In this document: one piece after another, positions 1-64,000 of the stretch
Position numbering within the stretch: position 1 is the stretch's first letter
Layout of the letters: every line of letters starts with the position of its first letter
Origin: Armatimonadota bacterium
GTDB taxonomy: Bacteria; Armatimonadota; DTGP01; JAKQQT01
Length of the DNA stretch: 64,000 nt
Assembly: GCA_036504095.1 (NCBI GenBank)
Contig: DASXVS010000048.1
Coordinates: 62,001-126,000 of the forward strand
Direction: 5' to 3'
The notes under the pieces: model-generated
Databases searched by the model: none
Seen by the model: the letters and a program-made list of their open reading frames with translations, nothing else
What the model was told of the DNA's origin: nothing
Position numbers and translations under genes: made by a program

Positions 1-1
1 C

Positions 2-484
2 ATGGATGCCGTTCGGGAACACGCCGCCGCAGGCAAGCCGGTCATCGGCATCTGTAACGGCTTTCAGATCCTCACGGAGGCCCATCTGCTGCCCGGCGCA
101 CTGCATCGCAACGAAGGCCTCCAGTTCCTGTGCCAACCGGTTTACCTGCGAGTGGAGAACAATGAGACCGTGTTCACCCGCGCATACAAACGCGGCCAGG
201 TCATCCAACTTCCGATCGCGCATAACGAAGGTAACTACTTCGCGGAAAGCGCTGAGATCCGCCGCCTTGAAGACGAACGCCGCGTCGTATTCCGGTATTG
301 CGATCCGCTCGGTCGAATCAGCGGCGCCGCCAATGTGAACGGCAGCATTAACAACATCGCCGGCATCCTCAACGACGCCGGGAATGTCCTCGGGATGATG
401 CCGCATCCTGAACGGGCCTGTGAGGCGATTCTGGGCAGCGAGGATGGCCGAGGAGTATTCGAAAGCCTGATAATCGAGGGCTGA
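2..484 (+). CDS. purQ: Phosphoribosylformylglycinamidine synthase, glutaminase subunit PurQ (5' truncated by window)
   Basis: Class I glutamine amidotransferase that supplies ammonia to PurL for the FGAR to FGAM step of purine synthesis. The visible 160 residues hold the nucleophile elbow GICNGFQ (Cys18 of the fragment) and the C-terminal PHPERA motif with the His135 and Glu137 pair, so the triad is complete. In full-length PurQ the Cys lies near residue 85, so the ATG at position 2 is an internal Met and the true start lies before the window. The GIY-YIG-like gene and purL follow on the same strand. PurS is not visible and may lie upstream. Confidence 0.97.
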
Positions 485-528
485 CATCGGGGCCCGAACG
501 GCGGCGCAATCCCGAAATCTGGAACCAT

Positions 529-957
529 ATGGATAATCGCGAGATACTGCTGGATCTTGGCTTCGTACCGGCCGGCCAGTGGATCCTGGACAATGGCCGG
601 CCGTTTCCGCACCTTTTGAGCGGACGGTCAAACCGCTCCGCCCTGTACGCGTTCGTTCTTAGTGGCGAGGTGGTCTTTATCGGCCGGCTCAAAGGGGCGT
701 TTGGCGGTCAGATCGGCGCCGAAGGGCCGATGGGAATGACCCATCATCACGCGACAGACAACGACCGCCGCATCATCTCAACGCTGATGACCGGTGAAGA
801 CATTGAAATACTGGAGTTCGCGCCGGACGAAGCGATTGAATACCGCGGTTGGGGCGTCAATATCGGGGCCGGGATCTTGGATGCATTGGTCGAACGCATC
901 AAGCCGGACTGGAATCTGAACAGCGGCCTTCCGCCCAAATCGACTCGGCCGTTTTGA
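529..957 (+). CDS. GIY-YIG-like domain protein
   Basis: A 142-residue protein between purQ and purL. Residues 38-52 (ALYAFVLSGEVVFIG) match the core of the GIY-YIG fold, with LYAF at the GIY position and FIG at the YIG position. The C-terminal VERIKPDWNLN (about residues 127-137) fits the end of that domain, where a conserved Asn is usual. A long insert containing THHHATDNDRR lies between them. GIY-YIG proteins are usually endonucleases, but whether the catalytic Arg and Glu are present is unclear from sequence alone. No metabolic link to purine synthesis is evident. It lies 44 bases after purQ and 36 bases before purL, so it is probably cotranscribed. Confidence 0.6.
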   Translation: MDNREILLDLGFVPAGQWILDNGRPFPHLLSGRSNRSALYAFVLSGEVVFIGRLKGAFGGQIGAEGPMGMTHHHATDNDRRIISTLMTGEDIEILEFAPDEAIEYRGWGVNIGAGILDALVERIKPDWNLNSGLPPKSTRPF

Positions 958-993
958 GCCACACCCAGCGAAAGCACGAATCGTATCAAACTG

Positions 994-3255
<2,262 letters not shown>

Positions 3256-3468
3256 TTGCGGCTGACAGGTGCCGGGTATTGGGATTCGCGCATATGTGGG
3301 GCACGGCTTGCCGTGCCTCGGAGTTGCCATCCCAGCTATGGCGGCTAGGCCTCGTGTTTCCGCAGAACTCAGACCACCAGCCCGTAGATCAGTGACGCCC
3401 TGATCACGCCAGAGTTCGCGGTTTGTCGTTCCGGACGACTACGATATCGACGTTAAAACCGGCGAGGC

Positions 3469-3816
3469 GTGGTAGTGTTACACTACCTGCTCGACGAACA
3501 CCTGTCCCCAGGCATCGCTTAGCAATTGAGCCGACGCCGACCCGAGATACCCATTGCGAGTTTGCACGGATTTCGGGGCGGAACCCTGCTTGGAGCCGAC
3601 GATGCCACGATTCTCAGCGCTGCGTGCGAAGAGGATTTCACACTCGTGACCTATGACCGTCGGACCGTCTGGCCACCACTGCAAAGGTTGGCGGAGCAAG
3701 GGATACCACATGCCGGCGCTGTATTTGTGAACCCGGAGGAATACGCTTCGCACGATATTGGCGGCCTCATCCGCGCCTTGGCGGCACTCTGGGACGCGTA
3801 TGGGAACCTGGACTGA
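3469..3816 (+). pseudogene. PIN-like (DUF5615-type) toxin gene interrupted by an in-frame TAG
   Basis: Reading from the GTG at 3469 gives VVVLHYLLDEHLSPGIA, then TAG at 3520-3522, and continues in the same frame as QLSRRRPEIP to the stop at 3816. LLDEHLSPGIA is the N-terminal motif of DUF5615 PIN-like proteins. The remainder carries LLGADDATILSAACEE, TLVTYDRR and HAGAVFVNPEEY, all expected for the family. The frame is intact on both sides of the stop, so one substitution (a sense codon to TAG) would account for it. A TTG at 3526 could restart translation but would omit the first acidic motif (DEH). Just upstream, 3401-3475 reads FVVPDDYDIDVKTGEAW in another frame, possibly the tail of a decayed antitoxin. 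Most likely a decayed toxin-antitoxin pair. Confidence 0.65.
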
Positions 3817-3852
3817 ACGGACCGGGCGGTCTACCTGTAAGGACCGAGCCCC

Positions 3853-5073
3853 CTACTTCACCACCCGCACGGCGAAGCCTTGGCGGCGCAGGGTCTCGGC
3901 CTCCGCCTCGGCGTTGGCGGCAATCGCCAGGGCGTCGACCTGCAGGTAAAGGGCGTTTCCCTCTCGCTTTGGCCACGGTTTGAACTTCAGTGCCCTCAAC
4001 CGCTCCTCTACCTGCGCCTCCTCCCCAGGCTGGATCGGCCCCACCTGGACCCTGGACAGCGCGTCGGGCGGCGGGACGGTCATTGGGGAGGTTGGCGCAA
4101 CGGTGGGCGGCGCGGCGATCTGTGCCGCCGCGGCCGGCGATTGAGCCGATGTCCTGGGCGCCTTGTGTAACTGCTGAATCCACAGGCCCGCGAGAGCGAT
4201 TGCAATGATGACGAGCGCCACCGCGGTCACAATCGGTGTCCACCGTACGTCACCTTTCGGCCGGATCTCGTAGTAGCGCGTGTCCTGTTTGGGCGGAAGC
4301 GGAGATTCCTCAATCTCCGGTTCGCCTGAGCGGGCGTATTCCGCCCATTCCGCGGCGGTAAGCGCATCTTCCGACTGCAGATTGACGAGCGATCGGATCC
4401 GTCTCACCACGGGCGAAGGAACGGTCGCGGGGAAGACGTCGGTACGAGGCACGCCGACCGGATCCGGAAGAACTCCCGCGACCATCTCCGTGATGAGCAG
4501 CCCGAGGCACTGCATATCGCGCCGCCGGGGATCCGTGCAGAGAAAACCGCGCTGGGTGCTGTACGGAGCTGAGTCCGGGTACATAGCCTGCGACGCGATG
4601 GCGAGACCGAGGTTGGTCACGGTAACCACATCGTCATCCACCCATACGCTGTCGGCATTGAGGAATCCGTGCGCCCAACCGGATGTGTGAGCGTCCGCGA
4701 GGGTCAACGCCACTCGCGAGGAAATCTCCATCGCCCGTTCCACCGCCATTGGTCCTTTGTCGCGCAACAAGTTGCGCAATGTGTTACCGGCGGGCACCTC
4801 AGTGGCGACCCACGCGGCATCGGCGGTACTGCGGTATGAGATCACCGTCGCCAGGCCGTGGCTCGCCAGTCGCTTCGCCTGGTAGCCTGCTTCGGCGAAC
4901 CAGTCCAGGCACGCCCGCGAACGCTCCGGCGGCAGAGTGCCCGCGCTCCAAAGGACGGCCAGGCGAACAGGACGGCCGCTGCCGGCATCCAGCGCGGAAT
5001 ACTCGGCCCACGGCGTCGGAGAAGGTAGCCGCTGCGCCTTCACATACGGTTCGAAGTTAACCTCAGGTTCCAT
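3853..5073 (-). CDS. Membrane-anchored pseudokinase with C-terminal SPOR-like domain
   Basis: A 406-residue protein. Residues about 20-250 follow the fold pattern of bacterial Ser/Thr kinases, but the key residues are gone: the catalytic-loop position reads HGFLNADSV (135-143) without the HRD Asp, the DFG position reads VTNLGLA (152-158), and the beta-3 Lys position is hydrophobic (about residue 41). A membrane helix spans about 278-299, followed by an Ala/Pro-rich linker. Residues 341-406 look like a SPOR domain (VQVGPIQPGEEAQVEERLR near its start), which in known proteins binds denuded peptidoglycan. The likely topology is a cytoplasmic pseudokinase and a periplasmic SPOR domain. No partner is evident next to it. 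Catalysis is unlikely; a scaffold or sensor role is inferred. Confidence 0.65.
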   Translation of the reverse strand: MEPEVNFEPYVKAQRLPSPTPWAEYSALDAGSGRPVRLAVLWSAGTLPPERSRACLDWFAEAGYQAKRLASHGLATVISYRSTADAAWVATEVPAGNTLRNLLRDKGPMAVERAMEISSRVALTLADAHTSGWAHGFLNADSVWVDDDVVTVTNLGLAIASQAMYPDSAPYSTQRGFLCTDPRRRDMQCLGLLITEMVAGVLPDPVGVPRTDVFPATVPSPVVRRIRSLVNLQSEDALTAAEWAEYARSGEPEIEESPLPPKQDTRYYEIRPKGDVRWTPIVTAVALVIIAIALAGLWIQQLHKAPRTSAQSPAAAAQIAAPPTVAPTSPMTVPPPDALSRVQVGPIQPGEEAQVEERLRALKFKPWPKREGNALYLQVDALAIAANAEAEAETLRRQGFAVRVVK

Positions 5074-5134
5074 AGTCAGCGATTGGCGCGCCTAAATTGA
5101 TGCCAGCCTGCCGAAGCCGCTGTCATATCCTTCT

Positions 5135-6307
5135 CTACCGCCCCAAAACCCGAAGGATGCTCTTCATCGTAAGCGCATCAGTCACAAGCTCCGAGATCGC
5201 GCCCAGGCGCGCCGCTGCGATGAGCGGGCGGGCCTTGGCTTCGCCGGTGGTCAGGACTACGGTCCCCAAACCCTCGCCCGTATCGCGTCGGCGTTTGGCG
5301 CACGCGATCAAATGGTGGGGGCTGGCGCCAACTACCAGCGAGTTCAGGCTTCCGACTTCGTCTGAGGGGTCGGTGGACGGTTCCACGATGCCGTCCTCGG
5401 TTACCAGATGGGTACCCAGGTCCCCGATGACGCCAAGCGCCTCGAGCCGCGGCCTGTCCTCGGGCGTCACGAGTCCCGATAGACGAAGGAAACTGCCCTC
5501 GCTCTCGAGGCCCCCCACCCCGGTAATCATCGTGTCCGCCTGGTCGATCAGAGGCGTCATTTCGCGCCCGGCGTGGTCGCGCGAGTGCGGCCCGAATATC
5601 GTGGAGTAACTGCGGTCCGCGCGGAGGAACCTCCATACGGTATCCAGTTCTTCCGGCTTGTCCGCGAATTCGCGGGGGATGAAAGCCGGGACGGAGAGGC
5701 GCGCCGCGTCCTGGCCGCCGGTTCGCTCGGCCGCCATGCGCGCCAGGAAATTCGCCCCCGTTTCGTAGGCGATCCGGTGGTATGGGTTATCCGGCGACAT
5801 GGAAAGGATGCCCAGCAGAGGGAAGAACAACGTCTGCCCGTTGGGCGAGGCCGCGAGGCTTTCGACCAGCGCTCGAACACTGCTGCCGAAGTGAAGGCCC
5901 ACAGTGTGTGCGCCCGCCGAAAGATAGGCGGAGAGGTACGGCGCATAAAAGCGACCGATGCGGGCCAGGCGGTCCGGCGTGGAAAGCCTCGCCCTCCGCG
6001 AAGGCATCGGAACGACGACGACACGTTCGATCCGGGCGAATCCTTCATCCTCGCGAAGACGGTCCACCAGATCCCGGTCTGGCAGCAGAGCGGGGCTTTC
6101 GGTGCGCAGTTCCGCGGGACCCGTGAACATCGTCCGCGCGGTGAGCCAGCGCCGTTCTTTTGCCTCGCGCAACCGCCTCGTGACCGTGGCGAGGCTCTTG
6201 CCGATCAGCGCAGCGATCTCCGCGTTGTCATAGCCCGTCTCGTCCAGCAATGCCACAAGGGCAATTTCGAGGTCTTCGGCCGTCCACCGTCCAAGCGCTG
6301 GTTCCAT
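5135..6307 (-). CDS. SorC-family-like transcriptional regulator
   Basis: A 390-residue protein. An N-terminal helix-turn-helix lies at about residues 20-52 (YDNAEIAALIGKSLATVTRR). The C-terminal part resembles the SorC sugar-phosphate sensor domain: a GxHFGSSVRAL loop, LLGILSMSP, ITGVGGLESEG, and GVIGDLGTHLV in place of the usual VGDI motif. Such proteins repress sugar-use operons and are released by a phosphorylated sugar. An inverted repeat lies about 20-45 bases before the ATG (see 6328-6351), consistent with autoregulation. AGGGA precedes the ATG by 3 bases. No sugar operon adjoins it; the nearest gene downstream in its direction is the pseudokinase, 61 bases away. Confidence 0.7.
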   Translation of the reverse strand: MEPALGRWTAEDLEIALVALLDETGYDNAEIAALIGKSLATVTRRLREAKERRWLTARTMFTGPAELRTESPALLPDRDLVDRLREDEGFARIERVVVVPMPSRRARLSTPDRLARIGRFYAPYLSAYLSAGAHTVGLHFGSSVRALVESLAASPNGQTLFFPLLGILSMSPDNPYHRIAYETGANFLARMAAERTGGQDAARLSVPAFIPREFADKPEELDTVWRFLRADRSYSTIFGPHSRDHAGREMTPLIDQADTMITGVGGLESEGSFLRLSGLVTPEDRPRLEALGVIGDLGTHLVTEDGIVEPSTDPSDEVGSLNSLVVGASPHHLIACAKRRRDTGEGLGTVVLTTGEAKARPLIAAARLGAISELVTDALTMKSILRVLGR

Positions 6308-6327
6308 AGTTCCCTATTGCCCTTCCG

Positions 6328-6351
6328 CGTCAAGATTGACGTGTTACGTCA
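6328..6351 (-). promoter_or_regulatory. Overlapping palindromic operator upstream of the SorC-like gene
   Basis: Two overlapping inverted repeats share the half-site TGACG. 6328-6341 is CGTCAA-GA-TTGACG and 6337-6351 is TGACGT-GTT-ACGTCA, both with perfect 6-base arms. They lie 20-45 bases before the regulator's ATG. TTGACG on the minus strand could also serve as a -35 box. Best read as the autoregulatory site of the SorC-like regulator. Confidence 0.55.
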
Positions 6352-6392
6352 TGCTATCACGGAATCATTGTGACTTATGAGACGCCCCGCTG

Positions 6393-6842
6393 TCAATCGG
6401 CATCCGGAGCCCGGAACGTCCAGAGCGTGTTCGCCGTGAAGTTCCAGACCACGACACACGAAATTGTCAACAATTGGTTGAGGATATCAGCGTGCGCGAA
6501 TCCGCGAAAAAGACCGAGCCGAACCAGGAAAATGTGGAAGATTGACCAGTTCAGGAGGAGCCCCACAAGGCTCACGCCAAAGAAACGCGCGAACTGGCTG
6601 TGCGCGCCCGGTTCGCCATGCAGCCGGTAGGTCCAACGGCGGTTCCAGTAAAACCCGTTCGCGATGGCCAGTATCGCCCCTGCCCCATTGCCCAGTTGCG
6701 CCGCAACATCGCTCTGGCTGTGCATCGCAACCTCCACCGCCTTCATGGTCACCATCTGGATGAGGGTCGAAGACGCGCCGACGATGCAAAACTTTACAAA
6801 CCGCCGCGCGTGCTTCGCGCTTTCCATACCGGACAAAGCCAT
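6393..6842 (-). CDS. GtrA-like family membrane protein
   Basis: A 149-residue protein with four predicted membrane helices, matching the GtrA family in length and in motifs such as FCIVGASSTLIQM near the N-terminus and NFTANTLWTF near the C-terminus. GtrA proteins are thought to help flip undecaprenyl-linked sugars across the inner membrane. The start at 6842 is supported by GGAGGT five bases before the ATG. A TATACT -10-like box lies at 6860-6865 on the minus strand. No glycosyltransferase is adjacent, so the sugar substrate is unknown. Confidence 0.85.
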   Translation of the reverse strand: MALSGMESAKHARRFVKFCIVGASSTLIQMVTMKAVEVAMHSQSDVAAQLGNGAGAILAIANGFYWNRRWTYRLHGEPGAHSQFARFFGVSLVGLLLNWSIFHIFLVRLGLFRGFAHADILNQLLTISCVVVWNFTANTLWTFRAPDAD

Positions 6843-7028
6843 TCAATACCTCCGAGTGCAGTATAGGGTATCGGCCAGGAGTCGCCGGAAGCCGGTTTGA
6901 TGCCGGACACCTGCAGCACCGAACGAGCCGCCTACCACCACTTCATGGTCGCCAGCCAACCGGAGAGGCTATTATTCTTCTCGTACTGATTCGGCGTACT
7001 GGGCGCGCCTTCTTCGGGAGGTGTCATT

Positions 7029-9959
7029 GTGCGAGTTCACGGCTTCGGTCCACTACTTGTTTTCTCTTTCCTGCTCCTTTCAAATGCCGCGTGCGGCGCC
7101 GTCTATCGCGTCCGCGCGGGCGCGACGGGCACCCCACACGACGGTTCCACCTGGGACACGGCGTTCACCACGGTTCAGGCGGGCATCAACGCTGCATCCT
7201 TAAACGACGAGGTTTGGGTGGCGCAGGGCGCCTACCTGGAGCGGGTGACAACCAAAGATGGCGTAGCGCTGCGCGGTGGTTATTCCGGGGCGGGGGCCAG
7301 TCCCGACGCGCGCGATTGGTCTCTGAATGTCACTATCATTGACGCAAATTTCACGGGAAGCGTCATAACAGTGCCTGCCAATTCCTGGACCGGGACCATC
7401 ATCGATGGCTTCACCATCCGGAACGGGACCGGAACGGCGCCATTAGGCTCGTCGGTCTACGGAGGTGGCGTCTACTGCGGAACGAACTCCTCCCCAGGCA
7501 TCTTCAACTGCATCTTCAGCAACAATCAAGCATCTCCCGCGAACTACCCCGTCGGCCGCGGGGGCGCAATCTACTGTGACTCAGCCAGCCAGCCGGATAT
7601 CGCGAACAATACGTTCACGGGCAATTCGGCTCTGTACGGAGGCGCCATTTTCTTGTCCAAAGGCACCGTCCGAAGCAACCTCTTCGACACCAATAGCGCT
7701 GTAGCGACCGGAGGGGCCATGGACATCTCGAACTCCGGTAGCACATTGGTGACCGGAAATACCTTTAGAAACTGTAGTGCGTCGCAGTATGGGGGCGCCA
7801 TCGACTGCGAATCGGCCACCTCCATAATCATGGGCAACGTATTCGACACCAATTCGTGCATATCGTCAGGCGGCGCGATCTGCGAAAAATCGTCAATCGG
7901 AAGAATCGTGTCGAACATTTTCGTTGGCAATACGGGATATCCGGGCGATGCCGTCTTCGCGGATGGCAGCATCGATATCATCAACAATACGTTCGCCAGG
8001 CAGAAATCACGCATCACCACTCTACCGGACACAGGCGCGGTCTACCTTTCCTCCTCGGGAGCAGTCTATAACAACATCTTCCTGAGCAACGATGCCGCCC
8101 TAGGGGCGCCTTTGTATTCCAGCCCGACGGCCGGCCAGTTTCACAATAATTGCTTCTTCGGTAATATCGCCGATTACGTCTCCCCCGTCCCGAATGTCAT
8201 CGGGATGAACGGCAATTTCAACGCTGATCCGAAGGTCGTCGATTCCGCGAACAGCAATTTCCACTTGCGGGCGGATTCGCCCTGCGTCGATACGGGGAAC
8301 CCGGCAAAGAACCTCACCAGCGACCTGGATGTAGATGGCCAGGCGCGAGTGTTCGGGCCGAGCATCGACATCGGAGCGGACGAGTTCGAGCCGATCATGG
8401 TCTTCTCCACTCAACCGGGAAACGGCCACAAGGGTACCGTGCTGGCTCCGCAGCCTGCCATCGCCCTGCTGGACGCACTGGGTAACTCTTACTTCGCCAC
8501 ATTCGGCTCGGTCTCGGTGGCCCTGACGCCCGGGGTGGGGACAAAAGGCGCAACGCTCAGCGGCACTACGTCACTTCCCTTCGTTAACGGGCTGGCCACA
8601 TTCACCAACTTGAGGGTGGATTTAGGCGGCGCCGGCTACACCCTCACGGCAACCGCCACCAACCTGGCGCCTATTGTGAGCAGTAAATTCAACGTGGTCA
8701 TACCGCGCGTGTACGTCAGTACGGCGGGCGACGACGCGTCGGAGGGGTCCTCGTGGTTGAATCCGAAGGCCAGCATCGCCGCTTCGCTTGCCGAGTGCGA
8801 TTCGCCCGGCAAAGTGTGGGTGAGGCTAGGGACATATAGCGCTAACGTGACGCTCCCGGCGGACGTCGCGCTGCTGGGCGGGTTCCGCGGACGGGAGCTC
8901 TTCGAGGATCAGCGGAGCCCGGACCAGTACGTCACAGTCCTGAGCGGTCTGTCGGCCGCACCGGTCGTGACGGTCGCCGCCCATGCAAGCCGATCCACCC
9001 TCCTCGACGGGTTCACCATCACGGGCGGCCGGGGCCAACTTCTCGGTATGCGGCTGGACGCCTACCGGGCCGGCGGCGGCATCTATATGAAGACTACATC
9101 CCCCACCATCACGCACAATATAGTCATCGACAATGGCGCTACGGTTGGCGGCGGCGTCTGCGCCGACGGAGGTTCACCGCTGATCCAGGGCAATCACATC
9201 GTGCACAACACCGCCGCATGCACGGCCCGTATCACCGGAGGCGGCGGGGGGCTGGCGGTTATCGGAGGAAGCACCGCGAGCATTTTGGACAACCTCATTG
9301 CCGACAATTCCGGAACGGGGACAAACCCGCTGCTGGCCCAGGGGGCCATGGGTGGCGGCATCGGCTGTGTGGCCGCGTCCCCGACGCTCAGGAACAACAC
9401 CATCGCATCGAACACGACATCAGGCGCCGGAGGCGGACTATACCTCTACAACGCATCGCCCATTCTGACCAGCAATATCGTCGCAAACAACGACATGGGC
9501 CTATATGCCGAAAACAACAGCCAGCCCTTGTTCCGTTACAACGATTTCGCCAACAACGGCGCGTACAACATCTCCGGCGTGGTATACCCCATGGGCACGG
9601 CCGGAAACATGGCGTCCGATCCGCTGTTCGCGAACGCGACGGGCGGCGACTACCACATCTCGAGCAAATCGCCATGCCTGAACGCGGGTGACACCGCCGC
9701 CGTTCTGGCACTGGAACAGGACCTGGACGGCAATTCGCGGGTCATCGGCGGCGCCGTAGATATCGGAACGTACGAGCTGACCGCCTACACAGCCACCGAC
9801 GCGGCCAACGCGCTGAGGATCGGCGCGGGACTGCGGACCGGGGCAACCGCCGACATGGCCCGCCTTGATGTCTCGCCGGGCGCCGGAGACGGCAAGGTAT
9901 CGCTGGAGGACGCCGTACGCATCGCGCGGAAGGTGGCGGGCCTGGAGGCGAACCCGTAA
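7029..9959 (+). CDS. Large secreted parallel beta-helix protein with dockerin-like C-terminus
   Basis: A 976-residue exported protein. A signal peptide covers about residues 1-22. Two regions (about 25-440 and 565-905) each start with a segment such as VYVSTAGDDASEGSSW and continue with right-handed beta-helix repeats rich in N, G and S (NNTFTGNSALYGGAIF and similar). Between them, about 450-560, lies an Ig-like module (FSTQPGNGHKGTVLAPQPA). Residues about 915-976 form a dockerin-like tail ending DGKVSLEDAVRIARKVAG. Beta-helix proteins of this kind are often polysaccharide lyases or adhesins; no catalytic set is identifiable. The GTG start has GGGAGGT six bases upstream. The tail resembles that of the protein at 36049-37026. 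Confidence 0.8.
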   Translation: MRVHGFGPLLVFSFLLLSNAACGAVYRVRAGATGTPHDGSTWDTAFTTVQAGINAASLNDEVWVAQGAYLERVTTKDGVALRGGYSGAGASPDARDWSLNVTIIDANFTGSVITVPANSWTGTIIDGFTIRNGTGTAPLGSSVYGGGVYCGTNSSPGIFNCIFSNNQASPANYPVGRGGAIYCDSASQPDIANNTFTGNSALYGGAIFLSKGTVRSNLFDTNSAVATGGAMDISNSGSTLVTGNTFRNCSASQYGGAIDCESATSIIMGNVFDTNSCISSGGAICEKSSIGRIVSNIFVGNTGYPGDAVFADGSIDIINNTFARQKSRITTLPDTGAVYLSSSGAVYNNIFLSNDAALGAPLYSSPTAGQFHNNCFFGNIADYVSPVPNVIGMNGNFNADPKVVDSANSNFHLRADSPCVDTGNPAKNLTSDLDVDGQARVFGPSIDIGADEFEPIMVFSTQPGNGHKGTVLAPQPAIALLDALGNSYFATFGSVSVALTPGVGTKGATLSGTTSLPFVNGLATFTNLRVDLGGAGYTLTATATNLAPIVSSKFNVVIPRVYVSTAGDDASEGSSWLNPKASIAASLAECDSPGKVWVRLGTYSANVTLPADVALLGGFRGRELFEDQRSPDQYVTVLSGLSAAPVVTVAAHASRSTLLDGFTITGGRGQLLGMRLDAYRAGGGIYMKTTSPTITHNIVIDNGATVGGGVCADGGSPLIQGNHIVHNTAACTARITGGGGGLAVIGGSTASILDNLIADNSGTGTNPLLAQGAMGGGIGCVAASPTLRNNTIASNTTSGAGGGLYLYNASPILTSNIVANNDMGLYAENNSQPLFRYNDFANNGAYNISGVVYPMGTAGNMASDPLFANATGGDYHISSKSPCLNAGDTAAVLALEQDLDGNSRVIGGAVDIGTYELTAYTATDAANALRIGAGLRTGATADMARLDVSPGAGDGKVSLEDAVRIARKVAGLEANP

Positions 9960-10012
9960 GGCCGCAACTGACGATCCCGCCGTTTACCAATCCTCTGCGC
10001 TCAGGCTAGAAT

Positions 10013-10043
10013 GGAGTGGCCGTGCCGGTTGCGCGGCCACTCC
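10013..10043 (+). terminator. Perfect 10-bp hairpin just before a start codon
   Basis: Arms 10013-10022 (GGAGTGGCCG) and 10034-10043 (CGGCCACTCC) enclose an 11-base loop and are followed by TTTAT and then the ATG at 10049. It could end transcription of the beta-helix gene or act as a stem in the leader of the next gene. The T-run is short, so termination is not certain. Confidence 0.45.
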
Positions 10044-10048
10044 TTTAT

Positions 10049-12181
10049 ATGAGAATCCTTATCCCCTGCCTGCTACTGACCATTGCGACGCCCTCCTTCA
10101 GGGCGTCCTCTGTGGATGGCTCCGTCGCCAATCCGCCGATTCCCGCGGTGCGCTTCACTGCTCCCCCGACTATTGACGGGACCCCGGACGAAGATTGCTG
10201 GAAGGATGCGCCGGTAGTAACCGGCTTCACGCACGATACCGGCCCCGCGTCCGTCGACACCGAAGTCCGCATGGGCTATGACGACCGTGCGATGTATTTC
10301 GCGTTCGTTTGCCACGACCCACAGCCCGGCTCCATACGCTCCGGCCAGAGAAAACGCAACGGCAACATGTCTACTGACGACACCGTTTCAGTGGGTATCG
10401 ATCCGAAGTTTGACAAGACGGGCGCCTACTGGTTCATCACTAACCCCGTGGGAACTCAGGCCGAGGATATCCCGGGCGGCTCAGCCAGCAAGGTGGAGTG
10501 GCGCGGCGACTGGAGCGCGGCGTCCAAGGTGACCGCCGAAGGGTGGACAGCGGAGATGGCGATCCCGTTCGCCATCCTGCGCTACCCACGCGGCCAGCGT
10601 GTGTTCGGGTTGATGTTCGCCAGGCACCTCTCGCGCCTGCTGGAGGGAAGCAACTGGCCGGTCAAGACGTTCTACTACGTGCATGACAACGAGGCCCGAT
10701 GGGACGGCCTCGACGCGCCGCGCATCCAGCGCAAGCCGCTGGTGATGCCGTACGTCCTCGCCGCGGGCGGAACCATAAAAAGCAGTGCCGGCGTGGACTT
10801 GAAGTATACCGCCGAAAACAACACCACCTCCCTGATTACAATCCGGCCGGATTTCGCGACCATCGAGGACGTCGTCAAAACCGTGGACTTCAGCTATAAC
10901 CCACAATACCTGGATGACCGCCGCCCGTTCTTTACGGAAGGCGGGGACATGTTCGGCAGCCATTTCGGGTTCTACTCGCGCAGCATCGGCCAGGTGGACG
11001 TGGGAGCGAAGTCGTTCGGGAAGGTAGGAAATACCGGATACGGGATTCTGGGGACGGAACGACGGAACGACGAACGCGACGGGATGCTGACAACAGAGTA
11101 TTCGTTCAACCAGTTCTCCAGCCTGTGGTTCCAGGCCGTTGGCTTTCACAAGGAAGCGTATCTCACCGGCAACGACAACCGGATGCCGCAGACGGAGAGT
11201 GGCCTGGCGACCGTGGACAACGGAGTGTTTCGGATCGGGGGGCATTACTGGCATCCGCTGGCGGTAAACGGGCTTTCGACGCAGTTTGACTACTACTCCA
11301 CCCGCACGACCGGCGACACCCGCGAAGGCGATCCCTTCCGGTACTCCGGCAACGCGGTCCGCGCGAGTTTCGACCGTTACACCGGTGACGGCCTGTTCGA
11401 GAGCCACGGTCTCTACGAGCAGGTGTCACCTGATTTCGATGGCAAATTGGCCTACATCCCGGAAGTGGGCTACCGCCGGGCGCACACGGAGATGGGCGAG
11501 AGCTGGCAGGTGAAGCGGGGGCCCCTGCTGCGCTGGAGCGCATACCTGTGGGCAAACCACACCATGTACTGGGACGGCGGCTCCTGGCACAGCGAGGGGT
11601 CTCCCAGCGTGGGGGCGCAGTTCCGGAACGATACAATGGTGAACCTCGGATTCGACTGGGGCAACCGCCACGATGCATCGACCCGACAGGAAGCCGCGTC
11701 TGCACCGTTTTACCGAGACCGGATCGTCAACCTGAATCTCGGGTGGAAGCAATCGGACATATACAAGCGGGGCAGCCTCTTCGGGCGCTCCGGCAGGCAG
11801 GCAGGCGGTCCGTATCACCTCCTGGCGTTCAGTCAGGGGTTCCGCGTCACGGAGAAGTTGTCCGGAAGCGCGGAGATCGTTCGCGTCCGGCTCTCCGGAA
11901 CACTGGTGCGGCTGAACACGACACGCGCGATTCTGAACGGTCTGTACGAGTTTTCAGACGAGCGGAGCCTGGCGGTCCGGTGCATCCTCGGTAACCAGAA
12001 ATACTCCTCCCGTGGGACTGCCAGCGATGACTTCAGCCCCTACGATTCCAGCCTGCGCAACGCCTTCATCGCCTATCGCCAGGAACTGCGTAAGGGTGCG
12101 GATATATTCGTGCTGGTGGGCGACCCTAACACGGTTGGGGTGCGTTCGCAGGTAGCGGTAAAGTACGTAAGGACGCTCTAG
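10049..12181 (+). CDS. CBM9-like / DUF5916-type outer-membrane protein
   Basis: A protein of about 710 residues. An N-terminal signal peptide (MRILIPCLLLTIATPSFRAS) is followed by a family 9 carbohydrate-binding-like domain, recognisable by IDGTPDEDCWKDAP and VRMGYDDRAMYFAF. The rest (from about residue 210) fits the DUF5916 region, predicted as an outer-membrane beta-barrel; it contains the conserved DDRRPFFTEGGDMF. The likely role is binding or passage of glycans at the cell surface. The frame is open from a GTG at 10016, but that codon lies in the hairpin stem at 10013-10043 and would put 11 residues before the signal peptide, so ATG 10049 is preferred. No Shine-Dalgarno is seen. Confidence 0.75.
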   Translation: MRILIPCLLLTIATPSFRASSVDGSVANPPIPAVRFTAPPTIDGTPDEDCWKDAPVVTGFTHDTGPASVDTEVRMGYDDRAMYFAFVCHDPQPGSIRSGQRKRNGNMSTDDTVSVGIDPKFDKTGAYWFITNPVGTQAEDIPGGSASKVEWRGDWSAASKVTAEGWTAEMAIPFAILRYPRGQRVFGLMFARHLSRLLEGSNWPVKTFYYVHDNEARWDGLDAPRIQRKPLVMPYVLAAGGTIKSSAGVDLKYTAENNTTSLITIRPDFATIEDVVKTVDFSYNPQYLDDRRPFFTEGGDMFGSHFGFYSRSIGQVDVGAKSFGKVGNTGYGILGTERRNDERDGMLTTEYSFNQFSSLWFQAVGFHKEAYLTGNDNRMPQTESGLATVDNGVFRIGGHYWHPLAVNGLSTQFDYYSTRTTGDTREGDPFRYSGNAVRASFDRYTGDGLFESHGLYEQVSPDFDGKLAYIPEVGYRRAHTEMGESWQVKRGPLLRWSAYLWANHTMYWDGGSWHSEGSPSVGAQFRNDTMVNLGFDWGNRHDASTRQEAASAPFYRDRIVNLNLGWKQSDIYKRGSLFGRSGRQAGGPYHLLAFSQGFRVTEKLSGSAEIVRVRLSGTLVRLNTTRAILNGLYEFSDERSLAVRCILGNQKYSSRGTASDDFSPYDSSLRNAFIAYRQELRKGADIFVLVGDPNTVGVRSQVAVKYVRTL

Positions 12182-12415
12182 TGCGTCATCCAGTGGACGA
12201 GTCTATGAGTCAACGTTCGCCACGCGTCGGCTCCCTCGTTCACCCATTGCCTTGATGCTTCACCAGAGGGAACCGAGGGCGGGAGTTATGGGCGTCGAAC
12301 CGCTTAACGCCGCAAACGCCGCCGGCAGGGTACTTGGTCGCCGTGCTGAGCGTCGGCTCCGCACGCCTCGTAGAGGGCGCGACTTCCCTCGTCTCCACCC
12401 GTACGCTCTTGTCGC

Positions 12416-13318
12416 TTACCCCTTGAACAGGTTGCGGAGGATGAAGCCGATGTTGGCGGGGCGCTCGGCGAGGCGGCGCACGAAATACGGGTACCACTCG
12501 GTGCCGTATGGCACATAGACGCGGACTTTGCAGCCTTCTGCGACCAGGCTGGCCTGCAGGTCGCGGCGTATACCGTAGAGCATCTGGAATTCCCACGGAG
12601 CGTCCGGGCGCTCGGCTGCCTTGCGCCTGATCGCGGAGATCATCTTCTCATCGTGTGTGGCGAATCCCGGGTGATTGCCCTTTTCGAGCAGGAGACGTGC
12701 CATCGCTACGTAATGCGCATCGACCTCCGGTTTCGTGGGGAATGCGACCGACGCCGGCTCGTCATACGCGCCTTTGCACAATCGCACGGAGATGCCGGCC
12801 GCGTTGAGCGCCTCGACATCGGCCTGGCTGCGCCGCTGATAGGCCTGGACCACGACGCCGATATTGGGATACTCGGCGTGGACAGAATTGACGAGGTCCA
12901 TCGTGGCGGTGGTCCAATCGGAGTCTTCCATATCGATGCGCACGAAGCGCCCGTTCGCGGCGGCGCATTGTGTAACCCTCCGGATGCCGTCCTCGGCCAT
13001 CGCGGGGTCGATGAACATCCCCAACTGCGACGGCTTGAGGGATAGGCCGCAGCGCACGTTTGCGGCGTTCAACGTTTCGAGGGCGTGCTCGAATTCGCAG
13101 ACCTCCGCGCGAGCGCGTTCGGCATCGGTGATGTGCTCACCGAGGTGCGACAGCGATGCAGTGATGCCGGCCTCATTGAGTTTCCGCACGGCAGCAACGG
13201 CTTGATCGAGGGTTGTTCCGGCCACGAAACGGGAGGCGAATCGCCATCCGCGCTTCTCGACCAGGTTCCGCATTGTGGGGCTATCCGCGAGCTTGAGGAG
13301 GATTGTTCGAGTGATCAT
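12416..13318 (-). CDS. Proline dehydrogenase (PRODH, single domain)
   Basis: FAD-dependent oxidation of proline to pyrroline-5-carboxylate. About 300 residues, the size of stand-alone PRODH with no fused P5C dehydrogenase. Recognisable motifs are SLKPSQLG, RIDMEDSDWT, VVQAYQRRS, VRLCKGAYDEP and the C-terminal FQMLYGIRRDLQ and VYVPYGTEWYPYFVRRLAERPAN, which bind FAD and proline. The frame is open up to 13417, but the family starts near MITRTILLKLADSP, so the ATG at 13318 is chosen; an ATG at 13336 is an alternative. The upstream extension would overlap the terminator-like hairpin. P5C dehydrogenase is not in the window. Confidence 0.9.
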   Translation of the reverse strand: MITRTILLKLADSPTMRNLVEKRGWRFASRFVAGTTLDQAVAAVRKLNEAGITASLSHLGEHITDAERARAEVCEFEHALETLNAANVRCGLSLKPSQLGMFIDPAMAEDGIRRVTQCAAANGRFVRIDMEDSDWTTATMDLVNSVHAEYPNIGVVVQAYQRRSQADVEALNAAGISVRLCKGAYDEPASVAFPTKPEVDAHYVAMARLLLEKGNHPGFATHDEKMISAIRRKAAERPDAPWEFQMLYGIRRDLQASLVAEGCKVRVYVPYGTEWYPYFVRRLAERPANIGFILRNLFKG

Positions 13319-13368
13319 AAGGTGTGTCCGATTCATTATAGCGGCACAACATCGGCGCACAAAACCCC

Positions 13369-13412
13369 GGGAAGCGAGAAAACGTCCATTCGTGGACATC
13401 CCCTCGCTTCCC
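13369..13412 (-). terminator. Two-stage hairpin between the GH42-like gene and proline dehydrogenase
   Basis: Outer arms 13369-13378 (GGGAAGCGAG) and 13403-13412 are perfect over 10 bp. Inner arms 13384-13388 (GTCCA) and 13393-13397 (TGGAC) enclose TTCG on the plus strand. It follows the stop of the minus-strand gene at 13433 and is followed on that strand by a GGGGTTTTG tract, so it is a likely terminator for that gene. Confidence 0.6.
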
Positions 13413-13432
13413 GTCAAGCGGTTTCTCCACCG

Positions 13433-15646
13433 CTACCAGCGCACGGCGACCTTAACCCCTTCCGGCGAATTGGGGAATGCAACCCACATCGGTCCACCGG
13501 GGCCGTGCGTAACGAGCAGCGCCTCAACCGGGAGGCCGTGCGTAACGAGCAGCGCCTCAACCGGGAGGCCGTTCGATCCCGTGGCGACGGCCTTCGCCCC
13601 GGCGGGGACCTGGAGCCATATTTCATTGCGAACGTTGGCGGGGCCGACGGCAGTGAACGTCATCTCGCCATCCGCCACCTTCAGACCTCGAATGGCGGAC
13701 GCGGAGGCCAACACGCCGGGCTTGTCTCCGACCCGGGCAAGGTCCAGTAACAAGAACCGGCTGCCAGGCTTGAATGACGGGTCTGTCATCGTTCTGGGGC
13801 TCCCGCCCAGCAGGTTCAAGAATCGGCCCGTCAGTTTCAGGGCATCCGCCGAAACCGATTCGTCCATCACCGCGCCCAGCACGTAAGGTCCGCGCCGCAG
13901 CCAGATGGCATTGCTCGGGTTATCCGGTAGTCCAGCCTTGCCGAGCGCCGTCGAATTGATCGTCAGGTACTGCGCGAGAGCCCCCTTTCCCTGCTCCGCA
14001 ACGTCCCGCGCCTCCAATGCAGTTCGGATCACCCAACCCTTACCGGCCTGAACGGTGGCGTCCGCCACCGACGCGTCCTTCGGCAGTCCCAGGCGTGTCA
14101 TCAGGTCCGCTTCCGGTGAATCGAACGCGTTCGGCGCCGTATTCCACCACTCACGCATCTTACTGAACGCATCCGGGTTGCCACACACCACAAGCACGCC
14201 GCCTGCCTTTACCCACTTCACCAGCGCGTCGTGCGGTTGGGGCGACATTGGCTTCTGTCCGTCGTAAGACAGGTACAGGACTTTGTACGGCTTGAGGTAA
14301 TCCTTCAGGGTCGCGTTTTCGAGCTGGACCGGTTCCGCGGCGATTCCGCGCTTCAACAGCGGCATCAGCATGCCGTAAACGTGGCTCAGGTCGCCGCCCG
14401 GGTCGTTCGGACCGCCGCGATGGAACATCAGCGTGTCCGAGACCAGAACGCCTACACCGTGCGCGGCGGCATGCCACTCAACATTCTTCTGGTCCATATT
14501 CTTCAGCGTCTCAAATAGAGTCATCAATTCGGTCGCATAGGCGGCCGGGATGCCTTCCTTGACAACCGGCTCGCCCGGCTTCCGCTGCTTCATGTCCACG
14601 GTGGGGTACTTGCCGTGGAACACGCGCTGCGGCCACGGCACAACCTCGAAATGGGTGACGTCCGGCCACAAGAGGGAGGCAACGAGTGTTTGCTCGTAGT
14701 TGTACCTGTAATCCTCCCAGGAATGGTCCGGCCAGTCCTCGATGGGATCTGCGAGGAAGATCATCCGGCGCCCGGTCGCGCGGGCAAGGTTGTGCATCGA
14801 CCCGTATTCGAAGAACGCCGTTTCGAAGGTGCGCTCCTTATGGACTGCGTTGTACCAGTTGGGTGTGCGGGCTGTTCCGGTCCAGACTTGGGCGATATAC
14901 CCGTCGCATCCCGGCAGCGTGGCGAGGCTGGATTCGGGACTGACGATTCCCCAAGACGCATAGTTGAGCATGCTGTGGGTTGGCACGTAGCACCTGACGG
15001 TACGGCCGATCTTCTTGCTGTATTCCTTCACGAACGCGAACACCTGCCCCAGGGCCCGCTTATAGAGGTAGTACTTCAGTTGTCCGGAACGATAGCGCGC
15101 CTCGGGGGAAGAGTCCTCGGCCTGCCAGTCCTCGCCATAGTACGCCTTCCACTCGCGCTTGAACGCCGGCGCGTATCCGCCGCGCACCCAGAACTCGGGT
15201 TCCTCCAGGTAGATGGCCGTGGCGCCGGCGTCGATCGCCCGCTGAACACCCACGCAGAGGAAGCGGCCGTACGGCTCTTCAGGTACCATGTAGTACACAT
15301 CCCCGCCGTGGCTGATCTTCGTCCCGCCGGCTTCCTCCTGCGCGGCGTCCTCGTGGTTCTTGCCGTCGAATCGCCCGTAGAGGTAGTCCTGGTAGGAGCC
15401 CCACGCCACTCCTGTCATGACCTGCGGAATATAACCCTTGTCGGTCCACGTTTTGAGTCGATCCGGCAGGCTGGGGTCGATGCCGTACACCATCGCTACA
15501 TCCGACTGGATGTCGATGCCCGGGTTCCAGGCATCGCCGGTCTGGAATGAGGTACGTTCCTTAGCGCGCTCCTTGTCATCCGCCGCCGGAGCGGGGATTG
15601 CCAGGGCGACCATTACTACTGCGAGTATCAGCAATCGGAATTCCAT
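13433..15646 (-). CDS. Secreted glycoside-hydrolase-like protein (beta-galactosidase GH42-like layout)
   Basis: A 737-residue exported protein with a signal peptide at residues 1-22. The N-terminal half looks like a TIM-barrel glycosidase: IYLEEPEFWVRGGY carries an acidic pair at a position where retaining glycosidases keep a catalytic Glu. The middle (VLYLSYDGQKPMSPQPHDAL, VLVVCGNPDAF) resembles the glutaminase-like trimerisation domain that follows the barrel in GH42 enzymes. A beta-rich domain ends the protein. Substrate is unknown; the neighbouring gene is a rhamnosidase, so a plant or pectic glycan is plausible. AAGGAT lies before the ATG at 15646. A 33-bp tandem duplication sits near the C-terminus (13501-13566). 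Confidence 0.55.
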   Translation of the reverse strand: MEFRLLILAVVMVALAIPAPAADDKERAKERTSFQTGDAWNPGIDIQSDVAMVYGIDPSLPDRLKTWTDKGYIPQVMTGVAWGSYQDYLYGRFDGKNHEDAAQEEAGGTKISHGGDVYYMVPEEPYGRFLCVGVQRAIDAGATAIYLEEPEFWVRGGYAPAFKREWKAYYGEDWQAEDSSPEARYRSGQLKYYLYKRALGQVFAFVKEYSKKIGRTVRCYVPTHSMLNYASWGIVSPESSLATLPGCDGYIAQVWTGTARTPNWYNAVHKERTFETAFFEYGSMHNLARATGRRMIFLADPIEDWPDHSWEDYRYNYEQTLVASLLWPDVTHFEVVPWPQRVFHGKYPTVDMKQRKPGEPVVKEGIPAAYATELMTLFETLKNMDQKNVEWHAAAHGVGVLVSDTLMFHRGGPNDPGGDLSHVYGMLMPLLKRGIAAEPVQLENATLKDYLKPYKVLYLSYDGQKPMSPQPHDALVKWVKAGGVLVVCGNPDAFSKMREWWNTAPNAFDSPEADLMTRLGLPKDASVADATVQAGKGWVIRTALEARDVAEQGKGALAQYLTINSTALGKAGLPDNPSNAIWLRRGPYVLGAVMDESVSADALKLTGRFLNLLGGSPRTMTDPSFKPGSRFLLLDLARVGDKPGVLASASAIRGLKVADGEMTFTAVGPANVRNEIWLQVPAGAKAVATGSNGLPVEALLVTHGLPVEALLVTHGPGGPMWVAFPNSPEGVKVAVRW
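13501..13566. repeat. 33-bp in-frame tandem duplication inside the GH42-like gene
   Basis: Bases 13501-13533 and 13534-13566 are identical. In the minus-strand protein they encode two copies of GLPVEALLVTH, 11 residues each, near the C-terminus. The frame is kept. The lack of any base difference suggests a recent slippage event. Confidence 0.9.
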
Positions 15647-15675
15647 TGGTTTTCATCCTTATCAGCGACGGGGTT

Positions 15676-17928
15676 TCATCCCCCGGAGCCTCGCACATCC
15701 ATCCGCACCCCTTCCGGCCCCTTAGCGTCTACCTTCAGGCCGGACGGTACCTTGGTCCAGGAAACGCTCACCGGTCCACGGGGGGTGATAACCGTTCCCT
15801 TCGCCCAGGACAGCGGTCCCGGCTGCGGATCCACACGGATCGCCGCAAAGCCCGGTTCGGCGGGCTGGACACCGAGGATCTCGGCCATGAACTCGTAGAT
15901 CGGCACACTGCCCCAGGCATGGCAGTCGGAACGGCCGTTAACCGGGTCCTCCGGCCACGTTGTCACGTGCAGGTCCACAAGGTCCAGCCACCCCTGGAAC
16001 AGCGGGAAGGCGCGCTCGTACATTCCGGTCTGCCGGAGCGCCCGGAACAGGTAGAACTGCATCGCCCAGTTCATCTGCGCCATGCTGTGATCGCCCAGCG
16101 TTCGCTCCATCAGCGCGGCAGCCTTCCGTCCGGTCGATGCCCCACTCAACACCGCCCACACCTGCGGGTGCATGGCATAAGTATCGTGGTCGGGCCCATC
16201 CTTGTACACACCCTTTGCGGAATCCCAGCAGTGCGCGTTCACGGCCTGGTTCACGACCCTTGCGCGTTGATGGTATTCCTCGGCGCGCGACGGGTATCCT
16301 GCCGGCTCCGACAACTCCGCGGCTAGGTTCAGGGAGGCCGCGTACATCAGGCTGAACACGCTACTGGGAGCGTCCGGGGCTGGTGGCGGGCAGCCACCGT
16401 TCCAGCCCTTCACCCAGTCAAAATATGGCCAATACCCGAAGCCGCCCACGAGGCCGTCCGGAGTCAGCTTGCGGTCGAACCAGTCGAGAACGCTGTCTAC
16501 CGTGCTGCGATAGCGCCGGGGCAGCGCAGGATCGCCGAACAGCCGCCAGTGATCGTGCAGCATCAGGATCCAGTGGAGCGAGAAGCCGGGGATGATCTGC
16601 GGGTAGACACAGGGCGTGCGGCTCTGCAGGAGGCCCGACGGGTGCCACGAGCAATGGTAGTCGTGGATCGCCTTGCGCATCAGTCGGTCGTCCGCGCTCA
16701 AATATGACGAGTACAGCGCCTCGAGGCGCGTGTCCATCGCATACTGGAGTTGCTCGTAGTACGGGCAGTCTACATAAGTCTCCTGCATGCACCGACGAAC
16801 CGTGCGGATGCTGATGTCCCAGAGCGGTTGGTACCGAGGTTCGGAGGACTCGAACGTAGATTTCACGTCCAGCGGGTAACCTGTCTCGATGTAGCTCAGC
16901 GAGTCCAGGGTCATTGGATCGTCGCCGGTGACGACTTTGATGCGGATAAACCGGAACGTTCGGAACCAGAACGGTTGATAGGTCTCCACGCCGCCGTTCG
17001 GGGAATACTGGTCCCACTGCCCGAAGATGCCGCGGCCCTCGGGATTGTCGCGGATGCCCTTCTTGATCCACGCCTTTCCCTCTTCGCCTTCGCCATACGC
17101 TTCGGCGTAGACCAGCTTGATCTTCGAGCCCTTTCCGCCCGAAACGCGAAGCGTCGGATAGGCTGTGGTCAGCTCGCGGGCATCCAGGTCCCGCGTCCAG
17201 GTGGTGTGCGGGGGAACCGTTACCGGACCGTTCAGCACATCAAACGTGTGCTTCGTTTCGAACATGGGCGGTATCGTGCGGGGTGTGAGGCTCCAGGGGC
17301 CCGAGAACTCATAGTTCAGGGTCTGCTCCGGGGTCAGGCCGTCCCAGAACTGTACCGCGGGCTTCCACGCGGAATCATCGTATTCCGGCGTTTGCCAACC
17401 GTGCGGGCTCAGTGCCCCATCGACAGACTCCGTCTCGCCAAGAAGCTGCGAGCCCTCGTTGAAGTGGAACGTGACGGAGGTGTCCGCTCCGGCCCTCCAT
17501 TTCTGGTCGGTGTCGATGCATTCGCCGCCCTCAACGGTCCCCTGGAGCAGGAAGCCGCCTGAGGCCGTTCGCGTAACCGATGAGATACCGATCGTGTTGA
17601 AGTGAGGCGGTTCGGCCGGCCGAAAATGCAGCACGCGCGCGGCGAGAACGTTGCGCCCCGGCTTCAGCCTGTCGCTGAGGTCCACCGTCTCGTAGTGCTT
17701 GCGCCACGCGTCACCCTTGCACGGCCCGATCGAAACACGTTCGCCGTTCAGGAACAACTGATACCGGCTGTCCGCGGTCACATGGATGACCAACTTCGCG
17801 CCGGAGCCGGCTTGAAAGGCCCGGCGAAAGAGCCGAAACTCGTGTTCCACGGGCGTCGTTCGCGGGATGCCCTCGTCCCATATCCATCTGGCCGTCCATT
17901 TTGCGGGAACTGCAAGCGTGTCCGTCAT
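15676..17928 (-). CDS. Alpha-L-rhamnosidase (GH78-type)
   Basis: Removes alpha-L-rhamnose from plant glycosides or rhamnogalacturonan. About 750 residues. The N-terminal region (KWTARWIWDEG, HVTADSRYQLFLNGERVS) is the beta-sandwich typical of GH78. The (alpha/alpha)6 catalytic domain begins near YVDCPYYEQLQYAMDTRLEAL, the family signature containing catalytic acidic residues, and continues with FGYWPYFDWVKGW. A C-terminal beta-sandwich ends the protein (VDPQPGPLSWAKGTV). GGAGGC lies six bases before the ATG at 17928, so the ten extra residues upstream are rejected. No signal peptide is seen, so it may act on imported oligosaccharides. It lies 29 bases upstream of the GH42-like gene, probably in one operon. 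Confidence 0.88.
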   Translation of the reverse strand: MTDTLAVPAKWTARWIWDEGIPRTTPVEHEFRLFRRAFQAGSGAKLVIHVTADSRYQLFLNGERVSIGPCKGDAWRKHYETVDLSDRLKPGRNVLAARVLHFRPAEPPHFNTIGISSVTRTASGGFLLQGTVEGGECIDTDQKWRAGADTSVTFHFNEGSQLLGETESVDGALSPHGWQTPEYDDSAWKPAVQFWDGLTPEQTLNYEFSGPWSLTPRTIPPMFETKHTFDVLNGPVTVPPHTTWTRDLDARELTTAYPTLRVSGGKGSKIKLVYAEAYGEGEEGKAWIKKGIRDNPEGRGIFGQWDQYSPNGGVETYQPFWFRTFRFIRIKVVTGDDPMTLDSLSYIETGYPLDVKSTFESSEPRYQPLWDISIRTVRRCMQETYVDCPYYEQLQYAMDTRLEALYSSYLSADDRLMRKAIHDYHCSWHPSGLLQSRTPCVYPQIIPGFSLHWILMLHDHWRLFGDPALPRRYRSTVDSVLDWFDRKLTPDGLVGGFGYWPYFDWVKGWNGGCPPPAPDAPSSVFSLMYAASLNLAAELSEPAGYPSRAEEYHQRARVVNQAVNAHCWDSAKGVYKDGPDHDTYAMHPQVWAVLSGASTGRKAAALMERTLGDHSMAQMNWAMQFYLFRALRQTGMYERAFPLFQGWLDLVDLHVTTWPEDPVNGRSDCHAWGSVPIYEFMAEILGVQPAEPGFAAIRVDPQPGPLSWAKGTVITPRGPVSVSWTKVPSGLKVDAKGPEGVRMDVRGSGG

Positions 17929-18110
17929 AATGCCTCCGAAGAAAGGAATTGCCGCCAAGTCACGTCATTGTAAGCGCGAGCAATGCCTCAAGGTCGAACG
18001 CCGATGGGGGTCGCGTGCTACCATTGCTGGAGAACACGATCCTGTGCAGAACCATTCAGGCTCCCGGGTACTTGCGACGGAGCCGGACACTCGATATTCC
18101 GGAGATAATC

Positions 18111-19901
18111 ATGCCAGACACACCTCCCTCCTGGGACCTCTCGGCCCTCTTTGACAGCATCGCCGATCCGCGCATCGAAGAGGCGCTCGTCAAGCAGAAA
18201 CAGCGCTCCCAGGACTTCGCCGCACGATACGCCGGCCAAATCGCCAGCCCAACACTCACCGCGCAGATCCTGTTCGATGCCATCGCCGAATACGAAAACA
18301 TTGAGCAGGAAATGAGCAAGCCGGCTGTCTATGCGGGCCTGCTGTTCGCCGCGGACACCTCCAACGCCGAGAACGCGGCATTCCGGCAGAAGATGATGGA
18401 GCGCTGCACGGACATCAGCGTTAACCTGCTCTTCTTCGACCTGGAGATCATGGCGGTGTGCGAAGAACATATGGCTGCCCTCCTCGCGGATCCGGCAATG
18501 GCCCATTACGCGCATCACGTGAAAGCTCTGCGTCTCTCGCGAGAGCATGTCCTGCCGGAACCGGAAGAGCGGATACTGGAGGAGAAGGCAAACACCGCCG
18601 AGCGCGCCTGGGTGCGGTTCTTCGACGAGACTGTCGCGTCCATCGTATTTGAGATGAGACTCAACGGTGGGACACAGCAGCTTACCGAGCCGGAAATCCT
18701 CAACAAACTGCGCGATCCCGATCGGGAAGTCCGCCGCGCCGCCGCGGAGGGACTGACGAAGGGCCTCGCGACACAGAGCCGCCCGCTGACGTTCGTGATG
18801 AACACCCTGCTTCAGGACAAGGCCGTTGAGGACCGCCTTCGCGGCTATTCCGATCCGGCTGAGAGCCGGCACATCTCCAATGAACTGGACGCCGAGACCG
18901 TGAATATCGTGATCGAGGCGTCCCAGCGCAACTACCCGCTGGTGGAGCGCTACTACAACCTCAAGCGCCGGATTCTGGGGTACGACACCCTGACACATTA
19001 CGACCGGTACGCCCCGCTCTTCGAAACCAAAGAATCCGTTTCGTTCGCGGAAGCCCGGCGGATCATCCTGGATGCCTTCGGCAAGTTCAGCCCCACCATG
19101 CGAGACACCGCCGACGAGTTTTTCCAGAAGAACTGGATCGACGCCGAACCGCGCAAGGGCAAACGCGGCGGCGCGTTCTGTTCGTACGTATCACCGGACC
19201 TGCATCCGTTCGTCTTCCAGAGTTACATGAATCAGTTGGACGATGTGATGACCCTTGGCCATGAACTCGGTCACGGCGTCCACGCGTCTCTCAGCCGGCC
19301 GCTCGGCTATTTTGGCATGCACGGAACGCTGCCTATCGCGGAACTCGCCAGCACGTTTGGCGAGATGCTGGTCTTCGAGAAACTCCTCGAATCCGCGGAC
19401 ACGGCCGACCAACTCGCTCTCTATGCCAACAAGATTGAGGGGATCTTCGCCACCATTTTCCGCCAGGCAGCCATGTACCTCTTCGAACGCGACATTCACA
19501 CGGCACGCCGCGAACAAGGCGAATTGACCTGCGAAGCTATCGGGGAATTCTGGCAGAAGCACCAGCAGGCCATGTTCGGCGACAGCGTCGAACTCGGTGA
19601 AGAACACAAATCCTGGTGGCAATACGTCAGCCACTTCATCCACACGCCGTTCTATGTCTATGCCTACACCTTCGGCGAATTGCTGGTCCTCGCCCTTTAC
19701 GCTCAGTCGAAGAAGGAAGGGGCGGCCTTCGAGCCCAAGTATGTCGATCTGCTCAAAGCCGGCGGGAGCCTCACGCCGCAGGACCTCATGGCCAAGGTTG
19801 GCATCAACCTGAAAGACCCCGCCTTCTGGCAAGGCGGCATGGACGTTCTGGAGGGCTTTATCGCCCGCTTTGAGACGATTCACGACCAGTGGCGCGAGTG
19901 A
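18111..19901 (+). CDS. pepF: Oligoendopeptidase F (M3B family zinc peptidase)
   Basis: Cytoplasmic zinc endopeptidase acting on short peptides. About 596 residues, the usual size. The zinc site HELGH is at residues 384-388, inside MTLGHELGHGVHASLSR, with the third ligand in the following STFGEMLVFE segment. AGYLFAAD-like and YRYAPLFETKE-like segments fit the M3B family. The frame is open from 17949, but GGAG eight bases before the ATG at 18111 and the family N-terminus (PSWDLSALF) support that start. It is divergent from the rhamnosidase. Confidence 0.95.
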   Translation: MPDTPPSWDLSALFDSIADPRIEEALVKQKQRSQDFAARYAGQIASPTLTAQILFDAIAEYENIEQEMSKPAVYAGLLFAADTSNAENAAFRQKMMERCTDISVNLLFFDLEIMAVCEEHMAALLADPAMAHYAHHVKALRLSREHVLPEPEERILEEKANTAERAWVRFFDETVASIVFEMRLNGGTQQLTEPEILNKLRDPDREVRRAAAEGLTKGLATQSRPLTFVMNTLLQDKAVEDRLRGYSDPAESRHISNELDAETVNIVIEASQRNYPLVERYYNLKRRILGYDTLTHYDRYAPLFETKESVSFAEARRIILDAFGKFSPTMRDTADEFFQKNWIDAEPRKGKRGGAFCSYVSPDLHPFVFQSYMNQLDDVMTLGHELGHGVHASLSRPLGYFGMHGTLPIAELASTFGEMLVFEKLLESADTADQLALYANKIEGIFATIFRQAAMYLFERDIHTARREQGELTCEAIGEFWQKHQQAMFGDSVELGEEHKSWWQYVSHFIHTPFYVYAYTFGELLVLALYAQSKKEGAAFEPKYVDLLKAGGSLTPQDLMAKVGINLKDPAFWQGGMDVLEGFIARFETIHDQWRE

Positions 19902-19973
19902 TCGCCCCCGAGGGCCGGCAAGCACGCCACTGATCTTCGCCTGTTGAAGCAATTAGGTTCGGAGGAAACCGCC

Positions 19974-21098
19974 ATGGCTGAACTCATTTCTGAAAGATGC
20001 GTTTTGGATGGCGTGCCCAAGGTCGAGTTCTATAGCGGGGGCCCACGCTGTCCCGAGGACGTCCCGTTCCCTTCGTGCCTGCGCGCATGCCTGGAATTCC
20101 TCGGCGATCCTGTCGGGTGCAAGCTGATCGATGCGCATGCTTCGACGTGGCGCCTGGACTGCGGATATGCTTTCCTGATGGCTTCGTCGGGGTGCGCGTT
20201 TCGGCTTAGCTGGAAGCCCGGTTGGGAACAGGACAACGTCGATATCCGGTACATCTCCGACGATCCCGAGGCGCCCTTCCGCCATGCTTTCGAATCGGTG
20301 GGCTACGCGTATACGATTCTCCGCAAGGATATTGGAGAGTCGGCGATGCGCGACGCCATAGTCAACTCACTGCGACGATCACGCAGGCCCGTCATCGCAT
20401 TCGGAGTCATCCCGCCGCCTGAGTCTTGTATCGTCACCGGTTACGACGAGGGCGGTGAAGTGCTAATCGGCTGGAATTACTTCCAGAGTCTCGCGCCGTT
20501 CAACGCGGGTGTGGAGTTCGAACCGACGGGAGAGTTCCGCAAACGCGATTGGTTCGCGGACACCGAGGGTATCATTCTCATCGGGGAGAAAGGGCCCGTC
20601 CCCGATGCCCGCAAGGCCTTTCTGGAGTCGTTGCGCTGGGCGCTCCAGGTATGCCGCACTCCGTTTGTTGAAGCATGGGGACGGCACAACGGTTTCGCCG
20701 CGTATTCCGCCTGGGCCGCGCATTTGCTGCGCGACGAGGACTTCGCCACAGACGATCTCGACAGGCTGCGAATCCTTTTCGAAGTTCACGATGATGCCGT
20801 CGGCACGGTGGCCGAGGGGCGCTGGTACGCAAGCGAATACCTCAAGATGGTGGCGCAAAAAGAGCCCGCGATGGCATCCGAGCTGCTGGACGCCGCAGAG
20901 TGTTACGTTGCTGAGCACGACCTGATGTGGGAGGCTTGGGGTCAGGTGGGCGGTAATGGCCGGGACGACGACAAAGTGCGCAAGCTCAAGCAACCTCACG
21001 TCCGCCGCGCTGTCGCCTCGATCGTTGAGCGTGCCCGACAACAGGATATCGAAGCCGCAAATCACCTCCAGAAAGCCCTTGCCATCGCAACAGGCTGA
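19974..21098 (+). CDS. BtrH-like / papain-fold-like conserved protein
   Basis: A 374-residue soluble protein. The N-terminal part (FPSCLRACLEFLG about residues 37-49, then CGYAFLMASSGCAFRLSW) resembles the BtrH N-terminal family, which shares features with C39-like cysteine peptidases and acyl transferases: a Cys near the N-terminus and a later glycine-rich stretch (CIVTGYDEGGEVLIGWNYFQ). The C-terminal 170 residues are helical with no recognised motif. GGAGG precedes the ATG at 19974 by about 11 bases; the TTG at 19944 is rejected. Function unknown; the family match is by pattern only. It follows pepF on the same strand. Confidence 0.5.
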   Translation: MAELISERCVLDGVPKVEFYSGGPRCPEDVPFPSCLRACLEFLGDPVGCKLIDAHASTWRLDCGYAFLMASSGCAFRLSWKPGWEQDNVDIRYISDDPEAPFRHAFESVGYAYTILRKDIGESAMRDAIVNSLRRSRRPVIAFGVIPPPESCIVTGYDEGGEVLIGWNYFQSLAPFNAGVEFEPTGEFRKRDWFADTEGIILIGEKGPVPDARKAFLESLRWALQVCRTPFVEAWGRHNGFAAYSAWAAHLLRDEDFATDDLDRLRILFEVHDDAVGTVAEGRWYASEYLKMVAQKEPAMASELLDAAECYVAEHDLMWEAWGQVGGNGRDDDKVRKLKQPHVRRAVASIVERARQQDIEAANHLQKALAIATG

Positions 21099-21164
21099 GG
21101 CCGCGTCAGATCGACCGCCCTCGCCGCGTCCCGGCCAGGGGCATCCCGGACGAAGGAGAGACAA

Positions 21165-22142
21165 ATGGAGTATCGCAGACTCGGTCGAAGCGGACTGCGT
21201 GTCAGCCCGCTTTGCCTCGGCACCATGAATTTCGGCCCGTTTGCGTCCGAAGAGGACAGTCACGCCATCATGGACCACGCCCTGGAACTCGGCATCAACT
21301 ATTTTGACACCGCCGACGTCTACGGCCGAAAGCCGGGCGAAGGCATCACGGAGCAGATTGTCGGGACATGGTTCGCCGGCGGAGGCGACCGGCGCGAGAA
21401 AACCGTCATCGCCACGAAAGTGTACGGAGGTATGGCACCGCTCGAATGGCCCAACTCCGCGCGCCTGTCCAAACGCCACATCATCGGCGCGTGCGAAGCC
21501 AGCCTCAAACGCCTTCAGACCGACCGTATCGACATCTACCAGATGCACCACATCGACCGCGAAACCCCATGGGACGAGGTCTGGGAGGCGTTCGAGATGC
21601 TCGTCCACCAGGGAAAGGTCCTCTACGCGGGGAGCAGCAATTTCGCCGGGTGGCACATCGCGCAGGCTTCAGAGGCCGCCAGGTCCCGGCATTTCCTCGG
21701 CCTCGTCTCCGAACAGAGCCTCTACAATCTGTCCGCCCGCACGGTGGAGCTCGAAGTCCTGCCTGCATGCCAGGCGTATGGCCTGGGCGTGATCGCATGG
21801 AGCCCGCTTGGCGGCGGATTCCTCGCCGGAGCACTGAGAAAAGCCTCGGAAGGGCGACGATCCGCGGAGCATACCCTGAAGCGGATTGACGATAACCGGC
21901 CGCAGTTGGAAAAGTGGGAAGCGCTGTGCGCCGACCTTGGCGAGCATCCGGCCGACGTGGCTCTGGCCTGGCTGTTGAACAATCCCGCCGTAACGGCTCC
22001 GATCATCGGTCCGCGCACGATGGATCAGTTCACCGGCGCACTGCATTCGCTGGAGATCAAACTGTCGCAGGAAACGCTTACAAAGCTGGACGCAATATTC
22101 CCCGGCCCCGGCGGAGCGGCGCCCGAAGCGTACGCATGGTAA
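21165..22142 (+). CDS. Aldo/keto reductase
   Basis: NADPH-dependent oxidoreductase of 325 residues with a single TIM-barrel domain. It starts MEYRRLGRSGLRVSPLCLGTM, the usual beginning of the YajO/Tas group. The catalytic tetrad is visible: Asp and Tyr in FDTADVYG, Lys in TVIATKV, His in QMHHIDRE. The cofactor-binding end is present (TAPIIGPRTMDQ). AAGGAGAG lies before the ATG. Substrate cannot be assigned. It is 66 bases after the BtrH-like gene. Confidence 0.92.
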   Translation: MEYRRLGRSGLRVSPLCLGTMNFGPFASEEDSHAIMDHALELGINYFDTADVYGRKPGEGITEQIVGTWFAGGGDRREKTVIATKVYGGMAPLEWPNSARLSKRHIIGACEASLKRLQTDRIDIYQMHHIDRETPWDEVWEAFEMLVHQGKVLYAGSSNFAGWHIAQASEAARSRHFLGLVSEQSLYNLSARTVELEVLPACQAYGLGVIAWSPLGGGFLAGALRKASEGRRSAEHTLKRIDDNRPQLEKWEALCADLGEHPADVALAWLLNNPAVTAPIIGPRTMDQFTGALHSLEIKLSQETLTKLDAIFPGPGGAAPEAYAW

Positions 22143-22223
22143 CGAAGTGGGCAACGATCAGCAGATTGGAGCACATATCCACTCTGCTGACTGTTGCCTC
22201 CAGAAATATCCGCGTAAATTCCT

Positions 22224-22252
22224 TTGCTTTTTGTAATGTAATGTGCTATTAT
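22224..22252 (+). promoter_or_regulatory. Sigma70-type promoter for the RRM gene
   Basis: TTGCTT at 22224-22229 and TATTAT at 22247-22252 with a 17-base spacer, in an AT-rich stretch that stands out from the GC-rich surroundings. It predicts transcription starting near 22259. Confidence 0.65.
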
Positions 22253-22258
22253 CTACTT

Positions 22259-22466
22259 GCACGTGGTGTGCACCTGCATATGTCGCTCCGGTCTCCTGGC
22301 TAACCATCTGATCCAGCCCGTTTGCTCTTTATCAACAAATAGACTCGCTCCGTGGGCTGATGTTTGTCCTTCCCGGACTCTCCGGTTCCCTTCCGTCTCG
22401 AGTTTCATGGCACACCTCGTAGCGAAACCCGCCCCTCAATGGGGCCATGTCCGGAAGGAAACTTGA
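22259..22466 (+). promoter_or_regulatory. Long 5' leader of the RRM gene
   Basis: About 208 bases lie between the predicted transcription start and the ATG at 22467. There is no credible ORF in the leader. It includes a small stem (CCCC-TCAAT-GGGG near 22432-22445) and GGAAGGAAA before the start codon. Leaders of this length are typical of cold-induced genes, where leader folding controls translation; that role is inferred here. Confidence 0.45.
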
Positions 22467-22841
22467 ATGAGTAAACGGCTTTACGTGGGCAACCTGTCCT
22501 ACGAAACGCGCGAATCTGATCTGCAGACGGCTTTCCAGCCGTACGGCGTCACCGACATCCACATGCCCACAGACAGCATGTCCGGCCGCCCGCGCGGATT
22601 TGCGTTTGTCACGGTTGAAGACAACCAGGCCGCCCAGGCCATCTCGGATTGGGAAGGCAAGGACCTCCAGGGTCGCACGCTGACCGTTAACGAAGCCAAG
22701 CCGCGCGAAGAGCGCAGCGGTGGCGGCGGACGTTCCAGCTACGGCGGCGGTGGCGGCTACGGTGGCGGCAGCGGCGGCGGCGGCGGACGCAGTGGTGGCG
22801 GACGCAGCAGCGGTGGCGGCGGTCGCAGCAGCGGCTGGTAA
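22467..22841 (+). CDS. Glycine-rich RRM RNA-binding protein
   Basis: A 124-residue cytoplasmic RNA-binding protein. One RRM covers residues 3-82, with RNP2 as LYVGNL (5-10) and RNP1 as RGFAFVTV (43-50), including the aromatic residues that stack on RNA. The tail (about 84-124) is Gly/Ser/Arg rich. The layout equals the bacterial Rbp proteins known from cyanobacteria and others, often cold-induced. A strong promoter and a 208-base leader lie upstream and a perfect hairpin terminator downstream, so it is a single-gene transcript. Confidence 0.93.
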   Translation: MSKRLYVGNLSYETRESDLQTAFQPYGVTDIHMPTDSMSGRPRGFAFVTVEDNQAAQAISDWEGKDLQGRTLTVNEAKPREERSGGGGRSSYGGGGGYGGGSGGGGGRSGGGRSSGGGGRSSGW

Positions 22842-22862
22842 TCGCCAGATTGCCTTAGCGTT

Positions 22863-22906
22863 AACAAGAAGAGTGCCGTCCAAATAGGCGGCACTCTTCT
22901 TGTTTT
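22863..22906. terminator. Perfect 16-bp hairpin, bidirectional terminator
   Basis: Arms 22863-22878 and 22889-22904 are exact reverse complements (AACAAGAAGAGTGCCG on the left) around a 10-base loop, with a T-run after the right arm. It lies between the convergent RRM and PEP-CTERM genes and can serve both. Confidence 0.9.
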
Positions 22907-22910
22907 CGGA

Positions 22911-23510
22911 TCACCGCGAAACGACAGCTCGTTGCTTCCTGAGAGCGAGGCCGGCCAGGCCTGGTAGCGATGAGGCGATAAGCGTTAATGTTCCGGGCTC
23001 TGGTATTGCCGGCGCATTGACTTTTCCTCGAATCGTCAGGGTCGCGGGAGCCTCGAATCCACCGTACTGGTTCCGCTTGTACTCGCCCGCTTCCAGAAGA
23101 AACGTTCCCCTGCCGGTAGCCCCGACAAAGCGACCCCCTCCATGGGTGATGGTGAAACTCCCACCGTAGCGATATGCGGTGCCTTGCGCGGAGAGGGTAT
23201 AGAGCGCAGCCAACACGTCCCCATTGGTTCCGTACAGGCTGACGCCTCCGAGGTCGCCCGCTTGCGAATACTCTAGATTCCCAAATATGTTGACGAACCC
23301 CTCGCTAGAGAAATAGGCGGTAGTGAGGCCGGACGGCGCAGACGCGTTCTCGGTCGACGCGCCGAACGAGGATCTGGGCCAGGAGAGCACGTGCCAGCCA
23401 GCAGTGCCGGAGTATACGGCGTCGATGGCGACAGTCTGAACCGGGGAGGAAGCGCCGGCAGAAACCAGCGCAATCGTCCCAAGAAGGATGAGTGCAGCGA
23501 ATCTGCTCAC
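22911..23510 (-). CDS. PEP-CTERM exosortase-sorted exported protein
   Basis: A protein of about 199 residues with an N-terminal signal peptide (RFAALILLGTIALVSAG) and a C-terminal sorting signal: IPEPGTLTLIASSLPGLAGL, then a basic end RKQRAVVSR. Such proteins are cut and anchored or released by an exosortase, usually into an extracellular matrix. The middle is beta-rich and not recognised. The frame is open from a TTG at 23534, but AGGAGA about nine bases before the GTG at 23510 supports the shorter start. No exosortase gene is in the window. Confidence 0.85.
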   Translation of the reverse strand: MSRFAALILLGTIALVSAGASSPVQTVAIDAVYSGTAGWHVLSWPRSSFGASTENASAPSGLTTAYFSSEGFVNIFGNLEYSQAGDLGGVSLYGTNGDVLAALYTLSAQGTAYRYGGSFTITHGGGRFVGATGRGTFLLEAGEYKRNQYGGFEAPATLTIRGKVNAPAIPEPGTLTLIASSLPGLAGLALRKQRAVVSR

Positions 23511-23534
23511 TGTGATTGTTCTCCTCAACCGCAA

Positions 23535-23929
23535 ACAACGTTGGCGGAATACGGGGTTGAAAAGCTCTGTGCGGCCTGATGTGTCCCACTAAGCGCGCCA
23601 ACGCCGTGTCGTTGCCTACGCTTTCGCGGCGTGACCGGTCGAGACAAGAGCCCCGCCTGCAGCCTTCTCGTCATTCCGATAATGTGGCGCCGCCGCCAGG
23701 CAGCTTTCCGCATTTACTGGACGCGCGAACGAACGAGGGGTTCCCGGATGGATGACCTTAATGGTTCGAACGCGGCCGCCGATTTTCATACGGACAAGAA
23801 GTGTATCCTCAGCGATTATGAGTCGGCGTGCCGGAACCCTGTCCGGAACGGCTGGAACCAAGGGGGATTACGGTCGCGGTAAATTGCCCCTATGATCTCC
23901 AGTTCGCCACCTATGTACAGCGATGCGAG
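23535..23929. other. Intergenic stretch with no supported gene
   Basis: Nearly 400 bases between two minus-strand genes. Short open frames of 81-83 codons exist on both strands (23616-23861 minus, 23631-23882 plus) but have no recognisable motif and no convincing start signal. No clear repeat or hairpin was seen. Confidence 0.4.
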
Positions 23930-24913
23930 TTATGATGCCCGCGTCGCCGCTCCAGACTTCGCGCTGGCGTAGGCGCCAAACGCCACCTTGACCGCCGCCA
24001 GGCCGTCCTCGCCCGTCACGGGCACAGGTTTGCCGGATTCCACCGCTTCCACGAATGCTTTCACCATCGCGAGGTCGATATTGTCGCACCACGGCGCCTC
24101 ATCCATGCGGCCGGTTTCCTCGGAGTATACCCGGAAATGCTGGGCGAAGAGGTCGCCATAGACAGATCCCTTTTCGCCGATGATCTCCAGAGTCACATCT
24201 CCCCACGTGGGGTAGGATTTTGGCCGAGACCACGAGCAATCGAGGGTGGCGAACATACCGGATTCGTAACGGATCAGCATGGTGCCGGCATCGTCGAAAT
24301 CCTTGTGATGGAACGAATTGTCCACTTCGGCGAACACGGTGGACGCCCTGTCGCCGGTGAGCCAGTGGATCAGATCGGCCACGTGAACCGTATGGTCGAT
24401 CACGGCGCCGCCACCGGCCTTGGCCAGGTCGTTGAACCACGATCCCGGGTTGCGTCCCCGATTGGTGCCTTTGATCGCCTGCACCTTGCCGATGGCGCCG
24501 GAATCGATGGTGGCCTTCAGGCGCAAGGCAACCGGGCTGAAACGGCACGGGAACGCCGTCATCAGCGGTACCCCCGCTTCGCGGCAGGCAAAGATCATGG
24601 CCTCGCCGTCTGCAACGGACAACGCGAGCGGCTTCTCGCACAAGACGGCCAACTTGTGGGCGGCGGCCGCTCTCGTCAGCGGCGCGTGCTGCACATTCTC
24701 CGCGGTGATGATGACCGCGTTCAGGTCTGCGCTTAACAGCGTTTCCAGATCGGCATAGAACGCTGTGTTCCAACCGTCCGCCGCTGCCTTGCCGCGCGCG
24801 ACATCGTCGTCCCAAACGCCAACGAACTCCACGTTCGGCAGGGCGTTCAGACTGCTCGCGTAACTCCCGGCATGAACGTGCGCCGCACTCAACAAGCCAA
24901 CTCTAACCACCAT
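23930..24913 (-). CDS. Gfo/Idh/MocA family oxidoreductase
   Basis: NAD(P)-dependent sugar or inositol dehydrogenase-type enzyme of about 327 residues. An N-terminal Rossmann fold (VRVGLLSAAHVHAGSYASSL) is followed by the conserved CEKPLAL motif and a C-terminal alpha/beta domain with GGGAVIDHTVHVADLIHWL, which carries the usual catalytic His region. GGAGGTGGG directly precedes the ATG at 24913; the longer frame to 24967 runs into the repeat and is rejected. Substrate is not evident. Confidence 0.92.
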   Translation of the reverse strand: MVVRVGLLSAAHVHAGSYASSLNALPNVEFVGVWDDDVARGKAAADGWNTAFYADLETLLSADLNAVIITAENVQHAPLTRAAAAHKLAVLCEKPLALSVADGEAMIFACREAGVPLMTAFPCRFSPVALRLKATIDSGAIGKVQAIKGTNRGRNPGSWFNDLAKAGGGAVIDHTVHVADLIHWLTGDRASTVFAEVDNSFHHKDFDDAGTMLIRYESGMFATLDCSWSRPKSYPTWGDVTLEIIGEKGSVYGDLFAQHFRVYSEETGRMDEAPWCDNIDLAMVKAFVEAVESGKPVPVTGEDGLAAVKVAFGAYASAKSGAATRAS

Positions 24914-24932
24914 CCCACCTCCGTCACGAAAT

Positions 24933-24991
24933 ACCACAAAGGCACAAAGACACAAAGCTCGTATCACTTTGTGTCTTTGCGCCTTTGTGGT
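24933..24991. repeat. CTTTGTGN octamer inverted repeat
   Basis: Arms 24933-24957 and 24967-24991 are 25 bases each with one mismatch. Each arm is three near-copies of the octamer CTTTGTGN (or its complement). It lies between the nuoN stop and the Gfo/Idh start and would form a stable hairpin after nuoN. The same octamer recurs near 43498-43630 and 47676-47700. Confidence 0.85.
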
Positions 24992-24998
24992 TCAAGCA

Positions 24999-26585
24999 CT
25001 ACTTGCGTTGAGAGATCGCCGGCTTCGCTTCGTCCGGGCGGAACGTGGCATTCTGGGTCACAACGCTGTACAGCCACAGCGGCAACGCCCCGAGGAACAG
25101 GGTGATCGCCATCGACGCAACGATACCGGCCCGTAGCGTGCGCCCGACCGGCACAGCGGTCGTAACCTGCGGCTCGTCGAAGAACATGCGCTTGATGACG
25201 TTCAAATAGTAGTACGCCGCGATGACCGAATTCACAACGAGGACCAGCGCCAGAATATCGGTGGCGTTCCACGCGCCCCCGGAGAAAACTCCGTGAAGGC
25301 TTGGGTCGATCGCCGCGAAGAATATATAGTACTTCCCAAACCAACCGGCCATGGGCGGAATACCGGCCAGGCTGAGCATGAACACCGCCATCGCGGACGC
25401 GAGGGGCAGGTTGCGTTGCGCCAGTCCGGCATAATCGTCCAGATCCGATGAGTTCAGCCGGTTGTTAATCGCCGTCACCACACCGAACGCGCCGAGGTTC
25501 ATGAAGAGGTAGGTCACCGCGTAGATGAGAAGCGCCTGCAGCCCTTTGTCGGAGTTCCCGCCCGTCATCGCGGCCACAGCCACCAGCATATAGCCCACCT
25601 GACCGATACCTGAGTACGCAAGCATGCGCTTGATGTCGCGCTGATGCATCGCGACGACGTTGCCGACGACCATGCTCAATCCTGCGACGATCGCAATCAG
25701 CATAGCGGTGAGGCTGGCGAGCGTGTAATCGCCCGTTGCGAGATTTGGGACCAGGAAAACGCTCGCCACAACGCGGACCAGCACCGCAAGCCCGCCGATC
25801 TTCGAGGCAACGCTCAGGAACGCCGTGAATGGCGTCGGCGCGCCCTCATATGTGTCCGGCGCCCATTGGTGGAATGGGACCGCGGACACCTTGAACAGGA
25901 AACCTGACAGAACGAACACGACGGCGGCAAGCAGAAGCGGTGTCGGCGGTTGGGAGCAGACGGCGCGGATAACCGTGCTGAGGTTGGTGCTGGCCACGCT
26001 GCCGGGCATTCCGGTGGCGCTCAGGCCATAGAGAAGCGATATGCCGTAAAGCATCAGCGCGGAATTGAGGGCGCCGTACAGGAAGTACTTCAGAGCCGCT
26101 TCGTTGCTGCGCGCGTTCTCCCGGTAATATCCCGCCATCGCGTACGACGTGATGCTCAGGAACTCCATGCTCAGGTAGATGGTCACAAGGTCGGCAGCGC
26201 TGCATAGCAGCGATACCGCCAGCGTTGTGAAAACGATCAGGCCGTAAAACTCGCCAGGGGACGAGAACCGGCGGCTGTACTCGAACGCCATCGCCACCAC
26301 AACCATCGTGGCCGTGATCGCAATGCCCTTGAAGAGCAGGCTCAGCATGTCCACGCGCAGGTGGCCGCCGTGATCCACATCCTGGCCGACTGCCGCGCAC
26401 GAGGTCGCCAGCCATACCACCGACGCCAGCGCGGCGCCGAGGCCAAGCACCGTCAGGAGCGGGACCGCGCGATTGACGCGCGAATTCGGCGAACCGGTGA
26501 ACACAGCCACCAGGAGGAGTATCACCGCCACAAGCGTGAGGATGATCTCCGGAGCCATCAGTGTATAACTATTGAAAGGAGACAT
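24999..26585 (-). CDS. nuoN: NADH-quinone oxidoreductase subunit N
   Basis: One of the three antiporter-like proton-pumping subunits of respiratory complex I. About 528 residues with about 14 membrane helices. FLSITSYAMAGYYRENARSN carries the conserved Glu/Lys-type charged positions, and SGFLFKVSAVPFHQWAPDTY holds the essential Lys and the HxW motif shared by L, M and N. The start at 26585 (MSPFNSYTLMAPEIIL) fits the family; no Shine-Dalgarno is visible and ATG 26558 is an alternative. Last gene of the nuoHIJKLMN cluster, 33 bases after nuoM. Confidence 0.96.
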   Translation of the reverse strand: MSPFNSYTLMAPEIILTLVAVILLLVAVFTGSPNSRVNRAVPLLTVLGLGAALASVVWLATSCAAVGQDVDHGGHLRVDMLSLLFKGIAITATMVVVAMAFEYSRRFSSPGEFYGLIVFTTLAVSLLCSAADLVTIYLSMEFLSITSYAMAGYYRENARSNEAALKYFLYGALNSALMLYGISLLYGLSATGMPGSVASTNLSTVIRAVCSQPPTPLLLAAVVFVLSGFLFKVSAVPFHQWAPDTYEGAPTPFTAFLSVASKIGGLAVLVRVVASVFLVPNLATGDYTLASLTAMLIAIVAGLSMVVGNVVAMHQRDIKRMLAYSGIGQVGYMLVAVAAMTGGNSDKGLQALLIYAVTYLFMNLGAFGVVTAINNRLNSSDLDDYAGLAQRNLPLASAMAVFMLSLAGIPPMAGWFGKYYIFFAAIDPSLHGVFSGGAWNATDILALVLVVNSVIAAYYYLNVIKRMFFDEPQVTTAVPVGRTLRAGIVASMAITLFLGALPLWLYSVVTQNATFRPDEAKPAISQRK

Positions 26586-26618
26586 AATCGAATCGGTCCG
26601 GGCCGCGCAAGGCAACCG

Positions 26619-28196
26619 TCAGCCGTTTGACCCCGCAACCGGCACGCCCGGGCCCGTGTCCTGCGCGATTGATTGCACCACGTTGTCTGTCGCCGGCCCC
26701 ACAACCTTCAGCGCGAAGTACGGATAGACACCCAGCACAATCGTCGCGGCCAGCAGTGGTCCCAGAGACCAGTGCTCCCGGGCCTCCATGTCCTTGATGT
26801 CCTTCCACTTCGGATTGAGCGGACCGAGAAGCAGTTTCTCCACGGTGCGAAGGAACAGCGCTGCTGTGACGATAAGCCCGATCACCGCGAACGACGTGAG
26901 GCCAGGGAAAACGCGGAAGGAGCCTACGAAGCACATCAGCTCGCTCACAAACCCCGCGAGGCTGGGAAGGCCGAGCGATGCAAACGCGCAGACCGTGAAG
27001 TAGAAGGAATACTGCGGCACCACCTCACCGAGCCCCCCGTAAGCGGAGAGATCGCGCGTGTGCGTCATGCGGTCGTAGACTACACCGACGAGGAAGAAGA
27101 GTGCGCCCGTCACGACTCCGTGGGTGATCATCTGCCACAGCGCACCCTGAAGGGCCAGGTTCTTAGCCGCGACCAAAGCGTTGTACTCGGCGCTTCCCAC
27201 GGCGTATTTGGCCGGGATCGCCGCCATCGCTGCGCCGATGCCCATCATCATGTAACCCATGTGATTTACCGACGTGTAGGCGATGAGCCGCTTGAAGTCG
27301 GTCTGGGCCATCGCGCAGAAGGCGCCGTACACCACGCCGATAACGCCCATGAGGAACACCCACCACGCCATTGTGTGGCACGCGTTCGGCAGCATCGGCA
27401 TGACGATGCGGATGATGCCGTACCCGCCGAGTTTCAGCAGGACGCCGGCCAGGATGACGGAGCCCGCGGTCGGCGCTTCGGTGTGGGCATCCGGGAGCCA
27501 CGTATGGAACGGGAACATCGGCACCTTGATCGCGAATGCGATGAACAGTCCGAACCAGGCCAGCAGTTCCGTGCCTGATTTGGCGTACGGGTGCAGTTTG
27601 GAGAGTTCGAGAATGTCAAAAGTGCCGCACTGCAGCCGGAGACTGATGATCGTCAGCAGCATCAGCACTGAGCCGGCCAACGTGTACAGGAAGAACTTGA
27701 TGCTCGCGTAAGCCTTGTTCTTGCCGCCCCATATCCCGATGATGAAGTACATCGGGACCAGGCCGATTTCCCAGAACACGTAGAACAGGAAGAAATCCAG
27801 CGCCAGGAACGTTCCGTACATGCCGACCGCCAGCAGGAGAAAGAGCGCCATGTATTCCTTGACACGCTCTTCGATGCGGTAGCTGTAGATAATGCATAAA
27901 GGCATCAGAACGCCCGTGAGCACGACCAGCGGCAGGCTGAGGCCGTCGATGCCCATTTTGTAGAACGCCTTCAGGCCGGGAACCCATTCGTGCACTTCCG
28001 TCAATTGCATGACGCCGCTCGCGCGGGTGTTGAATGCCATCAGAGCACCGACCACGCACCCCAGCGATATCAGCGCGAACGCCAGCGCCACGCGACGGAT
28101 CAGCATTTTGTTCTCGCGCGGAAGCGCCATGATGATGACCGCGCCAAGCAACGGCGTAAACGTTATTAGTGAGAGCCAAGGCACTCCAGTGTTCAA
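26619..28196 (-). CDS. nuoM: NADH-quinone oxidoreductase subunit M
   Basis: Antiporter-like proton-pumping subunit of complex I, 525 residues, about 14 membrane helices. The family motif FWEIGLVPMYFIIGIWGG holds the essential Glu; AFAIKVPMFPFHTWLPDAHT holds the Lys and HTWLPDAH signature. The TTG at 28196 is chosen because GGAGG lies about seven bases upstream (28204-28208) and no ATG is near. A repeat block of about 150 bases separates it from nuoL. Confidence 0.97.
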   Translation of the reverse strand: MNTGVPWLSLITFTPLLGAVIIMALPRENKMLIRRVALAFALISLGCVVGALMAFNTRASGVMQLTEVHEWVPGLKAFYKMGIDGLSLPLVVLTGVLMPLCIIYSYRIEERVKEYMALFLLLAVGMYGTFLALDFFLFYVFWEIGLVPMYFIIGIWGGKNKAYASIKFFLYTLAGSVLMLLTIISLRLQCGTFDILELSKLHPYAKSGTELLAWFGLFIAFAIKVPMFPFHTWLPDAHTEAPTAGSVILAGVLLKLGGYGIIRIVMPMLPNACHTMAWWVFLMGVIGVVYGAFCAMAQTDFKRLIAYTSVNHMGYMMMGIGAAMAAIPAKYAVGSAEYNALVAAKNLALQGALWQMITHGVVTGALFFLVGVVYDRMTHTRDLSAYGGLGEVVPQYSFYFTVCAFASLGLPSLAGFVSELMCFVGSFRVFPGLTSFAVIGLIVTAALFLRTVEKLLLGPLNPKWKDIKDMEAREHWSLGPLLAATIVLGVYPYFALKVVGPATDNVVQSIAQDTGPGVPVAGSNG

Positions 28197-28227
28197 ATCT
28201 CAGCCTCCAATATACTGCCCTTCATTC

Positions 28228-28342
28228 GTTCGGCAGGTCGGGACTCCGTGCCCAACATTCTACGTGATCCTCGCCAGCTTTCGGTAGGTCGGGCCTCCGC
28301 GCCCGATGCGATACAGCGTCGGGCACTGAGGCCCGACCTGCC
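28228..28342. repeat. REP-like GGTCGGG...CCCGACC element
   Basis: Short palindromic words recur: GGTCGGGACTCCGTGCCCA near 28231, GGTCGGGCCTCCGCGCCCGA near 28287, and CGTCGGGC...GCCCGACCTGCC ending at 28342. Outer arms CGGTAGGTCGGGCCTC (from 28281) and GAGGCCCGACCTGCC (to 28342) are nearly complementary. The block fills the nuoM-nuoL gap. Confidence 0.7.
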
Positions 28343-28343
28343 A

Positions 28344-30569
28344 TTACCGATGCGGAATCCTCAACAACCCGACGGCGATCAGCACCAGCGCCCCCACATA
28401 GAGCGCCACGGCGTAGTTCTGCACCTTACCGGTCTGCAACAGCCGCAGCTTGCTCCCGATCCATCGGGGCACGATGCCGGTCAGATTCACGAAGCCATCA
28501 ACGACCCACCGGTCCACAATGCGGATACCGTCGCCGATCATCAGACCAACACGCCCGACACCGTTCACCAGGCCATCCACAACATAACGGTCGAACGCCT
28601 TCGCGATCTCGGAAATGGCCTTGCACGGCGTCCACAGGATGGCAACGTACAGTTCGTCGAAATACCACTTGTTCAGCAGGAAGGTGTGGATCGGGCCCAG
28701 CGCCCTCAACGGTTCCTTCCAGAAGCCGGCCGGATCGATATCCGGCGCGTTGCCGTGCTCATGGATGTGGCCGTGAGCGTCTACCAGGCCGTTTGTCCTG
28801 GCGTATGCGGCGGCTTTGACCTGTGAATCCTCTACTGCCTTCTTGTATACGATGATCCCGAGCGCCAGCGCCACCAGGACGATCAGCATGCTCGGTACGG
28901 CAACCGCCGGGTTCAGACCGGTTATCTCGCCGAGGAGTCCCTCAGGATGCTCTTCCGGCGCGTGGACCGCTCTCAGCGCGGGATCAACCCCTGCTGTGGT
29001 GAGGTTGGCGCCGATCAGGTATTTCGGGAGCTCCGGCGCTTCACTGGTTCCCGCCACCACGGCGGGTCTGGGGGCCAGGTAATCTTTGAAAAGGTTGTTC
29101 CTCGGTATGCCTAGCCAGCCGGCGGCTACCGCGGGGATCGCCAGTATCACCAGCGGGGCAAGCATCGTCTTCCCGCTCTCGTGCACGTGGAGGCTCGGGT
29201 TACGCGTCTTGCCGTCGAAGACCATATACATTTGGCGCGTCATATAGAAAGGCGTGAGGAACGCGCCGATGCTTCCCAGGATCAGGAACCAGCCCTGCCC
29301 CTGGTGCGACAGCAATTTGGCGCCGTCCAGAATAGCGTCCTTGCTCCAGAAGCCCGCGAAGATGAACGGGAAGCCCGCCAGCGCGAGGAAACCGACCATG
29401 TACGTCCAGAACGTCCACGGCATCTTGTAGCGCAGGCCGCCCATCTCCCTCATGTCCTGCGTGCCCGTCCCATGAATCACAGAACCGGATCCGAGGAACA
29501 GCAGCGCCTTGAACGCCGCGTGGGTCATCAGATGGAACAGGCCCGCCACCCAGGAACCCAGGCCGATCGCCATCACCATGTAGCCCAACTGGCTCACGGT
29601 GCTGTATGCCAGAACGCGTTTGATGTCATTCTGCACGAGGGCGATGGTCGCCGCTATGATCAGCGTACAGACTCCGAGGAAGCGGACAAAGCCCAGGGGG
29701 GTCACGCCGATCGTGGTCACCAGCAGGTTCCACTGGAAAGTGTGCAGGCTTCCGTACTCAAAGAGGAAGAACGACCGGCCAACCAGATAGACGCCGGCCG
29801 CCACCATCGTGGCCGCATGGATCAATGCCGAGACCGGAGTGGGGCCTTCCATTGCATCCGGAAGCCACACGTGCAGCGGGAACTGGGCCGATTTGCCCAC
29901 CGCGCCGCAGAAAAGGAGCATCGCCGACGCGCCCGCGGCCCAGATCATTCCGGGATTGCCAGGGTCCAGCATCGAGCGCACTTCGACGAACGAGAACGTA
30001 TGAAAGGTGTTCCAGAGGATCATCACGCCGGCCAGGAAGCCGAGGTCGGCAAACCTCGTGACGATGAACGCCTTCTTGCCCGCCTTCATAGCCGATGGCT
30101 TCTGGTACCAGAACCCGATGAGCAGGTACGAGGACAATCCCACGAGTTCCCACCCTACCATCATCAGCAGCCAGTTGTCCGCCATCACCAGTGTGAGCAT
30201 CGATGCGGAAAACAGGCCGAGGTAGGCGTAGTAGATGTTGAAGCGCTTGTCACCGTGCATGTACCCGATGGAGTACAGCTGCACGACCGCGCTCACCGTG
30301 GTAACCACGAGGAGCATCATGACGGTCAGGTGATCGATCTGGAATCCGAACTTCAGAGCGCCGGCGGCCAGCGGAATCCACTCCCATGAATGCTGATATG
30401 CCGTTTGCTGACCGAGCGTCGTCGCGAACAACGCCACGGACCAAAGCCACGAAAGCGTTATCAGCGCCAGGCCGATATAGGCCGGCACAGGCTCCTTGTA
30501 TTTGCGCGCCAGATTGATTGGGAAGGAGAGCGCCGGCAGCAGTGCAATCCAGTATGAGTGCTCAAGCAT
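28344..30569 (-). CDS. nuoL: NADH-quinone oxidoreductase subunit L
   Basis: Largest antiporter-like subunit of complex I, 741 residues, with about 16 membrane helices and the long lateral amphipathic helix near the C-terminus. Motifs include WELVGLSSYLLIGFWY with the essential Glu, and KSAQFPLHVWLPDAMEGPTP with the Lys/His signature. The frame is open to 30614, but those extra codons lie within the heptad array, so ATG 30569 (MLEHSYWIALLPALSF) is chosen. There is no Shine-Dalgarno; the array ends about 12 bases before the ATG. Confidence 0.97.
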   Translation of the reverse strand: MLEHSYWIALLPALSFPINLARKYKEPVPAYIGLALITLSWLWSVALFATTLGQQTAYQHSWEWIPLAAGALKFGFQIDHLTVMMLLVVTTVSAVVQLYSIGYMHGDKRFNIYYAYLGLFSASMLTLVMADNWLLMMVGWELVGLSSYLLIGFWYQKPSAMKAGKKAFIVTRFADLGFLAGVMILWNTFHTFSFVEVRSMLDPGNPGMIWAAGASAMLLFCGAVGKSAQFPLHVWLPDAMEGPTPVSALIHAATMVAAGVYLVGRSFFLFEYGSLHTFQWNLLVTTIGVTPLGFVRFLGVCTLIIAATIALVQNDIKRVLAYSTVSQLGYMVMAIGLGSWVAGLFHLMTHAAFKALLFLGSGSVIHGTGTQDMREMGGLRYKMPWTFWTYMVGFLALAGFPFIFAGFWSKDAILDGAKLLSHQGQGWFLILGSIGAFLTPFYMTRQMYMVFDGKTRNPSLHVHESGKTMLAPLVILAIPAVAAGWLGIPRNNLFKDYLAPRPAVVAGTSEAPELPKYLIGANLTTAGVDPALRAVHAPEEHPEGLLGEITGLNPAVAVPSMLIVLVALALGIIVYKKAVEDSQVKAAAYARTNGLVDAHGHIHEHGNAPDIDPAGFWKEPLRALGPIHTFLLNKWYFDELYVAILWTPCKAISEIAKAFDRYVVDGLVNGVGRVGLMIGDGIRIVDRWVVDGFVNLTGIVPRWIGSKLRLLQTGKVQNYAVALYVGALVLIAVGLLRIPHR

Positions 30570-30580
30570 AGTCAGTGTCA

Positions 30581-30657
30581 GGGCTGAGGGCTGAGATGCG
30601 AGGGCTGAGGTCAATCGGCTGAATCTCAGCCCTCAGCCCATCTCTCTCAGCCCTCTC
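30581..30657. repeat. Period-7 array GGGCTGA / TCAGCCC between nuoK and nuoL
   Basis: Eleven heptads in unbroken register fill the gap. The first half is based on GGGCTGA (30581, 30588, 30602, 30616) and the second half on CCCTCAG/CTCTCAG, its complement, so the transcript would fold back. It runs from next to the nuoK stop to near the nuoL start. Confidence 0.9.
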
Positions 30658-31002
30658 CTACCATTTCATCCAGTTGATCTCGTCCACGCTGATGCTGTGG
30701 GCGTTCTTATAGACAGTAAGTATGATCGCGAGGCCGATAGCAGCCTCGGCGGCGGCGATGGTGATGACCACTACCGCGAAAGCGTGTCCACCCAGGATGG
30801 GCAGCTGCCCGTTCGGCACGGCGTTCGCGGCCGGGCCGAGGTATCTGTTGAATGCCACAAGGTTCAGGTTCGCCGCGTTCAACATCAGTTCGATGCACAT
30901 CAGAACGGATACGGCGTTCCTGCGCGTCAGCGCACCCATGAGCCCGATGCAGAAGAGCGCGGCGCTGATCATCAGGAAGGGTGTAAGCGGGTTCTGGATC
31001 AC
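30658..31002 (-). CDS. nuoK: NADH-quinone oxidoreductase subunit K
   Basis: Small membrane subunit of complex I, 114 residues with three membrane helices, the usual shape though slightly longer than E. coli NuoK. MCIELMLNAANLNLVAF carries the conserved membrane Glu involved in proton movement; AAAEAAIGLAIILTVYKN carries the second. The GTG start at 31002 is preceded by GGAGGTGAGG and overlaps the nuoJ stop by four bases (GTGA), so translation is probably coupled. Confidence 0.96.
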   Translation of the reverse strand: MIQNPLTPFLMISAALFCIGLMGALTRRNAVSVLMCIELMLNAANLNLVAFNRYLGPAANAVPNGQLPILGGHAFAVVVITIAAAEAAIGLAIILTVYKNAHSISVDEINWMKW

Positions 31003-31583
31003 AGCCTCACCTCCGCTGCCGGCCCGTGCGCCGGGTCCTGGTCGTCATATATCTCATTGATGTGCTGCACCGGCACCACTTCTTCGCCCGAAGCCAGGAC
31101 GATGGCTGCGACGAGCGCGGCCAGCAGAACGATGGACGCAACCTCAAACGGGATGATGTAAGTAGTGAGGAGTTGAATGCCCAGAACCTGCGGCGTATTG
31201 GCAACGATGCCCGGGTCGGTTTGCAACGGCCACGGTTGGCGCATCAGGAACGTGCCGAGCAACACCATCATCACGCCTGCCGTCGCCAGCCCAATCGGCC
31301 ATTGCGAGTGCGTGGGGCCGCCGAACGTCGTACCAGTGAGCCCCTGCGTGAGCATAATGGCGAACAGGATAAGCACCGTGATGGCGCCAACATAGACCAG
31401 CACCTGCGCCGCCGCGATGAACTCCGCGTTCAAAAGCAGATACAGGCCGGCCACACCCACAAACGATACGCCGAGGCAGAGCGCCGCGTGAATCAGATTG
31501 CGAAGCGTCACCACCAGCACGGCGGGCACCAGCGTTAACAACGCCAGCGCAACAAACGATATGACTTCCGCGGTCGTGTTCAT
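30999..31583 (-). CDS. nuoJ: NADH-quinone oxidoreductase subunit J
   Basis: Membrane subunit of complex I, 194 residues with five membrane helices. LLLNAEFIAAAQVLVYVGAI is the conserved helix around the pi-bulge region of NuoJ. The C-terminal tail after the last helix is soluble and polar. Overlaps nuoK by four bases. The ATG at 31583 is immediately preceded on its strand by the heptad array 31587-31642 and lacks a Shine-Dalgarno. Confidence 0.95.
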   Translation of the reverse strand: MNTTAEVISFVALALLTLVPAVLVVTLRNLIHAALCLGVSFVGVAGLYLLLNAEFIAAAQVLVYVGAITVLILFAIMLTQGLTGTTFGGPTHSQWPIGLATAGVMMVLLGTFLMRQPWPLQTDPGIVANTPQVLGIQLLTTYIIPFEVASIVLLAALVAAIVLASGEEVVPVQHINEIYDDQDPAHGPAAEVRL

Positions 31584-31586
31584 TGT

Positions 31587-31642
31587 CAGGATTCAGATTT
31601 CAGGATTCAGGTTTCGGGATTCAGGATTCTGCATCTGAATCC
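31587..31642. repeat. Period-7 array CAGGATT between nuoI and nuoJ
   Basis: Six heptads CAGGATT, CAGATTT, CAGGATT, CAGGTTT, CGGGATT, CAGGATT in exact register (31587-31628), then CTGCATC-TGAATCC, which is partly complementary. On the minus strand the array ends four bases before the nuoJ ATG. Confidence 0.9.
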
Positions 31643-31663
31643 TGCCCCTTGGCCCCTGCATAT

Positions 31664-32155
31664 TCATTTCGTTTTCGGCGGGTTCTCCGGCACGGGCACA
31701 GCCTGCCCTTCGATGCCGTACACCAGCTTTGTCCGGTCGTACATCGCGAATTCGAATTTGTGGCCAAGCACGATGCTCCGAACGGGTTTCGTCGGGCACG
31801 CTTCCTCGCACAACCCGCAGACCATACAGATGGCCGCGTTGATCGTGAAGACGACCGCTTCCTTCTTCTTCTCCGGCTTGGGGGCGTTGGGATCGGCAGC
31901 CTCTCCATGCGCCGGCCCGTGGATGACATCCTCAATGTGGATGCACTGCGTCGGACACACCTTTTCGCACAGGTGGCACACGATGCAAATGTCCAGATCC
32001 ACTTCCGGAAACCCACGGAAGCGCGGCGCGAGGTCCGGGCGAACGTCCGGGTACTGAACAGTCGTCTCCGCCCGCCGTCGGTTGGCGTTCGTGACCTTCA
32101 GCCCCTTCAGCATGCTGTACAGGCTATACCCGGCTTCTTTGAGGTACTGCCGCAC
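31664..32155 (-). CDS. nuoI: NADH-quinone oxidoreductase subunit I
   Basis: Peripheral-arm subunit of complex I carrying two [4Fe-4S] clusters (N6a, N6b) that pass electrons toward quinone. 163 residues. The cluster motifs are CIVCHLCEKVCPTQCI and CMVCGLCEEACPTKP, all eight Cys present. A charged insert of about 20 residues (HGEAADPNAPKPEKKKE) lies between them. GTG start at 32155 with AAGGAG about eight bases before it; the gene overlaps the end of nuoH by 32 bases. Confidence 0.96.
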   Translation of the reverse strand: MRQYLKEAGYSLYSMLKGLKVTNANRRRAETTVQYPDVRPDLAPRFRGFPEVDLDICIVCHLCEKVCPTQCIHIEDVIHGPAHGEAADPNAPKPEKKKEAVVFTINAAICMVCGLCEEACPTKPVRSIVLGHKFEFAMYDRTKLVYGIEGQAVPVPENPPKTK

Positions 32156-33323
32156 TCGCCATCTCCTTCGCCGATTGTGTGCCGGTTGGCACGACTTTCT
32201 TCATCCCGATCAGCAATAGCCCAATCAGGCCGATCCAATTTACCGCGGCCAGCACACCCAACTGGGCATTGTGCGACATCGGAAGGGCAACGGTCATCGA
32301 GTTGACCACCACCCCGATCATCGTCACCGGGATCAGCACCTTCCAGCCGAGTTCCATCAACTGGTCCACCCGAACGCGGGGAAGCGTTCCGCGGATCCAC
32401 ATTGTGAAGAACACTACACCCCACGTCTTCGCCATGATCACGATGAATGCCGCGAGCTTCCCGAGCGCGCCCGCCGACTCCATCCACCCGTTGAATGAGG
32501 GAATCGGCAATGTCCAACCGCCCAGGTAGAGGCTCACGCAGATGATCGAGATTGTGAAGGTGTTCGCGAACTCCGCCAGGAAGAACAGCGCGAACTTCAT
32601 CCCGCTGTATTCCGTGTTGAAGCCGGCAACCAGCTCCGACTCCGCCTCCACCATATCGAACGGCGTGAGGTTCACCTCGGCCAGGCCCGCCGTGAGGTAG
32701 CACAGCGCCATCACGGGTGTGATGAACAGGTACCATACAGCGGACTGCTGGTGGATGATGTCGCCCAAGCGAAGGCTGCCAGCCAGAACGACTGGCGCGA
32801 TCATCGCCAGCACCAGCGGAACCTCATAGGACACAATCTGGGCCGCGCTGCGCATCCCGCCCAGCAATGCGTACTTATTGTTACTCGCCCAACCGGCCGT
32901 GATGAAGCCGATGACGGCGACGGACGTGATCGCGGAGATGTAGAGGATACCCACATTCAGGTCAGCCGCTACCAGGCCGGGGCCGAACGGAATAACCACG
33001 TAAACCAGGTAAGCCGGCAAGAAGACGATGCTTGGCGAGAGGATGAACGCCAGGCGATCGGCAAGCGTGGGGATGACGTCTTCCTTGAGCAGCAATTTCA
33101 ACGCGTCCGCCACGGTCTGGAAATAGCCTCGAGGGCCGACGCGGTTGGGACCGATGCGATTCTGAATATCACCGAGGAACTTCCGGAGGACCAGGATCAT
33201 GATGAGGACGGTCAGCAGGATGCCGATCAGTATCCCCACAGCGTACGCGGTCATGATCAACAAATCGTGGACCACCGGATTCTTGAGTAGTTGTTGGATC
33301 AATGGGTTGTCTCGCGCCGTCAC
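32124..33323 (-). CDS. nuoH: NADH-quinone oxidoreductase subunit H
   Basis: Membrane subunit that forms most of the quinone site of complex I. 399 residues, eight to nine membrane helices. Conserved NRIGPNRVGPRGYFQTVADA and the acidic loop EVNLTPFDMVEAESELVAGF are both present. GTG start at 33323; the upstream promoter (33422-33451) makes nuoH the first gene of this cluster. nuoA-G are absent here, so the rest of complex I must be encoded elsewhere. Confidence 0.97.
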   Translation of the reverse strand: MTARDNPLIQQLLKNPVVHDLLIMTAYAVGILIGILLTVLIMILVLRKFLGDIQNRIGPNRVGPRGYFQTVADALKLLLKEDVIPTLADRLAFILSPSIVFLPAYLVYVVIPFGPGLVAADLNVGILYISAITSVAVIGFITAGWASNNKYALLGGMRSAAQIVSYEVPLVLAMIAPVVLAGSLRLGDIIHQQSAVWYLFITPVMALCYLTAGLAEVNLTPFDMVEAESELVAGFNTEYSGMKFALFFLAEFANTFTISIICVSLYLGGWTLPIPSFNGWMESAGALGKLAAFIVIMAKTWGVVFFTMWIRGTLPRVRVDQLMELGWKVLIPVTMIGVVVNSMTVALPMSHNAQLGVLAAVNWIGLIGLLLIGMKKVVPTGTQSAKEMASAAVPQRSRV

Positions 33324-33421
33324 ACCGGCGGAATTACGAGCGACGGCCCCTGGAACGCCGCGCCCATTGGAATCGGCCGGGGCAATTGACCCCGGAATTA
33401 TAAATGCAATTCCAACACAGC

Positions 33422-33451
33422 ATTATAGAGACGCTGGCATTGGGGATTCAA
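33422..33451 (-). promoter_or_regulatory. Sigma70-type promoter for nuoH-N
   Basis: On the minus strand, TTGAAT (33446-33451) and TATAAT (33422-33427) with an 18-base spacer, about 100 bases before nuoH. A second TATAAT on the same strand (33397-33402) lacks a good -35. Confidence 0.55.
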
Positions 33452-33599
33452 TTCTGATCGACCGTAAAATGGCCTCCGACTTCGTCGCAATGCCCCGTTC
33501 TGCCACCCAGGTCGGCCCAAATAGGCACCATTCTTGCTTTCTCTTATGGTACAACTAAATACCGGCCCGGATGCGTGGGCCAGGTAAGGATGGTGCGCG

Positions 33600-33782
33600 A
33601 TGGAACGTTGCCTGATGTGTCGGATGTGGAAGCCCGTCTGGAAATGGCTGGAAGAGGTTGACCGTCTCACCGGCCGAAGGATGCGCGTTGGCGCGCTGTG
33701 CCGCGCCTGCTGCTCTTGTGAAGATTTGATCGCCCACACGGTGCCCCAACACGAAATCCCGAACGGACTGCCGGCGAGATAA
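33600..33782 (+). CDS. Small Cys-rich hypothetical protein
   Basis: A 60-codon frame with CLMC at residues 4-7 and CRACCSC at about 34-40, giving two Cys pairs suited to zinc binding, and a Trp-rich stretch (MWKPVWKWLEE). Upstream AAGGATGG lies about nine bases from the ATG. It stands alone in a gap of about 700 bases. No family recognised; it may be a chance frame. Confidence 0.3.
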   Translation: MERCLMCRMWKPVWKWLEEVDRLTGRRMRVGALCRACCSCEDLIAHTVPQHEIPNGLPAR

Positions 33783-34037
33783 TTGCGGCAGCCTGCCGTG
33801 CCCGGCTCGTTCGGGAGCATAACGGCCACCCCGGCCGCCACGGTCTTCAAAGACCGCTGTGCGCTCCTTTGGGAGCGCCCTTTGCGTCGCCCAAACGCGG
33901 CGCCACGGCCGGGGCAGGCCGTTTTGCGTGTGCTCCAACAGTAGCGCCGGCATCCTCGCCGGCATCCGAAACAGTAGCGCCGGCGTCCCCGCCGGCATCG
34001 GTGGGGCCGGGCCACCGAACGAGGCGGGCGTCCTCCG
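33783..34037. other. Repeat-rich gap between nuoH and the MidA-like gene
   Basis: No gene supported. It holds GC-rich inverted words (GCCACGGTCTTCAAAGACCG, GCGCTCCTTTGGGAGCGCC) and two copies of a 33-base unit starting AACAGTAGCGCCGGC at 33937 and 33970. These look like REP-type elements. Confidence 0.6.
33937..34001. repeat. Two tandem copies of a GTAGCGCCGGC element
   Basis: Units start at 33937 and 33970 and read AACAGTAGCGCCGGCRTCC, then YCGCCGGCATC. Each contains a small palindrome, GCCGGC...GCCGGC. Related words occur near 45512 and in the terminator at 53448. Confidence 0.75.
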
Positions 34038-35117
34038 CTACATCCTCTCCTGCACCAGCACGCCCAGCCCCCCGAGGCCCTCTTCCAACCGCCCCAGCCG
34101 ATCCACCGCATCCAGTTCCGCGTGCGTCGCACCCGGCGCCTGCATGAGGGCGCGCCCGTGCTCTTTCCAACCGAGCCTTGTCAGAAACTCCCGCTGATTT
34201 GTACGCTCGATTCTCCGAAGGCCCGCCCGCTCGCCAAATCGCTCCACCGCCGTCCAGCAAACGTGGGCCGTCAGGTCTTGCATGCCGATCCGCAACAGGA
34301 AATCCTCATTCGCGGCGTGGCGGTAATGGGCAAGGAGCGTGCCGCGGGGAAACCGTCTCACGCCGGACGCATCGTACCCGTAGTCGATGGTGAGGATCCG
34401 CCCCGCTTCCAAAGCGCCGGCCACGCTTTGCAGCCACGGCTCGATCCCCAGGTTGACCTCGATCTCGGCTCCCTCCTCCACCTCCAGCCCGGCAACCGCA
34501 ATCCAGTCGGCCAGAACCGGCGAGCTCAAGGGGCCCTCATGTTCGATGAGCCGGTCCCCGTCGAGCGCCACGAAGACTTCGCGTAACCCGCCTTCCACGG
34601 ACCGGACACGGTTCACGGGAAACGCATCCGGCAGTTCATTGGACAGGTACAACCCGGAGAACGGCGCGATCGACCCAATATCCGGTACTATGCGGACTTC
34701 ACCAGGCAGCCGGGCGCGTAAACGCTCCGCGGCGGGGCTGTAAGGCTCGACAATGGCGTATGAGACGGCCGCGCCGCCGGCCTCTTCCGGCCAGGCGTCC
34801 AGAAAGGACTCCGCCAGCGCCCCGGTCCCGGCGCCCTGTTCCACAACCGTGAATTCCGATCCGCCGATCTCGCGCCGAACGCTCGCCGCGTACCGCGCCA
34901 GCAGCCTCCCGAACAACGGGTGCGTCTCAGGGGCGGTCAGGAAGTCGCCGGCGCGCGTCGTCGCGTCCGGGTGACTGCGATAGTAGCCCAGCGGATCGTG
35001 GTACAGGGCCAGCGCCATGAACCGCGCGAACGTCATCGGCCCTCCGGAACGAATCTCGGCCCGGATCAATTCCTCCAGCGCCAGAGATCTCCGCACGTCG
35101 TTGTACAACGCCTTCAT
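34038..35117 (-). CDS. MidA/NDUFAF7-type SAM-dependent methyltransferase
   Basis: A 359-residue class I methyltransferase of the COG1565 (DUF185, MidA) family. The N-terminus LEELIRAEIRSGGPMTFARFMALALYHDPLGYY and AGDFLTAPETHPLFG are family signatures, and VVEQGAGTGALAESFLDAW is the SAM-binding motif I. ELPDAFPVNRV fits motif IV. The human homologue NDUFAF7 methylates an arginine of the complex I subunit NDUFS2 and is needed for assembly. Its place upstream of the nuoH-N cluster, on the same strand, supports a similar role here, which is inference. No Shine-Dalgarno before ATG 35117. Confidence 0.88.
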   Translation of the reverse strand: MKALYNDVRRSLALEELIRAEIRSGGPMTFARFMALALYHDPLGYYRSHPDATTRAGDFLTAPETHPLFGRLLARYAASVRREIGGSEFTVVEQGAGTGALAESFLDAWPEEAGGAAVSYAIVEPYSPAAERLRARLPGEVRIVPDIGSIAPFSGLYLSNELPDAFPVNRVRSVEGGLREVFVALDGDRLIEHEGPLSSPVLADWIAVAGLEVEEGAEIEVNLGIEPWLQSVAGALEAGRILTIDYGYDASGVRRFPRGTLLAHYRHAANEDFLLRIGMQDLTAHVCWTAVERFGERAGLRRIERTNQREFLTRLGWKEHGRALMQAPGATHAELDAVDRLGRLEEGLGGLGVLVQERM

Positions 35118-35203
35118 CGCGGCCCGTCCAAATCCAGGGCTGGCACCATACGCCGGCGGGCAAAGAGGATTTCGGACCGATGGCGCGCCAGGTGAATTGA
35201 GTG

Positions 35204-35209
35204 TATAAT
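35204..35209 (+). promoter_or_regulatory. -10 box upstream of the pseudopilin gene
   Basis: Perfect TATAAT, 38 bases before the ATG at 35248. The hexamer 17 bases upstream (TGGCGC) is a poor -35, so an activator or another -35 spacing may be needed. Confidence 0.45.
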
Positions 35210-35247
35210 CATGCTATTCATCATGGATTCTCAGTAAGGAGGCAACC

Positions 35248-36012
35248 ATGAGACTTCGCCGCGGATTCACGCTTATCGAACTGCTCGTAGTCATCGCTAT
35301 CATAGCGATCCTGGCCGCGATCTTGTTCCCCGTATTCGCCAAGGCCCGCGAACGCGGCAAAATGGCGGCCTGCCTCTCCAACAGCAAGCAAATCGGATTG
35401 ATTTTGCGGCAGTACGCGGATGACTACGATGAAGGGCTTCCCTTCAACCCGTATACCACCTCCCTGCCGCACACGCGTCCATGGGTCCACCTGTTCATGG
35501 CCTATGCCAAGAGCGCAGATATCTTCCGCTGCCCCAGCCATGCGGGGACGCCGGTTAAAGCCTGGAAGATCGACTCGGAACATTTCTTTACCACGGGCTA
35601 TCCGGCCAACAACGGGGCTATTCCCGCCAATCCCGACGTGAACACGTGGTACACAAGGGAGGTCCCGGCGATTGGCTACGCATTCAACGAAGTCCAGATC
35701 GGAGGCTACCTGGACAACAAGCGCCACACCCTGAAGCAGTTGAAGGACCCGGCGAGCATCGCCATGTTCGGCGACGGCATCTATTGGTACTCTGGCGCCA
35801 ACGCCCCGTCTGTTCTGCCATCCGGCGATCCACCCGGCACCAAATACTGGGACTGGGGGGAACCCGGCGTCAGCGATTGGTGGGGCAGGCCGCAGCACCT
35901 GGGTGGCTGCGAATTCGTGTACGCTGATGGCCACGCAGGGTGGGCGAAGCCGGTGAAGCTCACCAACAGCGGGTATTTCTACGGCTACTACCCCAAGGCG
36001 CGCCTCAACTAG
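35248..36012 (+). CDS. DUF1559-like prepilin / pseudopilin
   Basis: A 254-residue exported protein with a type IV pilin-like N-terminus: [19 protein letters not shown], where prepilin peptidase cuts before Phe and methylates it. [20 protein letters not shown] and [21 protein letters not shown] follow, a signature seen in many copies in Armatimonadota and related planctomycete-type proteins. The C-terminus has [12 protein letters not shown], the H/DG motif region of these proteins. The role is surface display or a secretion pseudopilus. AAGGAGG lies six bases before the ATG. Confidence 0.9.
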
Positions 36013-36048
36013 CCGGGGCCGGTCGAAATCCGCCGGTGCACCACATTG

Positions 36049-37026
36049 ATGAGACCCCTCTTCGTCCGGTGTATCAAACTCCTGATTGCCGCCGCGCTTA
36101 TCACGTCGCGGGTTGGCCGGCCGGCACATGCGGCGGCGGTCCTAACGGCCGCTGTACCCGCTGGTGTCGCCCCGGATAACGCCACCCCCGCCGCAGTGTA
36201 TTGCACGTTGACGGGCGGCTACCCCAACAACGTATACGCCATCAAGGGCACGTTCTCGACGGGCATGCGGCCTTATTACGGCCTCACTTGGGCCGCGCAG
36301 CGCCAGTTGTGGGCGGCCCAGGAAGAGCGTTGGGACACCTGCCAGCCTCTCCTTGAAACAGACAAGTATGGCAACTGGAAGGGGCACATCTTCGTACGCC
36401 TCGAGGCGACCGCCCCCCGGGGCCACATCCTTTTCCGCATCAGCGTTGTCGCCCTCAGACCGGTCGAGGACGCCGGGCCCACCGTGAGTGAATGGTACAG
36501 CACGGATTCGGTCACCATCGCGCCGGACGGGGATGGCGCCTGGTTTCGCGGCCACGCATACACCGATCCTGGCTGTACCGTGCCCGCCAACGGGGCCATA
36601 ATACGGGCCATTGGCCTCACAGGCAGCATCTCCGGCTCGGGCCTCACGCAGTATTCCGCGGTTCCGGACGGCCAGAACCCCGTCGACGTCGGCTATTTCA
36701 ACGTGGCCGTCACTTCGGGATGGGTGATGGACGTCACCGCGCGCACCCGAGACGGCCAGATTGTGACAGTCTACGTTAAGACCGCGCCGCCGTGGATTAT
36801 CCCGCCCGGCGAAACAGCCTCGGTGGATGGCGCCGTGTGGGGCGATGTGAACGGAGATGGCGTGTTGAACGCCCACGACGTAACCCTGGCGCTGCAGATA
36901 GCTTCCGGCATCAACCCATGCCCGCTCGCTTTCCGCAGCCGCGCTGACGTCTGTCCGGATCCGGTTGATCACCTCGTCACCGTAGAGGACGCGATAGCCA
37001 TCGCACGCCGCGTTTGTGCCGGGTGA
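36049..37026 (+). CDS. Secreted protein with dockerin-like C-terminus
   Basis: A 325-residue exported protein with a signal peptide (about residues 1-30, ending PAHA). The middle is beta-rich and not recognised. The C-terminal 65 residues resemble a type I dockerin: DVNGDGVLNAHDVTLALQIA is a clear calcium-binding repeat, and HLVTVEDAIAIARRV a weaker second one. Dockerins bind cohesins, though in many bacteria this module only closes a secreted protein. The ATG at 36049 is preferred to the TTG at 36046. It follows the pseudopilin by 36 bases. Confidence 0.7.
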   Translation: MRPLFVRCIKLLIAAALITSRVGRPAHAAAVLTAAVPAGVAPDNATPAAVYCTLTGGYPNNVYAIKGTFSTGMRPYYGLTWAAQRQLWAAQEERWDTCQPLLETDKYGNWKGHIFVRLEATAPRGHILFRISVVALRPVEDAGPTVSEWYSTDSVTIAPDGDGAWFRGHAYTDPGCTVPANGAIIRAIGLTGSISGSGLTQYSAVPDGQNPVDVGYFNVAVTSGWVMDVTARTRDGQIVTVYVKTAPPWIIPPGETASVDGAVWGDVNGDGVLNAHDVTLALQIASGINPCPLAFRSRADVCPDPVDHLVTVEDAIAIARRVCAG

Positions 37027-37213
37027 CAGGCCCGCGAAGCCCCAACCTGAATCCCGGATTCCTTCGGCCTCCCCTTTCCGAGTGGCCGCGTACGGGCACG
37101 GTCCGTTCCCCGTTTGCCCGCCCTCGATCCGCGGCATACAATGAGACCGGAACAACGTACGAGCGCAATCAGTCATACCAGACGTCCACCATCACATTCT
37201 GAAAGGATTACCT

Positions 37214-39001
37214 GTGAGAAGATTACTCCTGCTGCCCGTCCTAGCTGCCGGGCTTCTTTTTGCCGCTCCGCTGCGGGCCCAGACCTCTTCATCGATGGAT
37301 CTGGCCGGCACGTGGAAATTCTTCAAAGGCGACAACAAGAGCTACGCCCAGTCGCAGTTTGACGACGCGCTTTGGAAGGATGCCACCGTCCCGGGCACGT
37401 GGCAGGATCAGGGCAACCCGGATCTCAAGGGGTTCGCGTGGTACCGAAAGCACGTTGCCCTTCCCGCGCGGTGGGGGAGTGACCCTCTCGTCACCACCGG
37501 TAAAGCCGTCCTGTACCTGGACCTCGGCAAGATCGCCGACGCCTACGAGATCTATTGGAACGGCGGCATCATCGCGGCCGGAGGCAAACTGCCGCCAGCC
37601 TATGCGGCGGCGACGGGGGACGTTCACGCCGGGGTTCCCGCAGACAAATCCACGTTTGGCGGCGACAATGTGCTGGCGGTCCGCGTGTACGGCCAGGGCA
37701 CCGCGAGCGGCATCGTGGGCGGTCCGCTTTCGCTTCGCGAGCCCACTTTCGCCGACTACCTCAACGTCTCAATCGTCGGCAAGGATAATCGCGCGGAGTT
37801 CACCGGCCCCGATGGGCTGACCTTCGATATCGTTGTCGAAAATCAGGGCGATGCGGCCTGGCAAAAGGGCACAGTGATGGTTTCCGTCCTCGATGGCGCC
37901 GGCAAGACCATCGTCACCTCGCCAATGATGGTTGACGTGAACCCGCAGAAGGTCTATCGCGCCACGCTGCAATTGAAAGAGTCCGACCTCAACCCCGGCA
38001 TCTACACCGTCAACGCCGCCACTCAGATGGGCGGGGCTACGTTCCAGACCACCTCCAAGACCTTTGTCTTCAACCCGGGCGGAATCCGCAGCACGACCTT
38101 CAAAACGCCGGACCAGATCAAGGCCTTCACCGCCAAACTGGACACCTTCTGGAAGACCACGCTTACCGCGGTGAAGGCGACTCCTCTCGCCCCAACAGCC
38201 GTTCAAGACACCGCGAAGTCCACGGACAAGGTGAAAGTCTATAAGGTCACGTTCGCCGGGCTCAAGGGCCAGACCATCTATGGCTGGTATTGCGTTCCCG
38301 CCGCCGCGGCCAAATCCCCGGGCGTGGTGGTGCTCCCCGGGTACGGCAACAATAGCATCGAGCCGCCCACGCTCCTCGCCGAGAGCGGCTTCGCCGCCCT
38401 CGCCATTAACGTGCTCGGCTCGGATGTTGACTCCAAAACGTATCCGTCCGAGGCAGATTCGTACGCAAAGGGTGGATTCGCCGATCCCAACACGTTTGTG
38501 ATGCGCGGAATGGTAGTGGCCGGCATTCGTGCCGTTGACTTCCTCGCGCAGCGACCGGAAGTCCGGGCCGACCGACTCGGTGTTGCCGGTATGAGCCAGG
38601 GGGGAGGGCTTGCCCTCGACGTGGCGGCGCTTGAACCCCGCGTCGTCGTGGCCGTCGCCAGTTCGCCTGCCGCCGATTTCCCGCGCATGTTCAGCCAGGC
38701 GCGGCGGAACCCGGCCAGCGGATTCCTCACCGGGCTCGATGCGGCCGAAAAGGCCCAGCTTGAGCAGACGATGGCTTACTTCGACCCGGCTTTCCTTGCG
38801 GCGCGAATCCGGATACCAACGCTCATCAGCCTCGGTATGAAAGACGACATCGTCCCACCGGAGACCGCTTATACCGTCAAGAACTCCATCCCGCAGGGCG
38901 TGGCCGTGATGATTCAGGCGGACGAAATGTCCGGCCATCAGGTCACCCCGTCACAGGCATCGGCCAGCCTCCAGTGGCTCACGAAGTTCCTGATCGGCTG
39001 A
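37214..39001 (+). CDS. Secreted carbohydrate esterase: GH2-like sugar-binding domain plus acetyl-xylan-esterase-like hydrolase
   Basis: A 595-residue exported protein with a signal peptide (residues 1-22). Residues about 28-180 form a jelly-roll domain like the GH2 sugar-binding module (FDDALWKDATVPGTWQDQG, FAWYRKHVALP). A linker domain follows, then an alpha/beta hydrolase from about residue 330 related to acetyl xylan esterases: nucleophile GMSQGG (Ser461), Asp in GMKDDIVPP, His in SGHQVTPS. It probably removes acetyl or other esters from plant polysaccharide. GTG start at 37214 with AAAGGA seven bases upstream. Confidence 0.75.
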   Translation: MRRLLLLPVLAAGLLFAAPLRAQTSSSMDLAGTWKFFKGDNKSYAQSQFDDALWKDATVPGTWQDQGNPDLKGFAWYRKHVALPARWGSDPLVTTGKAVLYLDLGKIADAYEIYWNGGIIAAGGKLPPAYAAATGDVHAGVPADKSTFGGDNVLAVRVYGQGTASGIVGGPLSLREPTFADYLNVSIVGKDNRAEFTGPDGLTFDIVVENQGDAAWQKGTVMVSVLDGAGKTIVTSPMMVDVNPQKVYRATLQLKESDLNPGIYTVNAATQMGGATFQTTSKTFVFNPGGIRSTTFKTPDQIKAFTAKLDTFWKTTLTAVKATPLAPTAVQDTAKSTDKVKVYKVTFAGLKGQTIYGWYCVPAAAAKSPGVVVLPGYGNNSIEPPTLLAESGFAALAINVLGSDVDSKTYPSEADSYAKGGFADPNTFVMRGMVVAGIRAVDFLAQRPEVRADRLGVAGMSQGGGLALDVAALEPRVVVAVASSPAADFPRMFSQARRNPASGFLTGLDAAEKAQLEQTMAYFDPAFLAARIRIPTLISLGMKDDIVPPETAYTVKNSIPQGVAVMIQADEMSGHQVTPSQASASLQWLTKFLIG

Positions 39002-39007
39002 CCCACC

Positions 39008-39078
39008 GGGAAATGGAAATGGGGAACTGAGGAAACGGGGAAATGCGACCTAACCGGACCATTTCCCCGTTTCCTCAT
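39008..39078. repeat. Inverted repeat of the GGAAATG heptad type
   Basis: Words GGGAAAT, GGAAATG, GGGAACT, GAGGAAA run at about period 7 from 39008. Bases 39028-39045 and 39060-39077 are an exact 18-base inverted repeat with a 14-base loop. It follows the esterase stop and may end its transcript. Confidence 0.85.
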
Positions 39079-39109
39079 TTCTGAATCGCGTCCGCCTTGC
39101 CCGTGGCCC

Positions 39110-39115
39110 TATAAT
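39110..39115 (+). promoter_or_regulatory. -10 box very close to the hisD start
   Basis: Perfect TATAAT ending nine bases before the hisD ATG, which would give a leaderless or near-leaderless mRNA. GGGAG also lies four bases before the ATG, so a normal Shine-Dalgarno start from an upstream promoter is an alternative. No good -35 is seen. Confidence 0.4.
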
Positions 39116-39124
39116 GGGAGCGTC

Positions 39125-40426
39125 ATGCAAGTTATTGATACACGCACAACTTCGGCGCGGGAGATCCGCGCAAGGCTCACCCGCTCCGCATCGCTCGGTG
39201 ATGCCGCGAAAGAAGCCGCCGTCCGGGATATCATCGAGGATGTCCGCGCGCGCGGCGACGAGGCCCTGCTCGATTACGGCCGTCGATGGGATTGCCCCAA
39301 ACTGGAAACCCTTCGCATCACGCCGGAAGCCATCGCCGCCGCCCATGCCGCGTGCGATCCCACCCTGCTTGAAACGATGCGGGGCTCAAAGGCGAACATC
39401 GAGCGATTCCATCGCCAGCAAATGCCCCGATCATGGTTTGACGGCGCACAGGATGGAATCATCCTCGGCCAATTGGTCCAGCCTGTGCACACCGTCGGCC
39501 TCTATGTCCCCGGCGGTACGGCAGCCTACCCCAGTACGGTGCTGATGACGGCGGTCCCTGCCCTCGTGGCCGGCGTGAGCCGCATCATCATCTGTACCCC
39601 GCCGGACAAGAGTGGTCAGGTTAACCCGCTGGTCCTCGCCGCCGCCCACGAGTGCGGCATTTCGGACGTCTTCGCCGTCGGCGGCGCGCAGGCGATCGGC
39701 GCGATGGCCTACGGCACGGAGACTGTCCCGGGCGTCGACGTGATCTGCGGGCCCGGCAACATCTACGTCTTGCTGGCCAAGAAGATGGTCGTCGGCAGCG
39801 TGAACATCGAGAGCCTTCCCGGCCCGAGCGAGATTTGCGTGGTCGCCGACGACACCGCCAATCCGCGCTTCGTTGCCGCGGATATGCTCAGCCAGGCAGA
39901 GCATGGAGGCGTGGGCGCGAGCAGCGCGGCCGTGCTCATTACTCCGTCAAGGGCTCTCGCCGATGCCGTGCAGGCCGAGCTGGCACGCCAGGCCGCCACA
40001 CAGAGCCGCCGCGCCATCCTGGAACAGGCGCTCGAAGAGGCCGGGCTCATCGTCATCACCCGCGACGTGGATGAGGCGCTCGACCTCGCCAACCTGATGG
40101 CGCCGGAACACCTCGAACTGGAGATCGAAAACGCCTGGAACCGCCTGAGCAAGGTTCGAAACGCGGGCGCCATCATGATCGGCCCGTGGAGCACTGAGCC
40201 GGTTGCCGACTACTGGGCGGGGCCAAGCCACGTGCTCCCCACGAGCGGGACCGCTCGTTTCTACGGCCCACTGAGCGTGGACATCTTCCTGAAAAAATCG
40301 AGCATTGTCTGCTACGACGAGGCACGCCTCCGCGAGGCCGCTCCAAACGTTATCCGGTTCGCCGAAGCCGAAGGGCTTGATGCCCACGCCAACGCCGTGC
40401 GCGTTCGGGTGGAGGATCCGGCGTGA
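39125..40426 (+). CDS. hisD: Histidinol dehydrogenase
   Basis: Zinc- and NAD-dependent enzyme for the last two steps of histidine synthesis (histidinol to histidine). 433 residues. Family motifs present: GLYVPGGTAAYPSTVLM, GNIYVLLAKKMVVGSVNIES, the zinc and substrate region DMLSQAEHGG, and APEHLELEIENAW and GPSHVLPTSGTARF near the end. First gene of a his cluster that continues through hisB, hisH, hisA, hisF and hisI. Confidence 0.98.
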   Translation: MQVIDTRTTSAREIRARLTRSASLGDAAKEAAVRDIIEDVRARGDEALLDYGRRWDCPKLETLRITPEAIAAAHAACDPTLLETMRGSKANIERFHRQQMPRSWFDGAQDGIILGQLVQPVHTVGLYVPGGTAAYPSTVLMTAVPALVAGVSRIIICTPPDKSGQVNPLVLAAAHECGISDVFAVGGAQAIGAMAYGTETVPGVDVICGPGNIYVLLAKKMVVGSVNIESLPGPSEICVVADDTANPRFVAADMLSQAEHGGVGASSAAVLITPSRALADAVQAELARQAATQSRRAILEQALEEAGLIVITRDVDEALDLANLMAPEHLELEIENAWNRLSKVRNAGAIMIGPWSTEPVADYWAGPSHVLPTSGTARFYGPLSVDIFLKKSSIVCYDEARLREAAPNVIRFAEAEGLDAHANAVRVRVEDPA

Positions 40427-41406
40427 CCGATCTCGGAAACGGAATCTGGGCCTCGGACACCGCTCTGCGCCTCGGTCCAAGCGTGGACGCCATCGTTTTC
40501 GACGTGGATGGGGTTCTCCTGAACGTCTCCGGCTCTTTTCGAAAATGCATTTCCGCGACGACGCAGTTCTTCCTCGCTAAGACGCTCGGCTGGGAAGGCG
40601 GCGGCGAGTATCTGCCTGTCTCCGAGACGGAGCTCTTCAAACGCGCCGGAGGATTCAACAACGACTGGTCGCTGGCGGAATGCGCCATCCTTCTGTTTCT
40701 GTGCAAGGGAACCGCCGCGGATGGGACCTCCGCCGCACTGCTCCGCGCCCTCCCGCCGAGCACGGCGGAATACACCGCCGAGATCGGCCGGCGTGGCGGC
40801 GGCGAGGATAACGCCGTAGCCTGCCTGACCGACGCCTTCCCGGCGGACATCATCCAAATCGCACGCGCGCTCTGGGACAAGGATGTCATCGATCGCATCT
40901 TCATGGAGATGTACGCCGGGCGAACCCACTGCAAGCGCGTATACGGCTTCGAGCCGACGCTCGTGGACCAGGAGCGTGGCGAGCTTCTGAACGAGACTGT
41001 GCTGCTCGACACGCCCGCACTCACGGACCGGTATCGCTACGGAATCGTCTCCGGACGCCTACGGGGCGAACTCGATGTCGCGCTCGAAATGACCGGCCTT
41101 CGCGGCCTGATCGATAGGGCGGCGACGATGACCGCGGACGATGGACTGCATAAGCCCGATCCGAACGGCCTGATCGTTCTCGCTGATCGCATGAGTTTTG
41201 CTGCCGCTGCGTTCGTCGGCGATACCCTCGACGACATGCGGACGGTTCATAATTACAGGAAGGTTCGCACCGAGCCGGGCTATCTGGCCTGCCAGGTTCT
41301 CAGCGGGCCCGCGGGAGAAGCGAACCGGCAGTTTTTCGCCGATCACGGCGCCGACGTCGTAGCGCCGGACGTTAATGCCCTGATGCGTTGGTTTGAATCG
41401 CTGTGA
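40423..41406 (+). CDS. HAD-superfamily phosphatase in the his operon
   Basis: A 327-residue HAD subfamily IA-type hydrolase. Motif I is VFDVDGVLLNVS, with the two catalytic Asp; motif II lies in YRYGIVSGR; motif III Lys in DDGLHKPDPNG; motif IV in FVGDTLDDMRT. The N-terminal form resembles the uncharacterised TIGR01548-type HAD proteins. It overlaps hisD by four bases (GTGA). No PHP-type or HisB-fused histidinol-phosphate phosphatase is in the cluster, so this protein is a candidate for that missing step; that is inference from position. The start is GTG at 40423. Confidence 0.8.
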   Translation: MTDLGNGIWASDTALRLGPSVDAIVFDVDGVLLNVSGSFRKCISATTQFFLAKTLGWEGGGEYLPVSETELFKRAGGFNNDWSLAECAILLFLCKGTAADGTSAALLRALPPSTAEYTAEIGRRGGGEDNAVACLTDAFPADIIQIARALWDKDVIDRIFMEMYAGRTHCKRVYGFEPTLVDQERGELLNETVLLDTPALTDRYRYGIVSGRLRGELDVALEMTGLRGLIDRAATMTADDGLHKPDPNGLIVLADRMSFAAAAFVGDTLDDMRTVHNYRKVRTEPGYLACQVLSGPAGEANRQFFADHGADVVAPDVNALMRWFESL

Positions 41407-41470
41407 AAGAGTCGGCGGACTCCTGATTCGAAGTCGGCCTTCGCCGACTGAGAAATCAAACTCACGTACC

Positions 41471-41491
41471 CGGAACTCGGAACTCGGAACT
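41471..41491. repeat. Three exact CGGAACT heptads before hisB
   Basis: CGGAACT at 41471, 41478 and 41485, followed by AACAACC and the hisB ATG at 41499. No Shine-Dalgarno. A separate small inverted repeat AGTCGGCG/CGCCGACT lies just upstream at about 41409-41450. Confidence 0.9.
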
Positions 41492-41498
41492 AACAACC

Positions 41499-42086
41499 AT
41501 GTCACGAACCGCAACAGTCGAACGAAACACCAAGGAGACGCAGATCCGCCTGTCCATTGACCTGGACGGCAGGGGCAGCGCTTCCGTCAATACCGGGGTG
41601 GGCTTCCTGGATCATATGCTCACGCTCTTTGCGCACCACGGACGGTTCGACCTGCAGATCACCGCAAAGGGTGATCTGCATGTTGACCCGCACCACACGG
41701 TGGAGGATGTGGGCATCACGCTGGGCCAGGCGGTTGCCAATGCGCTGGGCGACAAGGCCGGCATCTTGCGCTACGGCAACTTCACGGTCCCGATGGACGA
41801 AGCGCTGGTCATGTGCGCACTGGACCTCAGCGGCCGGCCCTATCTCATGCTGGACGTCAGCCTGCCCGCCACTCGGCTCGGCGAAATGGATACCGAACTT
41901 GTGGAGGACTTCTTCCAGGCAGTGGCGAACAACGCCCTGATGAACCTGCACATCCGTCAGTTGAGCGGGCGCAACACCCATCACATTATCGAGGCCGGTT
42001 TCAAGGCCTTTGCCCGCGCCCTCGACGCCGCCGTTCAGCTCGATCCCCGTGTAGAAGGGATCCCCAGCACGAAAGGTACGATCTAG
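41499..42086 (+). CDS. hisB: Imidazoleglycerol-phosphate dehydratase
   Basis: Manganese-dependent dehydratase for the sixth step of histidine synthesis. 195 residues, the monofunctional form without a phosphatase domain. Metal motifs are [23 protein letters not shown], and the second-half copies [22 protein letters not shown]. The start is ATG with no Shine-Dalgarno, seven bases after the CGGAACT array. Confidence 0.98.
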
Positions 42087-42156
42087 GGGCTGAGGGGCAA
42101 GAGCTGAGGGCGGTGATTTCATGTCTCAACCCCCAGCCCGCAGCCCTCGGCCCTCA
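42087..42156. repeat. Period-7 array GGGCTGA / GCCCTCA between hisB and hisH
   Basis: Ten heptads in register fill the gap. The left part is GGGCTGA, GGGGCAA, GAGCTGA, GGGCGGT; the right part ACCCCCA, GCCCGCA, GCCCTCG, GCCCTCA is roughly complementary. It ends five bases before the hisH ATG. The heptamer is the same as in the nuoK-nuoL array. Confidence 0.9.
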
Positions 42157-42161
42157 GTCTT

Positions 42162-42773
42162 ATGGATATCGCAATCGTTGACTATGGCGTTGGCAACCTG
42201 CGCAGCGCGCAGAAGGCCATCGAGCACGGCGGACACGAAGCCGTGATCACCGCGGACGCGGCTGTTCTGCGCGCGGCCCCGCGCATCATCCTGCCCGGCG
42301 TGGGCGCGTTCGGCGCGGCCATCACCCAACTGCGTGAGTCGGGGCTCGATGACGTCGTCATGGACGCAGCGCGAAGCGGCAAGCCTGTGCTCGGAATCTG
42401 CCTCGGCATGCAGCTCCTCTTGTCGAAGGGGTACGAACTCGGCGAGTGGGACGGTCTCGGCCTCGTGCCTGGCGATGTGGTGAAGTTCGACGCGCCCGGC
42501 CTGAAGATTCCGCAGATCGGCTGGAATACCATCGAGCCAACCGGCACGTCACCGCTGTTGAACGGGGTAGACGACGGCATGATGTTCTACTTCGTCCACT
42601 CGTTTTACTGCCGTCCCGCAGACGCTGCGGCGATCGGCGGAACGACCGAATTCGGCGGACCGTATTGCAGCGTGATCGCTTCAGGCAATATCCATGGCGC
42701 CCAGTTCCACCCGGAAAAGAGCGGCAAAGCAGGGCTTCGCTTCCTCAAGAATTTCGCGGAGTTGCCCTCATGA
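42162..42773 (+). CDS. hisH: Imidazole glycerol phosphate synthase, glutaminase subunit HisH
   Basis: Supplies ammonia to HisF for imidazole ring closure. 203 residues. The nucleophile is in GKPVLGICLGMQLL and the His/Glu pair in AQFHPEKSG; the oxyanion strand PQIGWNTI is present. Starts IAIVDYGVGNLRS, the usual N-terminus. Overlaps hisA by four bases (ATGA). ATG with no Shine-Dalgarno, directly after the heptad array. Confidence 0.98.
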   Translation: MDIAIVDYGVGNLRSAQKAIEHGGHEAVITADAAVLRAAPRIILPGVGAFGAAITQLRESGLDDVVMDAARSGKPVLGICLGMQLLLSKGYELGEWDGLGLVPGDVVKFDAPGLKIPQIGWNTIEPTGTSPLLNGVDDGMMFYFVHSFYCRPADAAAIGGTTEFGGPYCSVIASGNIHGAQFHPEKSGKAGLRFLKNFAELPS

Positions 42774-43492
42774 CCGTGATTCCCGCGATCGATATTCGTG
42801 GCGGACAGTGCGTCCGCCTGCACCAGGGCGACTACGCTCAGGAAACCGTTTACGGCGCCGACCCGGTGGAGATGGCCCTCCGATGGGAAGCCGAGGGCGC
42901 CGAGCGCCTCCACGTGGTCGACCTGGACGGCGCGCGAGACGGCGAGGGGATGAACCGCGCGATCGTGGGCCGTATCGCGGCCGCGTTGAAGATTCCAGTT
43001 CAGACCGGCGGCGGCCTCCGCAACGCGGATACAATCCAGATGATGCTGGATGCCGGCGTTCAGCGCTGCATCGTGGGGACAACCGCGGCGGTTGAAAGCG
43101 ATGCGACGCGCTCGCTGTTTGAGCGCTTCGGTGACGCGCTGATTCTCGGACTGGACGCGCGCGACGGCTTAGTGGCCATCAGGGGCTGGCGCGAGGTCAC
43201 GGATCAGACAGCCGTTGAGTTTGCCCGTCAGATGGTCGGCATCGGGGCCCGCCGAATCATCTACACCGATATCGCGCGGGATGGCGCGCTCACAGGCCCG
43301 AATCTGCCCGCCCTGGGAGCGATGGCAGGGGCATCCGGCGTGCCAATTATCGCCAGTGGCGGCGTGAGTACGCTGGAGGACATCCGCGCGCTGAAGGAAC
43401 TGGAACCGCTCGGTGTCGAGGCCGCCATCACCGGCAAGGCGATCTATGTGGGCGCGTTCTCTCTACGGGACGCCATCGCTGCCGGAACATAG
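42770..43492 (+). CDS. hisA: HisA: ProFAR isomerase
   Basis: Opens the ribose of ProFAR to give PRFAR, the HisF substrate. 240 residues, a single TIM barrel. IPAIDIRGGQCVRLHQGDY carries the first catalytic Asp; IYTDIARDGALTGPN the second. VQTGGGLRN and ASGGVSTLEDI bind the phosphates. The frame is open from 42446, but the overlap with the hisH stop (ATGA) and the family N-terminus fix the start at 42770. Confidence 0.98.
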   Translation: MTVIPAIDIRGGQCVRLHQGDYAQETVYGADPVEMALRWEAEGAERLHVVDLDGARDGEGMNRAIVGRIAAALKIPVQTGGGLRNADTIQMMLDAGVQRCIVGTTAAVESDATRSLFERFGDALILGLDARDGLVAIRGWREVTDQTAVEFARQMVGIGARRIIYTDIARDGALTGPNLPALGAMAGASGVPIIASGGVSTLEDIRALKELEPLGVEAAITGKAIYVGAFSLRDAIAAGT

Positions 43493-43497
43493 GAACA

Positions 43498-43630
43498 ACC
43501 ACAAAGACACTAAGACACAAAGGGCGAGTGGTGAGGACTGGGCGCAGATAGTGGGCGAGGTGCAACACTTCGAATGGTCGCCATTCTACGGAGAGTTTAT
43601 TATCGCTTTGTGCCTTTGTGTCTTTGTGGT
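43498..43630. repeat. CTTTGTGN octamer inverted repeat between hisA and hisF
   Basis: Arm 43498-43522 (ACCACAAAGACACTAAG at its start) and arm 43606-43630 (CTTTGTGCCTTTGTGTC at its start) are near-complementary over 25 bases, separated by 83 bases that contain no gene. Same family as 24933-24991. The right arm ends 16 bases before the hisF ATG. Confidence 0.85.
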
Positions 43631-43646
43631 CATCTGCTGAAAACTT

Positions 43647-44438
43647 ATGCTTGCCAAACGTATTATCATCGGACTCGACATCAAGGATGGCCGCGTCGTC
43701 AAGGGCACGAAATTCGTCAACCTGCGCGACGCCGGCGACCCCGTGGAACTCGCCGCGCTCTACGACGCCGAAGGCGCGGACGAGATCACCTTCCTGGACA
43801 TCACCGCCAGCCACGAACGCCGCGGCCTCATCTTCGACCTGGCCCGGCGGGTCTCCGAGATGATGTTCATCCCGTTCACAGTTGGCGGGGGAATTACCAC
43901 GGTCGACGATTTTGCGGGGATCATGGCGGCCGGCGCGGAAAAGGTGTTCATCAACACCTCCGCCGTGACCACACCCGAACTCATCACCCAGGCGTCCGAC
44001 CGCTTCGGCGCGCAGGCGGTGGTCGTGGCGGTGGACGCGAAGGCGCGGCACGAACGAGACGAAAACGCGGAAGCGTTCGCATCCGGGTACGAGGTCTACA
44101 TTCACGGAGGGCGCACTCCCACAGGGTTGGACGTGGTAAAATGGGCACAGAGGGTCGAGGAACTCGGCGCGGGTGAACTCCTCCTGACGAGCATGGAAAC
44201 CGACGGAGTGCAGCAGGGGTTTGACCTGGGGATCACCCGCGCGGTCGCCGACAGTGTCGGCATACCCGTGATTGCGTCCGGCGGCGGCGGCACCCCGCAA
44301 CACCTTGTGGACGGCGTCACCGAAGGGCATGCGGAGGCTGTGTTCATCGCCAGCATCGTGCACTACCGCACATATTCGATACGCGAATGCAAGCAGGCGA
44401 TGCACGACGCGGACATTCCGGTTCGCTTGAAATGGTAA
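43647..44438 (+). CDS. hisF: Imidazole glycerol phosphate synthase, cyclase subunit HisF
   Basis: Forms imidazole glycerol phosphate and AICAR from PRFAR and ammonia. 263 residues, a TIM barrel. IIIGLDIKDGRVVKGTKF holds the first catalytic Asp; LLTSMETDGVQQGFDLG the second. FTVGGGITTVDD and IASGGGGTPQHL bind phosphate. The AICAR product feeds purine synthesis, but no direct link to the pur genes is seen. Confidence 0.98.
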   Translation: MLAKRIIIGLDIKDGRVVKGTKFVNLRDAGDPVELAALYDAEGADEITFLDITASHERRGLIFDLARRVSEMMFIPFTVGGGITTVDDFAGIMAAGAEKVFINTSAVTTPELITQASDRFGAQAVVVAVDAKARHERDENAEAFASGYEVYIHGGRTPTGLDVVKWAQRVEELGAGELLLTSMETDGVQQGFDLGITRAVADSVGIPVIASGGGGTPQHLVDGVTEGHAEAVFIASIVHYRTYSIRECKQAMHDADIPVRLKW

Positions 44439-44508
44439 CATACTGAGTCAACGCCTTACCGATCCCGCGCGCTGTGCCGTCTGTGTGACCCCGTAATCCT
44501 TCCAATCA

Positions 44509-45102
44509 ATGACTGCTACATTCGCCAATATAATTGTGCGCTCCGGCGACCAGACGGCCGTCGCGGCCGCCGTGCGCCAGCTACCGCGGCGCCTCGGCGC
44601 TCTCGTGGCTCCGCCCGTGGACAAATGGACCGCGGTGTTTGACGAGGCGTCCGATCAACCGGATGAAGACCGGCTAAGCGGCTATACCGTGATGCTGAGC
44701 GCCAGGCTGAATACCGTTGCGGTCGGGTTCATGGTCTATGAGAGTGACGTCCTCCTCTACACGCTCGCCGAAAACGGAAAGCTGGTCGATCAGTTTTCCA
44801 GTTGGCCGGATTACTTCGACGAATCCCTGCCGGACAGCGAAATGGAAGCGCTGTCCGGCGATCCGAGGTGCCTGGCGCGCCTGGCGCACGTATCGCCGGC
44901 CCAGGTTAACCATATCCTGGAAGGCGAGCACGATTTCGCCGAAGAGAAACTCGCGGAGCTCGCGCGTCTGCTCGGCCTTCCTCTGAGTATCACCCACTGG
45001 GGGTACAACGATCTCCTGAATCCTGAGACTGATCAGCCCGCGGACCGCGCGGCTTTCATCGAAATAGCCCAGGCCTTTCCACTCTCGGATCCCGAGTCTT
45101 GA
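44509..45102 (+). CDS. Conserved protein of unknown function between hisF and hisI
   Basis: A 197-residue soluble protein. The first 120 residues include SGYTVMLSARLNTVAVGFMV and YESDVLLYTLAENGKLVDQF, then a Trp-Pro-Asp-Tyr-Phe stretch; this resembles a widespread uncharacterised family that I recall by pattern only. Residues about 120-165 (LARLAHVSPAQVNHILEGEH, then FAEEKLAELARLLGLP) look like a small helix-turn-helix-like bundle. Same strand as the his genes, 70 bases after hisF and 33 before hisI, so probably cotranscribed. Whether it has a role in histidine synthesis is unknown. Confidence 0.6.
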   Translation: MTATFANIIVRSGDQTAVAAAVRQLPRRLGALVAPPVDKWTAVFDEASDQPDEDRLSGYTVMLSARLNTVAVGFMVYESDVLLYTLAENGKLVDQFSSWPDYFDESLPDSEMEALSGDPRCLARLAHVSPAQVNHILEGEHDFAEEKLAELARLLGLPLSITHWGYNDLLNPETDQPADRAAFIEIAQAFPLSDPES

Positions 45103-45112
45103 CCGCCGATCC

Positions 45113-45133
45113 CTGACACCTGACACCTGACAC
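45113..45133. repeat. Three exact CTGACAC heptads before hisI
   Basis: CTGACAC at 45113, 45120 and 45127, followed by CC and the hisI ATG at 45136. The array occupies exactly the place where a Shine-Dalgarno would lie. Confidence 0.95.
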
Positions 45134-45135
45134 CC

Positions 45136-45504
45136 ATGATTGAAACAAGCACACTTAAATTTGACGACAAAGGCCTCTTAACCGCAGTCATCCAGGACGA
45201 TGTGAACGACGAAGTCCTGATGGTCGGTTTTATGAATGAGGAAGCCGTTCGACGGACCCTTGAAACTCGCCGCGTGACCTACTGGAGCCGCAGCCGACAG
45301 AAATACTGGATCAAAGGCGAGACCAGCGGGTTCACACAGGAGCTTCAAAGTGCGTATTACGACTGCGACAAGGATGCCCTGCTTCTGCGTGTCATTCAGC
45401 AGGGCGCCGCGTGCCACGAGGGGTATCGTTCCTGCTTCTTCCGCCGCATCGACGAAGGCGACGAACCGGTTATCGTTGCCCCACAACTGGTCAAACCGTA
45501 CTAG
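45136..45504 (+). CDS. hisI: Phosphoribosyl-AMP cyclohydrolase
   Basis: Third step of histidine synthesis: opens the adenine ring of PR-AMP. 122 residues, the single-domain form without fused HisE. VGFMNEEAVRRTLETRRVTYWSRSRQKYW-type motif is present (WSRSRQKYWIKGETSG), with the metal-binding YYDCDKDALLLRV and the Cys pair in CHEGYRSCFFRR. Starts two bases after the CTGACAC array. HisE, HisG and HisC are not in the window. Confidence 0.97.
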   Translation: MIETSTLKFDDKGLLTAVIQDDVNDEVLMVGFMNEEAVRRTLETRRVTYWSRSRQKYWIKGETSGFTQELQSAYYDCDKDALLLRVIQQGAACHEGYRSCFFRRIDEGDEPVIVAPQLVKPY

Positions 45505-45552
45505 AGGGCCCTATCAGGTAGCGCCGGCATCGGCGGAACACCCCTTCGAATC

Positions 45553-45900
45553 ATGGATAGTCAGCATATAAATGATGCGGTTCGCGAGTTCCTGGGAGAC
45601 AGTGCTCCAGCCTCGGAACTGCGCCTTTGGCGCGAGGCTCTGGAACAGCGCCTGAACCGCCTGCGCGCCGAGGCGGCCCAGGACCCGCAAACACACGAAG
45701 CGTTGCGCCTGAAGATCGCCCACCTTGAAAAGCAGGTGCATGCCCTGATGGAGGAGGAAGCGATCTCCGGTTTCGTGGAAGAAACCGTCCGCGCTTCCGT
45801 CGCCGATGTGGGCGGGGGCAGGATAGATCGCGGGTCGAAGGAGTCCGAGGTGCCACCCTGGGCCGATTTCGACGTGGATGACATCCCTGACAACTCCTGA
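45553..45900 (+). CDS. Small hypothetical coiled-coil protein
   Basis: A 115-residue acidic, soluble protein. Residues about 22-75 are charged and heptad-patterned (LWREALEQRLNRLRAEAAQ, then LRLKIAHLEKQVHALMEEEA), predicting a coiled coil. The tail WADFDVDDIPDNS is acidic. No family recognised. It follows hisI by 48 bases and is likely in the same transcript. A GTAGCGCCGGC-type word lies in the gap. Confidence 0.6.
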   Translation: MDSQHINDAVREFLGDSAPASELRLWREALEQRLNRLRAEAAQDPQTHEALRLKIAHLEKQVHALMEEEAISGFVEETVRASVADVGGGRIDRGSKESEVPPWADFDVDDIPDNS

Positions 45901-45954
45901 TCGCAGGCTCGAGCTCACTGCCCCGAACGCAATTGGAATGAAGGCCAACCCCTG

Positions 45955-47040
45955 ATGCCGCAAGCCGCCGTCATGATCGAGCCGAATCGCCTGGAGGTTC
46001 GCGAGTTGCCCGCTGCAACGCCCGAACCCGGTGGTATTGTGCTGGACACCGTCCTGAGTGAGGTGTGCGGGACCGACGTCCATCTTCTCCACGGCCGGCT
46101 GTCCGGAGTCCCCTACCCGATCATCCCCGGCCACGTTTCGGTCGGGCGCATCGCCCACATTGAGGGCGCCGCGTCGGACGTTGAAGGCGTTTCGCTGATC
46201 GCCGGCGACATTGTCACGTTTCTCGACGTTCACGGCACGTGTGGGAAGTGCTGGTACTGCCAGGTGGCCCAGGCGTCCACCCGCTGCCCGGAGCGCCGCG
46301 TGTACGGCATCACGATGAGCGCGAACGACGGCCTGCTGGGGGGCTGGAGCGAGCAGATATACCTCAAACCCGGCACGCGCATCCTGCCGCTCGGCTCGGC
46401 CTCTCCGGAGGCCTACATGGGCGGCGGCTGCGGGTTGGCCACGGCCCTCCACGCCGTTGAGCGCGCCGAGATCCGTTTCGGCGACACCGTGCTGATACAG
46501 GGCAGCGGCCCGGTGGGGCTCAACGCGCTGATCCTTGCCCGTCTCAAGGGGGCAACGCGCCTCCTGATGATCGGCGGCGGCGCGGATGAACGCCGCGATA
46601 TGGCGCTCCGACTCGGCGCCGACCTCTGGCTGGACGTGTTCCACACCACTGAATCCCAGCGCGTACAGGCCGTGCGGGACGTTACGGGCGGGCGAGGGGC
46701 GGATGTCGTCATAGAAGCGTCCGGCAATCCGGCCGCCGTGCCGGAAGGCATGCGACTGACGCGCGATGCCGGCGCGTACATAATCGTGGGGCAGTATACG
46801 GACAACGGCGGCGCCGCGATCAACCCCCATCTGGACATCAACCGGAAGCACCTCCGCATCCAGGGCGTCTGGGGCTCCGACTACAGCCACGTCCACCGGG
46901 CGCTGAAGATGATGCAAAGGTACGAATCCGAAGTCCCGTGGTCGGACTTCCTGACGAAGACCTACACTCTGAATGAAATGAACGAGGCTCTGGCCGACGT
47001 TGAGCGCGCGGCCGTCATCAAAGCCGCCGTCAAACCATAG
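45955..47040 (+). CDS. Zinc-dependent alcohol dehydrogenase (MDR family)
   Basis: A 361-residue medium-chain dehydrogenase. Catalytic zinc ligands are Cys38 in EVCGTDVH and His60 in IIPGHV. Structural zinc ligands are Cys96, 99, 102 and 111 in TCGKCWYCQVAQASTRC. The NAD(P) fold has VLIQGSGPVGLNALILARLK. The usual GHE at the zinc site reads GHV here, so the Glu next to the ligand His is Val. The substrate cannot be given. It lies 54 bases after the small coiled-coil gene. Confidence 0.88.
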   Translation: MPQAAVMIEPNRLEVRELPAATPEPGGIVLDTVLSEVCGTDVHLLHGRLSGVPYPIIPGHVSVGRIAHIEGAASDVEGVSLIAGDIVTFLDVHGTCGKCWYCQVAQASTRCPERRVYGITMSANDGLLGGWSEQIYLKPGTRILPLGSASPEAYMGGGCGLATALHAVERAEIRFGDTVLIQGSGPVGLNALILARLKGATRLLMIGGGADERRDMALRLGADLWLDVFHTTESQRVQAVRDVTGGRGADVVIEASGNPAAVPEGMRLTRDAGAYIIVGQYTDNGGAAINPHLDINRKHLRIQGVWGSDYSHVHRALKMMQRYESEVPWSDFLTKTYTLNEMNEALADVERAAVIKAAVKP

Positions 47041-47042
47041 GA

Positions 47043-47098
47043 GGAAATGGAGAAATGAGGAAATTTCCGAACCATTTCCCCGTTTCCTCATTTCCTGG
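47043..47098. repeat. Period-7 inverted array GGAAATG / TCCTCAT
   Basis: Eight heptads in register: GGAAATG, GAGAAAT, GAGGAAA, TTTCCGA, ACCATTT, CCCCGTT, TCCTCAT, TTCCTGG. Bases 47052-47063 and 47083-47094 are an exact 12-base inverted repeat. It starts two bases after the dehydrogenase stop. The same words make the repeat at 39008-39078. Confidence 0.9.
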
Positions 47099-47142
47099 TC
47101 ACAGAATCAAGGCTCAATTTTCATATCTCAATTCTAAAATCC

Positions 47143-47592
47143 ATGCCCTATTTCGCACGCATTTTCTCACCTTCGGATGCCGTCCCGCCGCTGGACAGCA
47201 TCCGCATCCTCGCGGGCCAGTTTGCCGCCACCCTGACTACCTCGGACGACGAGGACGACTGGGAGACCGCCGAACTCCTCTACGATGATGAAAAGAAGCC
47301 GGTAGAGTTAGAGCGTTACCTGCCCGCAACCGACGGCCTGTTCGAAGAAGACATCAACGATTTCAGGGCTACGCTGGAATCGATTGACGAGGAGGCCGCC
47401 GCAAACGTTCTGAACGCCATCCAGGAGTGCCGCCAGATCATCGCGTTCCGAGTGCTGGACGATGCCGAAGACACCGTCTGGGGACCACTGAATGCAGCCA
47501 TGGACGCTGTTTGCGGCGCCGTCGGAGGCCTCGCCCACGCCGACGGCGAAGGCTTTTATGACAACCGGGAACTAATTCTGCCGATGGACTGA
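47143..47592 (+). CDS. Conserved protein of unknown function
   Basis: A 149-residue acidic soluble protein: MPYFARIFSPSDAVPPLDSI at the start, an EDDWETAELLYDDEKKP segment, and a C-terminal GGLAHADGEGFYDN. The layout resembles an uncharacterised family that ends in a QADGEGF-like motif; this is recalled by pattern and not certain. No membrane segment or signal peptide. Start ATG 47143 has no Shine-Dalgarno. Lies between two repeat arrays. Confidence 0.55.
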   Translation: MPYFARIFSPSDAVPPLDSIRILAGQFAATLTTSDDEDDWETAELLYDDEKKPVELERYLPATDGLFEEDINDFRATLESIDEEAAANVLNAIQECRQIIAFRVLDDAEDTVWGPLNAAMDAVCGAVGGLAHADGEGFYDNRELILPMD

Positions 47593-47599
47593 TGCGGAA

Positions 47600-47700
47600 A
47601 CGATGAAGTACGAACGATGAACGATGAACGCCGAGAGGACTCCGGACATTCATCATTCTGACTTCATCATTTGCGCTTTGTGTTTCCGTGCATTTGTGGT
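47600..47700. repeat. Period-7 array ACGATGA plus a CTTTGTGN-type arm
   Basis: ACGATGA at 47600, AGTACGA, then ACGATGA at 47614 and 47621, ACGCCGA at 47628: five heptads in register. Further on, TTCATCATT words are complementary to it. Bases 47676-47700 are a 25-base variant of the CTTTGTGN arm seen at 24967 and 43606, here without its partner arm. Confidence 0.85.
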
Positions 47701-47725
47701 AATTCGCTGAAAGGGTACGCCGAAA

Positions 47726-48811
47726 ATGCGAAATTCATCGGAAAAGATCGCCCCACAAGCGGTCATCATCCGCGATTTCCACGATCTCAGCGGGCGAACG
47801 CGTCTCCGCTGCACCTGGGCGATGGAGCGCGCGCTTCTCGAGATCGCCGTCGCCAGCCACGCTCACGAGGGTCACGGCGCCTTTCAGGGCCGCAAATACC
47901 CAAACACGACCGAGGATCACGTGGCGCAGGCCTTGGGCCTGGATGCCCGCGCGGAGCGGCAGCAGCGCCAGACGTGGATCGATGACGTCCGAGGATACGC
48001 CGAGGCCGCCATCGCCGGCAAAGCGCCCGGTTTCGCGGTTGACAAGGACGGCAACCCCCTCTTCGGAATCGGGATTTTCCGTTGGCTGGAGGTCGAGCCC
48101 CGTGACGTTCTCATCGGCCTCGCCCTCGGCGGCCTGCGCGACAACCCCACTTGGCGCCGCAAGGCGCAGGAAATCTACAACATCGAGATCGGCTACGGCG
48201 AAGCGCACCCGGTGAACATCCCCGCGATGGAAGCGGTGGGATTGGACGGCTACTCGCTATCCCAGGAGGCTCATGAGAAGGATCTGCAGGACCTTCGCGC
48301 AAAGGGAGTCATCCTGCCGGATAGCACGGAGCAGGGCGGCGATGTCCAGAGCATGTACGTGCGCTACCAGACCGGGCCCGGTGCATCCGATGATGCCGCC
48401 GTTCTGGCCGCTGGATTGCTGTACGGCGTCGGCGCCGCGGTCGGCTCCTACCTGGCCGATGCCATCGACACGCTGGAAAAGTACACGCCTACGCACGCGG
48501 ACCAAGACGACGCGATCGCGGAAATGATCCGGGAGCGCATGCCCGATCTGGTGACCGACGCCCAAGTGGTCCACCTCACTTTCCTCGCCTCCACCCCGCC
48601 GGATATGCTGGACACCCTTCCCGACAGCACCATGCGCCACTTCCTGCAGGAGGACCCGGGCGTGGATCAGTCGATACTGGAGAGCCACTTCCTCTACCTG
48701 ACCGGCCGCCCCTGGCTGCCGATGCACATGGGCCACTATCCGCTGATGAACAACGAAGAACTGTACCGCTACGTGGAAGACCGGGTGGGGCAAAACAAGA
48801 CGCCGAAGTAG
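47726..48811 (+). CDS. Conserved hypothetical protein, 361 residues
   Basis: A soluble protein with no family recognised. Notable stretches are GRTRLRCTWAMERALLEIAV near the N-terminus, HEGHGAFQGRKYPNTTEDH, an Ala/Gly-rich hydrophobic segment (DDAAVLAAGLLYGVGAAVG) about residues 215-235 that may be a buried helix, and a C-terminal FLYLTGRPWLPMHMGHYPLM. AAAGGG lies about ten bases before the ATG. It sits between repeat arrays and upstream of ahbAB. No function is proposed. Confidence 0.55.
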   Translation: MRNSSEKIAPQAVIIRDFHDLSGRTRLRCTWAMERALLEIAVASHAHEGHGAFQGRKYPNTTEDHVAQALGLDARAERQQRQTWIDDVRGYAEAAIAGKAPGFAVDKDGNPLFGIGIFRWLEVEPRDVLIGLALGGLRDNPTWRRKAQEIYNIEIGYGEAHPVNIPAMEAVGLDGYSLSQEAHEKDLQDLRAKGVILPDSTEQGGDVQSMYVRYQTGPGASDDAAVLAAGLLYGVGAAVGSYLADAIDTLEKYTPTHADQDDAIAEMIRERMPDLVTDAQVVHLTFLASTPPDMLDTLPDSTMRHFLQEDPGVDQSILESHFLYLTGRPWLPMHMGHYPLMNNEELYRYVEDRVGQNKTPK

Positions 48812-48840
48812 GGGGCAGGTGTCGGACAGCAATGATGCCT

Positions 48841-48875
48841 GCTGACTACTGTCTGCTGACTACCGCCTACTGCCT
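48841..48875. repeat. Period-7 array GCTGACT / ACTGCCT
   Basis: Five heptads in register: GCTGACT, ACTGTCT, GCTGACT, ACCGCCT, ACTGCCT. It follows the unknown gene at 47726 by 29 bases and precedes the -10 box of ahbAB. Confidence 0.9.
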
Positions 48876-48906
48876 CCTCCGCGGGTAGTTCTCCAGTCAT
48901 ACATGC

Positions 48907-48912
48907 TATACT
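48907..48912 (+). promoter_or_regulatory. -10 box close to the ahbAB start
   Basis: TATACT ending nine bases before the ATG at 48922, which would give a leaderless or nearly leaderless message. No Shine-Dalgarno is seen in between. The -35 region has no good TTGACA match. Confidence 0.4.
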
Positions 48913-48921
48913 CACAGTACT

Positions 48922-49992
48922 ATGAGCACGTCTGAAGAACCGCAAATTGTCGCTGATACCGTTGTCCCCCTGGACGACTGTGATAAGTCGCTGTTGAACG
49001 CCCTGCAGTGGGAGTTCCCACTCGCCGAGCGGCCTTTCCAGGCCATAGGCGCGGCCGTAGGGCTGCCGGAAGAAGAGGTGCTGGCGCGGATCGAGCGCTT
49101 GCGCCGCGACCACGTGATCCGCCAGATCTCCGCCATCTTCGACAGCCGGCGCTTGGGCTACAAGTCTTCGCTGGTGGCAATGGCGTTTCCGAAGGACCTT
49201 GAGGAGCGCGCTGTTCAGATCGTGAATGCGCATCCAGGCGTTTCGCACAACTACCAGCGCAACCACGCGTTCAACATGTGGTTCACGCTCACCATCCACC
49301 CCAGCATGGACCTCGAAACCGAGATGAACCGCCTGGGCGATGCGGCGGGCGCAACATCCAGCCGCCTTCTTCCGACAATCAAGCTTTACAAGATCAACGT
49401 GAAGCTGGATATGAGCGGTGATGCCAGCGCAACGGATAAAGAGGAAACCGCCTACGTGAAGCCGACGGGCGAATTGAAGCCCATCACCACCGAAGACATC
49501 TTCGCCATCCGCGAACTCCAATTGGATATGCCGACCGTCGTGGAGCCGTTCGCGCCGATGGCGGAACGCCTCGGAGTGACCGTGCCTGCGCTTCTGGAGC
49601 GCGCCCAAACATTCCTCAACAACGGCCGCATGCGCCGGTTCGCAGCGGTGCTGCACCATCAGTCGGCGGGATTCACCCATAACGCGATGAGCGTATGGAA
49701 GGTGCCGGACGAAAGCGACATCGAGCGCTGTGGGCGAATCATCGCCGGGTTCCGGTCCGTCAGCCACGCCTACCGCCGCCCAACCTACCCGGACTGGCCT
49801 TACGCGCTGTTCGGCATGATCCACGGCCGGAGTTACGAGGATTGCCACGCGGTGGCGGACGCCATCAAGGCGGAGACGGGATTGGCTGAGTACGACCTGC
49901 TGTTCAGCACGCGGGAATGGAAGAAGATACGAGTGCAGTATTTCGTCGAATCCGATTTGACGCTGGACCAGATGCTGCAGACCGCAGCCTGA
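48922..49992 (+). CDS. Fused siroheme decarboxylase AhbA-AhbB
   Basis: A 356-residue protein made of two Lrp/AsnC-like halves. The N-terminal half starts with a winged helix (CDKSLLNALQWEFPLAERPF, VGLPEEEVLARIERLRRDHV) and carries GVSHNYQRNHAFNMWFTL. The C-terminal half repeats the layout and carries SVSHAYRRPTYPDWPYALFG. Both match AhbA/AhbB, which usually form a heterodimer that removes two carboxyl groups from siroheme to give didecarbosiroheme, in the siroheme-dependent haem pathway or in haem d1 synthesis (NirD/L/G/H). Here both are on one chain. AhbC and AhbD are not nearby. A DNA-binding role is less likely. Confidence 0.85.
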   Translation: MSTSEEPQIVADTVVPLDDCDKSLLNALQWEFPLAERPFQAIGAAVGLPEEEVLARIERLRRDHVIRQISAIFDSRRLGYKSSLVAMAFPKDLEERAVQIVNAHPGVSHNYQRNHAFNMWFTLTIHPSMDLETEMNRLGDAAGATSSRLLPTIKLYKINVKLDMSGDASATDKEETAYVKPTGELKPITTEDIFAIRELQLDMPTVVEPFAPMAERLGVTVPALLERAQTFLNNGRMRRFAAVLHHQSAGFTHNAMSVWKVPDESDIERCGRIIAGFRSVSHAYRRPTYPDWPYALFGMIHGRSYEDCHAVADAIKAETGLAEYDLLFSTREWKKIRVQYFVESDLTLDQMLQTAA

Positions 49993-50003
49993 TCCGAACC
50001 AGC

Positions 50004-50035
50004 GAAGGCTCTCAACCGCGCGGTTGAGAGCCTTC
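50004..50035. terminator. Perfect 32-base palindrome, bidirectional terminator-like
   Basis: GAAGGCTCTCAACCGC and its exact reverse complement lie back to back. It sits between the convergent ahbAB and superoxide dismutase genes. No long T-run follows on either side, so it may act as a stabilising stem or a terminator. Confidence 0.7.
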
Positions 50036-50059
50036 AACGTTGTCCATCCACACTCGAAA

Positions 50060-50659
50060 CTAGAACCGCTTGCTAACGGCGTTCCAGTCAACGACGTCCC
50101 ACCAAGCCTTCAGGTAATCCGGCCGGCGATTCTGGTAGCGCAGGTAATAGGCGTGCTCCCAGACGTCGTTCAGCAGGATCGGCGTCAGGCCGTCGGAGAT
50201 CGGCGTGTCCTGGTTCGCGGTGGAGATGATGCTCAGTTTGCCCGCGGAGTCCTTCACCAGCCAGACCCAGCCGCTGCCGAATCGCTTCACGCCGGCGTCG
50301 TTAAACTTTTCCTTGAACGCATCAAATCCGCCAAAAGCGCTGTCGATGGCGCCGGCCAGCGCACCGGTCGGCGCTCCGCCGCCGTTGGGGCCCATGCTCT
50401 CCCAGAACAGGATGTGATTCACGTAGCCGCCGCCGTTGTTCTTCACGGCCGTGCGGATGTCTTCCGGGACGGCGGACAGGTTCTTCAGCAGGTCCTCGGC
50501 GCTCTTGCCTGCCACTTCCGCACGCCCCGCTATGGCAGCATTCAGGTTGTTCGTGTAAGCCGCATGGTGCTTATCGTGATGGATTTGCATCGTGAGTTCG
50601 TCAATGGCCTTCTCCAGCGCGTTGTATGCGTAAGGCAATGGTGGTAGTTCAAACGGCAT
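50060..50659 (-). CDS. Superoxide dismutase (Fe/Mn type)
   Basis: Converts superoxide to peroxide and oxygen. 199 residues. N-terminal [18 protein letters not shown] and the first metal ligand region [19 protein letters not shown] (His27), then [15 protein letters not shown], then [19 protein letters not shown] with the Asp and His ligands. Iron or manganese preference cannot be decided by eye. No signal peptide, so cytoplasmic. AAGGAG lies about six bases before the ATG. Confidence 0.97.
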
Positions 50660-50801
50660 TTCATTCTCCTTGGCGTTTCGGGCCTTAAGGCCCCAACTCG
50701 AGCGCCCCTTCCCAGTGGGACGTTTGGTTTTGTTGTAATACTAACCCCCGAAAACGCCGAACCGTTCCCTCAGACGTACCTTAACCCGCCGCATCCATCG
50801 C

Positions 50802-51452
50802 TCAGAAAGCGCTCTCAATGAGCGTCTTGCCCGGGTTCGGAGGCTCGGGAACGGCCTCTCTGGGGGGCACATTATACGACTCGAGAACGAATCTGCCATC
50901 GCGCAGGATGACGGTCGTGACCGAAGCGTTCCCGATGCGCATCCTATGGTGAGCGGCCACAGGAGCTCCCAGCACCCAGGCCGTGAACACCTTGATGGGG
51001 CCGCCGTGCGCCGCAACGACGACCGTCTCATCCGCATGGTCGGCGGCAATCTGCTCTATAGCGCCGACGATCCGATCCTGGAGGGCATCGTAATCCTCGG
51101 CGCCATCCGGCGTCACCCAATCGCCGGCCTGAAGCCGAGCGTAATTCGCCGGATCATCGGCAGCCAGTTCCGGCATGCTGCGGCCTTCCCACGCGCCCCA
51201 GCAGCGCTCCCGCAGCGCCGGGAGGATCTGCACGGCCAGCCTGTGCGGCGCGGCGATCATATCCCCTGTGACCCTGGCGCGACTGAGGTCGCTGGCGTAT
51301 ACCGCCGATATGCCCTCTTCGGCAAGCTCAGCGGCGGTCAACTGGACCTGAGCCCTGCCTGCGGCGTTCATCGGGATGTCTGAATAACCCTGAACGCGGG
51401 CATCCGCGTTCCAGTCCGTCTCTCCGTGTCTCACTATCAGCAGTCGTGTCAA
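50802..51452 (-). CDS. Histidine phosphatase family protein (phosphoglycerate-mutase-like)
   Basis: A 216-residue phosphatase. The RHG motif LLIVRHGETDWNADARVQGY carries the catalytic His near the N-terminus; the second His is in VVVAAHGGPIKVFTAW. The layout is that of small PGM-like or CobC-like phosphatases; substrate not assignable. TTG start at 51452 with AGAGGA four bases upstream. It begins 13 bases after the stop of the polynucleotide kinase gene and is likely cotranscribed with it. Confidence 0.9.
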   Translation of the reverse strand: MTRLLIVRHGETDWNADARVQGYSDIPMNAAGRAQVQLTAAELAEEGISAVYASDLSRARVTGDMIAAPHRLAVQILPALRERCWGAWEGRSMPELAADDPANYARLQAGDWVTPDGAEDYDALQDRIVGAIEQIAADHADETVVVAAHGGPIKVFTAWVLGAPVAAHHRMRIGNASVTTVILRDGRFVLESYNVPPREAVPEPPNPGKTLIESAF

Positions 51453-51465
51453 TGATTCCTCTCTC

Positions 51466-52521
51466 TCATGCGTCCCTTTCCGGGACGTTCGGCAGACCCG
51501 TTCCGTCCGTCCGATGCCTCATCGTGCCCGCATGGACCGCAATGGCCTCGGCCAGGCTGTACACAGGAGCGCGCACCGCCGCCGTCAGCGATGGCCAGTC
51601 GACCTTCTCGATCACACCCATAGCCACGCAGAACCCGTGTGGACCGATGAACCCGAGGCTTCGCCCCGCCCAGAACGCGCAGTCGAACGTCACTGCGGAG
51701 CGAACCCCGAATTCCGCCGCCACCTTGTCCAGCGAATGTCGCGGCGGTCCCAATGTCCAGAATGCCACCGAAGCGGCTCCGCGTTCCGCGTGGAGAACCG
51801 GGCAGCCAAGCAAAGGCGACGCGATCCGATGGTCGGTGCTCGTGAGTGGGGTTCCGAAGCCCAGGCGTGTGCCGCGCAGGAGTTTGTCCGTAAGCGGAAC
51901 CTGGTGCCGCCGGGCGTCGGCGAAATACCTCGCCAGCTTCGACGCGCGGCGAGCGGCCCGGAGACCGGGCGGTTTCGGCCGCACGCCGGAGGCTACCTCG
52001 GTGCGCACCACCGGCGCTCCGATCCCGGACAGCCATCGTTCCAGTTCATCGCGTCGCTGGATCGCCAGAACCGCACCCGGACGCAGCGCGTCCACCAGGA
52101 AGCGACTCAGCCCATGGCCCGAAGGCGTGTTCACGAACGACGGCGTGTCCACCAGCACCAATTCCGCGCCCAGTTCGATCGCTCTCTCCGCAAGCCGCAA
52201 GGCCCCCGTAACGACTTCCACCATCGACGGAAACGGCGTCGTGGCGCCCACATACCACTGCGCGCGAATCCTCCACTCACTGACTGGTTTGTCCGGTGCC
52301 GCCTCGCAAAGGTCCATCATGCCCGGCGGCCCGACCTCGGACTGGCCCACGTCCAGGTCCAGCACCATGACCTGCCGGCCCGTGTCAGCCTGTTGCGCCG
52401 CCAACGAGGCGATCCGCGACGACTTGCCGGTGTCGGAGGCGCCGATGGCGAGGATCACGCCGTCCGCGGCGACGGCCTCTTCGATTGTCGATGGAACTGG
52501 AACAATCATCGGGATGACCAC
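51466..52521 (-). CDS. Clp1/Grc3-type polynucleotide 5'-kinase-like P-loop protein
   Basis: A 351-residue P-loop NTPase. Walker A is GASDTGKSS (27-35). The following VMVLDLDVGQSEVGPPGMMD (51-70) is the DxDxGQ motif of the Clp1/Grc3/NOL9 group, which phosphorylates RNA or DNA 5' ends. The lid region has several Arg residues. In eukaryotes these act in RNA processing; the role of bacterial members is mostly unknown. The neighbour on the same strand is a phosphatase. GTG 52521 is used as the longest start; ATG 52509 is as likely. Confidence 0.75.
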   Translation of the reverse strand: MVIPMIVPVPSTIEEAVAADGVILAIGASDTGKSSRIASLAAQQADTGRQVMVLDLDVGQSEVGPPGMMDLCEAAPDKPVSEWRIRAQWYVGATTPFPSMVEVVTGALRLAERAIELGAELVLVDTPSFVNTPSGHGLSRFLVDALRPGAVLAIQRRDELERWLSGIGAPVVRTEVASGVRPKPPGLRAARRASKLARYFADARRHQVPLTDKLLRGTRLGFGTPLTSTDHRIASPLLGCPVLHAERGAASVAFWTLGPPRHSLDKVAAEFGVRSAVTFDCAFWAGRSLGFIGPHGFCVAMGVIEKVDWPSLTAAVRAPVYSLAEAIAVHAGTMRHRTDGTGLPNVPERDA

Positions 52522-52566
52522 GTCATGGTGGATAGAACAAGCAACGCTGTTGGAAGGAGAATATCC

Positions 52567-53055
52567 ATGCTGAAACGATTCGTCGGATTCGCGGTTTGCG
52601 CGCTTCTTCTCGGCGGTGTGTACACTTGGGCCCGCTCGGCGGCGCGCCTTGAGGGCAGCGGTTCCGCGCAGGTCACCTCGACCATCCTGGCTGCCTTTCA
52701 GGCGGCAAATATGGGCCGCGTGTCCGAAGCCATGGACGCTGTTTCCTCCGACTACAAGGATAGCACGGGCCTGAACCGCGACCGCCTCTGGTTACTGCTC
52801 CACCGCGCCGCCGATAACAGGCAGTTGTGGGACGTGACCGCGCGCAAGATCACACCAACGGTCGATGGCCGCGATGCCAGCGTGGAATTGCTGGCGGCGG
52901 TAAATATCGACGGTGAACCGACGCAGCGCACCTATCCGCTTACGCTCAGCATGCGGCTTGAGGACACGCACGTGTGGGGCGTCATTCCCACCCAGCGCTG
53001 GCGCGTCGTCTCCGTCGGAGGACTGCCGGACGAACTCCTGAGCCTGGGAGACTGA
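52567..53055 (+). CDS. Exported hypothetical protein, NTF2-like candidate
   Basis: A 162-residue protein with an N-terminal membrane anchor or signal peptide (LKRFVGFAVCALLLGGVYTW). The rest (ILAAFQAANMGRVSEAMDAV, then a curved beta-sheet pattern ending WRVVSVGGLPDELL) fits an NTF2-like fold by pattern, but this is not certain. A longer frame from 51514 overlaps the kinase gene antisense and is rejected, because AAGGAGA lies six bases before the ATG at 52567. Divergent from the kinase gene. Confidence 0.7.
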   Translation: MLKRFVGFAVCALLLGGVYTWARSAARLEGSGSAQVTSTILAAFQAANMGRVSEAMDAVSSDYKDSTGLNRDRLWLLLHRAADNRQLWDVTARKITPTVDGRDASVELLAAVNIDGEPTQRTYPLTLSMRLEDTHVWGVIPTQRWRVVSVGGLPDELLSLGD

Positions 53056-53291
53056 CGGGACCGCAGCGCGGCATCCCCACCCTCCGGAGGGCGGCGCAGC
53101 ATCGCCGTCCTCCGGACTGCACTCCGGGCATCCGTCAAGGTATGGACGGTGATACGTGTTGGTCACGTTCCACCCCATCGGCTGAAGCCGAATGGGGGCG
53201 CCACCGCGCCGTTAGAACGGCGAACGTGTGGGGCATTAGGCACCGCGGTCTCTCACCGCTATTCAGACACGCACCCATTGAGCGCGCGAAC
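53056..53291. other. Intergenic stretch upstream of the tRNA
   Basis: No gene supported. It contains GC-rich words in partial inverted arrangement (CCCTCCGGAGGGCGGCG near 53091, GTCCTCCGGACTGCACTCCGG near 53109, CCATCGGCTGAAGCCGAATGG near 53173) that resemble REP-type elements. The tRNA promoter begins at 53292. Confidence 0.5.
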
Positions 53292-53320
53292 TTGCCAACG
53301 CGCCAATCGGGTGATATACT
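53292..53320 (+). promoter_or_regulatory. Sigma70 promoter for the tRNA gene
   Basis: TTGCCA (53292-53297) and TATACT (53315-53320) with a 17-base spacer, 35 bases before the mature tRNA. Confidence 0.8.
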
Positions 53321-53355
53321 TCTAGAGGCGCCGCCGCTCTGGGGGCGCCTGTTTT

Positions 53356-53433
53356 GCCAGAGTAGCTCAGTTGGTTTAGAGCACGCGGTTCATACCCGCG
53401 GTGTCGGGGGTTCAAGTCCCTCCTCTGGTACCA
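53356..53433 (+). tRNA. tRNA-Met (CAT anticodon), probably elongator
   Basis: All arms fold: acceptor GCCAGAG with CTCTGGT, D-arm GCTC/GAGC, anticodon stem CGCGG/CCGCG with loop TTCATAC, T-arm GGGGG-TTCAAGT-CCCTC, and encoded CCA at the end. The loop gives anticodon CAT. The first pair is G-U and not the C-A mismatch of the initiator, so it is elongator Met. A tRNA-Ile with modified CAT anticodon cannot be fully excluded. Confidence 0.93.
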
Positions 53434-53447
53434 GACCTGTGTTCAGG

Positions 53448-53475
53448 AGCGCCGGCGTTCTCGCCGGCGCTTTTT
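53448..53475 (+). terminator. Rho-independent terminator after the tRNA
   Basis: Exact 10-bp stem AGCGCCGGCG / CGCCGGCGCT around TTCT, followed by TTTT. The stem uses the same GCGCCGGC words as the repeats at 33937. Confidence 0.9.
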
Positions 53476-53534
53476 GGCGTATGGACGCGTGAGTTGCATT
53501 GCCACGCTCTCCCTTAGCGTGCCACCTTAAAGGT

Positions 53535-54659
53535 ATGAAGATCCTCTGTATCGGGCTGGCGGTCGCGAGCGCGGGTGCCGCGGTCCACGCCGGCGAGCCG
53601 TCGATCCCCCTGCAGTCGGCCCTGCGCACACGAGGGACGGGCTCCATTGTTGCCCTGGATGGCCTCGACCCGCTCACCACAGCCACCATTGCCGTGGACC
53701 GTGCGGTTTCTCCCGGCAAGATGATCTACTGCGGCAGTCCTGAATATTGCCCGGGCAGCGGCGTCCTCTACCGCGACACGTTCACCACCGACACGGACGT
53801 ACGGCTCTATCTCTACCACGTGAACGCGTCGAAGAGGCCGATGCGCTTCAGCATCGTGCTCGAACCGGTCGGCGGACCGGCGGTCGTCGACGTGAAGAAC
53901 TCCATCGTAATCGGCCCCAGCATTGACTATTTCTCCGTCGGCCGCCTCTCATCGTTCATCCAGTTGGGCCGGCCCGTGCCGCGCGAACCGCGTCGCATAA
54001 GGGTCGACGGGATCACGCTCCTGGACGAGGATCTCGACCGAAGGGTATGCCCACCGGGGCGGACGGAACCGCTGGTTCACAGCCTCCACGATTTGCGCGT
54101 GGTGAGCGGAACGGTTCGCGTGAGCTCGGTCGCGGTTGAGGAAAGAGCGGACACGGTCGCCCGGTTCCCCACGCTGACACTGCTGAGCCGCGACAAGAAT
54201 CACGACCGGGGCACATACGACGGCCTGACCATCAGGCTCAACGCCATCGATACGTATTCCACGGCGGACGGCGTGCGGCACCTGCGGCTGGCGGACGGGA
54301 AAACCGATGGGTGGCTGCCCGGGGGGGACGCAACGCTGAAGACGGATGAGCCGTATCGCGGCGCCTATGGCGTTATCTACCGCGTTCACCTGAGATTGGC
54401 CTCGCCGGACGGCCGAAGGGTTGCGCTGGTTCTGAACCCGCGCGGCGGCGGCTTGGGTGGCGCCGTTTCCGTTGAGACGCCGGGGCACGGCCGATCCACC
54501 GGCTACACCCCGGACCTGGGTCTGGGCACCGTGAACGCGAAGGAAGAGGCGGTTATCCTGGGCAAGTGGAACCCGCGCGTCACCCCCGAAGTTACCATAG
54601 TGTGGACGCCGCCCGGCGCGGCGAGCCTGCCCGTAGAGTGGCTGCTGATTCCGTATTGA
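53535..54659 (+). CDS. Exported protein of unknown function
   Basis: A 374-residue protein with a signal peptide (MKILCIGLAVASAGAAVHAG). The mature part is beta-rich with RPMRFSIVLEPVGGPAVVDV and later ALVLNPRGGGLGGAVSVETP and TPEVTIVWTPPGAASLPVEW, resembling copper-amine-oxidase-like or cell-surface proteins of soil bacteria only loosely. AAAGGT directly precedes the ATG at 53535, so the 12 codons upstream are excluded. No catalytic motif is seen. Confidence 0.65.
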   Translation: MKILCIGLAVASAGAAVHAGEPSIPLQSALRTRGTGSIVALDGLDPLTTATIAVDRAVSPGKMIYCGSPEYCPGSGVLYRDTFTTDTDVRLYLYHVNASKRPMRFSIVLEPVGGPAVVDVKNSIVIGPSIDYFSVGRLSSFIQLGRPVPREPRRIRVDGITLLDEDLDRRVCPPGRTEPLVHSLHDLRVVSGTVRVSSVAVEERADTVARFPTLTLLSRDKNHDRGTYDGLTIRLNAIDTYSTADGVRHLRLADGKTDGWLPGGDATLKTDEPYRGAYGVIYRVHLRLASPDGRRVALVLNPRGGGLGGAVSVETPGHGRSTGYTPDLGLGTVNAKEEAVILGKWNPRVTPEVTIVWTPPGAASLPVEWLLIPY

Positions 54660-54673
54660 GGGCCTGGAGGGAA

Positions 54674-54774
54674 GGGCTGAGGGCCGAGAAGTGAGAATTG
54701 AGCCCCCTGGCCCAGAGGTCACTCTCGCAGCGTTATATTCCTGTCTCCCGCCTCCTGACTACCGTCTCCTGACT
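54674..54774. repeat. Two period-7 arrays before mrp
   Basis: First: GGGCTGA, GGGCCGA, GAAGTGA, GAATTGA from 54674. Second: CCTGTCT (54740), CCCGCCT, CCTGACT, ACCGTCT, CCTGACT to 54774, then ACAAACC and the ATG at 54782. Both in exact 7-base register. Confidence 0.9.
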
Positions 54775-54781
54775 ACAAACC

Positions 54782-55939
54782 ATGAAATTGTTCGGAAATA
54801 AGAACGGACCGGCGCCCGAAGCGCCGGCGGTGACCGAAAACGCGGTGTTGAACGCGCTTCGCGGCGTGATCGACCCCGACCTGCATCGTGACATCGTGGA
54901 ACTGGGCTTCATCAAAGACCTGAATATCCACGAGGGCACGGTCGGGTTCACGGTAGAGCTCACCACGCCCGCCTGCCCGGTAAAAGAGAAATTGAAGTCC
55001 CAGGCGCACGATCTGGTGGCGGTCATCCCGGGCGTGACGCAGGTGGATGTTCACATGACGGCGCAAGTACGGCAGAGCATGGACCCGTGGTCGCAGCGCG
55101 CGCCGGTGCCGGGTGTGCGGAACATCGTGGCGGTAGCATCCGGCAAAGGCGGCGTTGGCAAGAGCACCGTGGCCGTCAACCTGGCGGTGGCGTTGGCCCG
55201 GCAGGGCGCCCGTGTCGGCCTCATGGACGCGGACATCTATGGCCCCAGCATCCCGATGATGATGGGCGCCCAGGATGCGCACGTCATGGGCGACGCCGAG
55301 GGGCATATCATGCCGCTGGAGGCGCACGGGGTGAAGATGGTTTCGATCGGATTTATCCTCGGCGAGAATGCGCCCGTGGTGTGGCGTGGGCCGATGGTGG
55401 GCAAGGCCGTGACCCAACTGGTGCGCGAATGCGTCTGGGGCGAGCTTGACTATCTGATTATCGACCTGCCGCCCGGCACCGGCGACGCGCAGTTGAGCCT
55501 GGCCCAGTCCGTACCGGTGTCGGGCGGGGTGATCGTGACCACCCCCCAGGACATCGCGCTTCTCGACGCCACGCGCGGCCTGAGCATGTTCCGTGAGGTG
55601 AAGGTTCCGGTGCTGGGCATCATCGAGAATATGAGCTACTTCGCGTGTCCGCACTGTGGCGAGAAGACCAACATCTTCAGCCACGGCGGCGGCCGCGAGG
55701 CGGCGGAGCGGATGAAAGTGCCGTTCCTGGGCGAGATCCCGCTGGACGTGGACGTCCGCATTGGAGGCGACACGGGAATGCCTATTGTGGCGGCGAAACC
55801 CGGGAGCCCTCAGGCGGTGGCGTTCATGGAACTTGCGTCGAAGGTCGCCGCGGCGGCGAGCATCGCCGCCATGGACCTGCATGTCCAGAGCGAGGGCTTC
55901 ATCCCTCTCAACACGCTGGTTGGCCCGCGGGCGAAGTGA
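54782..55939 (+). CDS. Mrp/ApbC iron-sulfur cluster carrier protein
   Basis: A 385-residue P-loop ATPase that carries and delivers [4Fe-4S] clusters. The N-terminal DUF59 (MIP18-like) domain covers about residues 20-95, with its TTPACPVK motif at 61-68. The deviant Walker A is SGKGGVGKST (120-129). The cluster-binding CPHC pair is at Cys289 and Cys292. Two Fe-S proteins of complex I are encoded elsewhere in the window, but no direct link is shown. ATG with no Shine-Dalgarno, seven bases after the heptad array. Confidence 0.95.
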   Translation: MKLFGNKNGPAPEAPAVTENAVLNALRGVIDPDLHRDIVELGFIKDLNIHEGTVGFTVELTTPACPVKEKLKSQAHDLVAVIPGVTQVDVHMTAQVRQSMDPWSQRAPVPGVRNIVAVASGKGGVGKSTVAVNLAVALARQGARVGLMDADIYGPSIPMMMGAQDAHVMGDAEGHIMPLEAHGVKMVSIGFILGENAPVVWRGPMVGKAVTQLVRECVWGELDYLIIDLPPGTGDAQLSLAQSVPVSGGVIVTTPQDIALLDATRGLSMFREVKVPVLGIIENMSYFACPHCGEKTNIFSHGGGREAAERMKVPFLGEIPLDVDVRIGGDTGMPIVAAKPGSPQAVAFMELASKVAAAASIAAMDLHVQSEGFIPLNTLVGPRAK

Positions 55940-56036
55940 GCCCGGAGTGGAAGCAGTGAGGCAGGGAAGCGTCGCATGCGCGCGGCGCTACGGGCTACTA
56001 TGAGTGTACTTTAACCGGCGAAAGGAGCCCCGTCCC

Positions 56037-57719
56037 ATGCACATCCATTGGCGGCGTTGCGTTTGCCTGCTCGTAGGGCTGGGCGTCATCACTACATGCC
56101 GCGCGGCGGCGCCCAGACACCGCTGGGTTTACCTGAGCACCAACCTCCAGGTGGCCGATAACGTGGGAGTGGCGGAAGGAATCCTCCGCCGCGCCAAGGC
56201 GGCAGGGTACAACGGTGTGGTCCTCTCGGACTACAAACTGAACCGCCTGGATTCGGTCCCTCCACAGTACTTCGACAACGCCAGGACCTTCGCGAAGACC
56301 GCGGCGGCGCTGGGGTTCGACGTCTATCCCGCCGTCTGTCCCATCGGATACTCAAACGGCCTGCTCAGCCACGATCCCAATCTTGCCGAAGGCCTCCCCG
56401 TGAAGGACGCGACATTTGTCGTGAGCGGGCGAGAAGCCGACGTGGTCTCTACAAACCTCCTATCGAACGGCGGCTTCGAGGCGGTTCATGGCGACAAACT
56501 CGACGATTGGACCATGCAGGACGCTCCGGGCGTCGTCTCGTTTTCTGATTCGAGCGAGCATCACGGAGGCGCCCGGTCGATCCGCATGACAAATATCGGC
56601 GCCGGTGATCCTCAGGCCGGGCACGGGCGACTGATGCGCACCGTTCCCGTGAAGCCGTTCCGGCAATACCATGTCTCGGTCTGGATCAAGACCAAGGACT
56701 ATGATTCACCCGGTGAAACCCGTTGTACTGTCCTCACGGCCGCCGGAGCGGAGTTGACGTTTCCAGGCTGGAGCATCGCGCCAACGCAGGATTGGACCGA
56801 ATACCACGCGGTCTTCAACAGCCTCGCCAATACCAGCGTGAATGTCTACTTTGGCGTCTGGGGCGGCAAGCACGGGTCTATCTGGTGGGACGACGCCCGC
56901 GTTGAGGAGGTCGGCTTCCTGAACGTGCTGCGACGCCAAGGGTGCCCGCTGACCGTCAAGGGCGAGGACGGGACCCCATACTCCGAAGGCTCGGATTTCG
57001 ACGTTGTGAAGGACGAGAGAATGGGAACGGTACCGTGGCCGGGGGAGTACGAGGTGTACCATACTCCGCCCCATTTACGGCTGCTCCGGGGGTCACGCAT
57101 CAAGGATGGACAGATGCTGAAGGTGAGTTTCTACCACGCGGTAACGATTTACGGTGGGCAGGTCTGCTCCTGCTTGTCCGATCCAAAGGTGTACACCCTT
57201 TTGGCCGATCAAATACGGCGCGTGAACGACCTTTTCCACCCGAAGGGCTTTCTGATGTCGCACGACGAATTACGTGTGGCCAACTGGTGTGAAACCTGCC
57301 TCAAGCGCAAACTGACTCCCGGTGAACTCCTTGCCGACAATGTGAAGCGTTGCGCGGCGATGATCCGGAAGGCCAGCCCGAAAGCGGAACTGTACGTATG
57401 GTCGGATATGTTCGACCCGTACCACAACGCTCGGGATAAGTACTATCTGGTCAATGGCGCCCTGCTCGGTTCGTGGCGGGGCCTGGATAAGGGCGTAGGT
57501 TACGTTAACTGGAACTTCGACGCCCGGGCCAAAAACGCGGCATGGATCAACAAGCGGGGGAACAAACAAATCCTGGCGGGTTATTACGACGGCAAGCCGG
57601 AGAGCATCAAGACGTGGCTGAACGATATTCGCGGCGTTTCAGGCGTTGACGGCGTGATGTACACAACGTGGCAGAACCGATACGACGACCTTGAGGCGTT
57701 CGCCAAAGCGGCCTGGTGA
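56037..57719 (+). CDS. Exported glycosidase-like protein with inserted CBM-like domain
   Basis: A 560-residue protein with a signal peptide (residues 1-23). The first part (VYLSTNLQVADNVGVAEGIL, AKAAGYNGVVLSDYKLNRLD) and the last part (KGFLMSHDELRVANWCETCL, ELYVWSDMFDPYHNA) together form a TIM-barrel like those of GH20-type and related glycosidases, with acidic residues in HDE and SDMFD. Between them lies a jelly-roll CBM4/9-like domain that starts NLLSNGGFEAVHGDKLDDW. AAAGGAG lies about nine bases before ATG 56037; the GTG at 56004 is rejected. Substrate unknown. Confidence 0.6.
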   Translation: MHIHWRRCVCLLVGLGVITTCRAAAPRHRWVYLSTNLQVADNVGVAEGILRRAKAAGYNGVVLSDYKLNRLDSVPPQYFDNARTFAKTAAALGFDVYPAVCPIGYSNGLLSHDPNLAEGLPVKDATFVVSGREADVVSTNLLSNGGFEAVHGDKLDDWTMQDAPGVVSFSDSSEHHGGARSIRMTNIGAGDPQAGHGRLMRTVPVKPFRQYHVSVWIKTKDYDSPGETRCTVLTAAGAELTFPGWSIAPTQDWTEYHAVFNSLANTSVNVYFGVWGGKHGSIWWDDARVEEVGFLNVLRRQGCPLTVKGEDGTPYSEGSDFDVVKDERMGTVPWPGEYEVYHTPPHLRLLRGSRIKDGQMLKVSFYHAVTIYGGQVCSCLSDPKVYTLLADQIRRVNDLFHPKGFLMSHDELRVANWCETCLKRKLTPGELLADNVKRCAAMIRKASPKAELYVWSDMFDPYHNARDKYYLVNGALLGSWRGLDKGVGYVNWNFDARAKNAAWINKRGNKQILAGYYDGKPESIKTWLNDIRGVSGVDGVMYTTWQNRYDDLEAFAKAAW

Positions 57720-57726
57720 AATGCTA

Positions 57727-57785
57727 AGCGGTGAGCGACCAACGATGAATCCCCTATCGGGACTCATCGTTGATCGCTCACCGCT
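57727..57785. terminator. Long inverted repeat, bidirectional terminator
   Basis: Arms AGCGGTGAGCGA (57727-57738) and TCGCTCACCGCT (57774-57785), with inner arms AACGATGA (57741-57748) and TCATCGTT (57764-57771). It separates the convergent glycosidase-like gene and rpsR. The words GCGGTGA, ACGATGA again follow a 7-base style. Confidence 0.8.
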
Positions 57786-57795
57786 GAGCGTTTAT

Positions 57796-58059
57796 TTAGT
57801 CGGCGACGAACGGGATCAGCGCGATCTCGCGAGCCCGCTTGATGGCGACGGCAACCATTCGCTGGTGCTTGGCGCATGTGCCGGTAACGCGGCGCGGCAG
57901 GATCTTGGCGCGGTCGTTCACGTGGCGGCGCAACCGCGCGATGTTCTTGTAGTCGACAGTGTCAACTTTGTCCACGCAGTACGCGCAGAACTTGCGATGG
58001 CGGGTGCCTTTGAAAGGCTTCGGGCCGCCTCCGCGTCCCTGTCGGGGACTTGGTCTCAT
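57796..58059 (-). CDS. rpsR: 30S ribosomal protein S18
   Basis: Small-subunit ribosomal protein of 87 residues that pairs with S6. KFCAYCVDKVDTVDYKNIAR holds a Cys pair, and ILPRRVTGTCAKHQRMVAVAIKRAREIALIPFV is the conserved core. The Cys pattern suggests the zinc-binding form. AAGGAG precedes the ATG. Order rpsF-ssb-rpsR is the classic one; rplI does not follow here. Confidence 0.98.
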   Translation of the reverse strand: MRPSPRQGRGGGPKPFKGTRHRKFCAYCVDKVDTVDYKNIARLRRHVNDRAKILPRRVTGTCAKHQRMVAVAIKRAREIALIPFVAD

Positions 58060-58133
58060 TTTCGGTTTCTCCTTGGGCTATCGGGCAAGCCTCGCCGGGC
58101 CTGCCGAAGAAAGCGCCGGTTAAGGCGCGTGTG

Positions 58134-58607
58134 TTATTGATCGGCGAACGGATCGCCGTAATCGGGCTCATCGGACGGCGCCGCCGAGGCCGATGTGGCC
58201 GCGGGGCGTTCTGCGGCGCCGGTTGGCTGCGGCCGGTTGCCATAGGTGGGCGGCGCTTCGCCGGGTTCGCGCGGGGCGCGATCTTCGTCCCTCGGGCTGT
58301 CGACAAATTCGACACGATCCGCGACGACTTCGGCTGCGTAACGCTTGGTGCCGTCCTGCGCGACCCAATTGCGCATTTCGAGGCGCCCTTCCACGGCGGC
58401 CCTGCGGCCCTTGTGGAAATAGTTGGAGATGAACTCCGCCTGTTCACGCCACGCCTTGATGGTGATGAAGTCCGTTTCCTTCTCACCGCTGGCGTTCTTG
58501 AAAGGGCGATCCACAGCCAGGCGGAAATCGGTGACGGCCACTCCGCTGGGAGTGTATTTGAGTTCAGGGTCGGTTGCCAGGCGTCCAATCAGGATGATTC
58601 TGTTCAT
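58134..58607 (-). CDS. ssb: Single-stranded DNA-binding protein
   Basis: 157 residues. The OB fold covers residues 1-105, starting MNRIILIGRLATDPELKYTP with FITIKAWREQAEFISNYFHK in the middle. A Pro/Ala-rich linker follows. The acidic tip is EPDYGDPFADQ; the usual DDDIPF-type end is replaced by PFADQ, which may alter partner binding. Lies between rpsF and rpsR. GGAGA precedes the ATG. Confidence 0.97.
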   Translation of the reverse strand: MNRIILIGRLATDPELKYTPSGVAVTDFRLAVDRPFKNASGEKETDFITIKAWREQAEFISNYFHKGRRAAVEGRLEMRNWVAQDGTKRYAAEVVADRVEFVDSPRDEDRAPREPGEAPPTYGNRPQPTGAAERPAATSASAAPSDEPDYGDPFADQ

Positions 58608-58647
58608 TCAAACGTCTCCAAATGGCAGTATTGTTGGTTCGGCTGGA

Positions 58648-59178
58648 TTACTCGGCCTCTTCGGCCGGGGCTGCTTCGGCCGGAGCCGCAACCGCTTCGG
58701 GCTCGGTTTCGACGGCCGGGGCTTCTTCGGAGGTGGGCTCGGCGACTTCAGCCGGGACTTCTTCGGCCGGCGATGATTCGACGACGGGCTCGGCTTCCTC
58801 GGCGGGCGTTTCGGCCGGCGCCGGGGCTTCCACTGCGGCGGGCGCGACCGGCGCGGGCGGCGGTTCCGGCATCGGCGGCATCACTTCGAGGCGGACGACG
58901 AGCGCACGCAGGATTCCGTCGGTGATGTTCAAGACGCGCTCGAGCTCGGCCGGCACCGTGGCCTCTCCCTCGAAGTGCATTACAATGTAATGACCTTCGC
59001 GTTTGTGGTTGATGATGTAGGCGAGGCGGCGCTTGCCAAGCGTGTGGGTGTCGACTCTGATGTCGGTCGCCCCCTGAGCTTCTGCCAGGGCGCGGAACCG
59101 TTCGACCAGGGCCGCGGAATCGGTTTCGGTGACGTCGGGATCGATGATATAGACGACTTCGTAGGGCCGTACAGGCAT
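58648..59178 (-). CDS. rpsF: 30S ribosomal protein S6 with long acidic tail
   Basis: The first 97 residues are canonical S6 (RPYEVVYIIDPDVTETDSAA, LGKRRLAYIINHKREGHYIV). The next 80 residues are almost only Ala, Glu, Pro, Val and Thr (EAPAPAETPAEEAEPVVE and so on), an acidic low-complexity tail beyond normal S6. Glu-rich S6 tails are known in E. coli, where RimK adds Glu, but this one is much longer. The frame is open from 59373; GGAGGAC before ATG 59178 sets the start. Confidence 0.96.
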   Translation of the reverse strand: MPVRPYEVVYIIDPDVTETDSAALVERFRALAEAQGATDIRVDTHTLGKRRLAYIINHKREGHYIVMHFEGEATVPAELERVLNITDGILRALVVRLEVMPPMPEPPPAPVAPAAVEAPAPAETPAEEAEPVVESSPAEEVPAEVAEPTSEEAPAVETEPEAVAAPAEAAPAEEAE

Positions 59179-59341
59179 TATGTGTCCTCCCTTTGGACAA
59201 TTGAGGCCTCCCGGTCGGGAAGCAGGAAGGGCGGGCGAACGGATATTCGCCCGGGTAGTTCCGTTACATGATAGCACGAGTGTCAAGGGAATATAGGCGC
59301 GCGCATTGAGAGCGTCTGCACCCTCCGCAAGAGGATTCGGC

Positions 59342-60466
59342 TCAGTCCAGCCGCCGGTGGAACGAACGAACACCGATGAAGAAGAGTCCGCCGCTCAGCG
59401 CGCACAACGCCAGCACCTGCGGCCATAGCGTCTCGATCCCCAGCCCCTTCAGATATACCCCGCGCACGATCTCCAGGAAATAGCGCTGCGGCACAAACGC
59501 CGAAACCCCCTGAGCCCAAGCGGGCATGGTCGCGATCGGAAAGATGAATCCGCTCAAAAGGCTCTGTGGAAGGTTGTTGAAGAAATTGAGCAATTGCGCC
59601 TGTTGCTGCGTTTTCGCCACGCTTGAAATCAGCAGGCCCAGCCCCAGCGTGGATAGCACGAACGGGATCATCGACATCGCGAGGAAAAACACGTTACCCC
59701 GGAATGGAACGCGAAACAGCAGGACCGCAAGCACAGATACGATGCTGCCGAGGCCCAGGGCCAGAACGGCGGGCGGCGTCATCTTGCCCAGCATGAATTC
59801 CCATGTGGAGAGCGGCGTCACCATGATCTGCTCCAGCGTCCCGATCTCGCGTTCACGCGCGATGCTGAGAACGGTGAGGCTGGATGCCAGGATGCTGATG
59901 AGCAGCGCCACGATGCCCGGCAGCACGAAGTTGCGGCTCTTGAGTTCCGGGTTGTACCACACCGACCTCGCCACCATCACCGAGGCGGGAGCATGCCCCC
60001 TCCGTTCGTACCACTCAGCCTGCACGTCACCCGCGTAGTTCCTCAGCGTGCCGGAAAGGTAAGCCACCGTGAGCGTCGCGGTGTTTGTGTCGCTGCCGTC
60101 CGCCACCACCTGCACCGGCGAGTTGTCGCCACGATCCAGGCGCCGCGCAAACCCTGGTGGAATCTGAATCGTCACCTGCGAACGGCCGGAATCGAGATCG
60201 TCCATCAGCCCCTTCTGCGAATCGACGGGGTGCACAATGAAGTAGCCCACGTTGCGGAGGTGGTCCACCACCTGCCGCGACGCCTGGGTGTGGTCCAGGT
60301 CAAGGTAACCCACTCGCAGGTCCTTGGGGTCGTTGGTCACGGCATAGCCGAGGACGATCAACTGAATGACCGGCGCCACGGCCAGCATGCGCAGCGTCTG
60401 GGGATCCCGCAGGTTCTGCAGGAACTCCTTGCGCACCATCGCCTTCAATCGTTGGACATCAATCAT
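59342..60466 (-). CDS. ABC-2 type export permease (YbhR/YbhS-like)
   Basis: A 374-residue permease with an N-terminal helix, a large extracytoplasmic domain and five more helices in the second half, the usual ABC2_membrane_3 layout. LSIAREREIGTLEQIMVTPL is the family coupling motif. Last gene of the export operon. ATG 60466 has no Shine-Dalgarno; the heptad array 60475-60551 lies directly upstream. Confidence 0.9.
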   Translation of the reverse strand: MIDVQRLKAMVRKEFLQNLRDPQTLRMLAVAPVIQLIVLGYAVTNDPKDLRVGYLDLDHTQASRQVVDHLRNVGYFIVHPVDSQKGLMDDLDSGRSQVTIQIPPGFARRLDRGDNSPVQVVADGSDTNTATLTVAYLSGTLRNYAGDVQAEWYERRGHAPASVMVARSVWYNPELKSRNFVLPGIVALLISILASSLTVLSIAREREIGTLEQIMVTPLSTWEFMLGKMTPPAVLALGLGSIVSVLAVLLFRVPFRGNVFFLAMSMIPFVLSTLGLGLLISSVAKTQQQAQLLNFFNNLPQSLLSGFIFPIATMPAWAQGVSAFVPQRYFLEIVRGVYLKGLGIETLWPQVLALCALSGGLFFIGVRSFHRRLD

Positions 60467-60474
60467 GGTGGGGG

Positions 60475-60551
60475 TTTCGAGTTCCGAGTTCCGGGTTTCA
60501 CGTTCCGGGTTTCGAGTTCCGAGTTCCGAGTTTCGGGAGTCAGGTTTCGGG
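60475..60551. repeat. Period-7 array TTCCGAG / TTTCGGG between the permease genes
   Basis: Eleven heptads in exact register: TTTCGAG, TTCCGAG, TTCCGGG, TTTCACG, TTCCGGG, TTTCGAG, TTCCGAG, TTCCGAG, TTTCGGG, AGTCAGG, TTTCGGG. The heptamer is close to the complement of CGGAACT before hisB. Confidence 0.92.
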
Positions 60552-60603
60552 GCTCGGCCTGGCGGCTCGCGTGCTATCTGCGCGCCGCCACATAGCCAAC
60601 CTT

Positions 60604-60638
60604 CCTGTCTCCTGCCTCCTGTCTCCCGCCTCCTAATC
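60604..60638. repeat. Period-7 array CCTGTCT
   Basis: CCTGTCT, CCTGCCT, CCTGTCT, CCCGCCT, CCTAATC in register, reaching into the stop codon of the upstream permease. Same words as the array at 54740-54774. Confidence 0.9.
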
Positions 60639-61793
60639 CAATCGTTTCACAAACCGCGTCGAAGCTCCACGCAGGAAAACCACCGTTGTGATCGCGAGCC
60701 ACGCGACTTGCGGCCACAATTGCGAGATGCCCGAGCCTTTCAGGTAGATCTCACGAACAAAGATCAGGAATTGGGTAGAAGGCAGCAGCGCGGTGAAGTC
60801 ATAGAGCAGCGCCGGCATGCTTTGCCGCGGATACGCGAAGCCGGACAGAAGGAGGGTCGGCAACAATGTGGCGAGGAACCCCAACTGGAGAGCGAAGGCC
60901 TGGCTTGGCGCGCGAGCGGAAATCAGGAGCCCCAGCCCCATAACCCCGGCCAGGAAAATCAGCATGCCGGACATGAGCAAGGCAAGCGAACCTACCGGAA
61001 ACACACCGAACAGCACGTACCCGAACACGATCAGCAGCGTCACGTCCACCATCCCCGCGCATACGTACGGGATCAGTTTCCCGACCATCAATTCCCGCGC
61101 CTGTACCGGCGACACCACCAGCCCCTCCAAAGTGCCGACTTCGCGCTCCCGCGCCACCGTCGTCGATGTCAGCAGCGCCGCCGTGATGCTCAGGATAAGC
61201 ACCAGGAGCCCCGGCACGATGTAATTGGTGCTGTTGAGTTCGGGGTTATAGAGGATGCGCGGCGCGATCGTGATGTTCGGCTGCTTCCGCATCGCTCTGG
61301 GTGCCCGCTTGAGCGCCGCTGAAGCCCCCTGTTTCGCGAGGAAATCCCCTATCTGCGCATCGGCGTATGCGATCGCCACGCCCGCCGTCGTGCTGTCGGA
61401 ACCATCGTAGATCGCCTGCAACTCTGCCCTTCGCCCCGCGCTCAAATCGGAATCGAACCCCTGCGGGATCACGATGACCGCCCGCACCGTACCGTGGTTG
61501 AACAACCGTTCCACTTGAGCTTCGCCGCTCACATCGCCTACGTACTTGAGATACTCGTTCCCCTGAAGCGCCTCGCGAAGGGCTCTGCTCCGCGGGGTGT
61601 GATCCCGGTCGAGTATTCCCAACGGGATGTGCTTGAGGTCGAAGTTGATCGCGTATCCGTACAGGATTAACGTCACGATCGGTAGCAGCAGGATCACGCC
61701 GAGCGATTGCCTGTCGCGCCGGAGATGCGTCCATTCCTTGCGCGCCACCGCCCGCAGCCGCCGCCACGACCAGAGGCTTTGCCTGTCGGTCAT
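60633..61793 (-). CDS. ABC-2 type export permease (YbhS-like)
   Basis: A 386-residue permease of the same layout as the next gene, with NYIVPGLLVLILSITAALLT and the coupling motif TVAREREVGTLEGLVVSPVQ. It pairs with the 59342-60466 permease to form the membrane channel. Its ATG overlaps the stop of the ATPase gene by four bases (ATGA), so translation is coupled. Confidence 0.92.
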   Translation of the reverse strand: MTDRQSLWSWRRLRAVARKEWTHLRRDRQSLGVILLLPIVTLILYGYAINFDLKHIPLGILDRDHTPRSRALREALQGNEYLKYVGDVSGEAQVERLFNHGTVRAVIVIPQGFDSDLSAGRRAELQAIYDGSDSTTAGVAIAYADAQIGDFLAKQGASAALKRAPRAMRKQPNITIAPRILYNPELNSTNYIVPGLLVLILSITAALLTSTTVAREREVGTLEGLVVSPVQARELMVGKLIPYVCAGMVDVTLLIVFGYVLFGVFPVGSLALLMSGMLIFLAGVMGLGLLISARAPSQAFALQLGFLATLLPTLLLSGFAYPRQSMPALLYDFTALLPSTQFLIFVREIYLKGSGISQLWPQVAWLAITTVVFLRGASTRFVKRLD

Positions 61794-62794
61794 TGCGCTG
61801 CCTCCGCGCGATCGACGCCGGCAACCAGCGCCACGAACACATCCTCAAGCGTCACTTCCACCGGCCGCACGGACTGCACCGCCACGCCGGCCTCCCGAAA
61901 CCGTGCCACCCAAGCACTTGCATCCATCCCTATGGCAGGGCCGGCGTCCCGCCGGTTCTCCGCCGCATCGACGGATTTACCCGCGGTTGTCAGATGCATC
62001 GCCGCCCCGAAGAGCGCAGTTTCCTCCACGTCTCGCCAGGTCTCCGCCACGCGCATGGCATCCATCGGAGCATCGGTCGTAACCTCCAGGACCGTGTTCG
62101 GGTACTGGCTCTTCAATTCCGCCGAAGTGCCCAGAGCCACACGTTTCCCCCTGTAGATCATCACGAGGCGGTTACAGTACTCGGCCTCCTCCATGACATG
62201 CGTCGTCACGAGGATCGTCACGCCGGAATGCGCAAGGCTGTCGATCAGGTCCCAGAAACGGCGCCGCGACACTGGGTCCACGCCGCTCGTGGGCTCGTCC
62301 AGAAACAGGACGTCCGGTTCGTGTACGACCGCGCACCCAAGCGCCAGCCGCTGCTTGTACCCAACGGAAAGCGTCCGCGTGAGGCGGTCGCGGTCTTCGA
62401 CCAGATCCGCCAGGTTCAGCACCACGTCGATCCGCTCGCTGAGCCGGTCCGGCGGCACCTTGTACACGCCCGCGTAGAACTGGATGTTCTCCAGCACCGA
62501 CAGGTCGTTGTACAAGCTGAATTTCTGGCTCATATAGCCGATCCGCGTCTGGATCTGCTGCGCCTGTTTCACGATATCCAGGCCAACCACCGAGCCCGAA
62601 CCCGCCGTCGGCGTCAGAAGGCCGCACAGCATCCGGATCGTTGTGCTCTTACCGCTGCCGTTAGGCCCCAGAAAGCCGAATATCTCGCCCTTGCACACCT
62701 CAAACGAGACTCCATCCACCGCCGCGAAATCGCCGAATTTCTTTACGAGGCCGTCCACCACGATCGCCGTCTCCGGACATGTTCGCTCAGTCAT
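61790..62794 (-). CDS. ABC transporter ATP-binding protein (second ATPase)
   Basis: A 334-residue ATPase for the export system. Walker A FLGPNGSGKSTTIRM, Walker B VLFLDEPTSGVDP, and the signature region TRTLSVGYKQRLALG in place of LSGGQ (reads LSVGYKQ). The C-terminal 80 residues are a regulatory tail. The frame is open from 63157, but the overlap ATGA with the first ATPase stop at 62791-62794 and the MTERTCPETAIVVDGL start fix 62794. Confidence 0.93.
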   Translation of the reverse strand: MTERTCPETAIVVDGLVKKFGDFAAVDGVSFEVCKGEIFGFLGPNGSGKSTTIRMLCGLLTPTAGSGSVVGLDIVKQAQQIQTRIGYMSQKFSLYNDLSVLENIQFYAGVYKVPPDRLSERIDVVLNLADLVEDRDRLTRTLSVGYKQRLALGCAVVHEPDVLFLDEPTSGVDPVSRRRFWDLIDSLAHSGVTILVTTHVMEEAEYCNRLVMIYRGKRVALGTSAELKSQYPNTVLEVTTDAPMDAMRVAETWRDVEETALFGAAMHLTTAGKSVDAAENRRDAGPAIGMDASAWVARFREAGVAVQSVRPVEVTLEDVFVALVAGVDRAEAAQ

Positions 62795-63774
62795 CTGCGA
62801 CCGCCGTTCTGGCCGCCCGGCACGGCATGCACAGCGGCAGCCTCCGCGGCGAGGTGTACAAAGATGTCCTCCAGGCCCGGCTCCGTCGGCGATACGGACC
62901 TTACCCCTATCCCCGCGCCCTGCAATGCCGCCCGCAGGGCCGGTTCGGCCGTAAGGCCATCCACCGTCAGGACGTGCAGGAGGTCGCCGAAAAGCACGCT
63001 CTCCAACACGCCCTCGCGTCCCAGCAGCGTATCGCGCGCCGCACGCGGTTGATCGGTATCGAACACGAGGATGTCGCCGCCCGCCCGTTGTTTCAATTCC
63101 TGTGGGGTCCCTGACGCGATGATTCGTCCGTGCGACATGAAAGCCACGCGGCGGCACCGCTCCGCCTCGTCCATATAGGGAGTGCTGACCACGATTGTGA
63201 CGCCTTTCCGGGGAAGGTCATACAGAATCCCCCAGAAGTCACGGCGCGAGACAGGATCCACGCCGGTCGTCGGCTCATCGAGAAACACAACCCGTGGGGT
63301 GTGCAGCAGCGTACAGGACAGCGCCAATTTCTGTTTCATCCCACCGCTGAGGTTGCCCGCAAGGCGATCTTTGAACGGTATCATCCGGCTGGCCTGCAGC
63401 AGTTCATTGGCGCTGGCCTGCCATTCTCCGTCCGGCACGGAGTACATCGCCGCCACGAACTCCAGATTCTCCCAAACGGTTAGGTCCGAATACTGGGCAA
63501 AGGTCTGGCTCAGGTAGCCGATATGTCGCTTTGCCGCCTCCGGATTGCCAAGCACATCCTCGCCGCCCACCCACGCCCGGCCCGCGTCGGGCAGGAGGAT
63601 GCCGCATAAAAGGCGAAAAGTCGTGGTCTTTCCCGCCCCGTCCGGCCCAACCAGCCCGAATACCTCTCCCGGTGGAATCTCCAGGTCGAGCCCCGCGACG
63701 GCCGGCCGCCCGCGAAACGCCTTTGAGAGACCTTCCGCGTAAACCGCCTGTTCAGTTGCTCCGGTTTGGGCCAT
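62791..63774 (-). CDS. ABC transporter ATP-binding protein (first ATPase)
   Basis: A 327-residue ATPase: Walker A LVGPDGAGKTTTFRLL, signature LSGGMKQKLALS, Walker B VVFLDEPTTGVDP, then VSTPYMDEAERC. In E. coli the matching YbhF is a single fused double ATPase; here the halves are two genes that overlap by four bases. The order adaptor, ATPase, ATPase, permease, permease is that of YbhGFSR exporters, which remove hydrophobic compounds. Substrate unknown. Confidence 0.94.
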   Translation of the reverse strand: MAQTGATEQAVYAEGLSKAFRGRPAVAGLDLEIPPGEVFGLVGPDGAGKTTTFRLLCGILLPDAGRAWVGGEDVLGNPEAAKRHIGYLSQTFAQYSDLTVWENLEFVAAMYSVPDGEWQASANELLQASRMIPFKDRLAGNLSGGMKQKLALSCTLLHTPRVVFLDEPTTGVDPVSRRDFWGILYDLPRKGVTIVVSTPYMDEAERCRRVAFMSHGRIIASGTPQELKQRAGGDILVFDTDQPRAARDTLLGREGVLESVLFGDLLHVLTVDGLTAEPALRAALQGAGIGVRSVSPTEPGLEDIFVHLAAEAAAVHAVPGGQNGGRR

Positions 63775-63881
63775 CGCTGGAATAGTGCCTTCTCACCATA
63801 CGCTTCGGGCAACCGCGAGGGATGCGGGCGAGGCGCCCGCGCAACGGTCGGTGCCCTCGGCGCGCAGCCCTTTACTAGGGC

Positions 63882-64000
63882 TCACCGGTTCGGCAGAACC
63901 ACGTGCGCCGGCATGCCTGGCTTCAGACGTCCGTCCGGGTTATCGATGGCGACCTTCACCCAGTACACCTGCTGCAGCCTTTGATCGCGGGTCTCCACGT
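63882..64000 (-). CDS. HlyD-type periplasmic adaptor, C-terminal end (partial)
   Basis: The last 39 residues of a minus-strand gene that continues beyond the window. The reading includes VYWVKVAIDNPDGRLKPGMP followed by AHVVLPNR and the stop at 63882-63884. The NPDGRLKPGMPAHV string is the signature of membrane fusion proteins (YbhG/HlyD). It is the first gene of the export operon, 107 bases before the first ATPase. Confidence 0.85.
   Translation of the reverse strand, partial: VETRDQRLQQVYWVKVAIDNPDGRLKPGMPAHVVLPNR

Follow-up and report, generated by a model that had tools for sequence, protein, structure and literature searches.

The active site of siroheme decarboxylase has been discussed for the heterodimer of Desulfovibrio desulfuricans in terms of His115 and Arg119 of AhbA and His98, Tyr100, and Arg102 of AhbB; the enzyme in which Arg102 was replaced by Ala was inactive, the A subunit was proposed to bind the iron and a propionate of the siroheme lying between the subunits, and the B subunit was proposed to supply the acid/base function and the carboxylate stabilization for both decarboxylations, as set out in the mechanistic sections of PMC4145669. 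Most archaea with ahbA/ahbB genes carry them in fused form, according to the remarks on gene organization in PMC4145669 and PMC3004389, and the archaeal groups with fused and split forms are listed in PMC11237513. For the later steps of haem synthesis, deletions in Haloferax volcanii tied PitA/ChdC to aerobic and AhbD to anaerobic growth; this archaeon has ChdC without hemE, cgoX, and cpfC, and the source of the coproheme used by its ChdC is not settled in the relevant portion of PMC5746218. HemQ has already been named as a possible end of the siroheme route in the passages of PMC8587615 that touch on it, so the idea of such a route ending in HemQ is not new.

The gene described here lies at 48922..49992 on the + strand of the window, by which we mean the whole stretch of 64,000 nucleotides of an Armatimonadota genome that was analyzed, and consists of a single uninterrupted ORF of 356 amino acids from ATG to stop. 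Residues 21 to 164 (48982..49413, +) match the NCBIfam AhbA model NF040708 with 242 bits against a cut-off of 140 (E 1.6e-72), residues 196 to 340 (49507..49941, +) match the AhbB model NF040707 with 236.5 bits against a cut-off of 125 (E 7.7e-71), and residues 165 to 195 (49414..49506, +) form a linker that is unmatched between the two. Pfam recognizes two NirdL-like HTH and two AsnC_trans_reg2 domains in the protein, a NirDL-like HTH and an AsnC-type domain falling in the AhbA half, and the best solved relative, 4CH7/4CZC (presumably from Hydrogenobacter), is itself fused and aligns with residues 22 to 344 (E 1.1e-73). A chance match is excluded at E values of about 1e-70, and on the strength of these profile and structure-database matches the gene product is assigned as a single-chain siroheme decarboxylase (AhbA-AhbB, NirD-L-like), a new representative of a known enzyme in an already known fusion. 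Structure prediction for the window protein with a Dehalococcoidia homologue, from a two-row alignment, gave a mean pLDDT of 39.4 and was set aside. No other AhbB match was found in the same genome besides the A half of the decarboxylase itself. Within the window, the ORF is not adjoined by other haem genes, which counts against the route proposed below. Just upstream lies a 361-amino-acid ORF (47726-48811, +) that has no Pfam match at an E value of 1e-5 or below, and the window also contains, at 51466-52521 (-), a CLP1-type P-loop domain protein (PF16575, 79 bits), a family best known from eukaryotic RNA processing.

Hand mapping from alignments with the D. desulfuricans subunits, with the 20-residue tag on 4czd_B allowed for, equates His109 of the A-half motif H109-N-Y111-Q-R113 (49246..49260, +) with His115 of AhbA, an iron ligand, and Arg113 with Arg119, and equates the B-half catalytic motif H282-A-Y284-R-R286 (49765..49779, +) with His98, Tyr100, and Arg102 of AhbB. 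By alignment, the A motif has a second histidine, His115 of the window protein (49264..49266, +), and the B half also carries H301. When 15 of the 22 canonical fused proteins collected by then were aligned with 19 proteins of the divergent family described below, the equivalent of H282/Y284/R286 was conserved in all 34, and the second A-half histidine was conserved in 14 of the 15 canonical and none of the 19 divergent proteins. The fusion and its residues, read directly from the ORF, bear out what the initial annotation had proposed, namely, AhbA and AhbB on one chain (both models score over their cut-offs in a single ORF) with a His/Tyr/Arg motif in each half (H109/Y111/R113 and H282/Y284/R286 are present, and neither half is degenerate). 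Its statement that the enzyme is usually the product of two genes was too strong, given the fused 4CH7/4CZC, the prevalence of fusion in archaea in the sources cited above, and the situation within the phylum: in a sample of 201 genomes (including the one under study) with a completeness of at least 90%, AhbB scored over the cut-off in 47, and by our reading of the profile-search output, both halves lay in the same-length ORF in 31 of these and did not in 16. A Dehalococcoidia MAG carries a 48% identical fused gene beside ORFs that, read by eye, resemble met8-hemA-hemC-cobA/hemD-hemB, an arrangement that speaks for the route proposed below.

The haem genes of the organism were found on other contigs of its assembly (4.68 Mb, 80 contigs, 98.6% complete). 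A Met8/SirC-type siroheme synthase (C40:95387-95986; 171.8 bits against a cut-off of 62.3) stands in a cluster with hemA, a cytochrome-c-assembly-type membrane protein, hemC, and further genes, including, downstream, a class-III aminotransferase that we read as hemL; ccmF lies just upstream of the Met8/SirC-hemA-hemC cluster, and its presence indicates that haem is used by the organism. The single HemQ/ChdC-family gene, on contig C43 (PF06778, 181 bits), encodes 232 amino acids whose solved matches are headed by coproheme decarboxylases (E 4e-26), with chlorite dismutases behind (2e-16); the protein is under both NCBIfam HemQ cut-offs (120 of 235 and 64 of 253 bits), and by hand reading it has Ser at the equivalent of Arg208 of Corynebacterium ChdC, a residue described as needed in the part of PMC9953210 concerned with it, and keeps the equivalents of Tyr135 and Trp143. 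Contig C41 carries two radical-SAM genes whose model matches lie 30 bases apart, one AhbC-like (AhbC, 435 bits against a cut-off of 650; NirJ1, 428.5; NirJ, 360) and one a member of TIGR04053 (447.9 bits; cut-off, 395). No match was obtained in this genome for hemE (TIGR01464) at an E value of 1e-30 or below, for ferrochelatase PF00762 in a search that was positive in 8 of 14 control genomes, or for the Cytochrom_D1 family PF02239 (NirS/NirF/NirN type) in a search that was positive in 2 of 14; AhbD over its cut-off was likewise absent, the best match (323.5 bits against 500) being the TIGR04053 protein. The suggestion in the initial annotation of a siroheme-derived haem agrees with this complement, in which siroheme synthase, an AhbC-like protein, and HemQ are present and hemE and PF00762 ferrochelatase were not found, and its suggestion of haem d1 use is disfavored by the missing NirS/NirF/NirN family. 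It had proposed looking for ahbC and ahbD, of which the former turned up as an AhbC-like gene under the cut-off and the latter did not turn up over its cut-off; the combination that it regarded as damaging, a full protoporphyrin pathway with one dead half, is not what the genome shows, since neither hemE at an E value of 1e-30 or below nor a PF00762 ferrochelatase was found and both motifs are intact.

We consider it probable, at roughly 85%, that siroheme is decarboxylated by fused AhbAB, converted to coproheme by the AhbC-like enzyme, and taken to haem b by HemQ/ChdC and/or the TIGR04053 enzyme; from the gene content we infer the substrates, the order of the steps, and the division of labor with respect to oxygen. 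The A and B halves would form a pseudo-dimer around one siroheme, with His109 and Arg113 of the A half holding the iron and one propionate, while His282, Tyr284, and Arg286 of the B half would decarboxylate the acetates at C12 and C18 to yield 12,18-didecarboxysiroheme. The radical-SAM enzyme encoded on C41 beside the TIGR04053 gene would then produce coproheme, from which haem b could be made oxidatively with peroxide by HemQ/ChdC or, probably at low oxygen, by the TIGR04053 enzyme. Haem b is taken to be the end product because no protein of the cytochrome d1 family was found in the genome, and fusion may offer the advantage of fixing the two halves at 1:1. The scores of the AhbC-like protein and of HemQ under their cut-offs, the near-equal NirJ1 score of the former, and the Ser at the Arg208 position of the latter weigh against the route.

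Models for AhbB, ferrochelatase, HemQ, AhbC, hemE, and AhbD were run on the 201-genome sample, with chosen E-value thresholds of 1e-60 for AhbC, 1e-75 for AhbD, and 1e-30 for hemE, at which weaker relatives are invisible. hemE was over the cut-off in 29 genomes, ferrochelatase was present in 30, 28 of them with hemE (the ferrochelatase of G134 is a fragmentary 24-bit match), and HemQ was present in 58; G188 has hemE and HemQ without ferrochelatase, and G016 has ferrochelatase with neither hemE nor HemQ. None of the 65 genomes with AhbAB of either kind had hemE, where 9.4 would be expected under independence (P 4e-6, kinship ignored), and relatedness among the genomes of the phylum confounds this distribution. 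Among the 29 genomes that have HemQ without hemE and ferrochelatase, 28 carry fused AhbAB (10 canonical, all of them fused, and 18 divergent), as would fit AhbAB-derived coproheme feeding ChdC. All 28 have a Met8-type siroheme synthase; the lone exception, G129, has neither type of AhbAB and no Met8 match. These presences, absences, and counts are observations on the sample, as is a result that counts against the proposed route: G002 (92% complete and 7% contaminated), the sole other genome of the same family in the sample, combines AhbAB with an AhbC-like gene and gave no match to HemQ or, at an E value of 1e-75 or below, to TIGR04545. An AhbC-like match was found in 36 of the 37 AhbB genomes without HemQ, the exception being G039, and the AhbD model at its threshold had no match in G002, G020, and G039, so that the last step is unaccounted for in these three. 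In 105 of the 201 genomes, none of AhbAB, hemE, ferrochelatase, and HemQ was found, possibly reflecting haem auxotrophy or the absence of haem. A zinc-ribbon-like N-terminal C-x-x-C extension occurs in five canonical fused proteins from HemQ genomes (L015, L023, L024, L025, and L026) and is missing from the window protein.

The divergent form is a two-half protein of about 385 amino acids, the halves of which match AhbB weakly; it occurs in 18 of the 201 genomes as 19 proteins (L042-L060; G052 has two copies). All 18 genomes have HemQ, and none has hemE, ferrochelatase, or canonical AhbAB. One protein that was scanned with Pfam has a NirDL-like HTH and AsnC_trans_reg2, two that were scanned with NCBIfam matched both subunit models under the cut-off, and one that was searched against solved structures matched 4CH7 (E 2.2e-14). 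In every one of the 19, the B half conserves its later His together with His-x-Tyr-x-Arg; the A half retains its first His and its Arg, with Tyr replaced by Val and the second His gone. In a quick tree, a 100% branch separates 7 of the 19 from 22 canonical proteins. We infer that the divergent family either decarboxylates siroheme or fills in closely for the decarboxylase.

The 28 genomes with fused AhbAB and HemQ differ in their radical-SAM complement. An AhbC-like match is present in 11 (6 canonical and 5 divergent: G000, G010, G024, G026, G040, G048, G062, G101, G105, G109, and G125), and in every one of them, an AhbD-model match lies 24 to 168 bases from the AhbC-like gene; in 9 genomes with both hemE and ferrochelatase, such matches also lie 75 to 77 bases from HemQ. 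Nine of these radical-SAM proteins, from nine genomes other than that of the window, were all over the TIGR04053 cut-off. TIGR04053 genes adjoining HemQ or AhbC-like genes are found at loci L003:1444-2547 and L128-L137. As coproheme is the chemistry that these neighbors have in common, it is a natural guess that TIGR04053 is an oxygen-independent coproheme decarboxylase, and it is put forward here as a candidate. The other 17 genomes (4 canonical, namely, G035, G097, G121, and G133, and 13 divergent, with L062-L081 as examples) have no AhbC-like match at an E value of 1e-60 or below and no AhbD/TIGR04053-type match at 1e-75 or below; two of them, G019 and G052, are single-contig assemblies, and a radical-SAM protein under these thresholds is possible. 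In the part of these genomes whose neighborhoods were inspected, no convincing candidate for an AhbC substitute was seen beside AhbAB, beside HemQ, or in the siroheme/hemA/hemC clusters, where the recurring families, so far as they were read, were AhbAB, HemQ, their antisense ORFs, Met8, hemA, a cytochrome-c-assembly-type protein, hemC, an aldo/keto reductase, a WD40-type protein, and general neighbors.

Three other explanations of the gene have to be set against the proposed route. The domain composition, with its AsnC-type and NirDL-like HTH domains, and a weak similarity to Lrp regulators recall an Lrp/AsnC-type transcription regulator that is no enzyme at all, and DNA binding by AhbA/B is not ruled out in the pertinent discussion in PMC4145669; yet both subunits are recognized at equivalog level while no regulator model is, the catalytic and iron-binding residues are conserved in both halves, and the mutually exclusive distribution with hemE also speaks against a regulator. 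We regard this explanation as scarcely credible. It is also very improbable that the decarboxylase works toward the haem d1 of a cytochrome cd1 nitrite reductase, with the AhbC-like gene being a NirJ. The NirJ1 and NirJ scores of that gene come near its AhbC score, and the nearest solved fused homologue is called NirD-like, but the genome is devoid of Cytochrom_D1 matches in a search capable of finding them in controls, and it has HemQ.

The remaining alternative accepts the decarboxylation of siroheme and leaves the haem end to the AhbD-like TIGR04053 enzyme only, HemQ being a chlorite dismutase or another peroxidase. The scores of HemQ under its NCBIfam cut-offs speak for it, as do the closeness of the TIGR04053 gene to the AhbC-like gene and its 323 bits to AhbD; on the other side, coproheme decarboxylases rank ahead of chlorite dismutases among the solved relatives of HemQ, and the 17 AhbAB-and-HemQ genomes just described have no AhbD/TIGR04053-type match at an E value of 1e-75 or below. 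We judge it improbable and retain a route in which HemQ/ChdC and, probably, TIGR04053 act on coproheme.

More tentatively, and with odds that we would put against it, the pattern may point to an oxygen-adapted siroheme route from which the radical-SAM enzymes have been lost, made up of the fused decarboxylase in its canonical or divergent form, a non-AhbC enzyme that takes off the acetates of rings A and B, and ChdC at the end; the organism of the window would then be an intermediate that kept the AhbC-like and TIGR04053 enzymes, the latter as a second oxygen-independent coproheme decarboxylase. The titles and opening lines of abstracts returned by a literature search contained nothing on the function of TIGR04053, on the phylum pattern, or on the AhbC-less genomes. 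The fused decarboxylase is ordinary by itself; its setting bears on the source of the coproheme of ChdC, a question that the pattern makes testable. Its interest lies in a ChdC that is apparently fed from siroheme in bacteria, in the divergent decarboxylase family, and in a possible AhbC-free route, and it would gain in weight if it is true that the 17 AhbC-less genomes use another enzyme.

Compared with described systems, the window protein has the same two halves as AhbA/AhbB of D. desulfuricans (4CZD/4UN1), which is encoded by two genes rather than one, and keeps the active residues that were mapped from it; with the NirD-like 4CH7/4CZC it shares the two-half single chain, in an organism that, in contrast, is without a cytochrome d1 family protein. 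The last enzyme family, HemQ, is common to the window organism and to the coproporphyrin-dependent route (hemE, cpfC, and HemQ), from which the organism differs in that hemE and ferrochelatase were not found. The archaeal route of Haloferax volcanii, as it is presented in the parts of PMC5746218 concerned with its gene set, combines AhbAB-, AhbC-, ChdC-, and AhbD-type proteins in the absence of hemE and cpfC. Proteins resembling these, the AhbC-like one under the AhbC cut-off and nearly as close to NirJ1, also occur together here, and hemE and ferrochelatase were not found; the window organism is bacterial, has a TIGR04053 protein under the AhbD cut-off where AhbD stands in Haloferax, and has a HemQ without the extra domain of PitA.
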